Shown: positions 1-64,000, numbered from the stretch's first letter. The stretch is DNA of 64,000 nt from Spirochaetales bacterium (GCA_016839055.1 JAEKNX010000003.1:310001-374000), one strand, 5' to 3'. Made by a program: numbers and translations. Notes: generated by a model not told the origin, from the letters alone.

Positions 1-87
1 GCAAGATCTATCTCCGTCATTTTTCAACCTTTTCCCAGCCTCAGAATAATCCCCATGGCTGTCAGATAAGATTTTTGCAGCTTCAAT

Positions 88-116
88 TTGCTATTGATCA
101 TTCAGGTAAATATAAT
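88..116 (+). promoter_or_regulatory. Candidate sigma-70 promoter for the HD-GYP gene
   Basis: TTGCTA at 88-93 and TATAAT at 111-116 are separated by 17 bases, close to the sigma-70 consensus. The start codon of the next gene lies 35 bases downstream. Assignment is by pattern only. Nothing else is recognised in bases 1-151; no gene end could be assigned there. Confidence 0.45.
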
Positions 117-151
117 TATGGTTATGACAACATCCTCAGGAGCGCATTAAG

Positions 152-1096
152 ATGTCGATCAACAGGAAATGGATTTCTGCAAGGAAATCTCATCTCCATT
201 TTTACAATGAAATACCTCTATATTACCGGACCCCGTCAGGAAATATAGCACTCTATAAACCGGCCGGAATGTCGTTCTCCAGTGAAAGCCTAGAGCGGAA
301 ATATTCAATAGATGAATACTTCATTCATCCTGACAACCGCCTCGAAAGCATAGATGCCGCTCAGAATGGTTTCAATTCCGAACTGAGGCAGAAAATCTCG
401 GAAGAAAATATTGCCGATGTAAAAACCTCTCTGGTCGATCTTATTGAAGAAACCCTTTCGGCGCCTCGCGGAGGCGGACTCAGCAGGTCACCGCAGACTG
501 TAAATCAGATGATAGACGGATTTGCACTGAAACCAACGATAATGAAAAATTTCGCGAAAATTTCCTTCAATGATTACACTACCGCTCTTCATTCCGTAAA
601 TGTGATGGCTCTGACGATAGGCTACTGTTATTATGCGGCCCTTTCTGAAAACGAGACGAAGCAGCTAGGGCTATCCGCCCTCCTTCATGATGTCGGTAAA
701 ACTGAAATTCCACCCTACATTCTTAAGGCATCAAGAAAGCTCTCTGATGAAGAATTTGAGAAGGTTAAAGAGCATACGACCCTGGGCTTCGAGATGCTCA
801 ATCTTTACCAGGAAGAAGAAATCAAGAATGCGGCCATGGCAAGTATTGAACACCATGAAAAACTTGACGGATCAGGTTATCCTACAGGCAAGACGGACAT
901 TTCATACTCGGGAAGAGTCCTTGCCATCATCGACTGCTATGAGGCAATAACGAATGATGACAGACCCTACCGAACGGCTCTCAGCCCGATAAACGCGCTT
1001 GAACTGCTTAAAAAAGATGTTGATCAGGGCAAACTCGACAAAGAAATATTCCGTAATTTTGCCTACAGCTTGACCAATTTCAGGAAAGGTCTATAG
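152..1096 (+). CDS. HD-GYP domain phosphodiesterase
   Basis: Likely cyclic di-GMP phosphodiesterase of the HD-GYP family (314 aa). The N-terminal ~140 residues match no domain I recognise. The HD-GYP domain spans about 140-310, with the HD pair at 179-180 in LLHDVGKTEIP, the HH pair at 234-235 and the signature DGSGYP at 239-244. The complete HD plus GYP signature argues for an active enzyme, because degenerate copies usually lose one of them. AGGAG lies about 9 bases before the ATG. There is no transmembrane segment, so it should be cytoplasmic. It stands alone, convergent with the next gene. A GGDEF protein occurs at 38641, so both making and breaking of cyclic di-GMP are represented in the window. 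Confidence 0.9.
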   Translation: MSINRKWISARKSHLHFYNEIPLYYRTPSGNIALYKPAGMSFSSESLERKYSIDEYFIHPDNRLESIDAAQNGFNSELRQKISEENIADVKTSLVDLIEETLSAPRGGGLSRSPQTVNQMIDGFALKPTIMKNFAKISFNDYTTALHSVNVMALTIGYCYYAALSENETKQLGLSALLHDVGKTEIPPYILKASRKLSDEEFEKVKEHTTLGFEMLNLYQEEEIKNAAMASIEHHEKLDGSGYPTGKTDISYSGRVLAIIDCYEAITNDDRPYRTALSPINALELLKKDVDQGKLDKEIFRNFAYSLTNFRKGL

Positions 1097-1115
1097 TCCG
1101 TAGCCCCGCCATTAT

Positions 1116-1550
1116 TCAGAATGCTCCAAGCTGACAACTGTGAACCCGGATATTCTCCGCTTCACAAACTGCGGCAGCATGAATCTTCGGACTTCCAGCC
1201 TCGGCGGCGGCTTCCCATAAAGACAGACAGCTAATACCGTCCTCATCTGCCCTGGCCTTAACAGCCATCCGGAGCTGTTCGGCATCCTCACGGGGACTCA
1301 GATCAGCCTTACCCCGGTCGGTCTTATGACCGAAGAGACCCAGCTGACAGCCGTTAATCCGGACCTCCATCAAATCGAGCGCCCTCCCGACGGCCTCCGC
1401 CTTTATTCCCGCAGCGGCCGCGGCCTCATGGGCGGCGTTACAGCTGATTCTTCCCTCATGTACACGCTTTTTCAAAGCAGCAGCCGCTCTTTCATTCAGC
1501 TCGGTTCCCTCCGGATGCTTTCCCGCGTAATGTCCTTCATCTTCATGCAT
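1116..1550 (-). CDS. Small protein with an internal duplication, downstream of SbcC
   Basis: Uncharacterised protein of 144 aa. The start is chosen at 1550 because AGAGGAG lies just upstream; the longer reading frame would run far into sbcC. The protein is a tandem duplication: each half has a helical, alanine-rich stretch (ISCNAAHEAAAAAG and ISCLSLWEAAAEAG) followed by a nearly identical ending (INGCQLGLF and VHSCQLGAF). The conserved Cys-Gln-Leu-Gly-x-Phe ending in both halves points to a structural or ligand-binding role. I do not recognise the family with certainty; a small helical DNA-binding fold is possible. It follows sbcC by 16 bases on the same strand, so it is probably co-transcribed with sbcDC. 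Confidence 0.7.
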   Translation of the reverse strand: MHEDEGHYAGKHPEGTELNERAAAALKKRVHEGRISCNAAHEAAAAAGIKAEAVGRALDLMEVRINGCQLGLFGHKTDRGKADLSPREDAEQLRMAVKARADEDGISCLSLWEAAAEAGSPKIHAAAVCEAENIRVHSCQLGAF

Positions 1551-1566
1551 AATATTATTCTCTCCT

Positions 1567-4500
1567 CTAATTATTCCAACTACTAGTAATGTCACTTCCT
1601 TCCTCAGTCTCGTTCCTGACAGTAATATATGTATCAATCTCCTGTTTCAGTTCTTCAACATGGGAGATAATTCCTACCGTTCGTTCTTCCCGCTTAAGTG
1701 ATTTCAGACTCTCGAATACCAGAGCAAGCGATTCCCGGTCAAGAGAACCGAAACCCTCATCGAGAAAGAAAAAACCTGAACGCTCTTTTCCGATACTGTC
1801 TGCCAACGCGAGAGATAGTGAAAACGCGGCCTGAAAAGTCTGTCCGCCGGAAAGTGTTTTTATAGATCTTATCTTTCCTTCATTTAGATAATCTCTCACA
1901 ATGAAATTGTTCGCCTCATCAAGTTCGAGCCGGAGAGACTCTCTCGTGAGTTTCCTGAATCTATCGTTAGCTGCTGCACATAGTTCTCTCAGGTAGACTG
2001 TTGAGACGTAATCGATGAATTTCTTGGCCTTAAAAAGATTTCTAATGGTATTTATATTTTCTCCTCTAATCCGAAGCGCCCTCAGCTCCTCCTGGAGTTC
2101 CTTTTTTCGTATCAACCGCTTCTCTAAATCCGCTATCACGTTGCGAATCCGGCCTGAGGCCTCGGCAGTGTAGTTCATCTTCTGTTTCAGCTCTTCATTC
2201 TCACAAACAGCCTTCTGGTGCTTTCTCTCATCATAAACCCTTCCGCCGACAAGCCTTTCAAGCCTGCTAAGCTCCGATTTCAACCTGTCGGTTTCCCTGA
2301 TGAAAAATTCAATCTCCGCCCTCTCTCTTTCAGGCTCAATCCCGAGACCAAGGACTGTCGAGACTTCATCAAGACTGGAAAATTCCGATTCTTCAATTTT
2401 CCTCTCGAGGGCCTCAAAGGCCTCTTTCTTCTGACCAGAGAGTTCGGATAAACGGGTCTCTATCAATGAATGTTCGGTCAATCGCTTCTCATAGATCAGG
2501 CCGGTCTTCTTTCTTAAAAGATCAAGTCGTTCATACTCTGAAACAATTCTTCCCATATCATTTTCAAGCGTCTTCAGTTCTCCGGCAAGCCGGGACGAAT
2601 CAAAACTCCTGTTAGCCTCGAGAAATTTCCCATCTATCCTGTCCTGCTTGCCGGAAATCCCCGCTCCGGCCGCGGCCATAGAGATATTCAGCTCGTTTAT
2701 CCTGGCCTCTTTCTCGCGGCGGATTATGTCACAGTTCTCCGTCTCTTTCGTCAATGCCGAGATCATCTGCTGAAGATGCTGCCTCTTCTCATCAGTTTTT
2801 ACATACTCAACCCAGGCTGCTTTGAACGCCTCCGGATTATCAGGGCTGAAAAGATCAGAGGGGAACCTTTCTGTCAATTTATCAAGATCATCCTGCAGCC
2901 CCGCGATTCTCTCCTCAGTACTCTTTCGCCTTCCCTCCAGGGCCGATTCCTCATTTCTGAGGGCGGAGACTCCCTGCTTCAACGAGGAGAGTAGCTTCTT
3001 AACTCTTTCAAGCTCATCCTCCTCCCCCCTCAGATCATCATCACAATCCGCAGTCGGGGCGGCCGGAGAAGGGTGCTCGATAGCGCCGCAGACGGGACAG
3101 GCCTTCCCCTCCTCAAGTGAGCCGGCAATTTTCAGAACTTCCGCCGCCACTCCCGCCGCGAAAACCCTTTTTCCGAGCTCTTTTTCCACTTGGATAATCC
3201 AGTTCTCAATTTCCAGCACAGCCTCATCGGCCTTGGAAAGAGATTCAGGAAGAGCGTGCAGCCGGCCTCTCTCTATTAGCTCAGAGAGGCCCGGAAGAGC
3301 AGAGGCCCTTCCGCTAACTTCGCCTGATGCGACTTGAACAGCTTTAAGGCGATCCTGTTCGAATCTTATGGAATTATTATTCTCCTCCAAGGCCGCGAAG
3401 GAGGCTGACAGCCGGCGCATTAAATCCGCAGTGAGCGGACCGGTATCAAGGCCGGCAAGCTCCGCCCGAGACTGCCCAAGTTCCCCGGCATATTCTGAGT
3501 TTTTTTCAAGAAGTTCTGCAAGCTGGACCTGCTCTTTTTTTTGTGCTGCCTGCAGGACGGCGGCGTTCTCCTCTTCGGTTTTCAGCTGTATTAAAAGAGA
3601 ATACCATTCTGCCCTGGTGCGGTATTCCTCAAGCCTCGAATTTTCAACCTCAATCCGGGAAAACTCCAGCTCCGCTCCGCGAAAGGACTTCTCCTCGGCA
3701 TCAAGGGCTGAAACAATCTCCCCGAGAGAGCGCTCGACCTTCGCATATTCAATATTCCGCGTCTCCAGACTGCTCAGATCAAGTCGAAAAAGATCCCGGC
3801 AGAGTTCAAATCTGGTCAGATTTTTTTTCCGTTTTTCAATATCTTCAGAGCTGGCGAGCTTATCTTCGAGGCCTGCCTTTATTTCAAAATAATCCCGGCT
3901 CAGCTTTTGAAGCTCCTCCAGCCCGGCGACTATCCCGTCGCTTTTTTTAACTTCACTGCCGATTTGCACCATTTCCTCATCAAGGGAAGAGAGCTCCTTC
4001 CGGGCCGATGAGAGCCCCTCTTTACGGGCATAGTCGAGCCCCGAGAGCTCGCCCTCGGCAACAGAAACCAATCTGGCGTTAACCCCCGCGAGATCGGCTG
4101 CCTTTGAATAAAGATCAAAGCGGTCAAGCTGAAAAAGCTCCATCAGCATCTCGGTGCGCTTTCCCTTCTCAAGATGAAGGAACTCCTGAAATTTCCCCTG
4201 CGGCACTATCACGGTCCTTCTGAAATTATCATAACTCAGACCGATGATTCCCTCCGCGCTGACTGTGTAGTCTTTATCGAAGAGGGGTATCCATTCTTCG
4301 TCTTTTTCTATATATCCGCCGCGTTCCGGGGTTTCGATTTTCTCAAAGATCTTTTTATTCCGCCTGATATCAAAGGTAAATCTGTAGCGCTCCCCAGCAT
4401 GGCTGAAGGTAAAATCTATATACATCCTGTCCGACATTAGGTTCATCATATTGTAATAGACTCTAGTCGACAGCCGCTCTATTTTCCCATAGAGAACATA

Positions 4501-4647
4501 GGTAATTGCCTCAAGAATAGCCGACTTCCCGCTCCCCACATTTCCGAAAATCCCAAAAAGGTCAGCCCGGCAGAGGGTGGAAAAATCTATCACAGTCTCA
4601 TTCTTATAGGAGTAAAGCCCCTTAAGAATCAGTTTTTCCGGTTTCAT
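1567..4647 (-). CDS. sbcC: Exonuclease subunit SbcC
   Basis: Large ATPase subunit of the SbcCD (Rad50-Mre11-like) nuclease, which opens hairpins and processes blocked DNA ends (1026 aa). The N-terminal P-loop is GNVGSGKS. Long coiled coils flank a zinc hook CPVC at about residues 514-517. The C-terminal half carries the ABC signature LSGGQTFQAAFSLSLALA and Walker B FFFLDEGFGSLD. The length is typical for the family. Its start overlaps the sbcD stop by 4 bases (ATGA), so the two are translationally coupled. The complete motifs and partner make this assignment secure. Confidence 0.97.
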   Translation of the reverse strand: MKPEKLILKGLYSYKNETVIDFSTLCRADLFGIFGNVGSGKSAILEAITYVLYGKIERLSTRVYYNMMNLMSDRMYIDFTFSHAGERYRFTFDIRRNKKIFEKIETPERGGYIEKDEEWIPLFDKDYTVSAEGIIGLSYDNFRRTVIVPQGKFQEFLHLEKGKRTEMLMELFQLDRFDLYSKAADLAGVNARLVSVAEGELSGLDYARKEGLSSARKELSSLDEEMVQIGSEVKKSDGIVAGLEELQKLSRDYFEIKAGLEDKLASSEDIEKRKKNLTRFELCRDLFRLDLSSLETRNIEYAKVERSLGEIVSALDAEEKSFRGAELEFSRIEVENSRLEEYRTRAEWYSLLIQLKTEEENAAVLQAAQKKEQVQLAELLEKNSEYAGELGQSRAELAGLDTGPLTADLMRRLSASFAALEENNNSIRFEQDRLKAVQVASGEVSGRASALPGLSELIERGRLHALPESLSKADEAVLEIENWIIQVEKELGKRVFAAGVAAEVLKIAGSLEEGKACPVCGAIEHPSPAAPTADCDDDLRGEEDELERVKKLLSSLKQGVSALRNEESALEGRRKSTEERIAGLQDDLDKLTERFPSDLFSPDNPEAFKAAWVEYVKTDEKRQHLQQMISALTKETENCDIIRREKEARINELNISMAAAGAGISGKQDRIDGKFLEANRSFDSSRLAGELKTLENDMGRIVSEYERLDLLRKKTGLIYEKRLTEHSLIETRLSELSGQKKEAFEALERKIEESEFSSLDEVSTVLGLGIEPERERAEIEFFIRETDRLKSELSRLERLVGGRVYDERKHQKAVCENEELKQKMNYTAEASGRIRNVIADLEKRLIRKKELQEELRALRIRGENINTIRNLFKAKKFIDYVSTVYLRELCAAANDRFRKLTRESLRLELDEANNFIVRDYLNEGKIRSIKTLSGGQTFQAAFSLSLALADSIGKERSGFFFLDEGFGSLDRESLALVFESLKSLKREERTVGIISHVEELKQEIDTYITVRNETEEGSDITSSWNN

Positions 4648-5876
4648 TCGTCCCCTCCCGGCTGTGCCGCGATTTCCCTGAATATTTCCATCAGATCATC
4701 ATCCGGCTCAACTCCCTTACAGTAGCTGAAGTAGGAGCGGAAAAGCCCCTCGAGAGATTCGCTCAGATCAGGCGCATGCCTATCTTCAAAGCCTCCATCT
4801 TCGCGGGAATCTTCTTCCCTACTTTTAGGAATTACAGCGGTTATCCCGTCATGGCATCCATGCAGCCGCCTGCGGTCTTCGGCGCTGATATAATTATCAC
4901 ATTCGATGATGAGCTCGATGTAACATTCCTGATTCTTTCCAAGCCACTCGACCGCGCTGTCAACATCGCCGAAGATTCTCCGGTATATTCGCCTGCCACT
5001 ACTTACCTCGGCGGTTCTTACGGCCGCCTTTCCTCCCGGCTCAAGCTCTACAATACTAACTGACTTCTGCTGGTCCTCCTCGCTCAGCCCGAATGCAAGC
5101 GGACTACCCGAGTATACGACCATAGACGGAGAACTGCGGACCTCTGAGGGCCTGTGCAGATGGCCGAGGGCAGTATACTGAACCTGCATCGGCAGCAGCC
5201 GGGCATCTATCAGCTCAAGCCCTCCGGGATGGAGGATGCTCCGCTCTTCATCAGGCTCCGCCGGGGCTTTTTCTCCGGCAGTCATAAACAGATGAGCCGC
5301 GAGAATATTAACGCCGCCATCATCACAGTATTTCTCGGCAAGTTCGCTCCAACGCTGGGCAAGCAGTGCCGAGAGAAGTTCCTCTTTCTTATCTGCGGCA
5401 AGAAACTTTCTGAGCCTGTTTTCATTGGCATAAGGAGTAATCAATATTCGAACCTGCGGTTTTTCCGGAAAATCAACAGTGATAATTCCCTTAGCGGGGA
5501 AATCAACGGCAGTTCCGGAGACAAACAGCTTCCTGCTCCGGGTAAAATCGGGGTAACCTGCAAAAAAGATTCCACATTCCGCCGCCAGCGGGTCGGGAGC
5601 CTCGATTCGGTCAGGAGAGTCATGATTCCCTGCAATGGCTATCACGGGCCGGCTGCCGCCGGCTGTCATTTTTTTCAGCTCCTGATACAGCAGCTCCACC
5701 GCCTCATTCGACGGATTAAAATTATCGAAAATGTCTCCGGCAAGAAGAATGAAATCAACATCTTCTCTTTCCGCTATCCCCCGAATTTCTTCGAGAACGA
5801 GACGCTGCTCCGGAAGACGGGAATAATCGCCGAGTTTTGCACCGAGATGCCAATCTGAGGTATGTAAAAACTTCAA
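4644..5876 (-). CDS. sbcD: Exonuclease subunit SbcD
   Basis: Mre11-like metallophosphoesterase nuclease subunit of SbcCD (410 aa). The metal-binding motifs appear in order: HTSDWHLGAKL at the N-terminus, AGDIFD, AGNHDSPDR, AAHLF and GHLHRP. The start codon is TTG at 5876, preceded by AAGGAG at good spacing; the first residues MKFLHTSDWH are the usual family start. It is the first gene of the sbcD-sbcC-duplicated-protein operon. The bases between it and the divergent ABC gene at 6008 should hold both promoters, but I could not pick clear -35/-10 boxes. Confidence 0.96.
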   Translation of the reverse strand: MKFLHTSDWHLGAKLGDYSRLPEQRLVLEEIRGIAEREDVDFILLAGDIFDNFNPSNEAVELLYQELKKMTAGGSRPVIAIAGNHDSPDRIEAPDPLAAECGIFFAGYPDFTRSRKLFVSGTAVDFPAKGIITVDFPEKPQVRILITPYANENRLRKFLAADKKEELLSALLAQRWSELAEKYCDDGGVNILAAHLFMTAGEKAPAEPDEERSILHPGGLELIDARLLPMQVQYTALGHLHRPSEVRSSPSMVVYSGSPLAFGLSEEDQQKSVSIVELEPGGKAAVRTAEVSSGRRIYRRIFGDVDSAVEWLGKNQECYIELIIECDNYISAEDRRRLHGCHDGITAVIPKSREEDSREDGGFEDRHAPDLSESLEGLFRSYFSYCKGVEPDDDLMEIFREIAAQPGGDE

Positions 5877-6007
5877 TGCCTGCTCCTTATGAAGTGATTA
5901 TACATTTTTTCAATTCACATGTGAATAAAATAAAAACTAGGGTGTATTAGTTATAAGTAGTGAAAAGTTCAGAGACAGGACCTCTTAATCTTTTCCTGGA
6001 GGTAAAG

Positions 6008-6751
6008 ATGATTGAAATAATAGATGTATCGAAAACTTATTCTGCAGGCGGGGTCAAAGCCGTTGACGGAATGAATCTTAAAATAGAACCGGGCAAAATT
6101 TTTGGTTTTCTCGGACCGAACGGGGCGGGCAAGTCAACGACTATTAAAATGCTGACAGGCCTGCTGCTTCCGGATCAGGGTAATATCCGGATTAATAATA
6201 TAGACATTCTCAAAGAGCCGATAAAGGCAAAAACCATTATAGGCTACGTCCCTGACGAGCCGGTTTTCTATGAAAAGATGAGTGGAGCGCAATTCCTCGG
6301 GTTCATCGCCGACATCTTCAGGATGGATGCCGGCTCCAGGGCGGCAGCCGCCGCAATAGCAGAAGAGTTTGGAATCGGAGATAAACTCGGCGAGGCGGTA
6401 TCATCCTATTCCCATGGAATGAAGCAGAAACTGTCAATTACAGCTGCCCTGATGCATAATCCCGAAGTTTTCATTCTTGACGAGCCGATTACCGGACTGG
6501 ATCCTCAGTCTGCCTTCATCCTTAAAACAAAGATGAGGGAACTCTGCAAACAGGGGAAAACTGTTTTCTTCTCAACCCATGTAATGGAGGTTGCCGAGAA
6601 AATTTGCGATGAAGTCGGAATCATCAATAAAGGAAGAATCATCGTCCGCGGAGATCTCAATGAGATCAGGGCGGGGCAGGCTTCCGGCCCCGATGACTCA
6701 CTCGAAAGCATTTTTCTGGAGCTTACTAATGAACACATTGATATTAACTAA
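6008..6751 (+). CDS. ABC transporter ATP-binding protein
   Basis: ATPase subunit of an ABC-2-type exporter (247 aa). The start at 6008 is preferred because GGAGG lies 5 bases upstream and the protein then begins MIEIIDVSKTY, as usual for the family; an earlier GTG at 5960 is unlikely. Walker A is GPNGAGKST, the signature is YSHGMKQKLSI (an S-H-G-M variant of LSGGQ common in this subfamily) and Walker B is VFILDEPITGLDP. The next gene overlaps it by 23 bases and encodes the membrane partner. The substrate cannot be deduced; drugs, lipids or peptides are all possible. Confidence 0.92.
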   Translation: MIEIIDVSKTYSAGGVKAVDGMNLKIEPGKIFGFLGPNGAGKSTTIKMLTGLLLPDQGNIRINNIDILKEPIKAKTIIGYVPDEPVFYEKMSGAQFLGFIADIFRMDAGSRAAAAAIAEEFGIGDKLGEAVSSYSHGMKQKLSITAALMHNPEVFILDEPITGLDPQSAFILKTKMRELCKQGKTVFFSTHVMEVAEKICDEVGIINKGRIIVRGDLNEIRAGQASGPDDSLESIFLELTNEHIDIN

Positions 6752-8387
6752 GGCAAGAATTTCGTCATCAGGACTTTTCTCAAAATCCTACATCTCGGAT
6801 CTGAAAAAAAGAGATCAGCTCTGGATTCTTCCCCTCGCCTTCGCCGGCATACTGGCAGGGCTTATCTTCTTCCTTTTCATGCTGATTCAGAATTACCGTG
6901 CAATACTGATAATGGGTATAAACACACGTCAGCCTGAAATACTTATGTTCATTTCAGGCATATTCAGTTCGGTTCTACTGCTGTTCATCGGAACCCCTAT
7001 TAGCCTTTCGAATATCTTCTATTCAAAAGATAATAGGCTGATAGTACCGCTTCCGGTATCCACTGCTGAAATTGCAGCCTCGAGGATTATAACAGTCTAT
7101 CTTTTTGTTCTGCCGATTCATCTGCTTATAAACATTCCGGCAGTAGTGCTCTACTTTTCCGCTGTCGAAGGGTCTATCTCAGCCGTCGGGGCTGCGATCT
7201 CCCTCTGTCTTCTGGGGCCGCTTCTTCCCCTATCTCTTGCACTTCTATCCTCCGCCGCCCTCGCTAAAGCTGCCGATCTATCAGGTCACCGTACAGCCTT
7301 CGAAATAGCGGGAATGGGGATGGCAATCGTTCTGCTCGGAGCCCTGCAGCTGTCTTTCGGACGTTCAATAATGGGCGGCGGTGACTTCAGCCGGATAGCA
7401 AAGATACTCAACGATTACCTAATTCCGGTAAGGAAGGTCTTGTTTATATCAGACTGGACGGCCTCCGGCTTCGTCACCGGCGGCTGGCTGTACGCTCTTG
7501 CAGGAGCGGTCTCCTCAATCGCCGCGGCTGCCGCGGCACTTCTTCTTCTAAAAAAAGCAGTGCGGCTGAACCTGACCGACAGACCGGAAAATAAGAAACG
7601 CAGAAAGAGTCCCGCGACAAAAGAGCGCCAGATAGCAAAGCATCTTTACAGATCCTCGGCGCCGGTTAAAGCCCTGCTCCGCAGGGAGTGGTCGATTATT
7701 TCTTCAAACTCAACCTTTTTATTTGAAGTCAGCGGCGAGGTGATTGTACTTCCGATCATGCTTCTGGTTTTCTATTTTGCTATTCCAGGCGATTTCTTCT
7801 CGACTTTTAGTGAGATAACCGCATCACTGACCGTCCTTCCCCTTTTGGCCTTCGGAGCTCTCATCCTCTTCAGCTCAATAAACTCGGTATCATCCACATC
7901 TCTATCCAGGGAGGGCTCGATGTTCCGGCTCAGCAAGGCTCTGCCTGTATCCGGCAGTATGCAGATAAAATCCAAGCTGATTTTTCATCTCATCCTCTTT
8001 CTATCCTCCTGGTATCTGAACCTGATAATCCTTATGGTTATTCTAAAACTTCCTCCGATCCATCTGCTCTATCTGATTCCGGGAGGACCGGCTGTGATCA
8101 TCCTTATCTTCATTACCAACATCCATATTGATCTCAGCCGGCCGGTACTGAACTGGACCCACCCTCAGCAGGCAATGAAACAGAATATGAACGTTCTGAT
8201 AGGTATGGGATTAAGCATACTTTCAGCCGGGGCTCTCGCAGCGGCGGCAGCCGTGCTCTATCTCTCAGGGCTCGGCATACTATTTATAGGAATTATAGTC
8301 ACCATCATTGCAGCGGCAGCCGATTTCATGCTTATAGGTAAATTATTTAATTATGCGGACCGGAGATATGGAGAAATAAACCCATAG
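6729..8387 (+). CDS. ABC transporter permease, ABC-2 type
   Basis: Polytopic membrane protein of 552 aa, probably the permease for the preceding ATPase. The ATG at 6729 follows CTGGAG and overlaps the end of the ATPase gene by 23 bases, which indicates translational coupling. About twelve hydrophobic segments are visible, in two sets separated by a charged cytoplasmic loop near residues 285-310 (rich in Lys and Arg). The two-set layout suggests that the two transmembrane halves are on one chain. No sequence motif reveals the substrate. Confidence 0.82.
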   Translation: MNTLILTKARISSSGLFSKSYISDLKKRDQLWILPLAFAGILAGLIFFLFMLIQNYRAILIMGINTRQPEILMFISGIFSSVLLLFIGTPISLSNIFYSKDNRLIVPLPVSTAEIAASRIITVYLFVLPIHLLINIPAVVLYFSAVEGSISAVGAAISLCLLGPLLPLSLALLSSAALAKAADLSGHRTAFEIAGMGMAIVLLGALQLSFGRSIMGGGDFSRIAKILNDYLIPVRKVLFISDWTASGFVTGGWLYALAGAVSSIAAAAAALLLLKKAVRLNLTDRPENKKRRKSPATKERQIAKHLYRSSAPVKALLRREWSIISSNSTFLFEVSGEVIVLPIMLLVFYFAIPGDFFSTFSEITASLTVLPLLAFGALILFSSINSVSSTSLSREGSMFRLSKALPVSGSMQIKSKLIFHLILFLSSWYLNLIILMVILKLPPIHLLYLIPGGPAVIILIFITNIHIDLSRPVLNWTHPQQAMKQNMNVLIGMGLSILSAGALAAAAAVLYLSGLGILFIGIIVTIIAAAADFMLIGKLFNYADRRYGEINP

Positions 8388-8404
8388 CAAGTATAATAAC
8401 CAGC

Positions 8405-9307
8405 ATGAAGATAAGCGTTATTATTCCTACAAAGAACGAGGAAGAACTTCTTCCCAAACTTCTCCGGAGCATCCAGCTGCAGGATTACAAAGATTATGAG
8501 GTAATTGTCGCAGACGCGAAATCCTCCGACAGCACACGTGAAATTGCCCTGAATTTCGGAGCTAAAGTCGTCGACGGCGGCATGCCAGGTGCCGGACGGA
8601 ACGCCGGAGCCAGGGCCGCCGAGGGCGATCTCTTCATTTTTCTTGACGCAGACGTTATTATACCGCCTCATTTCATGACTAATCTGCACGCCGAGATGCA
8701 GGAACGGTACATTGATGTTGCAACCTGTTCGATAAAACCATTGTCCGACATTCAGCTCGATAGAATAATTCATAAGCTTATCAACCTCACCATACTCGCA
8801 AACCTCAGAGTCGATCCCAAGGCATTCGGCTTCTGCATCTTTATCACCAGGAGACTGTTTGAACGGATAGGCGGATTTGATGAGACAATCAAGGTTGCAG
8901 AAGATAATGATCTGGTAAAACGCGCCTCCGAGTTTCGGCCCTTAAGATATCTTAACAAGACCTTTCTCCACGTCAGTGTCAGAAGATTCGAGAAAGAAGG
9001 CAGGCTGCATTATGTAGCCAAGGGAATCGGCCTGAATGTATACAGGATCTTCAAGGGTGAGATCAGGCACGATAATGATGTCGTCAGCTATTCCTTCGGC
9101 GGCTATGGAATAGGCAAAGCAAACAAGAAGGCTCTGGACATAATCGAAGACGGCCTCATAAACATGGAAAAAACCTATAAAAACCGGCTCAACGCTAGGC
9201 GACAGCAGAGAATATTAAAAACCGAGCATGATGAACGTATAAAACTCCTCGATCAGCTCAAAAAGATCTCCGGCGATTTCAAAAGTGTGATCTTAGACGA
9301 CGAATAA
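8405..9307 (+). CDS. Glycosyltransferase family 2 protein
   Basis: Inverting GT-A glycosyltransferase (300 aa). It begins with the typical beta strand ISVIIPTKNEEELLPKLLRS, then VVDGGMPGAGRNAGA and the metal-binding DxD-like LDADVI. A conserved GGFDE motif followed by EDNDL contains the probable catalytic base. The product could be a cell-envelope glycolipid or polysaccharide; acceptor and donor cannot be read from the sequence. There is no transmembrane segment. The ribosome site is weak, but the gene begins 17 bases after the permease and may share its transcript. Confidence 0.88.
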   Translation: MKISVIIPTKNEEELLPKLLRSIQLQDYKDYEVIVADAKSSDSTREIALNFGAKVVDGGMPGAGRNAGARAAEGDLFIFLDADVIIPPHFMTNLHAEMQERYIDVATCSIKPLSDIQLDRIIHKLINLTILANLRVDPKAFGFCIFITRRLFERIGGFDETIKVAEDNDLVKRASEFRPLRYLNKTFLHVSVRRFEKEGRLHYVAKGIGLNVYRIFKGEIRHDNDVVSYSFGGYGIGKANKKALDIIEDGLINMEKTYKNRLNARRQQRILKTEHDERIKLLDQLKKISGDFKSVILDDE

Positions 9308-9344
9308 CCTGCCGGTACTTATCAGCTGCTGGGCAGTACGTTTA

Positions 9345-11030
9345 CTATTTTTGAGAAATGAACACTACTTCACCGTTGAAAATTGTCATCTGAATGGAAA
9401 CTCCATGAATATCGAGGGGGTCAACGGCGGAGAGATCCTGACCAAGCACCACGATGTCCGCAAACTTGCCCGGTTCGATGCTGCCGCAAGCCTCCTCCAG
9501 AAACAGGGCATAGGCGCCGTCGGAGGTGTATCCTCTGATCATGTCGCTCAGAGAAACACGTTCCTCTTTATTGAGCAGCCAGGCCGGATCATCCATATCG
9601 GTTATATCATCAACACCAAAGTCGCAGGCTCTGTTCAGGTTTCTTGTGATACCGGTCTCTATGGCCCAGAGCGGATTGGGAATGGGTGTTACCGGATGAT
9701 CGGAGGAAAAGACAAGCCTCGCGCCAGCCTTTATAAATGAGGCTGCCGGATACTCGTATTCCGCCCTTTTTCCAATGAAGGGGTATTCAACGACATCCCA
9801 CCATTCCGGTTTCTTGAACCCCCAGAATCCCGTCTGGGTGCTGGCTATGACCCCCATCTTCGCAAACCGGGGAATGTCCTGCCCGGATACAAGCTGGAGG
9901 TGGGTAATGACGGGCCGGAAATCTCCGGCAACCTTCAATGCGGAATATTCAAGTGCGTCAAGGACGTTTCTGGTGGATGCATCGCCGATGGAGTGAACAT
10001 GTATCTGCAAACCTCTTTGACCCGCCATCACGAACGCCTCTCTTAATTCATCCATATCCCAGAGAAACTCGCCGTAATAGCCGCGACCTTTTCCTGCAGC
10101 CTCTTCATATGGTTCAAGAAGGTATGCGGTAACACCCTCGATGACTCCATCGGTAAAGAATTTGGCCGTACCTACCTTGTGCAGCTCCGAGTCGAATTTC
10201 CGCGCCATTGCATTAAGATGGTCGAACTGCGGCTGTAGCTCAAGTTCAGGGACTATCTCGATGGCTGACCGTACTCGGAGTTTCAGCAGATTCTGCTTCT
10301 CCATTACTTCTAATTCGTCCAGGTTTATCCTTCCATCCATATTCATGATGCCCGTATACCCCAGGGCATGCATGTTCTCCTGGAACAGTTTCATGGCTTC
10401 AACTTTTTGTTCCAGCGAATAGCATGGAGTGGGAACGATATCCCCTGCGTTTTCTTTGATCGTTCCCCACAGGTCTCCGGTCACAGGATCCCGCTCGATG
10501 CGGCCGCCCTCGGGGTCGGGGCTGTTTTTCGTGATCCCGGCCGCGTGGAAGGCGGCGCTGTTGACCCAGAAGATATGGCCGTCGCAGGAGGAGATGTAGA
10601 TTGGCTTATCCGGTGAAATTTCATCGAGCCGTTCCTTTCTGGGACCCAGTGAGACCTCCCGGCCGGAGAATACGCCGGTGGAAAAACCGTTGCCGAAGTA
10701 CACAGGCAGCTCCGGATGTTGCGCTACGAAGGTCCGAATTTTTTCAAGCGTAGCCTCCAGATCATTCATCACAGCAAACAGGCTTATTCCATGGAGATCG
10801 TCCAAGGCTGTTCCGGGGGGATGAAGATGGGATTCAATGAAGCCCGGAAGCACCATGGCCCCATTAAGATCAAACACCCGTGTTTTTGGCCCGATATATG
10901 CTTTTGCATCTGAGGAGCTGCCTACAAAGACAATGCTGCCGTCTCTGGCCGCAACCGATTCGGTTATTGTCCAGTTCTCGTCGGCGGTATAGACAAGGCC
11001 ATTTAGCAGTACTAGGTCGGCCGGTTTCAT
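9345..11030 (-). CDS. Amidohydrolase family 3 protein, YtcJ-like
   Basis: Metal-dependent amidohydrolase of the YtcJ / N-substituted-formamide deformylase-like group (561 aa). The metal site is visible in PGFIESHLHPPG, and again in QIHVHSIGDAS and VFSSDHPV. The C-terminus has the composite-domain ending GKFADIVVLGQDLS. It is the last gene of the leftward operon and overlaps the M20 gene before it by 4 bases. The operon context suggests that it cleaves an amide bond in a compound imported by the Opp/Dpp-type transporter. The exact substrate is unknown, and this family is chemically diverse. Confidence 0.88.
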   Translation of the reverse strand: MKPADLVLLNGLVYTADENWTITESVAARDGSIVFVGSSSDAKAYIGPKTRVFDLNGAMVLPGFIESHLHPPGTALDDLHGISLFAVMNDLEATLEKIRTFVAQHPELPVYFGNGFSTGVFSGREVSLGPRKERLDEISPDKPIYISSCDGHIFWVNSAAFHAAGITKNSPDPEGGRIERDPVTGDLWGTIKENAGDIVPTPCYSLEQKVEAMKLFQENMHALGYTGIMNMDGRINLDELEVMEKQNLLKLRVRSAIEIVPELELQPQFDHLNAMARKFDSELHKVGTAKFFTDGVIEGVTAYLLEPYEEAAGKGRGYYGEFLWDMDELREAFVMAGQRGLQIHVHSIGDASTRNVLDALEYSALKVAGDFRPVITHLQLVSGQDIPRFAKMGVIASTQTGFWGFKKPEWWDVVEYPFIGKRAEYEYPAASFIKAGARLVFSSDHPVTPIPNPLWAIETGITRNLNRACDFGVDDITDMDDPAWLLNKEERVSLSDMIRGYTSDGAYALFLEEACGSIEPGKFADIVVLGQDLSAVDPLDIHGVSIQMTIFNGEVVFISQK

Positions 11031-12202
11031 CTACTCATCGTTTTGCTAAACTCAAGCCGGATCCCTTCCTGAACTGCGGGATCAGAAATGATTTTCACCG
11101 CCGTGAGGGCCATTGCCATTCCGGCCGTCATCATCACCTCGTATGCTTCAGGCGTATCGCATAAGGCTGAAAATTCAGCAGTATGGCCCGGAACCATGAG
11201 GGGGGTGAGTGACAGGGATGGATGAATGGCTGGAACGACACGGCTTACATTTCCCATATCAATTGATCCCAGACCTTCCTCATGTCTGGACAGATCTATG
11301 AACCCCGCCTCATCGAGGCTTTCCCGGAAGATCTCCTCCATAAGCTTGTTACTGACCATGGCTTCATAAAAATTTCCGAAGGGCGTGATGTTAACCTCGG
11401 TACCGCTGGCCAGGGCAGCTCCACGGGCACAGTCCATGACCCGCTGTTCAACCTCTATAAGGTAATTATTGTCAACGGACCGTATCGTAATCTCCGCCAC
11501 GGCCAGATCCGGGATAACATTGCCCGCCCGCCCGCCGTCCTTGATAATGCCGTGGACTCTGACATCATCCCTCAGATACTGGCGCAGAAAATTGATGTTG
11601 GTGAAGGTAAGCATAACACCGTCAAGGGCATTGCGCCCTTCTGTTGGATCGGAAGCGGCATGGGCATTCCTGCCGTGAAAGGTGAAATAATAAGTCCTGC
11701 AGGCCAGGGAAGTCATATGAATCTGGGTTTCATACCCTGGGTGAAACATCATGGCTGCGTCCATACCTTCAAAAATGCCGGCCTTTATCAGGTCTATCTT
11801 CCCGCCGGTGCCTTCCTCATCAGGTGTTCCAATGACGGTCACTTCGAAAGATTCTTTTAGGCCACTCTCTGCGAGTGACAGGGCCGCCGCTACACTGGCG
11901 ATTCCGATAAGGTTGTGACCGCAGGCATGTCCGATGCCGGGCAGCGCGTCGTATTCGGCGCAGAAGCCGATACGATATGGTTTTCCGCTGCCCTGCCGGA
12001 ATACCGCCGTAAAGGCCGTCGGCAATCCTCCGAGCCCCCTGGTTACCCTAAAGCCCCGGGCCGACAGAAAGTCACAGATACTGTCTGCGGCAAAGACTTC
12101 CTCTCCCCCGATCTCTGGATTGCGGTGGATACTCCGGCCCAGGGCGACCAGTTCATTCCTGTATTTTTCGAGTGATGAGACTATTTTTTCTTTAATGGTC
12201 AT
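11027..12202 (-). CDS. M20 family amidohydrolase, AbgB / PM20D2-like
   Basis: Zinc peptidase of the M20D type (391 aa) that releases acyl or amino groups from N-acyl amino acids or dipeptides. The signature AEYDALPGIGHACGHN holds metal ligands and is characteristic of the AbgB/PM20D2 branch. GTPDEEGTGGKIDL carries the catalytic and metal-binding glutamates, and FHGRNAHAA lies in the lid domain. Its start overlaps the oppF-like stop by one base (TGATG). With the second M20 enzyme in the same operon it suggests stepwise breakdown of an imported peptide-like compound. Confidence 0.9.
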   Translation of the reverse strand: MTIKEKIVSSLEKYRNELVALGRSIHRNPEIGGEEVFAADSICDFLSARGFRVTRGLGGLPTAFTAVFRQGSGKPYRIGFCAEYDALPGIGHACGHNLIGIASVAAALSLAESGLKESFEVTVIGTPDEEGTGGKIDLIKAGIFEGMDAAMMFHPGYETQIHMTSLACRTYYFTFHGRNAHAASDPTEGRNALDGVMLTFTNINFLRQYLRDDVRVHGIIKDGGRAGNVIPDLAVAEITIRSVDNNYLIEVEQRVMDCARGAALASGTEVNITPFGNFYEAMVSNKLMEEIFRESLDEAGFIDLSRHEEGLGSIDMGNVSRVVPAIHPSLSLTPLMVPGHTAEFSALCDTPEAYEVMMTAGMAMALTAVKIISDPAVQEGIRLEFSKTMSR

Positions 12203-13209
12203 CAGGGGGCTCCTACTAATAATTTCTTGGGAAAGTGACAGGCCACCTGATGCCCTGGAGTAACTTCAGCGAGTTCCGGCTCCTGCCGGCGACAGATATC
12301 CTGTACAACCGGACAACGTGGATTAAACCGGCAGCCCACCGGCAGGTCAATCGGGTCTGGCGTTTCACCTTTCAGAATCAGGCGCTTCTTGTTTTTCGTT
12401 ACCCTCGGAAGGGGCATTACACTGATGAGGGCCTGAGTATAAGGATGCAAGCTGGAACCTACGATGAGTTCGGAACTGCCGATTTCCATTATTTTCCCGA
12501 GATACATGATGGCAATCCGGTCGGAGATGAGCCAAGCCAGGGACAGGTCATGTGTAATGAAAAGGTAGGAAATCCCCAGTCTGTCGCGCATTTCAACCAT
12601 CAGCCTGAGAATATCTGCTCGAATCGATACATCGAGCATCGATACCGGTTCATCGGCTACTATGAACTGAGGATTCAGTATAAGGGCCGCCGCAATGGCC
12701 ACCCGCTGCCGCTGTCCGCCGGATAATTCATGGGGCAGCCGGTACAGATATTCCTCCTGAGGCCGAAGGCCAGCCCATCCGAGAGCCTCGATAACCCTCT
12801 CCCTTTTTTCGGCTGAGGTCTTGATGAGGTTGTTGACAACCAGAGGCTCTCCCACAATATCTAGAACGATGTCCCGTGGATTCAGGGACTGGTAGGGATC
12901 CTGAAAAATCATCTGTGCTTTCTGACGGAAGCGGCGGGAGCTTTTTCCAGTCCCCGAGGGAATTTCCTCACCATTAAAAAGGATGGATCCGCTTGTTTTA
13001 TGTTCGAGTGCCAGCAGCGCCTTGCCAACGGTGGTTTTACCGCTCCCGCTCTCGCCGACCAGGGAGAATATTTCCCCCTCTCCTATCTGAATATTTACCC
13101 CATCGACAGCCTTGACCTTTTTCTGATGGTTGCTGAAAATTTCCTGGATAAAACTGCCCCGAGCCTTGAAATGCACATGCAGAGCACTAGCCTCCATTAC
13201 AGATTTCAT
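12202..13209 (-). CDS. Peptide ABC transporter ATP-binding protein, OppF/DppF type
   Basis: Second ATPase of a peptide-type importer (335 aa). Walker A is GESGSGKTT, the signature is LSGGQRQRVAIA and Walker B is IVADEPVSMLD. The C-terminal extension GCRFNPRCPVVQDIC carries the cysteines typical of the oligopeptide ATPase tail (iron-sulfur or zinc site in this family). It overlaps the neighbouring ATPase by 4 bases. It works with the gene at 13206 as a heterodimer at the membrane. Confidence 0.94.
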   Translation of the reverse strand: MKSVMEASALHVHFKARGSFIQEIFSNHQKKVKAVDGVNIQIGEGEIFSLVGESGSGKTTVGKALLALEHKTSGSILFNGEEIPSGTGKSSRRFRQKAQMIFQDPYQSLNPRDIVLDIVGEPLVVNNLIKTSAEKRERVIEALGWAGLRPQEEYLYRLPHELSGGQRQRVAIAAALILNPQFIVADEPVSMLDVSIRADILRLMVEMRDRLGISYLFITHDLSLAWLISDRIAIMYLGKIMEIGSSELIVGSSLHPYTQALISVMPLPRVTKNKKRLILKGETPDPIDLPVGCRFNPRCPVVQDICRRQEPELAEVTPGHQVACHFPKKLLVGAP

Positions 13210-14171
13210 TTCTCATACCCCCTGATTTCATGACAAGCTGTAATATGCCCTCCCCCAAGGTCTATATAGCCCGGTTCTTCAGTTCTGCACCGGATCGTGG
13301 CGAGGGAGCAGCGGGGATGAAATCGACAGCCCGACGGCGGATCAATCAGGTTGGGAGGGTCGCCTGGTATGGAAGAAACCATTTCCCGTTTTCCGTATAT
13401 ATCAGGAAAGGAATGGACCAGTTTTTCCGTGTAGGGATGGCGGTACTGCGTAAGGATGTCCTCGGTGCTTCCCATTTCGACGATCTTGCCGGCATACATG
13501 ACAGCCACCTTATCGGCAATCTCACCGAGAACCGACAGATCGTGGGTAATCAGAAGGAGTCCCATTTTTATATCACGGCACAGACGTTCGAGAAGATTGA
13601 GAATTTGCGCCTGAACCATCACATCCAGCGCAGTCGTCGGCTCATCACCAATGACAATCTTCGGCCTGCATGCCAATGCCATGGCTATCATAACCCGCTG
13701 CTTCATGCCGCCGCTGAATTCGTGAGGATAGCCATCAATCCTATCCGGATCAATTTCTACGAGAGAAAAAAGCTCTCTTACCTGCTTGCGGGCTTCCTGA
13801 TAGTTTTTATTATCGTGAAGCATGATGACTTCGGTAATCTGGTCTCCCACCTTCATCACCGGGTTGAGGGCGTTCATCGCTCCCTGGAAGATAACCGAGA
13901 TGTCCTTCCATCTTCTTTTGCGAAGCTCCTCCTGGGAAAGGGTAAGCAGATCGATTCCTGATAAAAGAATCTCTCCGGAGACGACTCTACCCTCGGAGGG
14001 CAGCAGTCCGGCAATTGACAGGGCTGTGGTTGTTTTTCCGCAGCCGGACTCCCCGACAAGACCAAGGGTTTCACCCTCGTTAAGCGTGAAAGAGATCCCG
14101 TCGACGGCCTTCACCTGACCAGCCTTTATGGAAAACTGGGTAACAAGATTGCGTACAGAAAGCATTTCCAT
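13206..14171 (-). CDS. Peptide ABC transporter ATP-binding protein, OppD/DppD type
   Basis: First ATPase of the importer (321 aa). Walker A is GESGCGKTT, the signature is FSGGMKQRVMIAMALA and Walker B is IVIGDEPTTALDV. The tail GCRFHPRCSLATIRC has the conserved cysteines of the Opp/Dpp ATPase family. It lies 6 bases after the permease gene and overlaps the OppF-like gene by 4 bases, so the whole transporter is one transcription unit. Confidence 0.94.
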   Translation of the reverse strand: MEMLSVRNLVTQFSIKAGQVKAVDGISFTLNEGETLGLVGESGCGKTTTALSIAGLLPSEGRVVSGEILLSGIDLLTLSQEELRKRRWKDISVIFQGAMNALNPVMKVGDQITEVIMLHDNKNYQEARKQVRELFSLVEIDPDRIDGYPHEFSGGMKQRVMIAMALACRPKIVIGDEPTTALDVMVQAQILNLLERLCRDIKMGLLLITHDLSVLGEIADKVAVMYAGKIVEMGSTEDILTQYRHPYTEKLVHSFPDIYGKREMVSSIPGDPPNLIDPPSGCRFHPRCSLATIRCRTEEPGYIDLGGGHITACHEIRGYEK

Positions 14172-14177
14172 TAAGCG

Positions 14178-15053
14178 CTACCTCTTCTTAAGTTTAGGAT
14201 TGAGGATTTCATCGAAAGCGTACCCGAGGAAGGTAAATGAGAGTACTACTCCGACCACACAGAGCCCGGGAGGAAGGAGGAACCAGTAGGCCCCTATACT
14301 TGCCGCCCCTGATTCAAAGGCGTAGTGGAGCATCATGCCCCAACTTGGATGCAGGGTATCGCCCATCCCAAGAAAACTTAAGGTAGTTTCCGAGATAATG
14401 GCGACAGCTGAAACCAGAATGGTGTTAGCGAAAACGAGAGGGAAGACATTGGGTAGGATGTGCCTGGTCATAATGTATCCGTTTCCAGCTCCAATTGCTC
14501 TGGCTCTCTCAATAAACTGCCTTTCTTTAACCGTAAGGGTCTGTGCCCGTACAACCCTGGCCGTTCCGGCCCAGCTGGTAAGTCCGATAACCAGAATAAT
14601 GTTCCAGATACTGCTGCCGAGTACGGCAGCGAGAATCAACATCAAGGGCAGCCATGGAAGAACGAGGAATACATCGGTAAACCGCATCATGAGAACATCG
14701 ATCTTCCCTCCGCTGTAGCCGGCGACAATCCCAAGGAAGGTCCCGGCAACCATGGAGATGAGAGTCGACAGAATTCCGACGCTCAGTGATATTCGGGCAC
14801 CGGAGATGAGGGCCCGAAGCACGTCCCTGCCCATGTCATCCTGTCCGAGAATATGCTCCCGGCTGGGAGGCGCGAAGACATCATCGGCCACTCCGAAATC
14901 CATGGCATTGTAAGGAAGTAATAAAGGACCTGCCACGGCCATTATCAGAAAAAAACAGAGCATAATTGCCCCGGTCATTCCCATCCTGTTCTTTCTGAAG
15001 GAGTCCATGAATTGACCGGCCTTCCTTCTCCTGATTGCATGTGTTTCTTTCAT
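14178..15053 (-). CDS. Peptide ABC transporter permease, OppC/DppC type
   Basis: Inner-membrane permease (291 aa) with about six transmembrane segments. It has the N-terminal OppC pattern: a cytoplasmic start, a first membrane segment (AIMLCFFLIMAVAGPLLLP) and then the PSREHILGQDDMGRDV motif diagnostic of the C subunit. The EAA-type coupling loop is near FIERARAIGAGNGYI. The AGGGAC-like ribosome site lies in the short gap after the B subunit. It forms the channel with the gene at 15066. Confidence 0.93.
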   Translation of the reverse strand: MKETHAIRRRKAGQFMDSFRKNRMGMTGAIMLCFFLIMAVAGPLLLPYNAMDFGVADDVFAPPSREHILGQDDMGRDVLRALISGARISLSVGILSTLISMVAGTFLGIVAGYSGGKIDVLMMRFTDVFLVLPWLPLMLILAAVLGSSIWNIILVIGLTSWAGTARVVRAQTLTVKERQFIERARAIGAGNGYIMTRHILPNVFPLVFANTILVSAVAIISETTLSFLGMGDTLHPSWGMMLHYAFESGAASIGAYWFLLPPGLCVVGVVLSFTFLGYAFDEILNPKLKKR

Positions 15054-15065
15054 CAGTCCCTCCCC

Positions 15066-16034
15066 CTAGCCCTTCACGCGCGGATCAAGATAGCTGTAGA
15101 GAATGTCAGCAAGAAAATTGGCTCCAATCACGCTGATACTCACGAGGAGAAAAATGCCCTGCAGCAGAGGATAGTCTCTGTTCATCAAGGCCTCATACAT
15201 GAGTCTTCCCAGGCCGGGCCAGGAAAAGATAGTCTCCACCTGAATTGTGCCGCCGATAACGAGCCCGAGATTGATGGCGACTATGGTGACCATCGGAAGA
15301 AGGGCATTGGGAACCGCATGCCTGCGCAGCACATATTGCTCAGTGAAGCCCTTGGCACGGGCCGTTGTAATGAAATCTTCCGTCAGAATATCAATCAAAG
15401 AATTCCGCATAATCAGTGCATACTCTCCGATCATGACAAGTGAAAGTGTTAGGGTTGGAAGAACCAGGTGACGGCCAATGTCGACCATATGGGCAAATTC
15501 CGAAATAAAGGTCGCTCCCGGAGTGACCATGCCGGTGGTGGGAAAAATGCGCAGGAATACACTGAAAAAAGCGACAAACACAATTCCTAGCCAGAAGGTG
15601 GGCATGGAGTAGGTAACGAGGGCAAAACTCAACGAAATAACATCTATTTTTTTTCCCCGTTTCCAGGCTGAGACTATCCCAATCACGGTTCCAACCAGAA
15701 TAGCTATCACTTCTGCGCATCCGGCGAGCAGCAGGGTCGGAAGAATTCGCGACGCAATGACTTCGAGAACCGGTTTTTTATGGAGAAACGACAATCCGAG
15801 GTCTCCATGGAGAAGCTGACGCAGGTACAGAAAAAACTGGGCGTACCAGGGTCGATCCAGTCCGAAAAGAGCCTTTGTGCGGGCAACAGCTTCGCCGGAA
15901 GCCTTAGGATTGCGCATCAGCATCTGCAGAGGATCGCCGGGCATCACTCTAAAAAGGATGTAATTGATTATCAGAACGAGAAATATGGTAATAAGAGACT
16001 GAAATATCTTTTTTAGCAGATAATTTCTGTTCAT
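15066..16034 (-). CDS. Peptide ABC transporter permease, OppB/DppB type
   Basis: Inner-membrane permease (322 aa). The N-terminal segment ends with the family motif FRVMPGDPLQML, and the coupling loop TTARAKGFTEQYVLRRHAV is the B-subunit EAA motif. The C-terminus runs IFSWPGLGRLMYEALMNRDYP, a strongly conserved stretch of OppB proteins, and ends YSYLDPRVKG. The order solute-binding protein, B, C, D, F is the standard order for Dpp/Opp operons. Confidence 0.94.
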   Translation of the reverse strand: MNRNYLLKKIFQSLITIFLVLIINYILFRVMPGDPLQMLMRNPKASGEAVARTKALFGLDRPWYAQFFLYLRQLLHGDLGLSFLHKKPVLEVIASRILPTLLLAGCAEVIAILVGTVIGIVSAWKRGKKIDVISLSFALVTYSMPTFWLGIVFVAFFSVFLRIFPTTGMVTPGATFISEFAHMVDIGRHLVLPTLTLSLVMIGEYALIMRNSLIDILTEDFITTARAKGFTEQYVLRRHAVPNALLPMVTIVAINLGLVIGGTIQVETIFSWPGLGRLMYEALMNRDYPLLQGIFLLVSISVIGANFLADILYSYLDPRVKG

Positions 16035-16107
16035 TTATGCCTCCGCTTAAGCTGTAAAAAATGCTGCGGAAGGAAGAGCCTCCCGCAGCAAAAATTATTT
16101 CTTTGTC

Positions 16108-17757
16108 CTAATTCCCTGAAACGGGAAAGACGTTTTTGTAATTTATCGAAGTCAGGTTGAAGAAATAGGGTCCGTTTTCAGGAATTTGCTTCCAGCCCTG
16201 CCATCGATCAGTCCGTACAGCCTGAACAGCCGCGTCATAAAACAGAATTATATAAGGTGCATCATCATAAAGAATTTCCTGCATCTTCCATACCATCTTC
16301 TGCCGCTCAGTTTTGTTCATCAATGTGGATTGTTCGAGCAGCATTTCATCATAAACAGGATTGGAATAGTTGCAGTCGCTCAGGTTGCCAATCTGGTCAG
16401 TACTCATCACTGCGAGTATGGTCGTGGGATCGACATCGGTGCCCCATCCCCAGATGAAAAGATCAAATTCTCCGGCATAGATCCGGTCTACCAGAACTCC
16501 GTCATCCACAGTTTCAATTTCGGTTCCGATGCCGATATTCTTCAGCATGCCGCTGATCATCTGTCCGGCCTTTACTTCTTCTGCAGACTTAGCGCGCAGC
16601 ATGAAGTTGAAGATCAGGCTGTTTCCGGATCCATCCTCTCTTATGCCGTCGCCGTTACTGTCACGGTATCCGGCAGCCTCGAGAAGCGATTTGGCCTTTT
16701 CAGGATTGAATGAACGTTTTTTGCCGGCAGCCGGCTCGTAATGCCAGAAATTGTCGGGTGGAACGAGAGTTGTCCCGGGTATTCCCTGTCCGGCGTAGGC
16801 GACATCGATTATGTTCTGCTTATCCAGGGCCCACTCGAGGGCCTGCCGTACCACCGGATCTTGAAGATTGGAATTCCCCTGTAATTCGGGGTCCAACGAA
16901 GCGTTGACAGACAGTTCGGTGAAACCGAATGCCGCTGCAGAAATGACGCTGATGCCGGCCTCTTTCTTGAGAGCTTTCACCTGGTTGACATTCATATTGA
17001 TAGCAGCATCCAGCTCTCCGGTTTTAAGAGCCTGCGCCATTGTATCGTTATTCGCATACAAAACAAAGATCAACTCTTCAATAGCGGGCTTTCCGTTAAA
17101 ATACGAGCTGTTGGCCTTGAGTTTCAGGAATTCTCCTGAGTTCCACTGAACGAACGAAAAAGGCCCGGTTCCGATGGGATGTTCATTTTCCCAAAGTTCG
17201 AGATCTTCGAATGCCACGTCCTTCCAGATATGTTCAGGAACAATAGGAGCTGTAATCATCAGCATGTTGGCCTTCGGTTTTTCCGTTCTGATGATAACCG
17301 TATTCTCGTCGGGACATTCAATTTCGGTTATTCCGGTCAGGAAATCGGAATACAGACCGAGACCGCTTTCCATCATCAGCTCGTAGGAAAACTTCACATC
17401 TTCGGAGGTGAAGTTTTCTCCGTCATGCCACTTGACTCCCTCCACGAGATTGAAGGTCCATTCAAGCTGATTACTGCTGAGAGACCAGGAAGAAGCCAGG
17501 TTCCCTTGGGGGACAAGGTTTTCGTCGAAGTTAACCAGGGAATCATAGAGCAGGCTGAAGACCTCCGCACCCGCCTGAGTGTAGGATACGAATGGGCTCA
17601 GTGAATCGGGCTCGACCCCCCATCCCACCCGCATGGCCGGGGCCGGGACAGCTTCTTTTTGTCCGCCGGCGAACAAGGGAAGGTGAAGGCAGACCAACAC
17701 CAATAGCAGTATGCCCTTCTTGTTCAGTCCAATTTTCAATCGATCGTTTCTTTTCAT
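16108..17757 (-). CDS. Extracellular solute-binding protein, family 5
   Basis: Peptide/nickel-type solute-binding protein (549 aa). The start at 17757 is chosen over an upstream in-frame ATG because GGAGG lies 7 bases before it and the protein then starts with a clean signal peptide (Lys/Arg, then GILLLVLVCLHLPLFAG). The end of the signal, FAGGQKEA, lacks a lipobox cysteine at the cut and resembles solute-binding proteins of spirochaetes. Family-5 features include VEPDSLSPFVS, VEGVKWHDGENFTSEDV and DEMLLEQS near the C-terminus. It captures the ligand outside the membrane and delivers it to the OppBC-like permease. Ligand specificity cannot be deduced. Confidence 0.93.
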   Translation of the reverse strand: MKRNDRLKIGLNKKGILLLVLVCLHLPLFAGGQKEAVPAPAMRVGWGVEPDSLSPFVSYTQAGAEVFSLLYDSLVNFDENLVPQGNLASSWSLSSNQLEWTFNLVEGVKWHDGENFTSEDVKFSYELMMESGLGLYSDFLTGITEIECPDENTVIIRTEKPKANMLMITAPIVPEHIWKDVAFEDLELWENEHPIGTGPFSFVQWNSGEFLKLKANSSYFNGKPAIEELIFVLYANNDTMAQALKTGELDAAINMNVNQVKALKKEAGISVISAAAFGFTELSVNASLDPELQGNSNLQDPVVRQALEWALDKQNIIDVAYAGQGIPGTTLVPPDNFWHYEPAAGKKRSFNPEKAKSLLEAAGYRDSNGDGIREDGSGNSLIFNFMLRAKSAEEVKAGQMISGMLKNIGIGTEIETVDDGVLVDRIYAGEFDLFIWGWGTDVDPTTILAVMSTDQIGNLSDCNYSNPVYDEMLLEQSTLMNKTERQKMVWKMQEILYDDAPYIILFYDAAVQAVRTDRWQGWKQIPENGPYFFNLTSINYKNVFPVSGN

Positions 17758-17786
17758 CAATTTCCTCCATTTTTTTTGACCGTCCT

Positions 17787-18737
17787 TCAGACGGTGCCGC
17801 ATTCCTCGATATAAAACTTCCCTGCTGTTGCATCAAGTCTTGCTTCAACGCCCAAGGGGATAGTGGCTTTATTAGGAGTGTGCCCGAGGGGTAATCCATA
17901 GAGCACAGGAATTCCGAGCGGTTCAAGGAATTCCTCGAGAATATCTTCGAGGCTGAACGTGACATGGAATCCGGGATTGAGTTTGGCAGGTCCGCATTCC
18001 ACACATTCTCCTATCACAATACCGGCGGCAGAATGAAGCTTGCCGGCATTAAGCAAATGAGTCATCATGTGGTCTATCAGCCATGGCTCAGTTTCCAGTT
18101 CTTCGAGGAAGAGAATTTTGCCGGCTGTATCAATTTCATAGGGGGTACCCAGACTAGCGCATATCAATGACAAATTGCCTCCGACAATCTCCCCTCTAAC
18201 CTCTCCTTCTGAAATCCTGTTCAACCATTTTTTCTTATCGGCCAGGATTATTTCCCCAATCGGCTCATCCGAGCTCAGGGCTTTAAACAGGTACTTTTCG
18301 TTATACTCAGTAAGGTCCTGTGTATTGTAACTGGAGATTCCGGGACCATGAAATGTCACCAAGCCGGTTTCCCTCTGTATTGCCAGGTGAAGAGAGGTAA
18401 TGTCACTATAGCCGATGAATATTTTCGGGTTATTTCTGATTACATCGAAGTCGAGATAACGTATCGTCCGGGCAGAGCCGTATCCGCCCTGGGTGACGAA
18501 AACGGCGTCGATATCTTCCCGGCCGAACATTTCGTTTAAATCTTGTGCCCGTTCCTCATCGGTTCCCGCGAGGTAATTATTTCTCCGGTTCAGGTTTCTG
18601 CCCAGCTCAACCTCGAAGCCCCATTGCTCGAGGGTCTCCTTCCCGCGCACTACATCACTCCTTCTGAATGACGGGCTGGCCGGTGAAATTACGCCGATTG
18701 TGTCCCCTTTTTTCAATCTTTTTGGTTTGATTTTCAT
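17787..18737 (-). CDS. S66 family peptidase, LD-carboxypeptidase or MccF-like
   Basis: Serine peptidase of 316 aa. The start at 18737 follows GGAGAAATT and forms an ATGA overlap with the upstream M20 gene. The nucleophile is Ser111 in IGYSDITSL; the acid is in ILFLEELETEPW and the histidine in GLPLGHTPNKATIPLG, which completes the Ser-Glu-His triad of S66. The family includes LdcA, which removes the terminal D-alanine from muropeptide tetrapeptides in recycling, and MccF, which inactivates microcin C. The position between an M20 peptidase and a peptide importer favours a catabolic or cell-wall peptide role, but MccF-like activity is not excluded. Confidence 0.88.
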   Translation of the reverse strand: MKIKPKRLKKGDTIGVISPASPSFRRSDVVRGKETLEQWGFEVELGRNLNRRNNYLAGTDEERAQDLNEMFGREDIDAVFVTQGGYGSARTIRYLDFDVIRNNPKIFIGYSDITSLHLAIQRETGLVTFHGPGISSYNTQDLTEYNEKYLFKALSSDEPIGEIILADKKKWLNRISEGEVRGEIVGGNLSLICASLGTPYEIDTAGKILFLEELETEPWLIDHMMTHLLNAGKLHSAAGIVIGECVECGPAKLNPGFHVTFSLEDILEEFLEPLGIPVLYGLPLGHTPNKATIPLGVEARLDATAGKFYIEECGTV

Positions 18738-19951
18738 AATTTCTCCAATCCGCAGAAGCGGATACATAAGGATGTATATATTCCGACAAAATCAAGAGCC
18801 TGATCGATATTGATCATCTCGTCCCTCGTGTGGGCGCTCTTAAGCATCCCCGGTCCAAAGACGATGGTGGGAATTTTGCCGTAGGTGCTTATGAGTCCGG
18901 CATCCGTCCAGGCCTTGAATGGAGCTTTATCAGGATGCTTTCCTGTGATAAAAAACGATGCTTCCGCCGCAGCTACGACCAGCGGATCATTAATATCGAT
19001 TTCAAAACCTTCATGAATAAGACCGTCAGACATCATACTATTTTCCATTACTGAAAAATCGCAGGTAAACTCAGGATCCTCCCTCTCCAGTTCAGCAATA
19101 AGGTCAGAGAACTCAGACACGACTGTTTCGTATTTCTCTCCGGGGATCCAGCGACGGTCTATCTGAAGAAGACATTCCCCCGCCACAGTGCTCGGCTGGA
19201 ATCCGCCCTGGATGTAGCCGTAGTTAAGAGAGGAGGCCCCGATTACAGGGTGAACTCTCCGGGATAGTGAGGGAATGAGAACTTCTTCCAACCGGTTAAT
19301 CAGGCGCATGGCTTGGCGGATTGCATTAATTCCATTCTCCTGTTCACCACCATGGACGGCTTTTCCGTGAATGCGGAACTCGAACCATTGCAGTCCCTTA
19401 TGACCGATTCCTATGTTCCCATCCATCGGTTCTCCCACTACCGCACCATCGGCCGCGAGGCCTCCCTTAAGAAGGGCACAGGTGCCCGCACTTGTCATTT
19501 CTTCATCGATAACTCCGATAAATACGACATCACCTGCAAGCCTGGTACCTGATGCCTTAAGCCGGCTCATTGCAAGCATCATGCATGCGAGAGCTCCCTT
19601 CATATCTGCGGTTCCCCGCCCATAGAGTTCGCGGCCGACCTTTCGCATTTTCAGAGCGTCTTTCAAATCGTAGGGGGGCACAGTGTCCAGGTGGCCATTG
19701 AGTATAAGGTTTTTTCCACCCCCGCTGCCCTGTAGCCTGGCCATGACATTACAGCGGCCGTCGACTACCGGAAAAAGCTCCGCTTCGATGCCGATGCCTG
19801 AGAAAAAATCACGAATGTAGGTTGCAAGTTCTGTTTCCTGCCGGGAGATACCCGGGTAGCTCGGTATGCGGATAAGATCTTCAAGTAAACGACAGAATTG
19901 CTGTTCTGATGGTCGAAAAAGATTGTTATTGATTCTCTCTTCACGGCTCAT
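18734..19951 (-). CDS. M20 family deacylase, ArgE/DapE-like
   Basis: Zinc-dependent deacylase or peptidase of the ArgE/DapE/CPG2 group (405 aa), first gene of the leftward operon. Metal-site motifs are LILNGHLDTVPP, YGRGTADMKGALA, GVIDEEMTSAG and AVVGEPMDG; the terminal histidine is in KSAHTRDEMI. It is longer than classical ArgE but fits the broader family. Being encoded with a peptide importer rather than arginine or lysine genes, it probably acts on an imported N-acyl amino acid or peptide. The start ATG at 19951 is followed directly by a plausible family N-terminus. Confidence 0.88.
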   Translation of the reverse strand: MSREERINNNLFRPSEQQFCRLLEDLIRIPSYPGISRQETELATYIRDFFSGIGIEAELFPVVDGRCNVMARLQGSGGGKNLILNGHLDTVPPYDLKDALKMRKVGRELYGRGTADMKGALACMMLAMSRLKASGTRLAGDVVFIGVIDEEMTSAGTCALLKGGLAADGAVVGEPMDGNIGIGHKGLQWFEFRIHGKAVHGGEQENGINAIRQAMRLINRLEEVLIPSLSRRVHPVIGASSLNYGYIQGGFQPSTVAGECLLQIDRRWIPGEKYETVVSEFSDLIAELEREDPEFTCDFSVMENSMMSDGLIHEGFEIDINDPLVVAAAEASFFITGKHPDKAPFKAWTDAGLISTYGKIPTIVFGPGMLKSAHTRDEMINIDQALDFVGIYTSLCIRFCGLEKL

Positions 19952-19994
19952 AATCTATCCAACTATTCCTTATATCGGAATTAGAATAAAGACA

Positions 19995-20026
19995 TTCACA
20001 TTATTTACATATATGTGTAATGTGAA
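19995..20026. promoter_or_regulatory. Palindrome upstream of the peptide operon, candidate operator
   Basis: TTCACATTA at 19995-20003 and its exact complement TAATGTGAA at 20018-20026 flank a core containing ACATATATGT. The element lies 44-75 bases before the operon's first gene, where an operator or promoter would sit. The regulator is unknown; a dimeric GntR-, Crp- or LacI-type protein would fit the symmetry. The 154-base gap between 19951 and 20106 holds nothing else clear, apart from a weak hairpin with a T-run at about 20086-20109, which may terminate the isochorismatase-like gene. Confidence 0.5.
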
Positions 20027-20105
20027 AGTATAAGCTGATTCCCCGCTTTGCGCAATTTTTTTTTAATTGTGTGCCAAGACTCGATAAAAATCCTTCTTCG
20101 GGGTT

Positions 20106-20663
20106 TTACTTTACAAGCGCTGAAATAGCCTTGAATTTTTCATTGCCGGAGAACCTGCATAATTCGAAGAGGATCGACTCAAAGCAAGTGAGCACTGCAT
20201 TTTCATATTCATACCGCTTTACAGCCGTGAGAAAATCCTGCTCTTTTCTCGAAGAAATACAATCAAGAACGGCAACCGGAGAATAACCAGCCGCTTTTAA
20301 ATCAACGATAGTCTGACTCACACATACATGGCCTTCCACTCCGCAGATAATCACATTAGAACGACCGTAACCATCGAGTTTCGTCTTGAACTCTTCACAG
20401 TCAAAACAGCTAAATGAGGACTTCTCTATGAACTCCATTTCTTCCGGACTTTCGGCTCCCATGGCTTCGGCAATTATCGGAATACTGTATCCGAGTCCCT
20501 TCGTATACTGCTGGGTTGCAATAACCGGCACCCCGAGAGCCTTAATTCCCTTGATAAGTTTTGCCGTTTTTTCGGCTACGGCATATCCATTAAAAATATG
20601 CGGTACAAGCTTCTCCTGAAAGTCAACGACAATCAGAATACTGTCTTCAGCTGTTATTCTCAT
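20106..20663 (-). CDS. Isochorismatase-like cysteine hydrolase
   Basis: Cysteine hydrolase of the isochorismatase superfamily (185 aa). The catalytic triad is visible as Asp14 in IVVDFQEKLV, Lys81 in EKSSFSCF and Cys114 in GVEGHVCVSQT. The cis-peptide GVEGHVC motif resembles the YcaC/nicotinamidase-like branch rather than true isochorismatases. The start codon overlaps the pspF stop (ATGA) and GGGAGGAATT precedes it, so it is the second gene of a pspF operon. The substrate is unknown; nothing connects it to siderophore synthesis here. Confidence 0.87.
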   Translation of the reverse strand: MRITAEDSILIVVDFQEKLVPHIFNGYAVAEKTAKLIKGIKALGVPVIATQQYTKGLGYSIPIIAEAMGAESPEEMEFIEKSSFSCFDCEEFKTKLDGYGRSNVIICGVEGHVCVSQTIVDLKAAGYSPVAVLDCISSRKEQDFLTAVKRYEYENAVLTCFESILFELCRFSGNEKFKAISALVK

Positions 20664-21703
20664 AATTCCTCCCTGTATTTCTTTAAAAGTCCCCTGAATT
20701 GATCATAAGACAGCGAAAGCAAATCGGCCGCCCTGCGCTGATTATTTCTGCTGTCTGCCAGTGCCCGTTTAAGGTAATCTATCTCAATTTCCCGGATATT
20801 TCTACGAAAATCTTCGAGCGGTGTTATCGCCGAAACTGTTTTCGATACAAAATCAGCCGTTTTTTCAACATCCGATTCTGCTTCTTTCTGCCGGAGGGAT
20901 GATGACGGTTGCTCTACTGGCTCATAGGGATTCCTGAAGGGGTCTATCTCCAAATCTTCTATAATATCTTCTTCGCATCTGTAAACAGCCCTTTCAACAA
21001 CGTTTTTTAATTCTCTGATATTTCCAGGCCAGTTATATGAGGATATAATATTCAGTGATTTTTGGGAAAACAGGGGGACCTGTTTCTTCCCGAGCTCGGA
21101 AGACATCCTTGCCGCGAAATGTTCCGCAAGCAGAAGAATGTCACCAGCCCGCTCTCTTAACGGAGGAAGAAACAGAACCTCGAAGGACAGCCGATCTAAA
21201 AGGTCCCGTTTAAATTTGTTCTCTTCGCAGAGTTTTGGCAGATCCTCATTTGTGGCCCCGACTATCCGAACATCGACTTCAACGGTGTTCGAACTTCCGA
21301 CCCTTTCAAAACTACCGTACTCGACTACCCGGAGAATCTTTTCCTGTACCTCGAGGGGAATGAGCCCCATTTCATCAAGAAACAGGGTTCCGCCGTCGGC
21401 TTCCTCGAACCGGCCTTTGCGGGCCTTACCCGCTCCGGTATAAGCGCCTGTACTGTGGCCGAATAATTCTGTCTCAATAAGGGTCGGTGGTAATGCCGCA
21501 CAATTAAGAGTGACGAAAGGAGCCTCCCAGCGCCCGGAAAGATAATGCAGCCGTGAAGCTGCAAGTTCTTTTCCGGTTCCCCTCTCACCTATTATCATTA
21601 CCGACCTGTTTACAACAGATGCCCGGCTTAATTCTGTCTGAAAATCGAGAAATATTTTAGATTCTCCCAGGGCCTCGCGTTCAACGAATCCAGGGAATTT
21701 CAT
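20660..21703 (-). CDS. pspF: Sigma-54-dependent activator, PspF-like
   Basis: AAA+ enhancer-binding protein (347 aa) that drives sigma-54 transcription. It has no N-terminal receiver domain; the AAA+ core starts near residue 5 (ALGESKIFLDFQ), as in PspF. Walker A is GERGTGKE, the sigma-54 contact loop is GAYTGAG (a Tyr in place of the usual Phe of GAFTGA) and Walker B is GGTLFLDEMG. The Fis-type helix-turn-helix is at the C-terminus (NQRRAADLLSLSYDQFRGLL). The start at 21703 gives a PspF-like N-terminus. An upstream ATG at 21772 is possible but adds unrelated residues. It is divergent from pspABC, as in enterobacteria. An extra ~70-residue linker precedes the Fis helix. Confidence 0.88.
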   Translation of the reverse strand: MKFPGFVEREALGESKIFLDFQTELSRASVVNRSVMIIGERGTGKELAASRLHYLSGRWEAPFVTLNCAALPPTLIETELFGHSTGAYTGAGKARKGRFEEADGGTLFLDEMGLIPLEVQEKILRVVEYGSFERVGSSNTVEVDVRIVGATNEDLPKLCEENKFKRDLLDRLSFEVLFLPPLRERAGDILLLAEHFAARMSSELGKKQVPLFSQKSLNIISSYNWPGNIRELKNVVERAVYRCEEDIIEDLEIDPFRNPYEPVEQPSSSLRQKEAESDVEKTADFVSKTVSAITPLEDFRRNIREIEIDYLKRALADSRNNQRRAADLLSLSYDQFRGLLKKYREEL

Positions 21704-21821
21704 GTAGGTAATTTTACCATTATACGGTCTATTTGACCAGTATAAATTTCTTTTAATGGTATTTTTAACCATTTAATTCGGCAACTCTCACCACTTGAGT
21801 CTGAACACTAACGAAAACCAC

Positions 21822-21863
21822 CGCGAAAAATAGGAAAAGAGGCATCTTTTGCTATTTTTCACG
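21822..21863. promoter_or_regulatory. Imperfect 18-base inverted repeat, candidate PspF upstream activating site
   Basis: The left arm (21822-21839) begins CGCGAAAAATAGG. The right arm (21846-21863) is its reverse complement at 16 of 18 positions, with a 6-base spacer. It ends 13 bases before the -24 element of the sigma-54 promoter of pspA, closer than many upstream sites but on the right side. It also lies between the two divergent genes and could control pspF itself. The role is inferred from symmetry and position. Confidence 0.7.
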
Positions 21864-21876
21864 AGTTTTGCCTGAA

Positions 21877-21892
21877 TGGCACACTTCCTGCT
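21877..21892 (+). promoter_or_regulatory. Sigma-54 promoter (-24/-12) of pspABC
   Basis: TGGCACACTTCCTGCT matches the sigma-54 consensus TGGCAC-N5-TTGCT at all but one position, with the invariant GG and GC exactly 12 bases apart. It is 34 bases before the pspA start codon and next to a gene for a sigma-54 activator, which makes chance unlikely. Confidence 0.88.
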
Positions 21893-21925
21893 AATATATA
21901 GACAACCAATTTACGGAGGACAAAC

Positions 21926-22621
21926 ATGGGAGTTTTTACAAGATTCAAAGACATCGTAAACTCAAATATCAATTCAATGCTCGATAAGGCCGAAGATCCC
22001 GAAAAAATGATCAACCTTATGATCCGAGAGATGGAAGACACCCTCGTTGAGCTCAAGACCTCATGCGCCGCATCAATGGCCGACAAAGCCAAGACGGAGC
22101 GGGAACGGGATATCTATGCCGAAAAGGACATGCGGTGGGAAGCCAGAGCGAAGCTTGCTATTGAAAAAAACCGGGACGATCTGGCTCGTGAAGCCCTTAT
22201 TGAAAAGAAGGCCAGCGCAAATCAGCTGAACATAATCGAAAACGACCTGCTTCAATTTGACATTCTGATCAATGAAAGCAAGGCAAATATCCTTCAGCTT
22301 GAAGAAAAACTGGAGACAGTAAAACAAAAAAGACGTATACTTATTCAGAGAGGCGTTCACGCAAAAGAAAAAATGCGGGCGAGGCAGACAATTAAAAACG
22401 CCTCCGGAGTTGATGCCACTATGAGGTTTGATGAGCTTGAGGGACGGATTGAACGGATGGAAGCTGACGCAGACATGGTCTTCTCAGGTTTCTCCAACCC
22501 CGATGAAAACGAGTTCAGCAAGATGGAAAATGAATCCGAAATAGAGGATGAACTCTCAGCACTCAAGAAAAGCATGAAAGCAAAGAAGGAAAAGACTTCT
22601 GATGGCGGAAACACTAATTAA
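21926..22621 (+). CDS. pspA: Phage shock protein A
   Basis: PspA/IM30 family membrane-protecting protein (231 aa). It starts MGVFTRFKDIVNSNINSMLDKAEDPEKMI, split here as the amphipathic first helix (GVFTRFKDIVNSNINSML) and the conserved EDPEKMI. The rest is almost entirely coiled coil, with the C-terminal region acidic and charged. In known systems PspA binds stressed inner membrane, forms rods or sheets, and restrains PspF. The start has an ideal GGAGG site. It is the first gene of pspABC. Confidence 0.95.
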   Translation: MGVFTRFKDIVNSNINSMLDKAEDPEKMINLMIREMEDTLVELKTSCAASMADKAKTERERDIYAEKDMRWEARAKLAIEKNRDDLAREALIEKKASANQLNIIENDLLQFDILINESKANILQLEEKLETVKQKRRILIQRGVHAKEKMRARQTIKNASGVDATMRFDELEGRIERMEADADMVFSGFSNPDENEFSKMENESEIEDELSALKKSMKAKKEKTSDGGNTN

Positions 22622-22847
22622 CGGCGGAATATTAATTTCTATCTTTGCCATTGCGGCTCCATTTATTTTTGTGCTGCTTGTCATTTCAATGACGACAAAG
22701 CGCAGGGAGAAAAAGGAATATCATCAGACAATGGATGAAGATGAGACGAAAAAAATGAATGATATATATAAAGGACTGAAGGATTTAAACCGGAGAATCG
22801 ATAACCTGGAAACCCTTCATCATAAAAATAATAATAAGGAGCGATAA
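22602..22847 (+). CDS. pspB: PspB-like membrane protein
   Basis: Small membrane protein of 81 aa. An N-terminal transmembrane helix (ISIFAIAAPFIFVLLVISM) is followed by a charged segment and a leucine-zipper-like stretch DIYKGLKDLNRRIDNLETL. This layout and length match PspB (about 75 aa). The ATG lies inside the end of pspA (20-base overlap), with AAGGA upstream. In the known system PspB and PspC sense membrane stress and release PspA from PspF. The assignment rests on architecture and gene order more than on long identity. Confidence 0.8.
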   Translation: MAETLINGGILISIFAIAAPFIFVLLVISMTTKRREKKEYHQTMDEDETKKMNDIYKGLKDLNRRIDNLETLHHKNNNKER

Positions 22848-22852
22848 CTGTC

Positions 22853-23227
22853 ATGACCTATACAAGCAGACGGCTTTACAGATCAAGAAACGGTATGCTG
22901 CTCGGCATCTGCCAGGGCATTGCAGACTGGCGTGATCTGCCTGTTTTCGTTGTTAGACTTATTTTCGTAATAATTTGTCTTGCAACCGCTGTGGCGCCAT
23001 GCGTGATAATCTATCTGTTAATGGGATTGATTATTCCGATTGAACCGCGCAGCGGCTACAAAAGAGATGAAAACTATTACGAAAACTTCAAGCGAAACGG
23101 AAAGGCTACCATGGATGATATAAAAAGCGAATTCGACAACCTGAAAAGCCGAGTCAACAAGATGGAAGACGAGGCGACAAAAGATAAGGAAAGCGACTGG
23201 GACCAAAGGTTCCATAGCGGCGGGTGA
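22853..23227 (+). CDS. pspC: PspC domain envelope-stress protein
   Basis: PspC-family membrane protein (124 aa). The diagnostic N-terminus LYRSRNGMLLGICQGIADW is followed by two closely spaced hydrophobic segments (FVVRLIFVIICLATAV and APCVIIYLLMGLIIPI). The C-terminal 60 residues are charged and probably coiled. It is the third gene of the operon, 5 bases after pspB. With PspB it would form the membrane sensor. Confidence 0.93.
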   Translation: MTYTSRRLYRSRNGMLLGICQGIADWRDLPVFVVRLIFVIICLATAVAPCVIIYLLMGLIIPIEPRSGYKRDENYYENFKRNGKATMDDIKSEFDNLKSRVNKMEDEATKDKESDWDQRFHSGG

Positions 23228-23228
23228 G

Positions 23229-23284
23229 TGCAAAACACTTTGGTGTTTTGCAGCTCAGCAGCTCCACCTTACAGGTGGAACTGC
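23229..23284 (+). terminator. Two adjacent hairpins after pspC
   Basis: TGCAAAACAC (23229-23238) pairs perfectly with GTGTTTTGCA (23243-23252) across a 4-base loop. A second stem, TCCACCT/AGGTGGA with a TAC loop (23263-23279), is extended by GCAG/CTGC. There is no T-run, so these are more likely mRNA 3'-end or stability structures than strong intrinsic terminators. Confidence 0.5.
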
Positions 23285-23366
23285 AAACTAAAGAACGTAT
23301 TTTGATTTACTTCAGGAGTTTCTGTCTGAAAGGCAAAAACTTCGCAAATAGTTAATCATATTACAA

Positions 23367-23406
23367 CAAAAAGGATTCCAGCAGAGGCTTGGGATCCTTT
23401 TTTTTA
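23367..23406. terminator. Bidirectional intrinsic terminator between pspC and the zincin-like gene
   Basis: An A-run, the stem AAGGATTCC...GGGATCCTT with an 11-base loop, and a run of eight T residues lie between two convergent genes. The A-run on one side and T-run on the other suit termination in both directions. Its right end overlaps the stop codon of the leftward gene. Confidence 0.75.
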
Positions 23407-24198
23407 ATCCTGATGCTCCAGCTGGTCAAGATTCTGATTAATCTGTTCAAGCTTCGCCTGCAGACTGTTAATAGTTTTTTCCACCCTCTTTTTTTCTTTC
23501 ATCAATTTAACAACAGGATCATCTTCAGTTGCTTTTTTAACTACTGACTTGGCCGTATCACGGCTGGAACCGTCAAGCAGGCTGCGCTGAACCTGCTCCC
23601 TGTTATCGGGATCACCAACAGAGGCAACAAGCTTCATGTTTTCATATCCGAGTTCCGTAGGAAGGCCATAGCTGCTCGCCTTTATAAGCGTCCGTGCTGT
23701 CGTGGTATCAAACTGAAGAATCCTCTCAATATAATCCTCAAATCTATACCCCTTCTTCATGCAGAGTTCCTGTGCCTGAACGAAGGCCATTCCAAGCTGT
23801 TTCGCGAGCTCACCCTGAGGGCCAATCATCTTCTTCTTGATGGCCTCGGTCAGAACCGCTAAATCCTGATCTATCTCGAAAACATTCCTGACAAAGCCCA
23901 ATGTCTCAGCCTTATTAAGGAGATCATGAAAGATACGCCGAAACTCAATTGTATGAGCCCGGAGGCCAATCGGTACAGGTGAACCGGTAATATGCACATG
24001 ATGGGCAAATTCGTGAATAGCCGTATAGAGAAGCAGATTATCACTCTCGAAGTTCTTGTTGTGAATAATTATTTCCCTGTTGTCGGGAACATAGAGGCCG
24101 TTAACCTTCTTGCTTGATTTTCCTGAGAAAATCAGCAGGAATTCTTCAACATCTTCATTTAACTTTAGCAGTATTTCTTTAACCTGTTCTTGATTCAT
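23404..24198 (-). CDS. Uncharacterised zincin-like protein with HExxH motif
   Basis: Protein of 264 aa that I do not recognise as a named family. It contains AIHEFAHHVHITG, a clear HExxH zinc-metallopeptidase motif, preceded by IIIHNKNF, which resembles a small-protease beta strand. A possible third ligand is Glu in HTIEFRRIF, about 24 residues later. The C-terminal 40 residues form a coiled coil. There is no signal peptide or membrane segment, so it should act in the cytoplasm. It is convergent with pspC and precedes nothing obvious in function. Peptidase activity is inference from the motif. Confidence 0.75.
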   Translation of the reverse strand: MNQEQVKEILLKLNEDVEEFLLIFSGKSSKKVNGLYVPDNREIIIHNKNFESDNLLLYTAIHEFAHHVHITGSPVPIGLRAHTIEFRRIFHDLLNKAETLGFVRNVFEIDQDLAVLTEAIKKKMIGPQGELAKQLGMAFVQAQELCMKKGYRFEDYIERILQFDTTTARTLIKASSYGLPTELGYENMKLVASVGDPDNREQVQRSLLDGSSRDTAKSVVKKATEDDPVVKLMKEKKRVEKTINSLQAKLEQINQNLDQLEHQD

Positions 24199-24225
24199 AA
24201 GGTGAAGATTATTGTAAAAATAATT

Positions 24226-25059
24226 CTAGCGCAAGAGTCTAAGCCCGTCAGGTTCGATACTTATTTTCTTTTCTTTGTACAATCCGCCAATAGTCTTCTT
24301 AAAAACCTTTTTACTCATGCATAGAGTACTATTAATATCATCGGCACTACTCTTGTCATTAAGCGGCAAGTACCCGTTCGAGTCCTCGAGAGCATCAAGA
24401 ATTATAGTCCTGGCTTCTTTTGACGCTGCAAGGAATCCCTGCGGCTGGAGGGCCGCGTCAATCAGGCCGTCGTCCCTTATCTTCTTGATATATCCGGTGT
24501 GGCTGTCGCCGATTCTAAGTTTCTCAAAAATTTCATTCCTATACAGCAGTCCCTGAAACCTGTTGTCTATAATAACTCTCGCACCTAATGGACTGATTCC
24601 AAATACCAGAATATCAACTTTCTTATTAGGATAAAGTGATGAAAAATCATCATCGAATAGTTCGTCAAATTTACAGGTACCCACTACTCCTATGCCGTCA
24701 AAGTCAGGAACTATCTTCACGACCGCAATATCACCAGGGGAGAGGTCAGCACGCAGATTTCTCGTCGGAACAAGGAGATCTTTTGGTAGACCCCAGTCAA
24801 GAAACACTCCGAAAGAGGTACTGTCGGTAACCTCAAGGGCCGCAAAACCGCCCATCGCAGCAGAGGGCTTTACAGTTGTAGCCTTAACCTCATCCTTTGA
24901 CGGATTATAGAGGAAGACCTCAATCTTATCGCCCCTTGCAGCACCCTCAGGCACTTCATCAATCGGCATATATATATCGGCCTCACCTCCGGTATCAAGA
25001 AAGCATGCAGTATCTGTTAGAGTCACTATTTTTGCTTGGTTATAATCACCTATTATCAT
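24226..25059 (-). CDS. cvfB: CvfB family S1-like RNA-binding protein
   Basis: Protein of 277 aa matching the CvfB/YitL family: N-terminal S1-like domains followed by a winged helix. Typical S1 strands include TSFGVFLDWGLPKDLLVP and RVIIDNRFQGLLYRNEIFE. The C-terminal winged helix region includes MSKKVFKKTIGGLYKE. In Gram-positive bacteria the family affects virulence-gene expression and binds RNA; its role in other phyla is poorly known. It lies 27 bases upstream of the zincin-like gene on the same strand and may be co-transcribed with it. Confidence 0.85.
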   Translation of the reverse strand: MIIGDYNQAKIVTLTDTACFLDTGGEADIYMPIDEVPEGAARGDKIEVFLYNPSKDEVKATTVKPSAAMGGFAALEVTDSTSFGVFLDWGLPKDLLVPTRNLRADLSPGDIAVVKIVPDFDGIGVVGTCKFDELFDDDFSSLYPNKKVDILVFGISPLGARVIIDNRFQGLLYRNEIFEKLRIGDSHTGYIKKIRDDGLIDAALQPQGFLAASKEARTIILDALEDSNGYLPLNDKSSADDINSTLCMSKKVFKKTIGGLYKEKKISIEPDGLRLLR

Positions 25060-25295
25060 AATTTAAGTATACCTTCAAAACCGGATATATTCTACTACAT
25101 GGGAATCTAAAATAGACAAACCCTACCCCCTTCCTCATCGGAGACAAAAACAACGCTACCTTTCTGTCGTAACCAATATGGCTTTTTTCCTCTGACAACC
25201 TAAAGGCTGATGAAGACTGATTATCAAGTTATATATATCCTAATAGTTGCGCCAAGTTGAAAAATTTCATACTCTATAGTTCTAAGGAGTTTTCA

Positions 25296-26606
25296 ATGAA
25301 AAAAAAAATATTGCTCATTATAATTATTTCGGCTGTCATTCTTTCAGGTTGTAAATCATTATTCACCCGCGAAGGCAACCTGCTTTCCGATGCGATAAAT
25401 GCCAAATCAAGAGGCGACTATCAGGCATCTGTCCTCAATGTTGTTGAATCTGTCAGAATTGACAATGAATACGCAGACGCAATTATGTTTCTGCAAAAAA
25501 CCTATCCTGAAGCCAACAGCTATTACAGTCAGAAAATTGAAGAAAGGAAGTCTGCCAACGGAAAATTTACAAATGATGAAATAGTGAAATATTTCCAATA
25601 TCTACAGACAATAAATGAATCGGTCAAAACCCTTCCAATGCTCTACGATCCGCAAACAAAAGAGCAGCTTAGTTTTAGCTACACCGATTACCGTAGCGAA
25701 CTTGAAAGGTACAATGAATTTGCCGCCGAGGATCATTACCAGGAAGGCATCAGACTCATGAAGCTTAAGGGCCGTGAAAACGCCAGAAACGCTTCCCGTG
25801 AGTTTGATACGGCTCTTTCCTACGTTGCAGGATATAAGGATGCCGTTAAGCGTGCCGAGAAATCTCTCGAGGACGCAACGCAGGTTATTGCCTTCTTTCC
25901 TTTCCAGAATAACGCATGGAATATTCCTACCGATAAATTCTCAGACCTCATTCAGAATGCGGCCATCTCAAGGCTCCTTGGCGATAAGGAAGTAATGAAA
26001 TTTACAAAGATCATCGATCGCGGCATGCAGGAAAACCTGATGGCAGAGCAGATTGAATCGATGAGTTCATTAATGGATGATAAATCCAGAGTTGAGATAG
26101 GCCAGCTGCTGAACTCAAACATCTTTCTTACAGGTTCAATAGAGGCATCGGAGCTCATTGGGCCTTCAACGACAATGAACCAGTACCACAGGAAATCCAC
26201 CATAGAGGTAGTACAGGAAGTTTTAGCCTCACCCTATAAGAGCGACGGCAGTGAAGAGGAAGATCCGTACAAGAGCTCAGAGACGACAACCCAGATCTCT
26301 TATAAGGACATCCACGCGGACGTATATCACTATACCAAGTTTATAAGGTTTAACGTAACGATAACCTATAAGGCTGTTGATGTTGAAACCGGCGCAATCC
26401 TGCTGAGCAATACCATAAACATCGAGGAAACCGATTCCTCCGAATGGGCTGAATGGAGTGGAGACAACGGGGCCCTAAGGGGTGAAGACTGGAGCCTGAT
26501 AAACTCTCATGAGTCGATCGTTAAGACTCCACAGCAGCTCGCCTCCGCGGCGGCGACCAGCATCGGCGGAACCCTGGCCGATGAGCTGAAAACAATTCTG
26601 AAATAA
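25296..26606 (+). CDS. Lipoprotein with repeat region and CsgG/LpoB-like domain
   Basis: Predicted lipoprotein of 436 aa. The start at 25296 follows AAGGAG and gives a proper signal MKKKILLIIIISAVILSGC with lipobox LSGC; the upstream in-frame start is rejected. Residues to about 190 look like TPR-type helices. From VIAFFPFQNNAWNIP onward the sequence resembles the CsgG/LpoB fold, including IGQLLNSNIFLTGSI. In the family such proteins are outer-membrane-associated activators or secretion pores; the function here is unknown. The 236-base gap before it has no clear element. Confidence 0.75.
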   Translation: MKKKILLIIIISAVILSGCKSLFTREGNLLSDAINAKSRGDYQASVLNVVESVRIDNEYADAIMFLQKTYPEANSYYSQKIEERKSANGKFTNDEIVKYFQYLQTINESVKTLPMLYDPQTKEQLSFSYTDYRSELERYNEFAAEDHYQEGIRLMKLKGRENARNASREFDTALSYVAGYKDAVKRAEKSLEDATQVIAFFPFQNNAWNIPTDKFSDLIQNAAISRLLGDKEVMKFTKIIDRGMQENLMAEQIESMSSLMDDKSRVEIGQLLNSNIFLTGSIEASELIGPSTTMNQYHRKSTIEVVQEVLASPYKSDGSEEEDPYKSSETTTQISYKDIHADVYHYTKFIRFNVTITYKAVDVETGAILLSNTINIEETDSSEWAEWSGDNGALRGEDWSLINSHESIVKTPQQLASAAATSIGGTLADELKTILK

Positions 26607-26627
26607 CCGACATTAAAGGCCTCAGGC

Positions 26628-26771
26628 CTATTGGCCGGCTCCGAATCCGAAGCGTATAACCGTCTTCGGGTAGGAGTCGGCACATTCTCCGCAGAAGATG
26701 CAGTCCTGATCTTCAAGATTTCCTGTCAATACATTCTTCATCACATCGATGCTTTCATAGTTCCTTGTTCC
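26628..26771 (-). pseudogene. Remnant of a 4Fe-4S ferredoxin-domain gene
   Basis: Reading leftward after an in-frame stop at 26772-26774, about 47 codons end in a stop at 26628-26630. They encode QDCIFCGECADSYPKTVIRF, which is a 4Fe-4S motif (CxxCxxCxxxCP) in which the fourth cysteine has become tyrosine. In the 4Fe-4S membrane-protein family this motif lies near the C-terminus, so the piece looks like the degraded tail of such a gene. No upstream part remains. A short gene starting at an ATG (37 aa) is possible but less likely. The rest of the 265-base gap from 26607 to 26871 shows nothing else. Confidence 0.5.
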
Positions 26772-26871
26772 TTAATAACCAATATATTGCCTATCAGAAG
26801 GCGGCGCTACCGGTTTTTTTACTTGACAATTTATAAATTGCGCGTGAAATTTAATATGAGGTTCTTCAAAA

Positions 26872-28350
26872 ATGAAGAAGATAATTTTAATATGTTTTAT
26901 CATACTGCTCCTCTTCAGTACTACGGCATTTACCAAGGACAGCACTTCAGAAAGCCCAGATGTATTTATAATCCCAATAGACGGTCTTATTGACCGTTCT
27001 CTTACAGTTTTCATAAGGCGCGGCCTTGAGCAGGCCGATAGCCTGGGCACGGACATGATAATATTCGAGATAAACACCTTCGGCGGACTTGTGGAATCAG
27101 CCCTCCAGATTGCGACGCTCATTGGCAGCGCAGAGCAGCATACGGCAGCCTACATTCCAGCGAACCCGGAGACAACCGGTGTATCCTGGTCGGCCGGTGC
27201 CCTGATAAGCTTTGCCTGTAATCAGATATTCATGTCGCCTGGCACCTCCATCGGCGCCGCGGCCCCGGTATACACCAGCACGGAAGGGACTGTCTTGGCT
27301 GACGAAAAAACCATCAGCGCCGTTCGCGCCCAGATGGCCGCCCTCGCCGAGAAGAACGGATACCCAAGGGCCGCGGCTCTGGCAATGGTCGACAGCGACA
27401 TCGAACTCATCGAAGTTTACATCGACGACGAGTTAAGACTGATAGATTCAGCCGATCTCGAGGCAGTAGAGAATGAAGCCTCCGCAGACGGGCAGGAAGT
27501 TCGAAAAGGCCGGACGGTCTCGAAGGAAGGCAAGCTTCTAACCTTCACCGCGCTCGACATGGAAAAATACGGAATCAGCTCGGGAACCCCTGAATCGCGT
27601 AAGCAGCTATTTGAAATGCTCGGGTTCGAGAACCCCTCTACCGCCGAATTTGAAACCTCAATTCCCGATAAACTGATAGCAGTTGTTACCGGCAGCTCAC
27701 TCACCGCCATTCTGATAATGCTCGGCCTCGGTGCCCTCTATATGGAAATAACGAGCCCGGGCTTTGGAATTCCGGGAACACTGGCAATTATAATCTTCAC
27801 GGTAATTTTTGTTTCAAATTCCATGCTCGGCTACGTCGGCTCACTGGAAATTCTACTGTTCCTTGTCGGGATAATACTGCTTCTGGTTGAAATCTTCCTC
27901 ATTCCGGGATTCGGAGCGGCCGGCATAAGCGGTTTTCTCCTGATAGCAGCTTCGCTGCTTCTGTCGCAGCAGGACTTCATAGTCCCTGAGTTTACCTGGC
28001 AGTGGGACATTTTGCAGGCAAACTTGATGAGTATAGGCTTCGGGATACTCGGGTCAATCGTGCTTATCGCGGTTTTCTTTAATGTCTTCCCGCGGATCGG
28101 GGTCTTCAACAGGCTGATCCTCAACAGCAGTCAACAGAAAACCGACGGTTTTGCCATGCAAAACGATCCGGCAGACATGAATCTTGTCGGGAAAACCGGC
28201 ATTGCGGTAACTACACTCAGGCCGTCGGGAAAGGCGAATATTGACGGCGGTATTATGGCAGTCGAAACTGACGGTGACTTTCTTGACGCCGGAACCAAAG
28301 TCGTAATCCTTGAGGTCAATTCAAACCGAATAGTCGTGAGGGGGCTCTGA
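26872..28350 (+). CDS. NfeD-type membrane serine protease
   Basis: Long-form NfeD (492 aa). It has an N-terminal signal segment (KKIILICFIILLLFSTTAF), a ClpP-class protease domain to about residue 245, four or more transmembrane segments and a C-terminal NfeD OB-fold domain. The likely nucleophile is Ser107 in SWSAGALIS, with Lys147 in the LADEKTISAVRAQ region as general base, as in the archaeal 1510-N protease. The family forms a stomatin/flotillin-associated protease. It is followed by a short NfeD and a flotillin-like gene in one operon. Confidence 0.92.
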   Translation: MKKIILICFIILLLFSTTAFTKDSTSESPDVFIIPIDGLIDRSLTVFIRRGLEQADSLGTDMIIFEINTFGGLVESALQIATLIGSAEQHTAAYIPANPETTGVSWSAGALISFACNQIFMSPGTSIGAAAPVYTSTEGTVLADEKTISAVRAQMAALAEKNGYPRAAALAMVDSDIELIEVYIDDELRLIDSADLEAVENEASADGQEVRKGRTVSKEGKLLTFTALDMEKYGISSGTPESRKQLFEMLGFENPSTAEFETSIPDKLIAVVTGSSLTAILIMLGLGALYMEITSPGFGIPGTLAIIIFTVIFVSNSMLGYVGSLEILLFLVGIILLLVEIFLIPGFGAAGISGFLLIAASLLLSQQDFIVPEFTWQWDILQANLMSIGFGILGSIVLIAVFFNVFPRIGVFNRLILNSSQQKTDGFAMQNDPADMNLVGKTGIAVTTLRPSGKANIDGGIMAVETDGDFLDAGTKVVILEVNSNRIVVRGL

Positions 28351-28351
28351 C

Positions 28352-28831
28352 ATGCTGCTTGCTGCAATCCTACTTGTCATCGGAATAGCGATAATACTCC
28401 TCGAGTTCTTCATCCCGTCTTTCGGGCTTATAGGATTAATCGGCACCGCCAGCATCGTAGGCAGTATCGTCCTCGCATTCAGAGTCAGCAGCATGGCCGG
28501 ATCGATCTTTCTGATTGCCTCGCTGATAATAGTTCCGGTGCTCATGATGATGTTCTTTAAATTCTTCCCACGGACCTTCTTCGGCCGGAAGCTGATTCTC
28601 AAACGAAGATTCGACAGCGAAGACGGCTTCACCTCCTACAGTTCTGAAAAATATCAGGAGCTGCAGGGCAGGACCGGAACCGCCGAAACAGATCTGCGGC
28701 CGTCCGGTATGATTCTCGTAGAAGGCCGAAAACTCAGCGCAGTCACTTCCGGAGAATATATTGAAAAAGGAAACCCCATTGTGGTTATCAAGATAGAAGG
28801 CAGCAGGATTGTGATCAAAGAGGAGGTCTAA
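28352..28831 (+). CDS. Short NfeD-like membrane protein
   Basis: Short-form NfeD (159 aa). It has three hydrophobic segments (LLAAILLVIGIAIILLEFFI, LIGTASIVGSIVLAF, and IFLIASLIIVPVLMMMFF), then a C-terminal OB-fold domain beginning at LQGRTGTAETDLRPSGMI. It lacks the protease domain. Its OB domain has the same TGTAxTxLRPSG pattern as the long NfeD upstream. The gap to the upstream gene is one base, and the flotillin-like gene starts directly after its stop. Confidence 0.9.
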   Translation: MLLAAILLVIGIAIILLEFFIPSFGLIGLIGTASIVGSIVLAFRVSSMAGSIFLIASLIIVPVLMMMFFKFFPRTFFGRKLILKRRFDSEDGFTSYSSEKYQELQGRTGTAETDLRPSGMILVEGRKLSAVTSGEYIEKGNPIVVIKIEGSRIVIKEEV

Positions 28832-29824
28832 ATGATTATTATTTATATTATCCTGGGCGTAATAGCCCTGGCGATAATCGCCGTTTTTATGAAGTTTTTC
28901 GGACTCTGGTTCCGAGCGCTCCTGTCAGGGGCGCATATTTCAATCGGAAGTCTTATCGGAATGTGGATAAGAAAGGTAAAATCAAAGCTAATCGTAGACA
29001 GCAGGATAATGCTTACGAAGGCCGGAATCGCCACCGATTCAGACCTGCTTGAGACCCACTATCTGGCCGGAGGTGACGTAATCCGCGTCAGCAAGGCTCT
29101 GATTGCGGCAAATAAGGCGAACATCCCGCTGGACTTCAAGCGTGCAACCGCGATAGATCTCGCCGGACGTGACGTCCTTGACGCTGTAAAAACAAGCGTT
29201 AACCCGAAGGTCATCGACTGTCCCGACCCCGCCAAGGGCCGATCTACAATTGACGCGGTCGCTAAAGACGGAATCCAGCTCCGGGCCAAGGCCAGGGTGA
29301 CAGTCCGGGCGAACATCGAGCGCCTCGTCGGAGGCGCCACCGAAGAGACTATAATCGCAAGAGTCGGCGAAGGTATCGTAACCACTATTGGCTCAGCCGC
29401 AACCTATAAAGACGTTCTGGAAAACCCCGACAAGATCTCTAAAACAGTTCTGCACAAGGGGCTCGACGCGGGAACCGCATTCGAGATTCTATCAATTGAT
29501 ATTGCCGATGTTGATGTCGGGGAGAATATCGGCGCGAAACTTCAGGCCGACCAGGCCGAAGCCGACAAAAGACGCTTTCAGGCTGTCGCGGAACAGCGGC
29601 GGGCAGCGGCGCGGGCACGCGAACAGGAGATGTCCGCCCTGGTCCGGGAAAACCGCGCCAAGGTTGTACTCGCTGAAGCCGAAATACCCATGGCAATAGC
29701 CGAATCGTTCCGAAAGGGCAACCTCGGAATAATGGACTACTACCGGATGAAAAACATCCAGGCCGACACCGACATGAGACAGAGCATCGGTGAAGAGGGC
29801 AAGGAACCCGAGAAGGAAGAATAG
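28832..29824 (+). CDS. floA: Flotillin-like protein FloA
   Basis: SPFH/YqfA-type flotillin (330 aa). An N-terminal hydrophobic hairpin ([20 protein letters not shown]) is followed by the FloA domain. Features include [34 protein letters not shown] and the Glu/Ala-rich helical C-terminal region ([15 protein letters not shown]). In Bacillus FloA organises membrane microdomains together with an NfeD partner. The start codon directly follows the upstream stop, with AGGAGG inside that gene. Confidence 0.94.
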
Positions 29825-29852
29825 CCTCTCGACTCCAAGAGGAAACGGACTG

Positions 29853-30383
29853 ATGATATTTTTTGAATTTATTTCAATGATTTTTCCCCTATTGATGATC
29901 CTCCTGTTTATCATTGTTTTTATTAAGAAAGCATTAAAAAATAAAGCCTCCGATGAACAAACTCCGAACGGAGGCCCCGTCGTCGAACCTGAAAAAGCGC
30001 CGGTCAGGCTGGAGAGATCTGCCTTTAAAAAAAAATTAACCCCCTGGCCAGGCCGCTTTCCGGATATAGGTGCAATACCTCCTGGCAGACTGACCGGAGA
30101 AGCCGCTGAACCCGAAAAACCTCCACCTCCGCCCAAAAGCGAATCGGTCCGAACTTCGCCGACGGCAGAGAGCAGTCTCCATGTGCTCAAAAACGGAGGG
30201 ACCACCTCGGCAGAGAACACAAGGTCGGAGGAAGCCTCGAGTTCTGATTACTACAACAGATCAACCGAATCAGATGGTTCTCCTCCGGCAGGTCGCGGCC
30301 GGGGCGGCATAAACAGGCTTCCTGAACTTAAAAAAGCCGTCATATGGGCAGAAATCCTGGGAAAGCCCAAAGGACTGGAATAG
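29853..30383 (+). CDS. Small membrane-anchored, proline-rich protein after FloA
   Basis: Uncharacterised protein of 176 aa. The start at 29853 is preferred; it gives a single N-terminal membrane segment (FISMIFPLLMILLFIIVFI) and follows AAGAGG, while the upstream start lies inside floA. The remainder is a disordered, charged and proline-rich tail (PPPPPKSESVRTS), ending KKAVIWAEILGKPKGLE. The short conserved-looking ending may be a docking motif. Gene order suggests a partner of the NfeD/flotillin complex, but this is inference. Confidence 0.7.
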   Translation: MIFFEFISMIFPLLMILLFIIVFIKKALKNKASDEQTPNGGPVVEPEKAPVRLERSAFKKKLTPWPGRFPDIGAIPPGRLTGEAAEPEKPPPPPKSESVRTSPTAESSLHVLKNGGTTSAENTRSEEASSSDYYNRSTESDGSPPAGRGRGGINRLPELKKAVIWAEILGKPKGLE

Positions 30384-30503
30384 CCCTAAAGCCAGATTTT
30401 ATGATAATGTAATTACCGTGACCAATCTCGTAATACTTGGATCAGAATGTGCCATAAGCGATCAATATCACGACCTCATTAAAGAAAAGGAGACAAACTA
30501 GCA

Positions 30504-31715
30504 ATGGATAAGCACGTAATCTGTTTTAACGGCGGAAGTTCATCAATAAAGGTGTCTGTCAAAAAAGTCGATGGAAGTAATGTCGAATCAGTAGTTGACT
30601 TCAACTGCCAGGGCCTCGGAACAGGTGCCGGATACATCGACGTGAAGAGCGCTGACGGTAAGGAAAAACTCAACATTTCGATGAAGGATCATAAATCAGC
30701 TCTTCACGCCATCACTAAAATAATTTCTGAGCGGTTCCCGGGACTCAACATCGTAGCCGCCGGTCACCGATGCGTACACGGCGGACCGACAATAACCGAT
30801 ACTGTTTTGATAGACGGGCCTGACGGAAAGATTACTCAATATCTGAAAGATTATGCCTCCCTTGCTCCCCTTCATAATCCAGCCAATCTGCAGATTGTCC
30901 TGGCGGCTCTTAAGGATCCCGTCTTCGGCAAGGTTCCTAACGCGGGAATTTTCGACACTCAGTTCCATGCCCGTATGCCTGAATACGCGAAATATTATGC
31001 TGTTCCCGAGTCATGGATCAAAGACTTTAATATTCAGCGTTATGGTTTTCACGGCGCGTCCTATACTTATATAAGCAGGCGCTTTGCCGAGCTGAACAAC
31101 CTCAGCAAGGAGGAAAACAATCTCGTAATTGCCCACCTTGGCAACGGCTGTTCGATGGCTAAGGTTGAACGGGGCATCGGAACCGATACCACCATGGGAA
31201 CTACGCCCCTCGAAGGCCTGGTAATGGGCACGAGATCCGGAGACATCGATCCCGGTGTCCTCGAACTGATGGCAGACAACCTGAACACCGACATCAAGGA
31301 TATTGTCCGCATCCTGAATAAGGAGTCCGGCCTCTACGGTCTCTACAACAAGGACATCAAGGAAATGCATGAAATCCGGAAGGCCGCGACAGAGGGCGAT
31401 AAAAAGGCCGAGCTCGTCATCGACATAGCCGCCTACCGTACAGCCAAATACTTTGCCGGCTACCTTTCAACGATGGAAAACCCGAAGGGCATCGTCTTTA
31501 CCGGCGGGATCGGTGAAAATGAAGGCTACTTCAGACGCAAGGTCCTCGGTTTCCTCAAAATATTCGGATGGAAGATTGACGAGAATACCATCGATACAAG
31601 AAATAAAGAGGTAGTTATTGCCGTGTCTTCCCTTATACCGGAACTTAAAGCCTGGGTCATTCCGACCGATGAGGAAAAGATTTTCGCGCTTGAAGCTATG
31701 AGATTTGCCGAATAA
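30504..31715 (+). CDS. ackA: Acetate kinase
   Basis: Acetate kinase (403 aa), which makes ATP from acetyl phosphate in fermentation. Family signatures are FNGGSSSIKVS near the N-terminus, GHRCVHGGP, FDTQFHARMP, YGFHGASYTYIS, HLGNGCSMAKVERG and TRSGDIDPGVLE, then FTGGIGENEGYFR. The AAGGAGA ribosome site is well placed. No pta gene is next to it. Its last 20 bases overlap the 3' end of the convergent gene at 31696. Confidence 0.96.
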   Translation: MDKHVICFNGGSSSIKVSVKKVDGSNVESVVDFNCQGLGTGAGYIDVKSADGKEKLNISMKDHKSALHAITKIISERFPGLNIVAAGHRCVHGGPTITDTVLIDGPDGKITQYLKDYASLAPLHNPANLQIVLAALKDPVFGKVPNAGIFDTQFHARMPEYAKYYAVPESWIKDFNIQRYGFHGASYTYISRRFAELNNLSKEENNLVIAHLGNGCSMAKVERGIGTDTTMGTTPLEGLVMGTRSGDIDPGVLELMADNLNTDIKDIVRILNKESGLYGLYNKDIKEMHEIRKAATEGDKKAELVIDIAAYRTAKYFAGYLSTMENPKGIVFTGGIGENEGYFRRKVLGFLKIFGWKIDENTIDTRNKEVVIAVSSLIPELKAWVIPTDEEKIFALEAMRFAE

Positions 31716-32433
31716 CAGCGGACAATTCGAGTATTTTTTCTATTTTTTTATTCATTCCGTCAAAGTGGCTGCCCTTCCAGTAAGGGCGGCCGCAGGCGGA
31801 ACAGATTTTATAGGTTTCAACCCAGCCCCTGACAGCCGGAGGAACGGCGGCGGCCGCCCCCGGCGGAAGCTGCTCTAACGAGCCTGCCTCTATAAGCTCG
31901 CTCCCGCATTTTATACATCTTGAAAACGGATGAAAATGACCCTCAAGAAGAAAGCGGCAGACAACCTCGGCCGTCTGAACCATCGGTTCCCGGCTCCTTA
32001 TCATCATCCCCCGCCTGACTCCGCTGCGCATCAAAAGGCCCCGGTCACAGGTAAGCAGGATCAAATCCCTGTTCGCCGATATTTCTTCGAGTTCGGCGTC
32101 ATCCCTTTTGCGGGAATAATCTGCAAAAAAACCAAGCATCCTGAGGTTTGCCGCAAGCTTTCCAAGGTGAACATCAAGCAGAAACCTGTCGCCGAAGGCC
32201 GGGCGCGCAGGATAAACATCAAGAAGCGAGTCCCGGAATAGAATAGCATCCATGTCAGAAGGAAGACCGTCGAGAATTATTCTGCCAAGCTCCACATGCG
32301 GAATTCCGAGACTCTCAAGCAAATCCTTGATAGAACGCCGGGCTTTCACCTGCAGCCTTATTGTCTTTGATTTATACTTATTAGCAGTGAAAAACAAAAG
32401 ATCTTCAGCGGGCCGGATTTCAACAAAATACAT
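31696..32433 (-). CDS. Mut7-C domain protein with N-terminal ubiquitin-like domain
   Basis: Protein of 245 aa. Residues 1-80 resemble the Mut7-C ubiquitin-fold domain (KARRSIKDLLESLGIPHVELG). Residues 85-240 form the Mut7-C PIN-like RNase domain: RFLLDVHLGKLAANLRMLGF holds the first acidic residue, LLTCDRGLL the next, and a zinc ribbon follows (RCIKCGSEL...CSACGRPYWKG). The fold is known from PIN-type nucleases; cellular substrates are unknown. Its 3' end overlaps that of ackA by 20 bases. Confidence 0.85.
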   Translation of the reverse strand: MYFVEIRPAEDLLFFTANKYKSKTIRLQVKARRSIKDLLESLGIPHVELGRIILDGLPSDMDAILFRDSLLDVYPARPAFGDRFLLDVHLGKLAANLRMLGFFADYSRKRDDAELEEISANRDLILLTCDRGLLMRSGVRRGMMIRSREPMVQTAEVVCRFLLEGHFHPFSRCIKCGSELIEAGSLEQLPPGAAAAVPPAVRGWVETYKICSACGRPYWKGSHFDGMNKKIEKILELSAVIRQIS

Positions 32434-32468
32434 AATGTAATTCTAAATGCAGACAGTCATTTTTTCAA

Positions 32469-33059
32469 TTATTTTGTCAGCTGCATCATATACTTTTTAA
32501 TCCGCCCGAGATTGGCGGCCTGTCTTCCGTTTTCCTTCTCCATGTTACCGAATTCAAAAAAACGGACGCTTCTTATGCCTACGAAACCGAACACAGCCCG
32601 CTTCATAAGAATCTTATGGGCATTTCGCTGCATAAAAAAAAGATAACCGCCGGGCCCCTTCATTGTCGAGATACAGATTGCCCTTTTGCCTTTAAACAGC
32701 CCTTCGGGCATTATTCTACCGGGAACCTGATGGTAAGCGAAGTCTGAGGCGAAAAGTTGATCAATATATCCCAACAGCATTGCCGGAGGCCTTCCCCACC
32801 AGATGGGATAGATGAACACCAGTACATCAGCCTCTGACAGCTGCGCCCTGTAATCCGTAAAAGCAGGGTCCCGGTACATTTCCCGCCGTTTTTTATCTTC
32901 ACCGAACTTTAATGCCGGATCAAAGCCATCAGAGTACAGGTCCAGAACCTTAACTTCCGTCGCGGCCGGATTAAGCCTGAGCCCCTCAAGAGTTTTGTTT
33001 AAAAATTCGCCATTCAGACTTTGCCTATTCGGATGGGAAAATACAACAAGAATGTTCAT
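32469..33059 (-). CDS. NAD(P)H-dependent quinone oxidoreductase, flavodoxin fold
   Basis: Flavodoxin-like NAD(P)H oxidoreductase (196 aa) of the KefF/MdaB/NQO group. The start at 33059 follows AAGGAG; an upstream start would add residues before the typical first strand MNILVVFSHPNRQS. The FMN-binding loops are VFIYPIWWGRPPAML and STMKGPGGYLFF. It is divergent from a marR-type gene, which suggests that the regulator controls it in response to quinones or other electrophiles. Confidence 0.88.
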   Translation of the reverse strand: MNILVVFSHPNRQSLNGEFLNKTLEGLRLNPAATEVKVLDLYSDGFDPALKFGEDKKRREMYRDPAFTDYRAQLSEADVLVFIYPIWWGRPPAMLLGYIDQLFASDFAYHQVPGRIMPEGLFKGKRAICISTMKGPGGYLFFMQRNAHKILMKRAVFGFVGIRSVRFFEFGNMEKENGRQAANLGRIKKYMMQLTK

Positions 33060-33076
33060 ATCGCGCTCCTTATTAC

Positions 33077-33090
33077 TTATCATATGATAA
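33077..33090. promoter_or_regulatory. Perfect palindrome, candidate MarR operator 1
   Basis: TTATCATATGATAA is a perfect 14-base palindrome between the divergent quinone-reductase and MarR-type genes, 18 bases before the oxidoreductase start. Its position and size fit a MarR-family operator. Confidence 0.6.
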
Positions 33091-33111
33091 TTATAATAAA
33101 TACCTATCTAT

Positions 33112-33125
33112 TTGTCAATTGATAA
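33112..33125. promoter_or_regulatory. Near-palindrome, candidate MarR operator 2
   Basis: TTGTCAATTGATAA differs from a perfect palindrome at one pair and shares the TTATCA half-site with the element at 33077. The two sites are 35 bases apart, centre to centre. Together they could control both divergent promoters. Confidence 0.5.
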
Positions 33126-33171
33126 ATATCTTTTGATAATTGTTTTTTTACAACAAATATACTATTATTAA

Positions 33172-33606
33172 ATGATGGATAATGACCTGATTTTCAAGAG
33201 GACTGCCGACTTCATTTCAGATCTGCATGAGCTGGAATCTTCCCTCCTCAGCTGCGGAGGGAAAAGCATTCTCACCCCCCTTCAGAGCAACCTGCTTCAA
33301 ATTCTCTATTTCACCCCGGGGAAAACACTCGGAGCACTCAGCACTTGCATGAACATGAACATGCCGAACACCAGCCGTGAGGTGAAAAAACTCACGGAGC
33401 AGGGACTTATAACCAAATTTAATGCTCCAAATGATAAACGCATCATCGAGTTATCGCTTTCGGATGAAGGCCGCAAACTCATCGAGACCAGACTTAGTCA
33501 AATGAAAGAGGCATTCTTCAGCCAATCAGGAGAGTGGACAGAGGATCGGGCCCGCCGATTCCTTGGCAGTCTTGATATATTAGAAAAAGAACTCTTTGGA
33601 AGGTAG
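33172..33606 (+). CDS. MarR family transcriptional regulator
   Basis: Winged-helix regulator of 144 aa. The helix-turn-helix spans about residues 50-75 (TLGALSTCMNMNMPNTSREV), followed by the wing LITKFNAPNDKRIIELSLSDEG, a hallmark of MarR proteins. The dimerisation helices are at both ends. It is divergent from the flavodoxin-fold oxidoreductase and probably represses it and itself through the palindromes in between. There is no cysteine that clearly marks a redox switch of the OhrR type; the only candidates are near the N-terminus. Confidence 0.9.
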   Translation: MMDNDLIFKRTADFISDLHELESSLLSCGGKSILTPLQSNLLQILYFTPGKTLGALSTCMNMNMPNTSREVKKLTEQGLITKFNAPNDKRIIELSLSDEGRKLIETRLSQMKEAFFSQSGEWTEDRARRFLGSLDILEKELFGR

Positions 33607-33612
33607 CAGAAG

Positions 33613-35238
33613 TTGACACGCATAGCCCTCGTTGCAGTCAACGCAAAATATTCGCACACAAACCTTGCCCTCCTTTACCTAGGGGCTGCCCTCCGGGAAA
33701 GTGAAACCGTTTTTGAGCTTATTGAATGGGATATCAACCGGCCGGGAGGCGAGCTGCTTGAGACAATATCCGGCGGCAATTATTCTCATACAGTATTCTC
33801 TGTTTACATATGGAATTCACGATACATAAATGACCTCATCTCCGATCTAACCCAGTTCATCGGTCGACCGGTAATCTGCGCTGGCGGCCCCGAAGTTACT
33901 CACAACAGCAGAAAGTGGCGAGAGGTCCGGGGCCTCGACTACATCCTCGATGGGCCTGCGGAAGACTTTGCGGGCGATCTACCGGAGCTGCAAATAACTA
34001 AAACCACGGTCATACTGAAAAAAGACTCCAATGCGTTCAATAAAACCCATTTTCCCTATGACAAGGAGATCCTCAGTAAACTGACCGGACGACTGATCTA
34101 CTATGAAGCCAGCAGGGGATGCAGGTTCAGCTGCAGCTACTGCCTGTCCGCCTGCGGTGGTAATTCAGTAGACTACAGGAGCCCCGATCAGATTCAAAAA
34201 GAGCTTGCGCTCCTCGGCACCTTCCCCGGGACCGTAAAGTTTGTTGACCGTACCTTTAATGCTAATCCTGCAATCTCGCATCTAATCTGGCGGCACATGG
34301 CAAAGAATCCGCCGGCAGGCTGTTTTCATTTTGAAATCCACCCGCTTCTCCTCGAGAGAGAAGACATAGACCTATTGAAAGCCCTGCCTCCCGGTAGTGC
34401 TCAGCTTGAGATAGGAATTCAATCTACTGATCCTTCTGTACTGAAAAACGTTAACAGGCTTGGAAACTGGGAGGCTGAAAAAGCTGTTGTCGAAGAACTA
34501 ATCGGAGAAGGCCTCTTTCATATTCATCTTGATCAGATCGTTGGGCTGCCGGGCGACTCTCCTGAGTTGGCCATGGTAAGCCTGAATGAAATCATGAAAA
34601 CAGGTCCGGATAACTTTCAACTCGGCTTTCTTAAAGTCCTCCCGGGAACCCCTCTCGCGCTTGAGATGGAAAAATGGGGCATAAAGGCATCAGCCTCGCC
34701 TCCCTATGAAATACTGGAGAGCTCATCATTCAGCTTTGCCGATCTACGGCATTTCCACCGCCTCGAGAAACTGATAAACACTCTGTATAACAGCGGCTTT
34801 TTCAAAAAAACTCTTGTTACACTCGCGACGCTAACCGGCAGCTGGGCTGAGCTGCTATGTCTCATCCAGGAAACGGGAAATCCAGACTTGAACTGCCGCC
34901 GTTGGGAATACTGGGGGGACAGTATCCTGAATCTGATAAATCACCGGTATCCGGAACACCTGCCGCTGCTCACCGACCTGTTACGGCTGGACTGGTGTCC
35001 CTATGCCGGGGCTCAGTATTATCCAGATTTTTTAAAATATAACGAGGGGGACATGATTTCCACTATGAGGAAGGCAGCCCTCGAGCGAATCCGTAAAGAA
35101 CAGCCTCAAATCGGAAAATCAGTCTTAAACAGGGCCATCCTGTTCGTGCCGGAACATCCTGAATTATCAAAGACGGTCACCACTTTATTCTATACCGACG
35201 CAGGCAGAAAAATAAAAAACGAGATACCGGACCTTTAA
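33613..35238 (+). CDS. B12-binding-domain radical SAM protein, DUF4080-like
   Basis: Radical SAM protein of 541 aa. The N-terminal ~140 residues resemble a cobalamin-binding domain (IALVAVNAKYSHTNLALLYL; VICAGGPEVT). The radical SAM cluster motif is CRFSCSYC in SRGCRFSCSYCLSACGG. The C-terminal ~200 residues fit the DUF4080-type extension. The canonical DxHxxG of cobalamin binding is not seen, so B12 binding is uncertain. The start is TTG at 33613, chosen for the typical first strand. It lies 6 bases after marR, so they may share a transcript. The reaction is unknown. Confidence 0.85.
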   Translation: MTRIALVAVNAKYSHTNLALLYLGAALRESETVFELIEWDINRPGGELLETISGGNYSHTVFSVYIWNSRYINDLISDLTQFIGRPVICAGGPEVTHNSRKWREVRGLDYILDGPAEDFAGDLPELQITKTTVILKKDSNAFNKTHFPYDKEILSKLTGRLIYYEASRGCRFSCSYCLSACGGNSVDYRSPDQIQKELALLGTFPGTVKFVDRTFNANPAISHLIWRHMAKNPPAGCFHFEIHPLLLEREDIDLLKALPPGSAQLEIGIQSTDPSVLKNVNRLGNWEAEKAVVEELIGEGLFHIHLDQIVGLPGDSPELAMVSLNEIMKTGPDNFQLGFLKVLPGTPLALEMEKWGIKASASPPYEILESSSFSFADLRHFHRLEKLINTLYNSGFFKKTLVTLATLTGSWAELLCLIQETGNPDLNCRRWEYWGDSILNLINHRYPEHLPLLTDLLRLDWCPYAGAQYYPDFLKYNEGDMISTMRKAALERIRKEQPQIGKSVLNRAILFVPEHPELSKTVTTLFYTDAGRKIKNEIPDL

Positions 35239-35319
35239 CATTTTGCTCTAACAATTTGCTTTCACAAATAAATGCAAAAACAATATTGATGATTTCAAAA
35301 TGCCATAGCCGAAAACCGC

Positions 35320-35348
35320 TTGTTTTGTGAATAAAAAGAACCTATATT
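35320..35348 (+). promoter_or_regulatory. Candidate promoter of the alkylation-repair operon
   Basis: TTGTTT (35320-35325) and TATATT (35343-35348) are separated by 17 bases. The next start codon is only 9 bases after the -10 box, so a transcript from here would be nearly leaderless. I see no ribosome-binding site before the ATG, which is consistent. Confidence 0.45.
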
Positions 35349-35357
35349 TGTTTAATA

Positions 35358-36818
35358 ATGATAGAGCAAATTGACAGGGAAATATTTTCGAGAGCACGAA
35401 TCACAAAAGACAGAAATTACGACGGCAGATTTTTCTTCGCAGTCAAAACAACAGGAATCTTCTGCCGCCCCTCCTGCCCCTCTCCTGTCGCAAAGGAAGA
35501 AAATGTCGAATACTTCGGAAGCATTTTCGAAGCCCTCGAACTTGGTTACCGCCCATGTGCCCGATGCCGGCCGGATATAAGTCTAGAATATAATAATTCC
35601 TACATAGCCGGCGTCGAAAAAATTCAGCAAGCTCTGAGACTAATATATGACGGATTCCTCAGTTATTACTCCATTGAAGAGCTTGCGGACAGGCTCAATA
35701 TCTCACAGCGGCAACTCAGGAAACTATTCATTGACAGCATAGGACTCCCTCCGGTAAAAATAGGACGGTATCATAAATCAATATTCGCCCGAAAGCTTCT
35801 ATCCTCCTCAGACCAAAGCATAACAGACATTGCCTTTGCCTCAGGATTCAGATCCACCAGACAGTTTAATGCTGCCTTCAAAGACATATACGGCGAATCA
35901 CCATCAGCCTCCAGAAAGCGAACAGGACGCGGTCGGAGCGGGCAGACCGGCTTACTGCTCAAGTACAACAACCCTTTTAACTTTCTCCAAGTTCTCGCAT
36001 TCATGGAACCCAGACTGATAAAAGGAATAGAAGCCATCAAAAATGGACAATATCTGAGGACATTCCGGACTAAAAACGCCCGGGGCTGGCTGGCTGTTTG
36101 TGATAAACCGGAGGAATCAGCCCTCGAATTGAAAATCGTCTGTGATGATGTCCGCTGTTACATGGAGATTTATCTCCGAGTCAGAAGGATGTTTGATCTT
36201 GATACTGATTTTAGTTTAATAAACAAACAACTCGAAGGTGATCAATTACTCTCCCGGGGCATGCCCGGGGGCCGGGTACCGAGACTACCGGTGGCCTTCG
36301 ACCCTTTCGAGTTTTTAATAAGAGCGATACTCGGTCAGCAGATCACAATTAAGGCGGCAACAACCCTCGCGGGACGGATTGCGGAGAAGACTGGTAATAA
36401 AACTGGCCCGGACTTTCCGGAAGACCTTGATTATTTCTTTCCGAATCCGGAGGAGCTTGCCGGAGCGCCTATTGGTAATATCGGGATAACCGGAATCCGT
36501 CAGCAGACTATCCGCACAGTTACTGATGCCGTCCTCTCCGGCAGCCTCAGTCTTTCCGGTAATCGGGGATTTGAAGAATTCAGAAAGAGTTTCTCCGCCC
36601 TGAAGGGCATCGGAAGCTGGACTGTGAACTATGTTGCAATGCGGGGCCTGGGAATGAAGGATGCCTTTCCCGCAACCGATCTTGGGATAATAAAAGCATT
36701 CGCAATACATGAAATAAAAACCACGGAGAAAGAAATTATTAAATCAGCGGAGAAGTGGAGGCCATACCGATCTTACGCGGCTCTCTGCATCTGGAACATT
36801 CCCACGGAAAAGGATTAA
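35358..36818 (+). CDS. Ada-AlkA fusion: DNA-3-methyladenine glycosylase
   Basis: Fusion of Ada N-terminal modules with an AlkA glycosylase (486 aa). Residues ~20-75 are the Ada zinc domain: FCRPSCPSP and ARCRPD supply the cysteines, one of which accepts methyl groups from phosphotriesters in Ada. Residues ~85-185 are an AraC-type helix-turn-helix (SIEELADRLNISQRQLRKLF). The rest is AlkA: an N-terminal domain, then HhH-GPD with GIGSWTVNYVAMRG and the catalytic Asp in AFPATDLGI. The protein probably both senses alkylation and removes alkylated bases. The Ada methyltransferase module is supplied separately by the next gene, one base downstream. Confidence 0.92.
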   Translation: MIEQIDREIFSRARITKDRNYDGRFFFAVKTTGIFCRPSCPSPVAKEENVEYFGSIFEALELGYRPCARCRPDISLEYNNSYIAGVEKIQQALRLIYDGFLSYYSIEELADRLNISQRQLRKLFIDSIGLPPVKIGRYHKSIFARKLLSSSDQSITDIAFASGFRSTRQFNAAFKDIYGESPSASRKRTGRGRSGQTGLLLKYNNPFNFLQVLAFMEPRLIKGIEAIKNGQYLRTFRTKNARGWLAVCDKPEESALELKIVCDDVRCYMEIYLRVRRMFDLDTDFSLINKQLEGDQLLSRGMPGGRVPRLPVAFDPFEFLIRAILGQQITIKAATTLAGRIAEKTGNKTGPDFPEDLDYFFPNPEELAGAPIGNIGITGIRQQTIRTVTDAVLSGSLSLSGNRGFEEFRKSFSALKGIGSWTVNYVAMRGLGMKDAFPATDLGIIKAFAIHEIKTTEKEIIKSAEKWRPYRSYAALCIWNIPTEKD

Positions 36819-36819
36819 T

Positions 36820-37296
36820 ATGTATTATACGAAGATAGAAACACCTATATGTGAAATTATACTTGCCGGAGACGAGGAGGGGCTAAAACACCTACATCTC
36901 AACACCGGTGAGGGAAAGCGGATATTCAAGATCTACCCGGAATGGCAGAAAAATGATTCTTTCTTTGAAAACACAGTAACCCAAATAAAAGAATATCTCG
37001 ACGGACGCCGCACAACTTTTGACATCAGACTTGCCCCTGACGGAACTGAATATCAGAAAAGAGTATGGACAGAACTTAGAAAAATCCCTTTCGGCAAGAC
37101 CCAAACCTATGGCCAGATAGCGGCAGAACTCGGGAATAAAAATGCTGCCAGAGCAGTCGGGATGGCGAACAGTAAAAACCCCATCCCGATAATCGTGCCC
37201 TGTCACCGGGTTATAGGCAGCAACGGCAGCCTGACGGGCTTTGCCCACGGCCTCAGGGTAAAACAGCTGCTGCTGAACATTGAATTAAAAACTTAG
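36820..37296 (+). CDS. ogt: Methylated-DNA-protein-cysteine methyltransferase
   Basis: O6-alkylguanine-DNA alkyltransferase (158 aa), a suicide repair enzyme. The acceptor cysteine is in IIVPCHRVIG, followed by the binding loop SLTGFAHGLRVKQLLL. The DNA-binding helix is FGKTQTYGQIAAELG. Its start lies one base after the ada-alkA stop, so the two alkylation-repair proteins are made together. The order matches Ada's missing third module. Confidence 0.95.
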   Translation: MYYTKIETPICEIILAGDEEGLKHLHLNTGEGKRIFKIYPEWQKNDSFFENTVTQIKEYLDGRRTTFDIRLAPDGTEYQKRVWTELRKIPFGKTQTYGQIAAELGNKNAARAVGMANSKNPIPIIVPCHRVIGSNGSLTGFAHGLRVKQLLLNIELKT

Positions 37297-37332
37297 GATA
37301 CATAGATGACAGCAGCCTGCCCATCTTTTCCA

Positions 37333-37527
37333 TTACTCAATAATCTGATGAACCCTGCCAACCTGACCGTCGGTAAGCCGCACCTTGATTCCGTGCGGAT
37401 GCGTCGGAGAATTGGTTAACAGGTCAGCGACAACTCCTTCGGTAAGAGCCCCGGTACGCTGGTCTTTCTTGAGTATTATTGCAACCTTCAGTCCAGCCCT
37501 GATATTTTTCCTTGTTTTTCCATCCAT
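37333..37527 (-). CDS. YwbE family protein
   Basis: Short protein of 64 aa matching the YwbE (DUF2196) family over its whole length: RAGLKVAIILKKDQRTGALT followed by DLLTNSPTHPHGIKVRL. The start at 37527 follows GGGAGG and gives the normal family length; the longer frame is rejected. The function is unknown. It is convergent with ogt. Confidence 0.85.
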   Translation of the reverse strand: MDGKTRKNIRAGLKVAIILKKDQRTGALTEGVVADLLTNSPTHPHGIKVRLTDGQVGRVHQIIE

Positions 37528-37628
37528 ACTATAAAAAACCTCCCTGAAATTTTGACAAATAGATCTTCGTATCATAGAATTAATCAAAGATTATTTATAT
37601 AGTCATTGAAAGATGAGATCAAGGTGAA

Positions 37629-38009
37629 ATGATAATGAGATTGATGATTGTTGATGATTCAAGAGCCTCACGAATGCTGATAAGATCGATTATTTCCGAG
37701 TACAACAGTACTATTACCATAATAGAAGCGGAAAACGGCGCGATAGCGGTGGAAAACTATAGAAAAGAAAAACCGGAAATAGTTTTTCTTGACCTGACAA
37801 TGCCGGTCATGGACGGATTTGAAGCGCTTAAACTTATCCTGGAAATAAACAATAATGCTGTTGTCATTGTTCTGACGGCCGACATCCAGGGGAAATCAGT
37901 TGAACGGTGCATGAATCTCGGGGCATATATGGTGATGAAGAAACTTCCCCAAAAAGATATTATTTTCAAAACGCTCGAAGAAATAATAAAAAGCCGGGAT
38001 TTAAAATGA
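37629..38009 (+). CDS. CheY-like response regulator
   Basis: Single receiver domain (126 aa) without an output domain. The acidic pocket is MIVDDSR, the phosphorylated Asp55 is in VFLDLTMPVMDG, and the conserved Thr is in VIVLTAD. The usual switch Lys is in MVMKKLPQKD. Its stop overlaps the start of the CheC-like gene (ATGA), which suggests that the phosphatase acts on it. No CheA is encoded nearby; an unlinked kinase must phosphorylate it. Confidence 0.92.
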   Translation: MIMRLMIVDDSRASRMLIRSIISEYNSTITIIEAENGAIAVENYRKEKPEIVFLDLTMPVMDGFEALKLILEINNNAVVIVLTADIQGKSVERCMNLGAYMVMKKLPQKDIIFKTLEEIIKSRDLK

Positions 38010-38638
38010 ATAGTGATTATTGTCTTTCAGAACTTGAACTCGACGCGCTCGGAGAAGTCATGAATATATCATTCGGCGCTGCCGCGGCAGATCTTGCCGA
38101 GGTTATGGATATTTTCATTCATCTCAACATCCCTCATATTAAAACCATTGAGGCTTCAGGCCTGCTCGAATATATAAGCAAAGAGATTCCAGACTTTGAG
38201 AGCTGCAGTGTAATAGAGCAAAAATATCACGGAGATTTCAACGGCCTGGCCCTCCTCATCTTCCCGTACGGAACCGAGAAAGAACTTGTTTCATACTTTC
38301 AGCAGCCCGATAATATCAGTTATGAATCGGATGAAATCATAGAACTGGAACGTGAAGTTCTTATGGAAATCGGCAACATCCTGATTGGAGCCTGTATTGG
38401 AAAACTGTTTGAACTCATTAACAGTACAATTACTTATTTTCCCCCGGAAGTATTAACAGGAAAAAACCTGGAAAGCTCTTTCATCAACAGCCATCTAGAT
38501 GAAGAGAATATCTCAATAACTTTTAGAACACATTTCAAATTTGAAGACAGGAAAATTGAGGGCTATATGTTTCTGCTTAACAGTAAGAATTCAATTCCTC
38601 ATCTTAAGAAAGCATTATCAACTTTCATGGGACTATAG
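38006..38638 (+). CDS. CheC-like CheY phosphatase
   Basis: CheC/CheX-family protein (210 aa). Both active-site signatures of CheC are present: LGEVMNISFGAAAADLAEVM near the N-terminus and VLMEIGNILIGACIGKLFEL in the second half, each with the Glu and Asn needed to hydrolyse phospho-CheY. Start 38006 is preferred because it forms an ATGA overlap with the receiver gene and starts just before the first motif; the longer frame lies inside that gene. It is followed 2 bases later by a GGDEF gene. Confidence 0.9.
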   Translation: MNSDYCLSELELDALGEVMNISFGAAAADLAEVMDIFIHLNIPHIKTIEASGLLEYISKEIPDFESCSVIEQKYHGDFNGLALLIFPYGTEKELVSYFQQPDNISYESDEIIELEREVLMEIGNILIGACIGKLFELINSTITYFPPEVLTGKNLESSFINSHLDEENISITFRTHFKFEDRKIEGYMFLLNSKNSIPHLKKALSTFMGL

Positions 38639-38640
38639 AT

Positions 38641-39579
38641 ATGTATGAACAGGTTCTCGATGCGATCAATCTTGGGATTGTAATCATCGACGCAAATTAT
38701 AAAGTGAAAGAATGGAACCGTTGGATGGAAATTCAGAGCCGGATTGACAAGAAAGATATCATAGACACTAATATCTTCAATCATTACCCGAACCTGAAGA
38801 GTGCCAGCTTCATGAGAAGCTGTAAATCAGTTTTAAAATTCGGTAATTATGTCTTTTTCTCACAGAAGCTGCATAAATATCTATTTCCTTTAATGGTTAC
38901 AGGGGTTTATTCCAAGAGTTTTGATTATATGCAGCAAAGCTGTTCAATGACTCCGCTCCGTGACAATGACGGAAATGTTACCAACATTGTAATTACAGTC
39001 CAAAATGTTACCGAAAACGTCTTCCTGGAGAAATCTCTCAAGGCGATGGTGCTCGAAGACGGTCTGACTGGAATTTATAACCGCAGATATCTGGATAAAA
39101 GGCTTGAAGAGGAGTTCTTTCGATTCAAGCGCACCGGCAGAAGTCTCAGTTTGATAATGCTTGATATCGACGATTTCAAGAAGATTAATGATACCTACGG
39201 TCACCCCTTCGGTGATACTGTCCTGAAGAGAATTGCCGAGACTTGCATGTCGGTAACAAGAGACAGTGATGTTCTGGCAAGATTCGGCGGAGAAGAATTC
39301 TGTCTAATCCTGCCAGAATCAGAGAGGGCAGGAGCGCTGGCATTCGGCGAACGGCTGCGAAAGGCCATAGCCGATCTCAAAATCCCTTTTAATAAAGCCG
39401 GCAAGGATATCAGCCTGACCGCAAGTCTCGGAATATCGGTAGTGGATTCACAGACAGAATCAGGCGCAGCACTGCTAAAAGAGGCGGATGCGGCGCTCTA
39501 CTTCTCAAAAAAGAACGGGAAAAATATGGTCAAAGATTATACTAAAGACTGTGATTATGAACAGACAAATTCAAAGTAA
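38641..39579 (+). CDS. PAS-GGDEF diguanylate cyclase
   Basis: Cytoplasmic diguanylate cyclase (312 aa). A PAS domain covers about residues 1-130 (VLDAINLGIVIIDANYKV). The GGDEF domain spans ~140-305, with GGEEF at 216-220. RDSD at 207-210 lies five residues before it, which is the product-inhibition I-site RxxD. So the enzyme is predicted to be active and feedback-inhibited by cyclic di-GMP. It follows the CheC-like gene by 2 bases and is probably controlled by the same operon signals. Confidence 0.94.
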   Translation: MYEQVLDAINLGIVIIDANYKVKEWNRWMEIQSRIDKKDIIDTNIFNHYPNLKSASFMRSCKSVLKFGNYVFFSQKLHKYLFPLMVTGVYSKSFDYMQQSCSMTPLRDNDGNVTNIVITVQNVTENVFLEKSLKAMVLEDGLTGIYNRRYLDKRLEEEFFRFKRTGRSLSLIMLDIDDFKKINDTYGHPFGDTVLKRIAETCMSVTRDSDVLARFGGEEFCLILPESERAGALAFGERLRKAIADLKIPFNKAGKDISLTASLGISVVDSQTESGAALLKEADAALYFSKKNGKNMVKDYTKDCDYEQTNSK

Positions 39580-39638
39580 GACGAGTCCATCAGATGAGAT
39601 AAGGAAAGAAAAATTATCTATTCGCCAATTTCCCGGGG

Positions 39639-39845
39639 TTACATTTCCCGTCTGAGATTCTCGAGATCAACAATACAGCGGTCAAGAACGCCTGTTCGGA
39701 GATGGGCCTGATATAGACTGCAGCCGGCTTTAATGTTTTCAATTATATAAGAAAGCTCCCTGTTTGAAAAAAAACGTGCGGCCTGCCTGAAAAACCGGTC
39801 CTGTTCCTGAACCGATAGACTTGATATCCATGTTTTAAGAGTCAA
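39639..39845 (-). CDS. Small protein coupled to a response regulator
   Basis: Unknown protein of 68 aa, predicted to be helical: MTLKTWISSLSVQEQDRFFR at the N-terminus, then a conserved-looking middle (SYIIENIKAGCSLYQAHLRT). It has no membrane segment and one cysteine. Its start overlaps the stop of the response regulator (ATGA), which strongly suggests real translation and a shared role. It could be an anti-sigma-like or receiver-binding small protein; nothing more can be said. Confidence 0.65.
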   Translation of the reverse strand: MTLKTWISSLSVQEQDRFFRQAARFFSNRELSYIIENIKAGCSLYQAHLRTGVLDRCIVDLENLRREM

Positions 39846-40228
39846 ACAGCACCTGCCCTTTCAAGAGTATCCTTTATTACCTTTAAAAGCTCTTCCATCT
39901 TCACAGGTTTCTCAAGATAAGCCGCCGGCCTGGTCTTCATGGCTCTTTCTTTAATTGTACTGTCTGGGTAGGCGGTTAAAAAGACAACCGGGATAGGCTT
40001 TATGATGCTTATCCTCTGAGCCGCATCTATTCCGTCAATAAAACTTTTCAAATGAATATCCATAATAATCAAGTCAATGTTCTTGGATAGCACTTCGTCG
40101 ATAACCCGATTAGCGGAATCTACAGGTGAACCGACTTCATATCCTTGCTGCTCAAGGAATTCCTTCATTTCAAGGGCAAGAACTCCCTCATCTTCAACAA
40201 TCAATATTCTAGACTTTCGCAAATCCAT
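39842..40228 (-). CDS. Response regulator receiver protein
   Basis: Receiver domain protein (128 aa). The acidic pair is in ILIVEDEGV, the phosphorylated Asp57 in IDLIIMDIHLKS, and the conserved Thr in VVFLTAYPD; the final Lys is in YLEKPVKMEEL. The IHLxxxxDGIxxA pattern is typical of receivers paired with HisKA_2 kinases. It has no output domain. It is divergent from the histidine kinase at 40359, which probably phosphorylates it. Confidence 0.93.
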   Translation of the reverse strand: MDLRKSRILIVEDEGVLALEMKEFLEQQGYEVGSPVDSANRVIDEVLSKNIDLIIMDIHLKSFIDGIDAAQRISIIKPIPVVFLTAYPDSTIKERAMKTRPAAYLEKPVKMEELLKVIKDTLERAGAV

Positions 40229-40358
40229 GCTCCTGTTAAATGAGATTCAATAGCTTTGAAATACTGCATTAACTTAACACAAGGCAAATCAATTCACAAT
40301 ATGGATCTTCATATTCATCGTGTAGATTTTTTAAGGATGGAAGAGTAGTATTTAAACC

Positions 40359-41438
40359 ATGAACGAATCAGACAATGAATCACAGAGAAAATTCCGGTTT
40401 TCAGTCCGTAAGATTGATAAATTTCTTCACAATCTTCATACTAACAGAAGCAGATTCAACAAACTGATTACCATAGGAATCAGCTTCCTCACTTATGCTC
40501 TCATCATTCTTCTTTTTGGAAACCATCTTAAAGTTTCCAGTAATTATTTTATTATTATCCCGCTGATTGCTGTTTCTTTTTCTTTCGGCTTCAAGGGGGG
40601 AATTCCCGCGGGAGTATTCTCTCTGCCTCTGAACCTCCTGATGTTCCAGCTTCTCGGGCATCCCGAATACGCACCGCAGAGCAAACTGATTGCCGAGATC
40701 TCCGGAATTGTGTTTGGGACAATCCTCGGATACCTGAGTGATTATTATTACGAGATAGAAGTCGAGATTGAACGAAGACGCATAGCGGAAGAAAAACTGC
40801 AGCAGTTGATAAATGAAAAAGAAATCCTGATTCAGGAGATCCATCACCGGGTAAAGAATAACCTCAACATCGTAAAGAGCCTTATCCAGCTTCAGCTTAA
40901 CCGGAGTAACAACAAGGAGTTCATCGAAGAGGCAGAAAAGCTTATTCGAAGAATTTTTTCCATATCAAAAGTTCATGAACAGCTATATAAGGGAGACAGG
41001 TTAACCTCTCAATCGTTAGGCAAATACATTCCAACCCTCATTAAGGATATTTTAGCGGGACTTGATGAAGGAAGACTCGCTGTTAAGTATATTATCGAAA
41101 TCCCTGAGACAGAAATTACCCTTGAACAAGCAACATCACTTGGACTGATTATTAACGAGGTTCTGACTAACGCTATTAAGTACAGTCTCTCCCTGGTTGA
41201 ATCGCCTGAACTTGAAGTTGTCCTCAGAAAAGAACCAAGAATCACGATAATTGAACTGATCAATAACGCACCAACCTTTATTCCAGGACCGGAGGAATGT
41301 AACGGACTTGGATTGAAGCTAATAAAAACGCTTTGCGATCAGCTGAATGCCTACTATGAATATCTGCCGAGCAGGGGGACAACCTTCAGGTTAATCCTGC
41401 CTGAGGTCAGTTACAGGCAGGCAGAGCTTCCATCTTAA
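40359..41438 (+). CDS. Membrane histidine kinase, HisKA_2 type
   Basis: Sensor kinase of 359 aa. Residues ~35-130 contain several hydrophobic segments (ITIGISFLTYALIILLF, NYFIIIPLIAVSFSFGF, SGIVFGTILGYL), so the sensory part is membrane-embedded without a large outer domain. The HisKA_2 phosphoacceptor is His162 in IQEIHHRVKNNLN. The HATPase region has TSLGLIINEVLTNAIKY (N box) and GLGLKLI (G box). It is divergent from its likely partner regulator at 39842. Confidence 0.93.
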   Translation: MNESDNESQRKFRFSVRKIDKFLHNLHTNRSRFNKLITIGISFLTYALIILLFGNHLKVSSNYFIIIPLIAVSFSFGFKGGIPAGVFSLPLNLLMFQLLGHPEYAPQSKLIAEISGIVFGTILGYLSDYYYEIEVEIERRRIAEEKLQQLINEKEILIQEIHHRVKNNLNIVKSLIQLQLNRSNNKEFIEEAEKLIRRIFSISKVHEQLYKGDRLTSQSLGKYIPTLIKDILAGLDEGRLAVKYIIEIPETEITLEQATSLGLIINEVLTNAIKYSLSLVESPELEVVLRKEPRITIIELINNAPTFIPGPEECNGLGLKLIKTLCDQLNAYYEYLPSRGTTFRLILPEVSYRQAELPS

Positions 41439-41621
41439 GGTAGACCCGACATCCCAGCTTTTTGCCAAGCGAACGTAATTCTATAAGCGGCGTCTTAACA
41501 TGCAGGCTTTTCACACTTTCTCCTGCCGTCTATGATCTTTAAAAAAAAGAGGAAGTCAAGAGAAGAGGAAACTGTTTGCACCTTGAGCTTTTTCCGACAT
41601 ATAATTACGGGGGTGGGTAAT

Positions 41622-42284
41622 ATGATAAAAGCACAGAAAAAGCCGCAGATACAATCTACAGATGATATGAAAAAGATAAGTATAGTTAATATACCGGTCT
41701 TTTTTAGAATCGCGGTATGCCTGACAGCCCTGTTCGGCACAATAATGAGAATAGTGCTCTCATTTTACATTAACCCCGGCATTGAGGTTTTTTTATACTT
41801 CACAATCCAGAGCAACATCATGGTCTGCGCCTTCCTGCTGATTGAATTATTTCGTGATAAGAAAAAAAAGTCGCCTCACCCCGCCCTTCAGGGCGGAATA
41901 GTTCTGTATATCCTCATAACAGGAATAATCTACAACACAATGCTCGCATCAGGAATTCAGGCTGAAGGTATAAATCTGATTATTCTTACGATCAATCATA
42001 CGTTAACTCCAATCCTGTTTTTTATTGACTGGATAATCAGCAGCCGAAAGGGTCTGTTAAAATGGAAGCACCTGCTGCTATGGCTTATATATCCCCTTGC
42101 TTACCTTGTAGCAGGAAGTATTGAAGGAGCCGTCAAAGGGCAGTTCCGCTACCCCTTTCTGGATTTCATACACCAAAAACCTGCCTACTTTTCCCTAGGA
42201 CTTACAGTTGTGATCTCTGCCTTCGTGCTTGTCGGTATTTTCATAATCCTTATGGATAAAAAACTTTCGCCGAGAATCAAATAA
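41622..42284 (+). CDS. Pr6Pr-like family membrane protein
   Basis: Membrane protein of 220 aa. The start at 41622 follows a GGGGGTGGG stretch; the longer frame adds a basic, unlikely extension. Six hydrophobic segments are visible: IAVCLTALFGTIMRIVLSF, the second near FTIQSNIMVCAFLL, and so on. The FTIQSN motif and NHTLTPILFFIDW are typical of the Pr6Pr (FAR-17a/AIG1-like) family, some eukaryotic relatives of which are serine hydrolases. The function in bacteria is unknown. It is followed 7 bases later by an ArfB-like gene. Confidence 0.8.
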   Translation: MIKAQKKPQIQSTDDMKKISIVNIPVFFRIAVCLTALFGTIMRIVLSFYINPGIEVFLYFTIQSNIMVCAFLLIELFRDKKKKSPHPALQGGIVLYILITGIIYNTMLASGIQAEGINLIILTINHTLTPILFFIDWIISSRKGLLKWKHLLLWLIYPLAYLVAGSIEGAVKGQFRYPFLDFIHQKPAYFSLGLTVVISAFVLVGIFIILMDKKLSPRIK

Positions 42285-42291
42285 TCGTATC

Positions 42292-42696
42292 ATGAATATC
42301 GATGAAATCACCTATTGGGTGAAAAATACGGCGAAAATACAGCACTCCAGATCTTCCGGCCCAGGAGGTCAAAATATAAACAAAGTAAATACCCGGGTCA
42401 CACTCAGGATTCCTCTAGAAAGTCTCCCTGTCACAACTGCCGACGGCCTGCTCCTCAGGCAGGGTCTATCCGGGAGAATTAATAATGAAGATGAACTAGT
42501 AATCAGCTCTGGTGATACGCGGAGTCAGTTTCAGAATCGCTGCCTCGCGGAGACAAGAGCCGTTAACCTTATTTCCGGTGCGCTCCATCGTCCCCGGAAA
42601 CGGCGGAAAACAAAACCAACCCGATCTTCAGTCGAAAAACGCCTTATCGAAAAAAAACATAGATCGGATATCAAAAAAAACCGCAGGATAGTCTGA
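42292..42696 (+). CDS. arfB: Peptidyl-tRNA hydrolase ArfB-like protein
   Basis: Release-factor-like protein of 134 aa that rescues stalled ribosomes. The catalytic GGQ lies at 25-27 in SSGPGGQNINKVNTRV. The C-terminus is strongly basic (RPRKRRKTKPTRSSVEKR), as needed for insertion into an empty mRNA channel, and the length matches ArfB/YaeJ. There is no stop-codon-recognition domain. Confidence 0.92.
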   Translation: MNIDEITYWVKNTAKIQHSRSSGPGGQNINKVNTRVTLRIPLESLPVTTADGLLLRQGLSGRINNEDELVISSGDTRSQFQNRCLAETRAVNLISGALHRPRKRRKTKPTRSSVEKRLIEKKHRSDIKKNRRIV

Positions 42697-43164
42697 TTAT
42701 TTCAAGCTCCGCAGCACCGATAAAAATCGGCATTTAAGGCATCCACAGAATCCTTCCACAAGTTATCCACAAGCAAAACAATACTGTCTTCTTCGGTTCT
42801 CCGGAGAATAAACAGGCTCCCCCCCGCGGGTTAATAACGATCCTCATTGTGCCGAACAAGGCCCACTATAATGATTTAATATGGGCCGCGTTTGGTAATA
42901 CCCGCTGTTAAAGCCGAAATCAGGATTTTTCCTTCAGTTTAGCTATAAAAACGACTTATATTTTGTCGATTTAGCATTTTCCCCTAGGATTTTTGCTGTT
43001 TTTAGAAAATTCCCGACACTCAAGTCCGTTCCGCATCTATTATTACCGAACACTTTTCCACAACCTTCTACAGCGGTTCCACAGCTTAATAACAGCTTAT
43101 CCGGAAATTCCCCGGCAATACCCAGGTTCAGCAGAAGTTATCCACAGGTTATCCACCGAAGCGG
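42697..43164. other. Intergenic region with a cluster of DnaA-box-like sequences
   Basis: This 468-base gap between convergent genes carries two perfect TTATCCACA boxes (42763-42771, 43138-43146) and two with one mismatch (TTTTCCACA 43054-43062, TTATCCACC 43149-43157). A weaker TTATCCGGA is at 43097. All are on the plus strand. A T-rich stretch lies near 42935-43010. It could be a replication origin, a DnaA-titration locus or a coincidental cluster. No dnaA, dnaN or gyrB is in the window. No tRNA or open reading frame is seen inside. Confidence 0.5.
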
Positions 43165-44310
43165 TCAAGCTGGAAAAAGAAAAATAATCAGAAGATAAAC
43201 ATAATGTGCGGTAACTCCCGCGGCAATTCCACCGATAGTATGGGAGAGAATAGCCTTCGAAGTCAGCTGCCGATAACCGAGGGAATCCATCATGGCTATA
43301 TGAGTAGAAAGATAACCCGACCAGCACATTCCTATGGCGGTGAAAACTGCAATGTCATTCCCATTCACAAGCCCCTCACTCAGGAAGCGCGGAATAAGAG
43401 CCAGCGCCGCTCCTACCGCGCCCATAGCAGTAATTGGAAAAGCAATAGCATCGGGTGACGAGAATCCAAAGAGAATTTTCATTGGATAGAAAAGAATTTT
43501 CCCAAGGATGGGCAAGACGGGAACTCCCTGAAAAGCCGAGCCGTCATAACCGCCGTCACCCGGACCAAAGGTAAGCATCAGAACCATGGTGCAGATGACT
43601 AGCACTCCCGGGACAATCTCAAAACCTATCTCGAGCCCGTTCTTGCCGCCTTCGAGAAGCGAACTGAGCAGCCGCTGAAAAATATTACCGTCTCGAATTT
43701 TGCGACCTATGGGTTTTAATGTCTTTGTCTCACTGCCCGAAGGTCTTCTCTCAACACCGAATTCCTTCATCGTAAAACGCAGCATTATCCGTGTAGAGAC
43801 GATTGAGCCTACTATGGCGCCGAAGTTTCCAATGAAAGCTTCCCTGAAAAAACCCTGGGCCATCATAAAGGCGGTAACTATCAATCCCATGCCGAATGCC
43901 GTGCCGAAGTTTGCGAGAGCCGGTTTCTGGTACTCTTCGAAATTGTCTATAAACGAGGAATCCTTCGACAATGCGATGATTGCGGGATTGTCGGAGATAT
44001 AGGTAGACAGGGCACCTATTGCCGAAACACCCGGCATCCTCCATATGAGTCTTACAGCGGGTGCAAGAATCCAATTTAACAGCTCAAGGACTCCGAACTC
44101 GGCAAGAAAACTACCGAACGCACCAGAGAGTACGGTAATAGCCATGATGAAGAATACAGTATTAAGAAGAAGATCATGGGATGTCGCCATAAGAGTAGAA
44201 AAAAAATTAGACAACCCCATCTGATAACTGAAAAAAATCAGAGCCCCGATGATGGCTGCCAGAAGAAAAACAGTCTGGATACCGAACGCTTTTTTGGTTC
44301 TCATAAACAC
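43165..44310 (-). CDS. Membrane protein of the CD0519/YjiH-like Gate-domain family
   Basis: Polytopic membrane protein (381 aa) of the nucleoside-recognition Gate type. Hydrophobic segments include IQTVFLLAAIIGALIFFSY, LLLNTVFFIMAITVLSGAFG and FGMGLIVTAFMMA. Conserved polar motifs inside the membrane region are STYISDNPAIIALSKD and ANFGTAFGMG, typical of this family. Substrate and direction are unknown. It stands alone, next to an iron-dependent alcohol dehydrogenase gene in the same direction. A CTCCGG...CCGGAG inverted pair occurs just before it at about 44313-44337. Confidence 0.8.
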   Translation of the reverse strand: MFMRTKKAFGIQTVFLLAAIIGALIFFSYQMGLSNFFSTLMATSHDLLLNTVFFIMAITVLSGAFGSFLAEFGVLELLNWILAPAVRLIWRMPGVSAIGALSTYISDNPAIIALSKDSSFIDNFEEYQKPALANFGTAFGMGLIVTAFMMAQGFFREAFIGNFGAIVGSIVSTRIMLRFTMKEFGVERRPSGSETKTLKPIGRKIRDGNIFQRLLSSLLEGGKNGLEIGFEIVPGVLVICTMVLMLTFGPGDGGYDGSAFQGVPVLPILGKILFYPMKILFGFSSPDAIAFPITAMGAVGAALALIPRFLSEGLVNGNDIAVFTAIGMCWSGYLSTHIAMMDSLGYRQLTSKAILSHTIGGIAAGVTAHYVYLLIIFLFPA

Positions 44311-44471
44311 CTCCGGATCTCTTATACATCCCGGAGATAAATTTGTCCAGATACCTTTAATGACAATTAAAAAGACGGAAAAATAAAGACCAGCTTCGGG
44401 GGATACCGGATAGCCTTCCCTTATATACCCTGGCCGAAACAGGCTCCTAATTAAAACTTAAATTCCGCCTT

Positions 44472-45641
44472 TCACTCAGCCAGGCTAAATATCTCCATCA
44501 GCGCTGCCTTATCAAGTTTCACGAAATTGCCGAGGGTCTTAGTATCGCCGTCTGTAGCCTTGTCAGCCATAGCCTCATAAGTGTCCGCGGTAATACCTAC
44601 TTCGGACAAGCGGGTTTTCATGCCCATCCTCTTGAAATGTGCCTCAAGCCGGTAAATCCCCTCAAGGGCTGTTTTCGCTGGTTCATTAAAATCCATCTCA
44701 GCCGACCACACCAGGGTCGCAAACTGGACGAAGCGGTTAAGGTCATGATTATGCACATATTTCATCCAGGCGGGGATGATAATGGCAAGACCCGCACCGT
44801 GAGCTATGTCGTACATACCGCTGAGCTCATGCTCAATATCGTGGGATCCCCAGTCGCCGATACGCCCAGTGTCAAGCATGTTGTTATGAGCAACAGTCCC
44901 GGTCCACATTACTTCGGCCCAGGTTGCATAATTTTTTGAATCCTGAAGCAGCCTGGGTGCATGATGGATGATGTTGCGCATGGCTCCCTCAAGAAGGCGG
45001 TCTGTCAGCTCAACGTTCTTAACATTGGTGAAATATCGCTCTATCATGTGAGCCATTATATCAGTGGTTCCGCAGGCTATCTGGTATTCAGGCAGCGTAT
45101 AGGCGAGTTCCGGATTCAGTATTGAAAAAACAGGATACATGTACAGGGAATTACAGGGCCTCTTCAGCCCGCCGTCTTCATTGGTTATAACACTTCCCTG
45201 GCTTGATTCACTTCCTGCTGCTGGAATTGTTAAAATTGTCGCCACCGGTGTAGATCCCTGCGGTTCAGCTTTGCCGGTGTAAAAGTCCCAGACGTCACCA
45301 TCATAGTCGGCTCCGACGCCTATTGCCTTCGCGGAATCAATTACGCTTCCACCGCCGACGGCGAGAATCAGATCAATCTGTTTTTCCCTGCAGATTTTTA
45401 TTCCTTCGCGCACAAGGCTGAGTCTCGGATTAGGCTTAACACCGGATAGTTCAAAGACTTCCAGCCCGGCGTCTTTCAGAGAGGCCGTCACTCTGTCATA
45501 TAGACCTGTCTTCTTGATGCTTCCTCCACCGTAATGGAGCAGAACTTTTTCCGCGTATCCGGATGCAAGACGGCCCGTCTCATTTTCCGTATCTTTTCCG
45601 AATATTATCCTTGTTGGATTCTGATAATCAAAATTAACCAT
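44472..45641 (-). CDS. Iron-containing alcohol dehydrogenase, BdhA/YqhD-like
   Basis: NAD(P)H-dependent alcohol dehydrogenase of the iron-containing family (389 aa). It begins with the usual FDYQNPTRIIFGKDTE. The cofactor-binding motif is AVGGGSVIDSAKAIG. The metal region contains GDWGSHDIEHELSGMYDIAH, with the histidines that bind iron or zinc. It is closest to the NADPH-dependent butanol dehydrogenase/YqhD group, which reduces aldehydes in fermentation or detoxification. Confidence 0.93.
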   Translation of the reverse strand: MVNFDYQNPTRIIFGKDTENETGRLASGYAEKVLLHYGGGSIKKTGLYDRVTASLKDAGLEVFELSGVKPNPRLSLVREGIKICREKQIDLILAVGGGSVIDSAKAIGVGADYDGDVWDFYTGKAEPQGSTPVATILTIPAAGSESSQGSVITNEDGGLKRPCNSLYMYPVFSILNPELAYTLPEYQIACGTTDIMAHMIERYFTNVKNVELTDRLLEGAMRNIIHHAPRLLQDSKNYATWAEVMWTGTVAHNNMLDTGRIGDWGSHDIEHELSGMYDIAHGAGLAIIIPAWMKYVHNHDLNRFVQFATLVWSAEMDFNEPAKTALEGIYRLEAHFKRMGMKTRLSEVGITADTYEAMADKATDGDTKTLGNFVKLDKAALMEIFSLAE

Positions 45642-45734
45642 AACAACTCCTTCTTACTCAAGGTTTCATTATACCATATTCAGTCTTGCCGGTGGCGGAT
45701 TTTGTTATTATCTTGAAGGGAAGAAGGAGAGCGC

Positions 45735-46046
45735 ATGACAAATCTGCCCACTAAATTCGACGAACTTATCAACACAAACGAGCTGCCGGTACTGGTAGAC
45801 TTCTACGCAGACTGGTGCGGCCCATGCAAGATGGTGAGCCCCGTCATAGCCCGGCTGGCGATAGAATATAAAGGCCGGCTCACGACCGTTAAAATTAATA
45901 CTGAAAAAAAACCGGAGATTTCAGCCCGCTACCAGATCCAGTCAATTCCAACTATCATGCTTTTTCACAAGGGACGCCAGCTCATGCGGCTTCAGGGCGC
46001 CCATCCATATGAGTCTCTTAAGGTTGAACTGGACAAGTACATATAA
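45735..46046 (+). CDS. trxA: Thioredoxin
   Basis: Thioredoxin of 103 aa. The redox centre is WCGPC (Cys28 and Cys31) in DFYADWCGPCKMVSP, and the cis-proline motif is IQSIPTIMLFHKG. AAGAAGGAG precedes the ATG. No thioredoxin reductase is nearby. It lies divergently beside the alcohol dehydrogenase. Confidence 0.96.
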   Translation: MTNLPTKFDELINTNELPVLVDFYADWCGPCKMVSPVIARLAIEYKGRLTTVKINTEKKPEISARYQIQSIPTIMLFHKGRQLMRLQGAHPYESLKVELDKYI

Positions 46047-46060
46047 TAAATTAAAACGTT

Positions 46061-46186
46061 TCATGAATTCCAGCAGACTCCTGCAAAGCCTTTACCGGAA
46101 GCTCCGGCGTGAGCATCTTCAATTGATGAGCTATCCGCTTTTTCAACATTCCAGGTGTACCAGAGTTTTCCAAAATCCTTATTCAT
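46061..46186 (-). CDS. Possible 41-residue open frame, low confidence
   Basis: Reading leftward from ATG at 46186 to TGA at 46061, a 41-residue peptide starts MNKDFGKLWYTWNVEKADSS. No ribosome-binding site is clear and nothing else supports it. Chance alone could give a frame of this size, but it occupies most of the gap between trxA and the 4Fe-4S gene, where nothing else is seen. No family is recognised. Confidence 0.15.
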   Translation of the reverse strand: MNKDFGKLWYTWNVEKADSSSIEDAHAGASGKGFAGVCWNS

Positions 46187-46265
46187 TTAGTCATATTTAC
46201 TTGTGCCGATTACCTTAGTTTCGTATAATTCTATTATATCAATTAAAGATCGAGGTTGTTGTAAA

Positions 46266-47399
46266 ATGAAAACAAAAAGACTCACAAAATTCAGGCTCTT
46301 AATCCTGGCTGCGTTTGTGATATTCATTACCTATCAGGCATACATGCATCAGGTTAAAGGAGGGGGACCCGACGGAGCTCCGTCAATTCACGCTCTCTGT
46401 CCCTACGGTGGACTCGAGAGTCTGTATACTCTATTTGCTTCAGGTGAACTAATAGATAAAATCTATCTGGGCACTATGGCTCTTTTTATTATTACCGTCA
46501 TTACCGCCATTGTATTTAGAAGAGGCTTCTGCGGCTGGATATGCCCTCTCGGAGGCCTTCAGGAATTTTTCGCCCGATTGGGACGCAAGCTAATGAGGCG
46601 GCAGCTGACAATGCCCCGGGCTATCGACAAGTACCTGCGGTATTTAAAGTATGCGGTCCTAATATTAACAGCTGTGTATTCATGGCGGACCGCCTCCATC
46701 TGGGTAGGACCCTATGACCCCTGGGCGGCCTATGGCCATCTTGGAGAAGGACTACCTGCAGTATGGAAAGAATTTCCGGTTGGATTATCAATATTGCTAA
46801 TTACCTTTATCGGCTCTTTCTTCTATGACCGCTTCTTTTGCAAATATCTCTGCCCTATGGGCGGACTGCTCGGGATAATATCCAAAATCAGTCCCTTCAA
46901 AATAAAGAGAGATGAGAGTGCATGCATCAGCTGCAACTTGTGCACTAAGGTCTGTCCTGTTAATATCGATGTCGCAAAAGTTCAGGCTGTGACATCGGCT
47001 GAATGCATCAACTGCCAGGAATGTACCTCGGTCTGCCCTGAAAAAGGTGCGCTTACAAACATTTTTTCAGTAAAAAATAAAACAGCAATCAAGCCGATGG
47101 TCGTAGGAATTTCAATACTTGTAGTTTATTTCGGCGGCATCGCAATAGCAAAGGCGGCAGGACTCTACCCCCTCCTTCCGGAAGCAATCACCGAAGAAAC
47201 GGTCATAACCGATGTTGACACCCTCAAGGGATATATGAGCCTGTCAGATATTTCAACGGTTATGAATATTCCATTGGAAGAAGTCTACAGCCGAATGCAG
47301 ATTCCGGCCGAAGTCCCCGGCGATATTCCGGTTAAAGAGATTAGCAAATGGATTCCGGACTTTGATTTTCATGAAGCAAGAGAAGCCCTTTCCCACTAG
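46266..47399 (+). CDS. 4Fe-4S binding membrane protein, NapH/NosR-like
   Basis: Membrane iron-sulfur protein of 377 aa, NapH/YccM type. The start at 46266 is preferred, because residues before it do not fit a membrane start. Membrane segments include LLILAAFVIFITYQAYMH and FIITVITAIVF. Paired Cys motifs FCGWICPLGG and FCKYLCPMGG lie at membrane edges, and two 4Fe-4S clusters follow (CISCNLCTKVCPVN and CINCQECTSVCPEKG). The last 70 residues resemble a DUF4405-like or SAM-type helical tail. It probably passes electrons from quinol to a periplasmic partner. It has no partner gene nearby. Confidence 0.88.
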   Translation: MKTKRLTKFRLLILAAFVIFITYQAYMHQVKGGGPDGAPSIHALCPYGGLESLYTLFASGELIDKIYLGTMALFIITVITAIVFRRGFCGWICPLGGLQEFFARLGRKLMRRQLTMPRAIDKYLRYLKYAVLILTAVYSWRTASIWVGPYDPWAAYGHLGEGLPAVWKEFPVGLSILLITFIGSFFYDRFFCKYLCPMGGLLGIISKISPFKIKRDESACISCNLCTKVCPVNIDVAKVQAVTSAECINCQECTSVCPEKGALTNIFSVKNKTAIKPMVVGISILVVYFGGIAIAKAAGLYPLLPEAITEETVITDVDTLKGYMSLSDISTVMNIPLEEVYSRMQIPAEVPGDIPVKEISKWIPDFDFHEAREALSH

Positions 47400-47430
47400 G
47401 ATTGGGCTATTTTCAAGCGGACCGAGGATT

Positions 47431-48315
47431 TCACTCAAGATCGGGAACAAGTCCCTCGGCCCGCTCCTTCAGGTAACTGCTGAACGATATCTTCGGAACG
47501 CCTCTGGCCGCCTTTGCCCTGACAGTAATTTCTTCGCCGGTTCCGGGATGTCTTACGACTCTAGGCTTCTGGGCCTCCCTGGTCTTTATGGAGAATCTGC
47601 CTAGCCGTCCGAAGGGAACGGACTCACCCATCAGCATCCCTGTTTCAATGAGCGTTATAAAATCCTCAAGAATCAGCCGCGCTTCCTGACCGGTCAACCC
47701 GTGTTTCTTCGCTAAAAAACGGGTCATGGATTTCATAGTAAACTGATCCGGTATAAAACCGTTGTCAGGCTGAAGATACTGATTATACTTCATGAAGCCG
47801 GCAGTAATGAAGACGGCGCTTTCACGTACCCGTTTATCCTGCTCTTCTTCGCTGAGGCCTTCCGGACATACAGCTATCAGATAGGCGGGACTTGTTGATT
47901 GAACTTTGGAGCTGCAGAGCCGTACAGACTCTCCGATCGTCGGAGAGGAATCAAGGGTGGCCCCTTTTTCCATGATGATATCGGGCACCTCTGTTCTAAG
48001 CTTTATGCTGGAATATTCTATCCAGCGGCTGAAGTTTACGTTCGTACTGGTCAGAAAAACGGGTCCGATACAAAGAATTGAACCGGAATAACTGAGAATC
48101 ATCATCCCCCGGGTATCTTTTTGAGAAACATTTTCTACAAGCTCAAGTTTCACCGACCTTATCTGCTGCCTGAAAAGCTCTTCCTTCTGATGCCAAACCT
48201 CAACAAGCCGCCCGAGGTAGGCCCCGTCATCCTGCATCTCCCTTTCCTTCGCCAGTCCTAATAGATGTTTTTGAATTGACTCTGGCAAGTCCTGTAAATT
48301 TGTTACTTTTCCCAT
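47431..48315 (-). CDS. HU-type DNA-binding domain fused to an unknown N-terminal domain
   Basis: Protein of 294 aa with two parts. Residues ~1-180 form an unrecognised domain with a conserved core GMMILSYSGSILCIGP and a later STSPAYLIAV; the same core occurs in the divergent gene at 48464. Residues ~190-290 are an HU/IHF-type domain: KKHGLTGQEARLILEDFI, FGRLGRFSIKTREA and the DNA-clamp arm RVVRHPGTGEEITVRAKAA. HU proteins are usually ~90 aa and free-standing, so this fusion is unusual. It should bind DNA as a dimer, while the N-terminal domain may receive a signal. It is the leftward neighbour of a phospho-signalling cluster. Confidence 0.82.
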   Translation of the reverse strand: MGKVTNLQDLPESIQKHLLGLAKEREMQDDGAYLGRLVEVWHQKEELFRQQIRSVKLELVENVSQKDTRGMMILSYSGSILCIGPVFLTSTNVNFSRWIEYSSIKLRTEVPDIIMEKGATLDSSPTIGESVRLCSSKVQSTSPAYLIAVCPEGLSEEEQDKRVRESAVFITAGFMKYNQYLQPDNGFIPDQFTMKSMTRFLAKKHGLTGQEARLILEDFITLIETGMLMGESVPFGRLGRFSIKTREAQKPRVVRHPGTGEEITVRAKAARGVPKISFSSYLKERAEGLVPDLE

Positions 48316-48355
48316 TTCCTATATCTCCTACCTACTAAGCTAGTGCGGTTTAATG

Positions 48356-48402
48356 AAAAAAACCATGTTTTTTTCATTTTTTTCCGAAAAAAATGGTTTT
48401 TT
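48356..48402. promoter_or_regulatory. Hairpin with A- and T-runs between divergent paralogues
   Basis: A 17-base right arm (48386-48402, GAAAAAAATGG then T-run) pairs with the left arm (48356-48375, A-run then CCATG and a T-run), with one unpaired G and a 10-base spacer. It has the form of a bidirectional terminator, but it lies upstream of both divergent genes, where termination of incoming transcripts is not needed. It could be an attenuator or operator of the gene at 48464. Confidence 0.5.
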
Positions 48403-48463
48403 ATTGAAAATGGATATAGGATTAATCTTGCAGCTGCTTACAAATACATTTTGGAGTAAAACA

Positions 48464-48997
48464 ATGGGTGAAAATTTTAACAGCCTCGTACCCGAGGTAC
48501 AGGCACATATCAGAATGCTCGTAAAAACAGCAAAGCTAGAAAACAATGATGAGTCACTGGAAAAACTGTCCGGAGGCTGGCTTGAGAAGCAACAGTCTTT
48601 TTTTGAGCAGACTAAACAGCGTGAGATGATCGAAACCGAATCATTTAATATTGACGACCGGTCGGGCGCTCTCATAATGACGTATTCCGGCTCTCTTTTA
48701 AATATTGGTCCGGAGCAGGATGATTTCCGCTCAGTTCAGTATTTCAGTATAGGCCTCCGCAACGATGTGCCTGAGTCGGCAGAAGATGAGGCCTCCGTCC
48801 TCAAAAACAGCATCGAAAAAGGGCGCCCTGTTGAATTTGAGAAAGGCCCTATTACAAAGAGCAGTCCCGTCTATTCAATTGCTGTTTTCAAGGAAGAAAT
48901 GGACCCGGCGCAGGAAGAAGAAATGCTTGACGAGGTTACCTTGATTGTTGCGCAGGATTTTGCTTTAATTAACAAGACGACAATACAGGAAAGCTGA
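48464..48997 (+). CDS. HU-less paralogue of the unknown domain
   Basis: Protein of 177 aa. The start at 48464 follows GGAG 9 bases upstream and gives a protein beginning like its divergent paralogue. The core GALIMTYSGSLLNIGP and later KSSPVYSIAV match that of the HU fusion at 47431, but the HU domain is absent. The N-terminal ~65 residues are helical and charged. No known family is recognised. It is followed by the phosphatase gene 8 bases later, so it is the first gene of the kinase/phosphatase operon. Its role may be to compete or pair with the HU-bearing copy. Confidence 0.72.
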   Translation: MGENFNSLVPEVQAHIRMLVKTAKLENNDESLEKLSGGWLEKQQSFFEQTKQREMIETESFNIDDRSGALIMTYSGSLLNIGPEQDDFRSVQYFSIGLRNDVPESAEDEASVLKNSIEKGRPVEFEKGPITKSSPVYSIAVFKEEMDPAQEEEMLDEVTLIVAQDFALINKTTIQES

Positions 48998-49005
48998 GAT
49001 CAGCC

Positions 49006-50022
49006 TTGAAAGAAAACGGAAAATATTGGCCGGAAATCCTCGAGCGCCTTTCAAGTATAGAGAGGCGCCGGGGAATTTCACCGGCAGAGGACCTGCAGCT
49101 AATCCTGTCAACCGGAACAGACTGCCTGCTGAATGAAAACCAAAGAATAAGACCCCCGAGCAGCAAGGGCGGGCCGGGGGGATTAATCAGGCTGAAACCG
49201 GAAGGATATTTTGTCATAGTTCCGGATCTGCATGGCAGGCTCGATTTCTTTCATGCCGTCATGCGCTGGCAAGGACTCTCCGGGAAGCCTGTAATTGCAG
49301 ATATGGAAGAAGGCAGGGCGCAGGTCATCTGCGTTGGAGATGCTTTTCACAGCGAATCTCGGGGGCAGGCCCGCTGGCAGAAAGCCGTTAAGGAATGGTC
49401 CGGAGGCTTCAAGAAGCATCAGCAAATGGACAATGAGATGAGAGAAAACCTCGGCCTGCTTGAAATGATCAATATCGTGAAAACGACCTTTCCGGAGCAG
49501 TTCCATTTCCTGAAAGGGAATCACGAGAATATAGCAAATGAAAGAGGCGAAGGCAACTATCCTTTCAGGAAATATGCCTTCGAAGGTGAAATGGTAAAGT
49601 TGTGGGTTCAAACCTTCATGGGAATAGATCTCTTCAAGACCATCTACAGGTGGGAAAAATCCCTGCCGCTAATGGCCGAGGGAAAAGATTTCCTTGTAAC
49701 CCATGCCGAGCCGGGACGAGAACTTAGTCCGGACGAGGTTATAGATGCATATGAACACCCCGAGGTTATCTACAGCCTCACCTGGACCGACAACGGACAG
49801 GCGGAAGAATGCAGCGTCGCGAAGACTCTGCAGAATTTTTCTATGACTTGTCCAGAAAGCAGAATTTTCGGCGGACACCGGGCCGTATTCGGGAATTATG
49901 CGCTTAGACAGGAAGGACGGTATGTTCAAATCAATAAACCCCGTTCCTGGCTTATCGCGGCATTTACCAATATGCGAGAATTTCTGCCGGATGAAAACAT
50001 AATAAGCTTAAAAAAGGAATAG
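49006..50022 (+). CDS. PPP-type metallophosphatase
   Basis: Calcineurin-like phosphatase of 338 aa. The metal motifs appear in order: VPDLHGRLD (Asp74, His76), ICVGDAFH (Asp112), LKGNHENI (Asn172, His173), LVTHAEPG and FGGHRAVFG. This spacing matches Ser/Thr phosphatases of the PPP family rather than nucleases. The second motif is GDAFHSE rather than the usual GDxVDRG, so an arginine that holds phosphate is missing. The start is TTG at 49006. It precedes the kinase gene by 4 bases, so the two are likely antagonistic partners. Confidence 0.85.
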   Translation: MKENGKYWPEILERLSSIERRRGISPAEDLQLILSTGTDCLLNENQRIRPPSSKGGPGGLIRLKPEGYFVIVPDLHGRLDFFHAVMRWQGLSGKPVIADMEEGRAQVICVGDAFHSESRGQARWQKAVKEWSGGFKKHQQMDNEMRENLGLLEMINIVKTTFPEQFHFLKGNHENIANERGEGNYPFRKYAFEGEMVKLWVQTFMGIDLFKTIYRWEKSLPLMAEGKDFLVTHAEPGRELSPDEVIDAYEHPEVIYSLTWTDNGQAEECSVAKTLQNFSMTCPESRIFGGHRAVFGNYALRQEGRYVQINKPRSWLIAAFTNMREFLPDENIISLKKE

Positions 50023-50026
50023 AACG

Positions 50027-51592
50027 GTGGCAAAGATACCTGAACAAATTGACAAGTATGTGATTGAGGAATTGATTGCAACCGGGGGAATGGGAGCCAT
50101 TTTCAAAGGAATCCATCCAACCCTGAAACGGTCGATTATTCTTAAGAAGCTTACTCTGAGAGGAAATGCTACAATTACAGAGCGGTTCCGCCGCGAAGCC
50201 AGCATATTAATGGATTTCCGCAACGATCACATCGTTGATGTACAGGACCATTTTGTGCAGGGACGCAGTCATTATATAGTAATGGAGTATGTCGACGGCC
50301 CTTCACTGAAGGAACTCCTTGATGAGCAGAGGTATCTTGATAACTATACCGCCGCATATATAGCCCTTTATACTGCAAAGGCTCTGCAATATGCGCATTC
50401 CAAAGGCGTAATTCATAGAGACATTAAACCGGGAAACATACTCATATCCCGAAGCGGCGACATTAAACTTGCTGATTTTGGAATTGCGGCTACCCGCGAT
50501 CAGCTGACCGATGACGAAGCATTAACAACCGACGGAATGACCCTCGGAACTCCCGCTTATATGGCGCCGGAGCAGTTTGAAAATTCACGCACTGTCGACT
50601 ACCGTGCCGACATCTACTCCCTGGGAATCATGATGTATGAGATGCTCACCGGCCTAAGGCCCTTCCCCGGCGGGTTTACACCGGAAACCATCAACCTTAT
50701 TCAGAAGGGGAAATATAAACAGCTTCGGAAGATAATCCCAACCATAGCGCCGCCATTACAGAAGATAGTTAATTCCTTAATAAAACCGCGGCCAAAATCC
50801 CGGTTAAAAAACATTTCAGTGGTCATCCGTAAACTCGAGGCCTGGCTTGACAGATATCAAGAAGATGATATTAAAGCCAGACTCTGTGCTATGGTAAAAG
50901 AAGAGCCAGCGCCTCCGGTCAGGCTGAAAAGCCATCCGAAATACAAGCTCTTCATCGGCATAGGAATAGCTGTACTCGTGCTCTCGGGGCTGATAGTTGG
51001 CTGTTGTGCCCTAACTCAAATTCACAGACGCCTATTACACCCAAATGACTTCGGCCAGATTCAACTGACTACAGAGACAGCAGGAAGACCTAGTACCGAA
51101 TTGTTTATTGATGACGGAAATGAGATTCCCACTATAGAGATGAAGGTGAGATACTTCCCCGTGAAAACAAATTACCGCAGCCTGTATATCGTCCTGCCTT
51201 CCGGAAAATACAGGGCAAAGACTCTGCTTGGACAAAAAGTTATATGGTCATCATTCACCCTCGAACCATGGAGTAAGGGAGGGGGGACAAAATCAATAAT
51301 CATCGACCGAGCAGACACAGAAGCCCATGAGATAGACATAAGTTTTAATATTCATGACGCGGAAAACGGCTGGGACTTGAGACAGATAGGCCTTATCGAA
51401 CTTTTCAGGGACGGAATATTCATTTCCCTAACAGATGCAGGGACACCAATGTCCGGCAGAGTACATCACTTCCGAATCTCGGCTCCGGGCTATGACAGTC
51501 AGGAATTCATTCTCAAGATCAATAAGAACGAATCGGCTCTGCATTTTCAGCTTGAGCTTGAGCCGAAAAAAAATGATGAGGATAATAAATAA
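50027..51592 (+). CDS. Membrane Ser/Thr protein kinase
   Basis: Eukaryote-like (Hanks-type) kinase of 521 aa. The glycine loop is LIATGGMGAIFKG, the ATP lysine is near Lys40 (IILKKL), the catalytic loop is VIHRDIKPGNILI with HRD at 130-132, and DFG is at 150-152; the activation segment ends AYMAPEQF. A single transmembrane segment lies at about 308-329 (LFIGIGIAVLVLSGLIVG). About 190 residues follow outside, with beta-rich sequence of the PEGA-like type (SGRVHHFRISAPGYDSQEFI). The start is GTG at 50027 with AAGGAAT upstream. All catalytic residues are intact. The stop overlaps the next start (TAATG). Confidence 0.95.
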   Translation: MAKIPEQIDKYVIEELIATGGMGAIFKGIHPTLKRSIILKKLTLRGNATITERFRREASILMDFRNDHIVDVQDHFVQGRSHYIVMEYVDGPSLKELLDEQRYLDNYTAAYIALYTAKALQYAHSKGVIHRDIKPGNILISRSGDIKLADFGIAATRDQLTDDEALTTDGMTLGTPAYMAPEQFENSRTVDYRADIYSLGIMMYEMLTGLRPFPGGFTPETINLIQKGKYKQLRKIIPTIAPPLQKIVNSLIKPRPKSRLKNISVVIRKLEAWLDRYQEDDIKARLCAMVKEEPAPPVRLKSHPKYKLFIGIGIAVLVLSGLIVGCCALTQIHRRLLHPNDFGQIQLTTETAGRPSTELFIDDGNEIPTIEMKVRYFPVKTNYRSLYIVLPSGKYRAKTLLGQKVIWSSFTLEPWSKGGGTKSIIIDRADTEAHEIDISFNIHDAENGWDLRQIGLIELFRDGIFISLTDAGTPMSGRVHHFRISAPGYDSQEFILKINKNESALHFQLELEPKKNDEDNK

Positions 51593-52470
51593 TGAAGGTA
51601 AACAGAAAAATAATCATATATCTGGTGTTGGGAGTATGCGCCGGACTCGTTTCATTTTCCGCGGTTGAACTTCTCACGGCGGCAGGCATCACGAGTTTTC
51701 TGGCGCTTTCTCTGGCACAAGGCGCTGCTCTTGGCTTTATATTCGGATTTGTCTTCGGATTTGCCGACGGAATTCTTTATAAAGAACTAAAGAGCGGCCT
51801 CATGAAGGCTTCGGTGGCGGCGTTAATCGGCGCTATAACGGCCGCCGCTGCCATGATCCTCACCTCGCAGGGAATGATCTGGACCTCCGGCTTTATTAAC
51901 CTTGAACATAAGCAGACAATGGGAATTCTCCTTCCGCTTTGGAGGGGAGCAGGATGGATGCTGATGGGCGCGGCTATCGGCGCTGTTGACGGCATACAGC
52001 AACGGGCCTCGCGGCGGACCCTTGCGGGAATCCTCGGCGGACTTCTGGGCGGTTTATCGGGCGGAATGGGTCTGGAATTTATAATCAGATATCTGCCGGA
52101 GGCCTCGCTCGCCCGGGCAGCCGGACTGCTTTGGATGGGCAGCATGATAGGCCTCTTCCTCGGAGAATTTGAGAAACGCTTTAGCTACGCGAGACTGCGA
52201 GTCCTCAACGGCCGCCTGAAAGACAGGGAATTTCTTCTGGTTAACAAGAAAATCAGGCTAGGGGAAAATCTTCAGGATGATCTCTATCTAAAAGGATACA
52301 AAAAAGTCGCCCGGGCTATAATTTCCAGAGCGGACGGCGAGATTTATATCGAAGGCGAAAACAATAGCCGCATTCTGGTAAATGATCAGATAGCAGAGAC
52401 AAAACGAACTCTTAAATACCAGGATGTTCTCAAACTGGGAGACGTAAAGCTCCTGTATCTGCCCTTATAA
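51592..52470 (+). CDS. Membrane protein with C-terminal FHA-like domain
   Basis: Membrane protein of 292 aa. About six hydrophobic, Gly/Ala-rich segments fill residues 1-200 (LGFIFGFVFGFADGILY; GILGGLLGGLSGGMGLEFI). The last ~90 residues resemble an FHA fold, but the usual Gly-Arg and Ser-x-x-His motifs are degenerate (KIRLGENLQDDLYLKG; KVARAIISRADG). Direct phosphothreonine binding is therefore doubtful. The start codon shares a base with the kinase stop. It may be a kinase substrate or scaffold. Confidence 0.75.
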   Translation: MKVNRKIIIYLVLGVCAGLVSFSAVELLTAAGITSFLALSLAQGAALGFIFGFVFGFADGILYKELKSGLMKASVAALIGAITAAAAMILTSQGMIWTSGFINLEHKQTMGILLPLWRGAGWMLMGAAIGAVDGIQQRASRRTLAGILGGLLGGLSGGMGLEFIIRYLPEASLARAAGLLWMGSMIGLFLGEFEKRFSYARLRVLNGRLKDREFLLVNKKIRLGENLQDDLYLKGYKKVARAIISRADGEIYIEGENNSRILVNDQIAETKRTLKYQDVLKLGDVKLLYLPL

Positions 52471-52483
52471 GAAGGATTACAAG

Positions 52484-53821
52484 ATGAAGAAGATTATAAT
52501 ATCAGCAATTATTATCCTGAGCGTCTTACCGCTCTGGTCACAGAATATTCTAATAAGCCAGGTAGATACGAATAATCTGCTGTTCAAGGGAAAGATAGAT
52601 ATATACTTTTCCATGACAGGCATCGAGACTGCCGGGCTGTCACCTGAAGACTTTACAATTCGTGAAGAAACAATGGGAGACCTTGAAATCACAGCACTCA
52701 AAAAAGGTGCCGACAAAGACGCAGGTATCGATTTCATTCTGCTCATAGACAATTCAGGCTCCATGTATGAAGAAAGCTACCAGGGAAGCCGCAGAATAGC
52801 TCAGGCAAAGCTTGCGTTGAGCTCCTTCCTTGAGAACATAGACGAATCCCGCGACAGGGTCGGCGTCTATGCGTTTAACACCATGCTGGAGGAGATAGCT
52901 CCGCTGGGAACAAAAGTGCCGGATATTCACCGAAGACTCTCGGCGATCGAGCAGCCTGAGGCAGGGATGGCCTACACCGAACTTTATAATTCACTCGGTG
53001 AAGTAGCAAGATTATTTCCAGGAAAAGCCGGTAGAAGGGCAGTTATTGTCCTGTCGGACGGTGAGAACTATTCCCTGTTTCAGCACGGAGGACGTGAGCA
53101 TGAAGAATGGGGAAAGACAGTCATCAGTCCTGAGGAAATAGTACAGACATATCAGGAAACCGGAATCACACTGGACGGTATCAATATTTCAGATAAGGTC
53201 GACACAAGGCTTGCCGGAATATGCGGTGAAAGCGGCGGTAGTTTTCATGACGTCCGCTCCACAGATGCAATCAGCAATGTCTATACCGACATTAAACAGC
53301 GGATAACCGATGAATACATGATAACAGTTAAAGCTCCGCCCCTGCCTGGAAGCAGGGGAAGAATTAAACTCAGCTATAAAGACGGACATGACAGCCGCGA
53401 TCTTTTAGTACCTGTGCTCTTCGGTGGAGCCTCAGATCTTTCGATAATAGTTTCCATATTACTGCTTCTCTTCGGCCTGGCAGGCCTAGGCGCTGTTTAT
53501 TACATTCCTTTCGAAAAACCGGTTAAATCCGCCCAGATACAAAGCCTTGAGTCGAATCAGAGAACAATTCTAAATGAGGGAGCCACCATCATCGGGGCGA
53601 GTCGTGACGCAGACTATACGATTGCCGGGAATCCCGGTATTGATTCCGAGCATGCCACAATCGTCCATGACAAGCAGGCTGGAACATTTACCCTGGTCAG
53701 CAATAGAGCCGTCCGGGTAAATAACAGGAAGGTCAAAAACCGAGAACTTACTCCCGGAGATGTCATTCAGATTGAGGGAAGCACGATTATCTTTGATGCG
53801 CCGGATGCAACAAAGGTATAA
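52484..53821 (+). CDS. VWA domain protein with transmembrane segment and FHA domain
   Basis: Protein of 445 aa. A signal peptide (MKKIIISAIIILSVLPLWSQ) is followed by a VWA domain with the metal-site motif DNSGS at 89-93. A transmembrane helix near residues 320-345 (SIIVSILLLLFGLAGLGAVYY) leads to a cytoplasmic FHA domain from about 365: TIIGASRDADYTI and IDSEHATIVHD. The Ser-x-His residues for phosphopeptide binding are present here. It thus joins an outer metal-binding adhesion-type domain to an inner phosphothreonine reader. It is the last gene of the cluster. Confidence 0.88.
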   Translation: MKKIIISAIIILSVLPLWSQNILISQVDTNNLLFKGKIDIYFSMTGIETAGLSPEDFTIREETMGDLEITALKKGADKDAGIDFILLIDNSGSMYEESYQGSRRIAQAKLALSSFLENIDESRDRVGVYAFNTMLEEIAPLGTKVPDIHRRLSAIEQPEAGMAYTELYNSLGEVARLFPGKAGRRAVIVLSDGENYSLFQHGGREHEEWGKTVISPEEIVQTYQETGITLDGINISDKVDTRLAGICGESGGSFHDVRSTDAISNVYTDIKQRITDEYMITVKAPPLPGSRGRIKLSYKDGHDSRDLLVPVLFGGASDLSIIVSILLLLFGLAGLGAVYYIPFEKPVKSAQIQSLESNQRTILNEGATIIGASRDADYTIAGNPGIDSEHATIVHDKQAGTFTLVSNRAVRVNNRKVKNRELTPGDVIQIEGSTIIFDAPDATKV

Positions 53822-53927
53822 TCTGATTTATCATAAACACGAGAGGGCAGACAACTCAGTCTTTCACTATGAAAAGAATATAGATATTTAACTTGCAAAA
53901 TAAGAGAAATTCCTCAATGATTGTTGT

Positions 53928-55367
53928 ATGAAATATGATATCGCTATTATCGGTGCCGGGGTAAGCGGGGCTTCAATTGCCAGAAAATTGTCACAATATA
54001 ATCTCAAAACAATCCTGATTGAGAAAGAGGCGGATGTGTCATTTGGAACATCCAAAGCCAATTCCGGAATAGTACATGCCGGCTTTCACACAAGTTGGAA
54101 ATATCTGAAATCACGACTGGAAATTCAGGGAAACCTGATGTTCGACGGGCTTCAGAGAGAACTCGGTTTTCCATTCAGACGCTGCGGAATAATCGTAGCC
54201 GCTTTCAGTGAAGAAGAACTTAAACATGTACAGGAATTATACAGGCAGGGAGTCGAAAACGGGGTAATAGGCATTGAAATATGCAGCAGGGAAAGAATCC
54301 TCGACATTGAACCCAAATTAAATCCGGATGTCATCGGGGGCCTTCACGCTCCCAACGGCGGAATTATTGAGCCCTACAGATTCGTTTTTTCTCTTGTAGA
54401 ATCAGCCCTTAAGAACGGGGTGGAACTCTTCTTGAATTTCAAGGTCGAAAAAGCCGTTCGCAGCAGAGGAACCTGGATGATATCATCCGATGACGGACAG
54501 ATAGTCGAGGCTGATTATGTGATAAACGCCGCAGGGCTCTATGCCGACAGCATATCCGCCATATTCAATGCCGAATTATTCAAAATAATCCCGCGAAAGG
54601 GGGAAGAGTATCTTCTTGACCGAATGTCTCCGGCCTACCCAAACAAGGTAATATTCCCGGTGCCTTCGGGCAAATCAAAGGGTACTCTTATAATTCCCAC
54701 GGTAGAAGGGACAATGATGGTAGGTCCGACGGCAGAGGAGGTCGAGGACAAAGAAGATACTTCGACAAGTACCGAGCAGCTGAACCGGATTTTCGATTTC
54801 TCCCGGCGGATTATTCCGTCAATCTCGGAAAGAGACATTATAACATCATTTGCCGGACTCCGACCTGCCCTTGAATCGGGCGATTTCTATATCGATGTTT
54901 CCCAAAAAGCCGAAAACTTCATCCAGGTTGCCGGAATACAATCTCCCGGACTCACCGCGGCACCGGCAATAGGAGATTACGTCAAAGATCTCCTGAAAAA
55001 ACTTGACTGCAGCCTTATTGAAAAAAAGAACTGGGATCCTTTCATCGACAAAGTTCCAAGAATGAGAAACCTGTCACATTACGAATCTGAGAAGATCGTC
55101 AAGGAGAACCCGCAGTACGGCAATATTATCTGCCGCTGTGAGAAGGTCTCGGAAGCTGAAATTGTAGAGGCTGTCAAGCGCGGGCATTCGACCCTCGACG
55201 GGGTGAAGTTTTTTACAAGAACAGGGATGGGCCGCTGTCAGGGCGGATTCTGCACCTACAAGACTATTAAAATAATAATGCGGGAAACCGGATTATCCTA
55301 TAATCAGGTAACAAAGCGGGGCAGAAACAGCAAAGTCTTGATGCGTAAACTCGGGGGTGACTCATGA
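53928..55367 (+). CDS. FAD-dependent glycerol-3-phosphate dehydrogenase-like protein
   Basis: FAD-dependent oxidoreductase of 479 aa with a C-terminal BFD-like [2Fe-2S] domain. The dinucleotide fold is AIIGAGVSGASIARKLS and the flavin contact region is SFGTSKANSGIVHAGFH. The C-terminal cysteines CRC and MGRCQGGFC bind the cluster. It is similar to the GlpA/NAD(P)-FAD oxidoreductase type that oxidises glycerol-3-phosphate. The next two genes encode its partner reductase and a DUF1667 protein. A weak promoter may lie in the 106-base gap before it. Confidence 0.88.
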   Translation: MKYDIAIIGAGVSGASIARKLSQYNLKTILIEKEADVSFGTSKANSGIVHAGFHTSWKYLKSRLEIQGNLMFDGLQRELGFPFRRCGIIVAAFSEEELKHVQELYRQGVENGVIGIEICSRERILDIEPKLNPDVIGGLHAPNGGIIEPYRFVFSLVESALKNGVELFLNFKVEKAVRSRGTWMISSDDGQIVEADYVINAAGLYADSISAIFNAELFKIIPRKGEEYLLDRMSPAYPNKVIFPVPSGKSKGTLIIPTVEGTMMVGPTAEEVEDKEDTSTSTEQLNRIFDFSRRIIPSISERDIITSFAGLRPALESGDFYIDVSQKAENFIQVAGIQSPGLTAAPAIGDYVKDLLKKLDCSLIEKKNWDPFIDKVPRMRNLSHYESEKIVKENPQYGNIICRCEKVSEAEIVEAVKRGHSTLDGVKFFTRTGMGRCQGGFCTYKTIKIIMRETGLSYNQVTKRGRNSKVLMRKLGGDS

Positions 55368-56629
55368 AAGAATATATCTTCGATTGTGTAGTAATAGGCG
55401 GCGGCGCCGCGGGTATGGCTGCGGCCCTTGAGGTGGAGAAATCCGGCTTCGACACTGCAATAGTAGAGCGCGAGGAACACCTCGGCGGAATACTCCTTCA
55501 ATGTATTCATAACGGTTTTGGCCTGCATGAATTCAAAGAAGAGCTTACCGGGCCCGAGTACGCCGAGCGCTTTGCCGAGAGGGTTCAGGCCTCATCGGTA
55601 AAGGTCTTTCTCGAATCAACAGTGATGGAATTATCCGAGTCTGGAGAGGCTGCGGGCATGCATGAGCTTCACTGCTATTCCTCGGTTTATGGCGTTTTTC
55701 TTCTAAAAGCCCGCTCGGTTATTCTCTCCATGGGCTGCCGCGAGCGCAACCGCGGCAACATAGGCATTCCGGGAAGCCGACCGTCCGGAATAATGACCGC
55801 AGGGCTTGCCCAGCGTCTGGTAAATATCGATGGATATATTCCCGGAGAACAGATAGTCATAATCGGTTCTGGTGACATAGGCCTCATCATGGCAAGGAGG
55901 ATGACCTGGGCCGGCTGCAAAGTCCACGCGGTAATAGAAATCCAGCCCTATCCTTCCGGAATAACGAGAAATATCGTTCAATGTCTCGAGGACTTTGACA
56001 TACCTCTTTATCTCAGTCATGTTGTAAGTGAAATCCGGGGTAAGGATCGCATAGAATCAATCAGGGTCACCCCTCTTAAAAACGGGATACAAGATGAAGA
56101 GAACTCATTTGAAATCAAATGCGATACCCTGCTTCTCTCGGTCGGGCTGGTCCCCGAAAATGAATTGTCAAGAAAGGCGGGAATAGAGCTCAGCCCACAG
56201 ATTAACGGCCCTCTGGTAGACAGTTTCCTGATGACAAACAAAAAGGGTATCTTCGCCTGCGGAAATGTTCTCCACGTTCACGATCTCGTCGATTACGTAT
56301 CCAGAGAATCCCGCTCAGCGGGAAGCAATGTCGTTAAATATCTGAATTCAACACTCACAGGCGTACAAAATAAGGTAAAAGCAGGCGCAAATGTCAGATA
56401 TGTTGTCCCGCAGAAATTTAATTTTCAGGGCGACAATCAATTCTACATGAGATCGATGATAGTTAAAAATGGAGCCAAGGTGGAGGTCCGTGCCGGAAAT
56501 ATCATAATAAAGACGGTAAACCACAATCATGTTCAGCCGTCAGAGATGATCAGTATAAGCATCAAGAAAGAAGAACTGGAAAAAATATCCGGAATTCCTG
56601 ACCAGCAGCTGGAGATCTCTATTATTTAG
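55364..56629 (+). CDS. FAD-dependent oxidoreductase, partner of the GlpA-like protein
   Basis: NAD(P)/FAD-dependent oxidoreductase of 421 aa. The FAD fold is VVIGGGAAGMAAALEV, the second dinucleotide fold is IVIIGSGDIGLIMARRM, and the conserved C-terminal part is FACGNVLHVHDLVDYV. The start overlaps the upstream stop by 4 bases. In this gene order it works with the GlpA-like subunit to pass electrons between glycerol-3-phosphate and NAD. Catalytic details are inferred from context. Confidence 0.88.
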   Translation: MKEYIFDCVVIGGGAAGMAAALEVEKSGFDTAIVEREEHLGGILLQCIHNGFGLHEFKEELTGPEYAERFAERVQASSVKVFLESTVMELSESGEAAGMHELHCYSSVYGVFLLKARSVILSMGCRERNRGNIGIPGSRPSGIMTAGLAQRLVNIDGYIPGEQIVIIGSGDIGLIMARRMTWAGCKVHAVIEIQPYPSGITRNIVQCLEDFDIPLYLSHVVSEIRGKDRIESIRVTPLKNGIQDEENSFEIKCDTLLLSVGLVPENELSRKAGIELSPQINGPLVDSFLMTNKKGIFACGNVLHVHDLVDYVSRESRSAGSNVVKYLNSTLTGVQNKVKAGANVRYVVPQKFNFQGDNQFYMRSMIVKNGAKVEVRAGNIIIKTVNHNHVQPSEMISISIKKEELEKISGIPDQQLEISII

Positions 56630-56638
56630 GAGTTAATC

Positions 56639-56995
56639 ATGGAAAAAGAATATATATGCATTGCCTGTCCTATAGGCTGTCATTTGAAATTACATGTCGG
56701 CGCCGATAAAAGTCTCGAAGTGAGCGGTAATAAATGCAAGCGGGGCGAGGTCTATGCCATCACCGAGTTCTCAGAGCCGACGAGGGTCGTCACCGCAACC
56801 TGCAGGCTAGGCCTCGAAAACCTCGAAAGGCTCCCGGTAAAAACCACAAAGCCCATACTCAAAGATCACATCAACCCGCTTTTAAAAGAAATTTACTCAC
56901 TTAAACTCGAAGCTCCGATCAGACGGGGGCAGACGATCATCAAAAATTTCATGAATACCGGGGTTGATGTGGTCGCAACCAGATCGGCGGGATGA
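56639..56995 (+). CDS. DUF1667 family protein
   Basis: Protein of 118 aa matching DUF1667. The N-terminal cysteine motifs YICIACPIGCHLKL and GNKCKRGEVYA probably bind an iron-sulfur cluster. The rest ends with GQTIIKNFMNTGVDVVATRS, well conserved in the family. It is the third gene of the glpA/glpB-like/DUF1667 set and is likely an electron-transfer subunit. TAGGAG precedes the start. Confidence 0.9.
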   Translation: MEKEYICIACPIGCHLKLHVGADKSLEVSGNKCKRGEVYAITEFSEPTRVVTATCRLGLENLERLPVKTTKPILKDHINPLLKEIYSLKLEAPIRRGQTIIKNFMNTGVDVVATRSAG

Positions 56996-57004
56996 GTGTT
57001 TCCC

Positions 57005-57814
57005 TCAATACGCCTTCATCAGACTCAAAGCCTGATGTTTATAACTATTACCAAAGAGGTTAAGGTGGTTGAGGACATGATAGAGCTTATATAAATCCTG
57101 ACGGTCTCTCCAACCCTTCTTAAGTGGATATTCCTTGTCATAGATACTGTAAAACTCGGCGCTGAATCCGCCGAAAAGCTGTGTCATGGCAAGTTCAAGC
57201 TCCCTGTGACCATAGTAAGGTGCGGGATCAATTAAAACAGGCCCTCCGTCCTCGCCGGAGATAACGTTCCCGCTCCAGAGATCACCATGGATGAGACAGG
57301 GCGGCTCTATCGAGTCTCCGAGAATTTCCGGAATCCTCCCGCGCAGTCTGTCATAAGCCTTATTTATATCATGGTCTGCTGCAAGCCCGACCTGGAAATC
57401 CAGACGGTTCTCAATATAAAAATCAATCCAGTCATTTTTCCAGCTGTTTTTTTGAGGAGTCGAGCCGATGATGTTGTCTTCATAAAAACCGTACTCGGAT
57501 GAGATAGTTTTATGCAGAGCGGCAAGATTTCCTGCAAGCCGGGTTTGAAAATCATCTGCCCGGGGAGCTTGATTGATAAAACCCAGGACCAGGAATTGCT
57601 CATCGTAATTAATGAGCTCAGGAACCTTGACTGTCCTGGATATAGAAAGTTCTTTCAGCCCATGCGCCTCTTTTACTGAAACACCCGGTTTTGAATAAAA
57701 CTTCACAAAATACTCACGGACCTTGGTTCTAACCCTGAAGCAGCTGCCTATGCAGCCCCCGCCGACCGGGCGGCTTTCGAGGATCTTTTCACCAATAACC
57801 GAACTAAAGTTCAT
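57005..57814 (-). CDS. Fructosamine kinase family protein
   Basis: Protein kinase-like sugar kinase (269 aa) of the fructosamine-3-kinase family, which removes glycation products from proteins. The catalytic loop is PCLIHGDLWSGNVI and the metal-binding Asp is in VLIDPAPYYGHRELELAM. The N-terminal half has the phosphate loop SRPVGGGCIGSCFRV. Its start overlaps the upstream phosphatase gene by 11 bases. Whether it acts on lysine or ribose-5-derivatives cannot be read. Confidence 0.92.
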   Translation of the reverse strand: MNFSSVIGEKILESRPVGGGCIGSCFRVRTKVREYFVKFYSKPGVSVKEAHGLKELSISRTVKVPELINYDEQFLVLGFINQAPRADDFQTRLAGNLAALHKTISSEYGFYEDNIIGSTPQKNSWKNDWIDFYIENRLDFQVGLAADHDINKAYDRLRGRIPEILGDSIEPPCLIHGDLWSGNVISGEDGGPVLIDPAPYYGHRELELAMTQLFGGFSAEFYSIYDKEYPLKKGWRDRQDLYKLYHVLNHLNLFGNSYKHQALSLMKAY

Positions 57815-58280
57815 TGTCTCTCTTTATTTCCTCCAAAAAGCCCCTGCAGCTGTCCTCCAGGATATCGAGGACCTCCCCAAAGCCCGCGTCCCCTCCATAG
57901 TAAGGGTCGGGAACATCCCGGCCGGCGTAGAGGGCTGAAAATTCGGTCATCATGAAGACTTTTTCTTGGTATTCGCCGCTTCTGTCCATGGAGATTACAT
58001 CCTCATAGTTCCCGCCGTCCATTACCATTATGTAATCGAATTTCACAAAATCTGCCCGGCCGAATTTCCGGGAACGCGAGGTCAGCTGGATGTTTCGCCG
58101 CGATGCATGCTTCCGCATTCGGCTGTCCGCGGGTTCTCCGACATGGTAGGCTGAAGTTCCAGCGGAATCGATGAAAAACTTTTCATCGAGGCCTTCATCT
58201 TTAACAAGAGCCTTGAAGACACCCTCTGCCGACGGACTCCGGCAGATATTTCCAAGACACACAAATAATACGTTAATCAT
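57804..58280 (-). CDS. Low-molecular-weight protein tyrosine phosphatase
   Basis: Phosphatase of 158 aa. The P-loop CLGNICRS (Cys-x5-Arg) is at the N-terminus in VLFVCLGNICRSPSAEG and the general acid is in DVPDPYYGGDAGF. The start at 58280 is chosen so that the protein begins with the typical MINVLFVCLGN; the slightly longer frame starts at 58295. Upstream of the fructosamine kinase gene, with which it overlaps, it is part of a two-gene unit. A role in dephosphorylating proteins or ribose-type metabolites is possible. Confidence 0.9.
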   Translation of the reverse strand: MINVLFVCLGNICRSPSAEGVFKALVKDEGLDEKFFIDSAGTSAYHVGEPADSRMRKHASRRNIQLTSRSRKFGRADFVKFDYIMVMDGGNYEDVISMDRSGEYQEKVFMMTEFSALYAGRDVPDPYYGGDAGFGEVLDILEDSCRGFLEEIKRDNEL

Positions 58281-58413
58281 ACAATATTTATACACATTTA
58301 AATAAATATTTTAAAGCTGTGCAAACCAGCTGGCTTTGGTGAATCTATCCACGCGCTGTAATGGTTTTGATATTCGTACAAAATTCAGTAGTTACGTGCT
58401 GGACCGGAGATAA

Positions 58414-59634
58414 TCAATACTTAAAAAAACCATCCCAACGTCGGTCCAGAATTCCAAGAGTATCCTGTAATCCCTGCACCGTCAGTAGGCCGTCTTTATC
58501 TTTCTTGAGGATCTCGAGCTGTCTTAGCTTATCAAGAGCGTCGCCGCACTCAAAATCCATGATACAACCGTGCTTGTTTTCCATCCATTCTTCAATCTGC
58601 GCATCGAGCTCATTTTCAGTAAGCCCTCTCTCTGAAATATAAAGAAAGTAATAGGCAAGAAAAGTTTCCTTGCATTCTTCTTCTTCAGCTGAATCAATCA
58701 GTGAATAAAAAACCCCGGCGTTGTTTACAAGATTTCGAAAATACAGGTTATCGCTTAGTTCCTTCTGAAAAAGGAATCTCTTTGTCTTATACTTGCTCCA
58801 CTGCTTGAAAATAAAACCTCCTAATGCTCCAAGGGCGGAAAAAGCGGCAATAGCCTGTTTCATCTGGTTCTCCTCCACCCTTCCCTTTATTCCCAGATAT
58901 GCGCTCAAAATTACGAAGGCGACAATTAACGCAGGTACTACCTTCGTCACAAGAAGCGGAACTCCGCCTACAATGGCGGGAATAGCCAGCATAAGTTTGT
59001 CTTTCAAGCTCATGGTAACCTTCGAATTGGGGAAGAGTATCTCAAGATCCTCAAGTGGAACATCCTTAAACATCTTAATGAATGTTAAACCGGAATCAGC
59101 AGTCCCTTCCACAGGCTTGAGCCGCGCGAGAAGAATCACCCTCTCAAGAATTTCGTGCTCCATTTCGCTTTTTTTGAGACCAAAGAATTTAGAAAAAGTG
59201 AAGAACTCTTTTCTCCGTCCTCTCGCATAGACTTCGGCAAACTCATAGGCATCAAAATCAATCTTTACGCTGAATCCCACAAGAGCACTCTCGTTAAAAG
59301 CACTGTCTATTTCTTCCTGCGTTATTTTGTCGTAATTTGCGTCATTAAGAATTTCCAGCATGGTGGAAAAGAGCTCTTTATTAGCCTTTTCAATTTGCTC
59401 AGGTGAGGCCGGTTCATTTTTCTTAAGATCAGGGTTAATCGGATAATAGGAATCTTTGAGTTTTTCAAGCTGCTTGTGAAACTCAAAATGAAAAATGCTC
59501 CCGACAATTCCACAGAAGAGCCCGAACTCATCTGCCTCCACCTTTGACTTAAACCTTCCATCTTCGAGGACCATGTTTATGACATCCCTTTTTCGGAAGG
59601 GGATATAACGTTCTTTCATTTCAGATGTTTTCAT
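58414..59634 (-). CDS. DUF3754 (TMEM143-like) membrane protein
   Basis: Protein of 406 aa that resembles DUF3754/TMEM143 proteins. The start at 59634 follows AAGGGAG. The N-terminus MKTSEMKERYIPFRKRDVIN fits the family. Two hydrophobic segments near residues 225-285 (LVTKVVPALIVAFVILSAYL; AFSALGALGGFIF) form the membrane anchor, then a C-terminal helical region follows. The function is unknown in bacteria. Confidence 0.82.
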   Translation of the reverse strand: MKTSEMKERYIPFRKRDVINMVLEDGRFKSKVEADEFGLFCGIVGSIFHFEFHKQLEKLKDSYYPINPDLKKNEPASPEQIEKANKELFSTMLEILNDANYDKITQEEIDSAFNESALVGFSVKIDFDAYEFAEVYARGRRKEFFTFSKFFGLKKSEMEHEILERVILLARLKPVEGTADSGLTFIKMFKDVPLEDLEILFPNSKVTMSLKDKLMLAIPAIVGGVPLLVTKVVPALIVAFVILSAYLGIKGRVEENQMKQAIAAFSALGALGGFIFKQWSKYKTKRFLFQKELSDNLYFRNLVNNAGVFYSLIDSAEEEECKETFLAYYFLYISERGLTENELDAQIEEWMENKHGCIMDFECGDALDKLRQLEILKKDKDGLLTVQGLQDTLGILDRRWDGFFKY

Positions 59635-59703
59635 GACGAGGCTCCCTTCAGCCTGCATTATATCAGGATGTATAGAAACCTCTATCCCTTCAGTCCGGTT
59701 TCA

Positions 59704-59729
59704 AGGCCTTCTCAGGCCTTCTCAGGCCT
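59704..59729. repeat. Short tandem repeat, 10-base unit
   Basis: The unit AGGCCTTCTC occurs at 59704-59713 and 59714-59723, followed by a partial copy AGGCCT at 59724-59729. It lies between the beta-CASP gene and the DUF3754 gene. AGGCCT is itself a palindrome, so the array could form small hairpins. No function is claimed. Confidence 0.8.
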
Positions 59730-59751
59730 GTTTTCCTGTGATCAGTTTCAG

Positions 59752-61155
59752 TTAAATTTCGTACTCCCTGCCTGGGGTAACTATCTCTACATTTTGAACA
59801 CCAGTTTCCAATAGAACCTTTTTCAGATTTGCCCTTGCGTCAGTTTCACCGTGAACCAAATAAACTGTTTTCAGTTTATTAAGATCCAGCCTGCCTATGT
59901 AGGCGGCAATTTCACTGTAGTCGGCGTGGGCGCTGAAGGCATTAATCTTCTCCACTCGGGCTTTTAAATTAAAGACATCACCAAAGATACGAACCTGTTT
60001 CTGCCGTTCCATTATACGTCTGCCTAGAGTGTGGCCGGCCATATACCCTACAATAAGAATTGTGTTTTTCGGGCTTCGGATATTCTGGACGAGATGATGC
60101 CTTATCCTCCCTGCCTCACACATACCGTCTGCGGATATGATGATGGCCGGACCCTTCACGTTGTTGATTTCCTTCGAGTCCTGAACACTGGATGTATATT
60201 TCAGCTCGTTGAACCCGAAGGGGTTTTCGTGGTGGTTGGTAAAGGTTTCCTGGGTTTTCTTATCGTAGCACTCGGGGTGTACCCTGAATATGGAAGTGGC
60301 ATTTGTTGCCATCGGGCTGTCAACAAAGATGGGAATCTTGGGAATCTTGCCCTGGTCCACCAGCAGGTGCAGATAATAGATGATTTCCTGCGTTCTCTCT
60401 ATCGCAAAAGAAGGAATGATTACCTTACCGTTGTTTTTGGCTGTGGAACTGACCACTTCCGCCAGTTTTTCCATAGCATCATGAATATCCTCATGGAGGC
60501 GATTACCGTATGTACTTTCCATAACCATATAGTCAGGGGTGGGAATCTCTTCAGGATCCCTGATAATGGCTCTATTATTTCTGCCGAGATCGCCGGAAAA
60601 GTAGATGGTCTTTTGATCATCTCTTCCTTTATTTACTGTAAGATGAGCGCCGGCGGATCCCAGGATGTGGCCGGCATCGTAAAAAGTCATCTCGACATCC
60701 GGGGTGATGGGCAGGGGTCTTCTATAGGAGACAGTCACAAAAAGATCCCCGGTTTTCACTACATCATCTTCGGTGTATAGCGGTTCCTCCTTAAATACCT
60801 TTCCTTTCTTTTCCGCTAAATAAGTTAAATGCTCAAGATCCCGTGCCTGAATATTAGCACTGTCCATCATTATCAGAGTTGCTAAATCCCGGGTGGCGGG
60901 AGTAGTATAGATGTTTCCGTTGTAACCGGCTTTACTAAGTAGAGGAAGCATTCCGCAGTGATCAAAGTGAGCGTGAGTTAAAACCACCGCTGAAGGATGG
61001 AGCATTTCCATCTCTATGGCCCGGTTTTTCTCATCCGACTCTTTTCGGCGGCCCTGAAAAGCTCCGCAGTCTATCTGAATAATAGAATCTCCCGTATTTA
61101 AATAGTGACGTGAGCCTGTGACCTCATCCGCACCGCCTTTTGAAAATAGCTTCAT
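59752..61155 (-). CDS. MBL-fold beta-CASP RNA-processing nuclease
   Basis: Metallo-beta-lactamase-fold protein (467 aa) of the beta-CASP group. The metal motif is THAHFDHCG, further ligands are in FSGDLG and FSAHADYSE, and the beta-CASP region holds SPMATNATSIFRVHPECYD. It ends with LVHGETDARANL, typical of RNA-processing members (Ysh1/CPSF73-like rather than RNase J). The role is probably RNA 3'-end processing or decay. The start has a CTCCT-complementary site (AGGAGGAA) upstream. Confidence 0.92.
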   Translation of the reverse strand: MKLFSKGGADEVTGSRHYLNTGDSIIQIDCGAFQGRRKESDEKNRAIEMEMLHPSAVVLTHAHFDHCGMLPLLSKAGYNGNIYTTPATRDLATLIMMDSANIQARDLEHLTYLAEKKGKVFKEEPLYTEDDVVKTGDLFVTVSYRRPLPITPDVEMTFYDAGHILGSAGAHLTVNKGRDDQKTIYFSGDLGRNNRAIIRDPEEIPTPDYMVMESTYGNRLHEDIHDAMEKLAEVVSSTAKNNGKVIIPSFAIERTQEIIYYLHLLVDQGKIPKIPIFVDSPMATNATSIFRVHPECYDKKTQETFTNHHENPFGFNELKYTSSVQDSKEINNVKGPAIIISADGMCEAGRIRHHLVQNIRSPKNTILIVGYMAGHTLGRRIMERQKQVRIFGDVFNLKARVEKINAFSAHADYSEIAAYIGRLDLNKLKTVYLVHGETDARANLKKVLLETGVQNVEIVTPGREYEI

Positions 61156-61185
61156 GGCTTCCTCCTGACTAATTTTGAATCCTCA

Positions 61186-61199
61186 CCCATTTAAATGGG
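61186..61199. promoter_or_regulatory. Perfect palindrome before the beta-CASP gene
   Basis: CCCATTTAAATGGG is a perfect 14-base palindrome 31 bases upstream of the start of the gene at 61155. Without a loop it cannot be a terminator, but it could be an operator. No regulator is assigned. Confidence 0.35.
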
Positions 61200-61233
61200 G
61201 CTGCATAATCATGCTTGATGCCGAATAATCGCC

Positions 61234-62010
61234 TTATTTAAGGATAAATTGTTTAACCGCGTAAAAAGCCGCGATGACAGCCATTCCCGCTCCTGCAGCA
61301 GTTACCACGGCAGGAGCGTCCCCGGCTGAGCTTCTTTTCAAAATTATGCCAATAAATGCCCACAACACAACAAGGGCATACCCCCAGTCTTTCTGCCGGT
61401 AAATCACTAAACAGGTGATTATTACCGCCGCTATAATTACAATTACGGTCCAGACTGTTTCTGATATACCAAAGCCGTTCCAGTTTAAATTCACAAGAAG
61501 TGCGGTAATATTTGCAATGGTCGCGACAGTTATCCACCCCAGATAAATACTGAATGGAAGTTTTGTGAAAATAAAAATGCGCTTACTCAATTCTCCGGAA
61601 CCGATTCCGATTTTACGGTAAAGAATTATAAGAGATGCTAATATAATAAGCATGAAGAATAGTGAAAGTCCGACCTTCTTCCAGTGCCAGGCAAAAATCC
61701 AGCAAATGTTCGCCATGCATGATATTAGAAACCATGGTCCTATCTCCCGGAGAAAAAGTGTTTCAATGTTTTTACTGAAAGCGGCTGTCAGACCGTAAAC
61801 GCTGAATCCGGCAAGCAGAAGATAAATTATTCCCCAAATTGCAAAGGTGATGCCGGCCGGGACGAAAAGATTTGGGTAAAGGTCAGAAAGCTCTCCCGTA
61901 CCGAATCCATTCAGCGGCAGGGAATTTGCCATTCCGTTCACAACAACCACAGCTATAAAGGCAATCAGATTAATAAATGCCCAGATTGAAAAAGAGAATG
62001 TTTTTTCCAT
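61234..62010 (-). CDS. TspO/MBR-like tryptophan-rich membrane protein
   Basis: Membrane protein of 258 aa related to TspO/MBR. The start at 62010 follows AAAGGA with good spacing and starts MEKTFSFSIWAFINLIAFIA. Seven or eight hydrophobic segments are visible. PAGITFAIWGIIYLLLAG is the family motif and Trp residues are plentiful (PWFLISCMANICWIFAWHW). It is longer than classical TspO (about 160 aa), so it belongs to an extended group. A tetrapyrrole or stress role is speculative. Confidence 0.75.
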   Translation of the reverse strand: MEKTFSFSIWAFINLIAFIAVVVVNGMANSLPLNGFGTGELSDLYPNLFVPAGITFAIWGIIYLLLAGFSVYGLTAAFSKNIETLFLREIGPWFLISCMANICWIFAWHWKKVGLSLFFMLIILASLIILYRKIGIGSGELSKRIFIFTKLPFSIYLGWITVATIANITALLVNLNWNGFGISETVWTVIVIIAAVIITCLVIYRQKDWGYALVVLWAFIGIILKRSSAGDAPAVVTAAGAGMAVIAAFYAVKQFILK

Positions 62011-62251
62011 ATGTCCTTTCCTTTTTATTTTATTATACAACGAAAAAGGAAAACACAATCATTTTTCATAAAAACCTCTCATATTTGCCCTAAAAGGCAG
62101 CAATTCTTCAGTTATAACCGCATATTAATACTAAAGTTATATGGTATTTCTCGGTGAAGAGTGTAAAATATTCCTTAGTAAACAAGTCGATTAAAAAATC
62201 GATAATATAAAAAAACATATATTAATTATTATAAAAAGTAACCATTTAAGT

Positions 62252-62288
62252 AATCACCCGGAGTTGGGCCTCGCGGGTGATTTTTTAT
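62252..62288 (+). terminator. Orphan intrinsic terminator, possible end of a small RNA
   Basis: AATCACCCG (62252-62260) pairs perfectly with CGGGTGATT (62274-62282) around a G/C-rich loop that can extend the stem by GAG/CTC, and a T-run follows. On the plus strand this is a textbook intrinsic terminator. No gene precedes it on that strand after 56995, and the gene downstream starts at 62379. Confidence 0.75.
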
Positions 62289-62305
62289 AACCCCTATTAA
62301 ACTTA

Positions 62306-62334
62306 TTGTTCATATCAGGCTTTCACTCTAACAT
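62306..62334 (+). promoter_or_regulatory. Candidate promoter of the gene at 62379
   Basis: TTGTTC (62306-62311) and TAACAT (62329-62334) are 17 bases apart, with the start codon 45 bases downstream of the -10 box. The match to consensus is moderate. Confidence 0.35.
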
Positions 62335-62378
62335 GTGAAAACTATAATTCATAAATTAATATTTAAAAGGACAAAATA

Positions 62379-62897
62379 ATGACAAAAGAACAGTGGGAAA
62401 AAGTATCCAGTAGAGCAAGAACGGTATTCAATTTCGGTATCAAACAATCCGAATGGATAGAAGGCAGCAAGATGGCAAGGCTGATAGCGGCAGTACCATA
62501 TTTGGCCGGCTGCGATAAGGCCGAGAAAACCTCCTTTACTCATCTGTCTGTATATATTATGTCGATCGATGAGTCGGCTAAAGAGATCTATTTTCATAAG
62601 CTGGAGGATGACAGGGATCTTTACTCCAGACTATTTCCTATTAGCAATTTCATGGAGGGTAATCAAAAAATAATACAATGCTGCATGGATCTGATAGCCC
62701 TGAACATGGTTTCCAATTATAATAACGGCGCGGATGAAGATCTGGCCATAGGTAAGTATAATCCCGTAGCCCAAGGGAAATGGAGTTTCCCCGAGTTATC
62801 TGAAAAACTAATTAAAAACATTGAAGAAAACATTTCACCGGAGATTTCTGCGTTTTATGATATTGAAACCGCGCTGAGGGGTCTGTGGCATAAATAG
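62379..62897 (+). CDS. Uncharacterised cytoplasmic protein
   Basis: Unknown protein of 172 aa. It has no membrane segment or signal. The N-terminus MTKEQWEKVSSRARTVFNFG is helical; the middle has SVYIMSIDESAKEIYFHKL, with single cysteines at GCDKAEK and QCCMDLIALN. It carries no catalytic motif I can name. AAAAGGAC lies 9 bases before the ATG, so translation is likely. It has no operon neighbour on the upstream side. Confidence 0.7.
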   Translation: MTKEQWEKVSSRARTVFNFGIKQSEWIEGSKMARLIAAVPYLAGCDKAEKTSFTHLSVYIMSIDESAKEIYFHKLEDDRDLYSRLFPISNFMEGNQKIIQCCMDLIALNMVSNYNNGADEDLAIGKYNPVAQGKWSFPELSEKLIKNIEENISPEISAFYDIETALRGLWHK

Positions 62898-62994
62898 TGG
62901 CGGTGATATTTTCAATCGACGCGGGCCGTGCATAAGTATATAATCTTCGCTATGGAATAAGCAATTGGATAAAAAAGAGAGGACCGGTAAAATA

Positions 62995-63354
62995 ATGAAT
63001 AATAACACTATTTATCAATATCCGAAATGTACAACATGTGCCAAGGCACTAAAATGGCTTACTGAAGAGAAAATTTCCTTTACTCCGATTCATATTGTTG
63101 AGGAAACACCGGATGCCGAGACTCTTAAATCGCTGATAGAGAAAAGCGGGCTGCCGCTTAGAAAGTTTTTTAATACGTCTGGTAAGAAGTATCGGGAGCT
63201 TGGCTTAAAAGATAAACTTGACGCCATGTCCCTTGATGAAGCGCTAAAGCTTCTCGCCAGTGATGGGATGCTGATCAAGAGGCCTCTTCTGGTTAACGGT
63301 GAAACTGTCCTCATAGGTTTCAATGAAAAGATGTGGAAAGCAGCTAGGCTTTAA
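62995..63354 (+). CDS. ArsC/Spx family protein
   Basis: Thioredoxin-fold protein of 119 aa. The start at 62995 gives the family start with YQYPKCTTCAKALKWL; the earlier TTG frame would add ten residues. The CTTC (CxxC) motif resembles Spx/MgsR and YffB-type proteins more than true arsenate reductase, which uses a single CysX5Arg-type motif. C-terminal KRPLLVNGETVLIGFNEK matches ArsC/Spx proteins. It could be a redox-responsive RNA-polymerase regulator or a reductase. Confidence 0.85.
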   Translation: MNNNTIYQYPKCTTCAKALKWLTEEKISFTPIHIVEETPDAETLKSLIEKSGLPLRKFFNTSGKKYRELGLKDKLDAMSLDEALKLLASDGMLIKRPLLVNGETVLIGFNEKMWKAARL

Positions 63355-63549
63355 TATTTCCGGCTAGGTTGCTCATTGTTCTGATGTTCGCATTATCAGG
63401 ACTAAACAGATTTAAACACTGCAAAAAAATATATCCGATTAGAGAACATTTCCCCAGGAGTGTTAGCCTGAGATTTACGGCTCCGGGACTGGACTTAGAA
63501 GCTTAAGACCGCTATAATCCCACCCTTTATCAATAATCAGGGAGGCCCC

Positions 63550-64000
63550 ATGGGATTCAGCTGCGGCATAGACTTCGGGACCAGTAATACAGTTTTTACT
63601 TTAATAAACTCCGCCGGAATGGTGGTTGACAGCTTTACCTTACCCACCATCTTTTTCATCTATGCCGAATCGCAGGGAGTGTCACGGGTCGAGATCGGTG
63701 AAAAAGCGGTGTCCACATTCATGGATCATAACGACGGCCGCATAATTCACTCCATTAAAAAGAGCTTCGCCAATCCCCATTACCGAAATACTCGCGTAAA
63801 CAATACCCTACTGTCGGTCGAGGATCTTCTTTCTCTCTTTGTTAAAGAGTTTCACAAGCTAATTATGGACAGGTACACCTTCATACCTCCCAGAATTATA
63901 CTTGGCCGACCCGTCAGCTTTTCCGCTGATCCCTCCCATCACCAGTTAGCCCTGGATCGGCTGGAGAAGGGATTTCAGATGGGTGGTTTTGAAGATTTTG
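63550..64000 (+). CDS. Hsp70 family protein, cut by the window edge
   Basis: First 150 codons of an open frame that continues past the window. It starts MGFSCGIDFGTSNTVFTLIN, the phosphate-1 motif of the actin/Hsp70 ATPase fold, followed by IRSIKKSFA-like residues (IIHSIKKSFANPHYRN) and IILGRPVSFSADPSH. This pattern resembles YegD-type Hsp70 relatives rather than DnaK. GGGAGG precedes the ATG. The substrate-binding part is outside the window. Confidence 0.85.
   Translation, partial: MGFSCGIDFGTSNTVFTLINSAGMVVDSFTLPTIFFIYAESQGVSRVEIGEKAVSTFMDHNDGRIIHSIKKSFANPHYRNTRVNNTLLSVEDLLSLFVKEFHKLIMDRYTFIPPRIILGRPVSFSADPSHHQLALDRLEKGFQMGGFEDF

Follow-up and report, generated by a model that had tools for sequence, protein, structure and literature searches.

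Does one small locus of a spirochaete hold all the parts needed to pass the state of a membrane-bound Ser/Thr kinase on to DNA? This question is raised by six genes in a stretch of 64,000 nucleotides from a Spirochaetales bacterium (GCA_016839055.1 JAEKNX010000003.1:310001-374000), to which we refer as the window. The first-pass annotation had described two divergent paralogues of an unrecognised domain, one of them fused to HU, and an operon with a phosphatase, a kinase and two membrane proteins and with gaps of at most 13 bases. Our work bears out this description: the six open reading frames are arranged as stated, the gaps from the first to the last gene of the operon are 8, 4, -1 and 13 bases, and a pairwise comparison of the two copies of the domain, called D here, gives 27% identity across 174 residues at E 1e-20. 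The operon runs from D through the phosphatase, the kinase and the membrane/FHA-like protein to the VWA/FHA-like protein, and the D-HU gene is divergent from D. The features of the locus are as follows:

47431..48315, minus strand: D-HU protein of 294 residues, with D at residues 5-184 and HU at residues 193-289
47764..48303, minus strand: D domain of the HU fusion (family HMM match to residues 5-184, E 1e-78)
47449..47739, minus strand: HU DNA-binding domain of D-HU (PF00216 match, arm signature)
48316..48463, no strand: intergenic region of 148 bases between the divergent D genes, common to both
48367..48437, plus strand: AT-rich conserved block in the spacer, a candidate promoter or operator that is kept in four close relatives
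48464..48997, plus strand: HU-less D protein of 177 residues, first gene of the operon (family HMM, predicted model, C-terminal NKT motif)
49006..50022, plus strand: putative PPP-like metallophosphatase of 338 residues, TTG start (PF00149, motifs kept)
50027..51592, plus strand: Hanks-type Ser/Thr kinase of 521 residues, GTG start (PF00069, catalytic motifs)
51592..52470, plus strand: polytopic membrane protein with a C-terminal degenerate FHA-fold domain at residues 203-287 (Yop-YscD_cpl 25.9 bits, sub-threshold)
52484..53821, plus strand: VWA/FHA-like protein (VWA match, MIDAS kept, predicted transmembrane segment)

The D domain and its operon

D is a domain of about 175 residues that carries no annotation and is present twice in the window, once as a stand-alone protein and once fused to HU. 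Searches of Pfam, NCBIfam and the PDB, the latter both by sequence and by fold, gave no match for D; its profile found no credible match in the PDB, nothing was found in the PDB and viral fold libraries at E <= 0.001, and a fold search of the PDB gave a match that was limited to the HU half of D-HU. When 38 diverse D sequences were compared with Pfam and NCBIfam, no family was matched by more than two of them, and we regard these scattered matches of single members as chance. As far as Pfam, NCBIfam, PDB and viral libraries show, D is thus an undescribed protein domain. The AlphaFold2 model of D alone, built from ten sequences, is confident, with a pLDDT of 88.9 and a pTM of 0.85, and the predicted fold begins with three helices, continues with about eight strands and ends in a long helix. 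Among the conserved residues are W39, K42, F46, S75-G76-S77, R89, Y93, S95, R99, V102-P103, S134, F166 and N170. Moreover, the copies of D encoded in the operon end with the motif (I/V)N(K/R/N)T, the NKT motif, followed by a few residues. Three D proteins bear another C-terminal domain, which suggests that D is a modular adaptor, and a distant and sparse subfamily of D is located away from kinase genes, so that D may also act independently of the operon. D had no match in plasmids, phages or viral contigs, and an origin of the domain from mobile elements was rejected on this ground.

Several lines of evidence indicate that D and the genes downstream of it belong together. A profile search of 393 genomes across the phylum of the window, Spirochaetota, identified D in 46 genomes with the first model and in 47 with a wider one, and most of these genomes encode two D proteins, a shorter one (about 175-200 residues) and a longer one (about 290-330 residues). 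A scan of all GTDB species for near-identical peptides returned four loci, all of them from spirochaetes (Ca. Thalassospirochaeta sargassi, Alkalispirochaeta alkalica, a Spirochaetales genome and a Spirochaeta sp.), and each of the four has the complete divergent six-gene cluster. The order D, phosphatase, kinase, membrane/FHA and VWA/FHA recurs repeatedly among the about 60 loci that were mapped; in 38 loci the phosphatase gene immediately follows D, and the median gaps within the operon are 8.5-15 bases across loci. None of the neighbouring gene families outside the module occurs in more than seven of the about 60 loci, and the recurring order can therefore be attributed neither to chance nor to general synteny. 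The membrane/FHA-like protein, counting strong matches only, was found in 40 genomes, every one of them with D, and was absent from all 346 genomes that lack D (Fisher p 7e-48, a value that is not corrected for the kinship of the genomes). Thus, the expectations that D should co-occur with the kinase set, and that it should not be widespread in its absence, both hold within the phylum: the membrane/FHA-like gene is missing from only 7 of the 47 D-positive genomes, and one of these seven is only 67% complete. The evolutionary distances of the proteins of the module show moderate correlations, from which, with no neutral control, we draw no conclusion, and the counts of promoter and terminator consensus sequences are at chance level. 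Taken together, it is almost certain that the five genes form one conserved module of free-living spirochaetes, as the first-pass annotation had supposed for the gene set. In the literature, which we covered incompletely, we found no paper on this module and no experiment on any of its members; as far as could be tested, the module is real, conserved and undescribed. What is new here is an undescribed domain and a kinase module met with again and again in the spirochaete phylum.

Kinase, phosphatase and the FHA-like membrane proteins

The kinase matches the Pkinase family (PF00069) with 174 bits, and its glycine loop, VAIK lysine, HRD, DFG and APE motifs are kept in 39-40 of 40 members. It is the one strong Hanks kinase in the genome of the window. 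The predicted topology places the kinase domain at residues 11-261, a single transmembrane segment at 308-326 and an outer tail of 195 residues at 327-521. The match of the phosphatase to Metallophos (PF00149) is just above the cut-off at 25.6 bits, and the elements PDxHxR, GD, GNHE, H and GGH are kept in 37-38 of 38 members. As judged from its motifs, the enzyme is probably PPP-like: of the GDxHG, GDxxDRG, GNHE and C-terminal histidine motifs of PPP-type enzymes, GNHE is retained along with GGH, and variants of the form PDxH(G/A)R and GDxxHxExR are present.

The last protein of the operon is predicted to consist of an N-terminal signal-like segment, a periplasmic VWA domain (residues 83-267), a transmembrane segment (320-338) and an FHA-fold domain (about 359-437). 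Its metal-binding MIDAS motif DxSxS/T/D is kept in 34-35 of 35 members. In five genomes (L006, L040, L042, L086, L128) from three families, the membrane/FHA-like and VWA/FHA-like proteins are encoded by a single open reading frame, which argues for the presence of the two proteins in one complex. The FHA-like calls in the window, 25.9 and 20.3 bits with Yop-YscD_cpl, are both below the cut-off of 33.2, and the fused homologue of Alkalispirochaeta exceeds the cut-off with 54.0 bits for Yop-YscD_cpl and 42.5 bits for FHA. It had been proposed that an FHA domain of the operon reads phosphothreonine. This claim is not borne out: at the GR position, none of the residues listed for the 36 VWA/FHA-like proteins or for the 36 membrane/FHA-like proteins is arginine, the serine of SxxH and the asparagine of NG are conserved in neither of the two domains (36 members each), and the genome of the window has no Pfam FHA match at all. 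With these residues lost, the FHA-fold domains of the operon probably do not recognise phosphothreonine as canonical FHA domains do. The FHA domain of YscD/PrgH in type III secretion shows a similar loss of residues and was judged an unlikely phosphothreonine binder (PMC3635987). An annotation as kinase plus FHA can therefore mislead.

The D-HU fusion and the shared spacer

The HU half of D-HU matches PF00216 with 47.8 bits (cut-off 22.4), and IHF and HU chains of the PDB are matched both by sequence and by fold. The signature of the beta-arm, (R/K)(N/H)PxTGEE, is retained, with TGEE kept in 28-33 of 33 and the intercalating proline in 25 of 33 members, and DNA binding by the fusion protein is accordingly a prediction from a preserved motif. 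The genome has one other HU match, at C25:41895-42158. The 32 D-HU proteins all fall into one clade (support 100/99); HU was therefore joined to D once. The genes for 21 of them are divergent beside D, two follow at the distal end of the operon (L055, L071), and the remaining nine are found elsewhere or on other contigs, some of which are short.

Every genome of the sample that has D-HU also has the operon. The reverse does not apply, since several near-complete genomes (G253, G131, G023, G139) contain the operon without D-HU, and DNA can therefore not be the sole output of the module. There is precedent in Myxococcus and Mycobacterium, where HU-type proteins that are phosphorylated by Ser/Thr kinases lose DNA binding (PMC6213207, PMC4754617).

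The spacer between the divergent genes contains the block TTTTTTCA..TTTTTCCGRAAAAAATGGTTTTTT.TTGAAAAT.G.TATAGGATTA..GCAGCTGC (48367..48437), which is conserved in four close relatives. Its core occurs only once in the whole genome even if three mismatches are allowed, and this AT-rich block may be a promoter or an operator.

A possible route to DNA, rival readings and known systems

The best explanation that we can offer, and one to which we give not quite an even chance, is a membrane-bound kinase/phosphatase scaffold with D as its soluble partner and D-HU as a DNA-bound branch. The outer C-terminal tail of the kinase would sense a signal outside the inner membrane. The polytopic and the VWA protein would form one membrane complex, with the metal-binding VWA domain outside and the two FHA-fold domains inside, where they would serve as protein-docking surfaces rather than as phosphothreonine readers, and the PPP-like phosphatase would reset the phosphorylation. 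D would be a dedicated cytoplasmic partner, either as a substrate of the kinase or as a docking adaptor for the complex. In D-HU, the same docking domain would be placed on HU and could thus relay the state of the membrane complex to DNA, perhaps including the promoter region shared by D and D-HU, in which case the locus would be autoregulated. The topology of the complex and the role of D as a partner are what we infer, and so is DNA as the output of the module, a tentative idea that we would rate at somewhat under even.

The genomes that lack D are instructive with respect to the partner of the kinase. The phosphatase family is not confined to genomes with D but extends to about 55 others, mostly of one family that is presumably Treponema-like. 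In such Treponema-type genomes, a three-gene operon encodes a small FHA protein, the phosphatase and the kinase (L111-L114, L125, L126). All residues for phosphothreonine binding are present in the small FHA protein, along with a conserved N-terminal motif, D.TI..S..G, that appears to resemble a phospho-acceptor tail. Most D-positive genomes also encode this protein, and about ten of them have its gene next to the operon or to D-HU. Its gene takes the same slot in the Treponema-type operon as D does in the D operon, which suggests that D fills the corresponding partner role. The stronger proposition, that D is a new signalling domain which has taken over from the canonical FHA protein as dedicated partner of the kinase and which conveys the phosphorylation state to DNA via D-HU, is in our view doubtful. 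The same observations can be read differently: the phosphatase and the kinase might act at the core on a small GarA-like FHA protein and thereby on metabolism or another cytosolic target, with D and the membrane proteins as add-ons and with D-HU merely tuning the expression of the locus. OdhI is phosphorylated close to its N-terminus, at Thr14 (PMC2784874), which agrees with such a role of the tail. We nevertheless consider this reading unlikely, since neither the genome of the window nor its congener encodes the small FHA protein, although both possess the full D operon and D-HU.

The same parts could also build a structure. A membrane-nucleoid tether or a complex for the morphogenesis of the cell envelope, with D-HU on the chromosome, its docking partners at the inner membrane and phosphorylation timing the attachment, would make use of a MIDAS-type VWA domain outside, two FHA-fold scaffolds inside and HU fused to the domain that leads the operon, and FHA-fold domains without the binding motif do build ring scaffolds in type III secretion (PMC3635987). 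However, there is no sign that the role is structural and not regulatory, and the lack of D-HU in several operon-positive genomes makes this idea quite improbable. One may also ask whether D-HU belongs to the module at all, or is a functionally unrelated neighbour that has D in common through an old duplication. The nine D-HU loci away from the operon would fit, but no sampled genome has D-HU without the operon and 23 of the 32 D-HU genes lie beside it, and we regard this as distinctly improbable. An anti-phage defence system is very improbable and was discarded: the kinase does resemble PADLOC kinase models, with PD-T4-6 as the best at E 1.7e-72, but these matches are generic to the kinase domain, none of the remaining five proteins has a PADLOC match, and a single conserved locus across the phylum, with a D domain that is not found on phages or plasmids, is not in favour of this idea. 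Hardly credible, finally, is a threonine phosphorylation pathway of type VI secretion or a relic thereof. Kinase, phosphatase and FHA-fold proteins occur in one locus both here and in the PpkA/PppA/Fha1 pathway, but the sheath protein VipA was found in none of the 46 D-positive genomes tested, with a positive E. coli control, and no secretion gene recurs beside the cluster. In addition, PppA is a PP2C enzyme, whereas the phosphatase of the module is a PF00149 metallophosphoesterase that is probably PPP-like, and the FHA pockets are lost. The absence of type VI genes refutes this pathway, in agreement with the earlier statement that the locus is not a secretion locus.

With the membrane scaffold and its DNA-bound branch as the preferred reading, the module can be compared to known systems part by part. 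The actinobacterial kinase substrates GarA and OdhI are paralleled by the small FHA protein of Treponema-type genomes, which is a canonical FHA protein with a conserved N-terminal TI..S motif and adjoins the phosphatase and kinase, but they have no counterpart in the genome of the window. The tail of the membrane/FHA-like protein is most similar to YscD/PrgH/MxiG of type III secretion, its best Pfam match, as these proteins also have a membrane-anchored FHA fold without the phosphothreonine motif; in contrast to them, it has no adjoining injectisome genes, its match is below the threshold in the window's copy, and it either is fused to a VWA protein or has one as its partner. D-HU shares with HU and IHF the PF00216 match and the arm signature, but with 180 residues of D in front of HU it is not a stand-alone nucleoid protein.

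The Arn network (the FHA protein ArnA, the VWA protein ArnB, the kinases ArnC and ArnD, and PP2A) has FHA, VWA, a Hanks-type kinase and a PPP-type phosphatase in common with the module, a likeness by parts and not by sequence comparison. ArnA and ArnB are separate, soluble proteins. The Arn network differs from the module in that the FHA domain of ArnA binds phosphorylated ArnB, in that it has neither D nor an HU fusion, and in its target, archaeal motility. In Sulfolobus, the FHA and VWA proteins of this network act with its kinases and PPP phosphatase to regulate gene expression (PMC7472852, PMC12852372). The spirochaete module is a concrete candidate for direct action of a Ser/Thr kinase on a nucleoid-type protein, and a single small locus holds all its parts. 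If the route outlined here is correct, it would lead in one step from a membrane kinase to a nucleoid protein, unlike both two-component systems and FHA-based readout.

Fusions and additional copies of domain D

Three other spirochaete genomes carry D with a C-terminal domain other than HU; it is helical, has no annotation and spans about 115-124 residues. The mapped loci are:

L046:8194-9105, D fused to the helical C-terminal domain
L088:9439-10449, D fused to the helical C-terminal domain
L090:5077-5949, D fused to the helical C-terminal domain

The third D copy of one genome forms a divergent pair with the gene of a canonical FHA protein that carries a LuxR-type DNA-binding domain (L085:9107-10309), and a distant D gene adjoins a gene whose product is an HU-domain fusion containing a membrane segment as well as a LysM-like region (L092:10508-11626).

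Kinases and operon variants

Besides the operon kinase, the sole Pkinase match in the window's own genome is weak and lies away from the operon, inside a 1714-residue ORF (G000:C8:102651-102908). The operon of one genome has an added gene for a soluble kinase with a zinc ribbon and a canonical FHA domain (L060:8814-10031). In a relative, the VWA/FHA gene seems to be divided between two overlapping frames, possibly by a frameshift (L039:3618-5098).

The Treponema-type operon

The Treponema-type operon (L111, L112, L113, L114, L125 and L126) comprises three genes, encoding a small canonical FHA protein with a conserved N-terminal TI..S motif, a PPP-like phosphatase and a membrane kinase.
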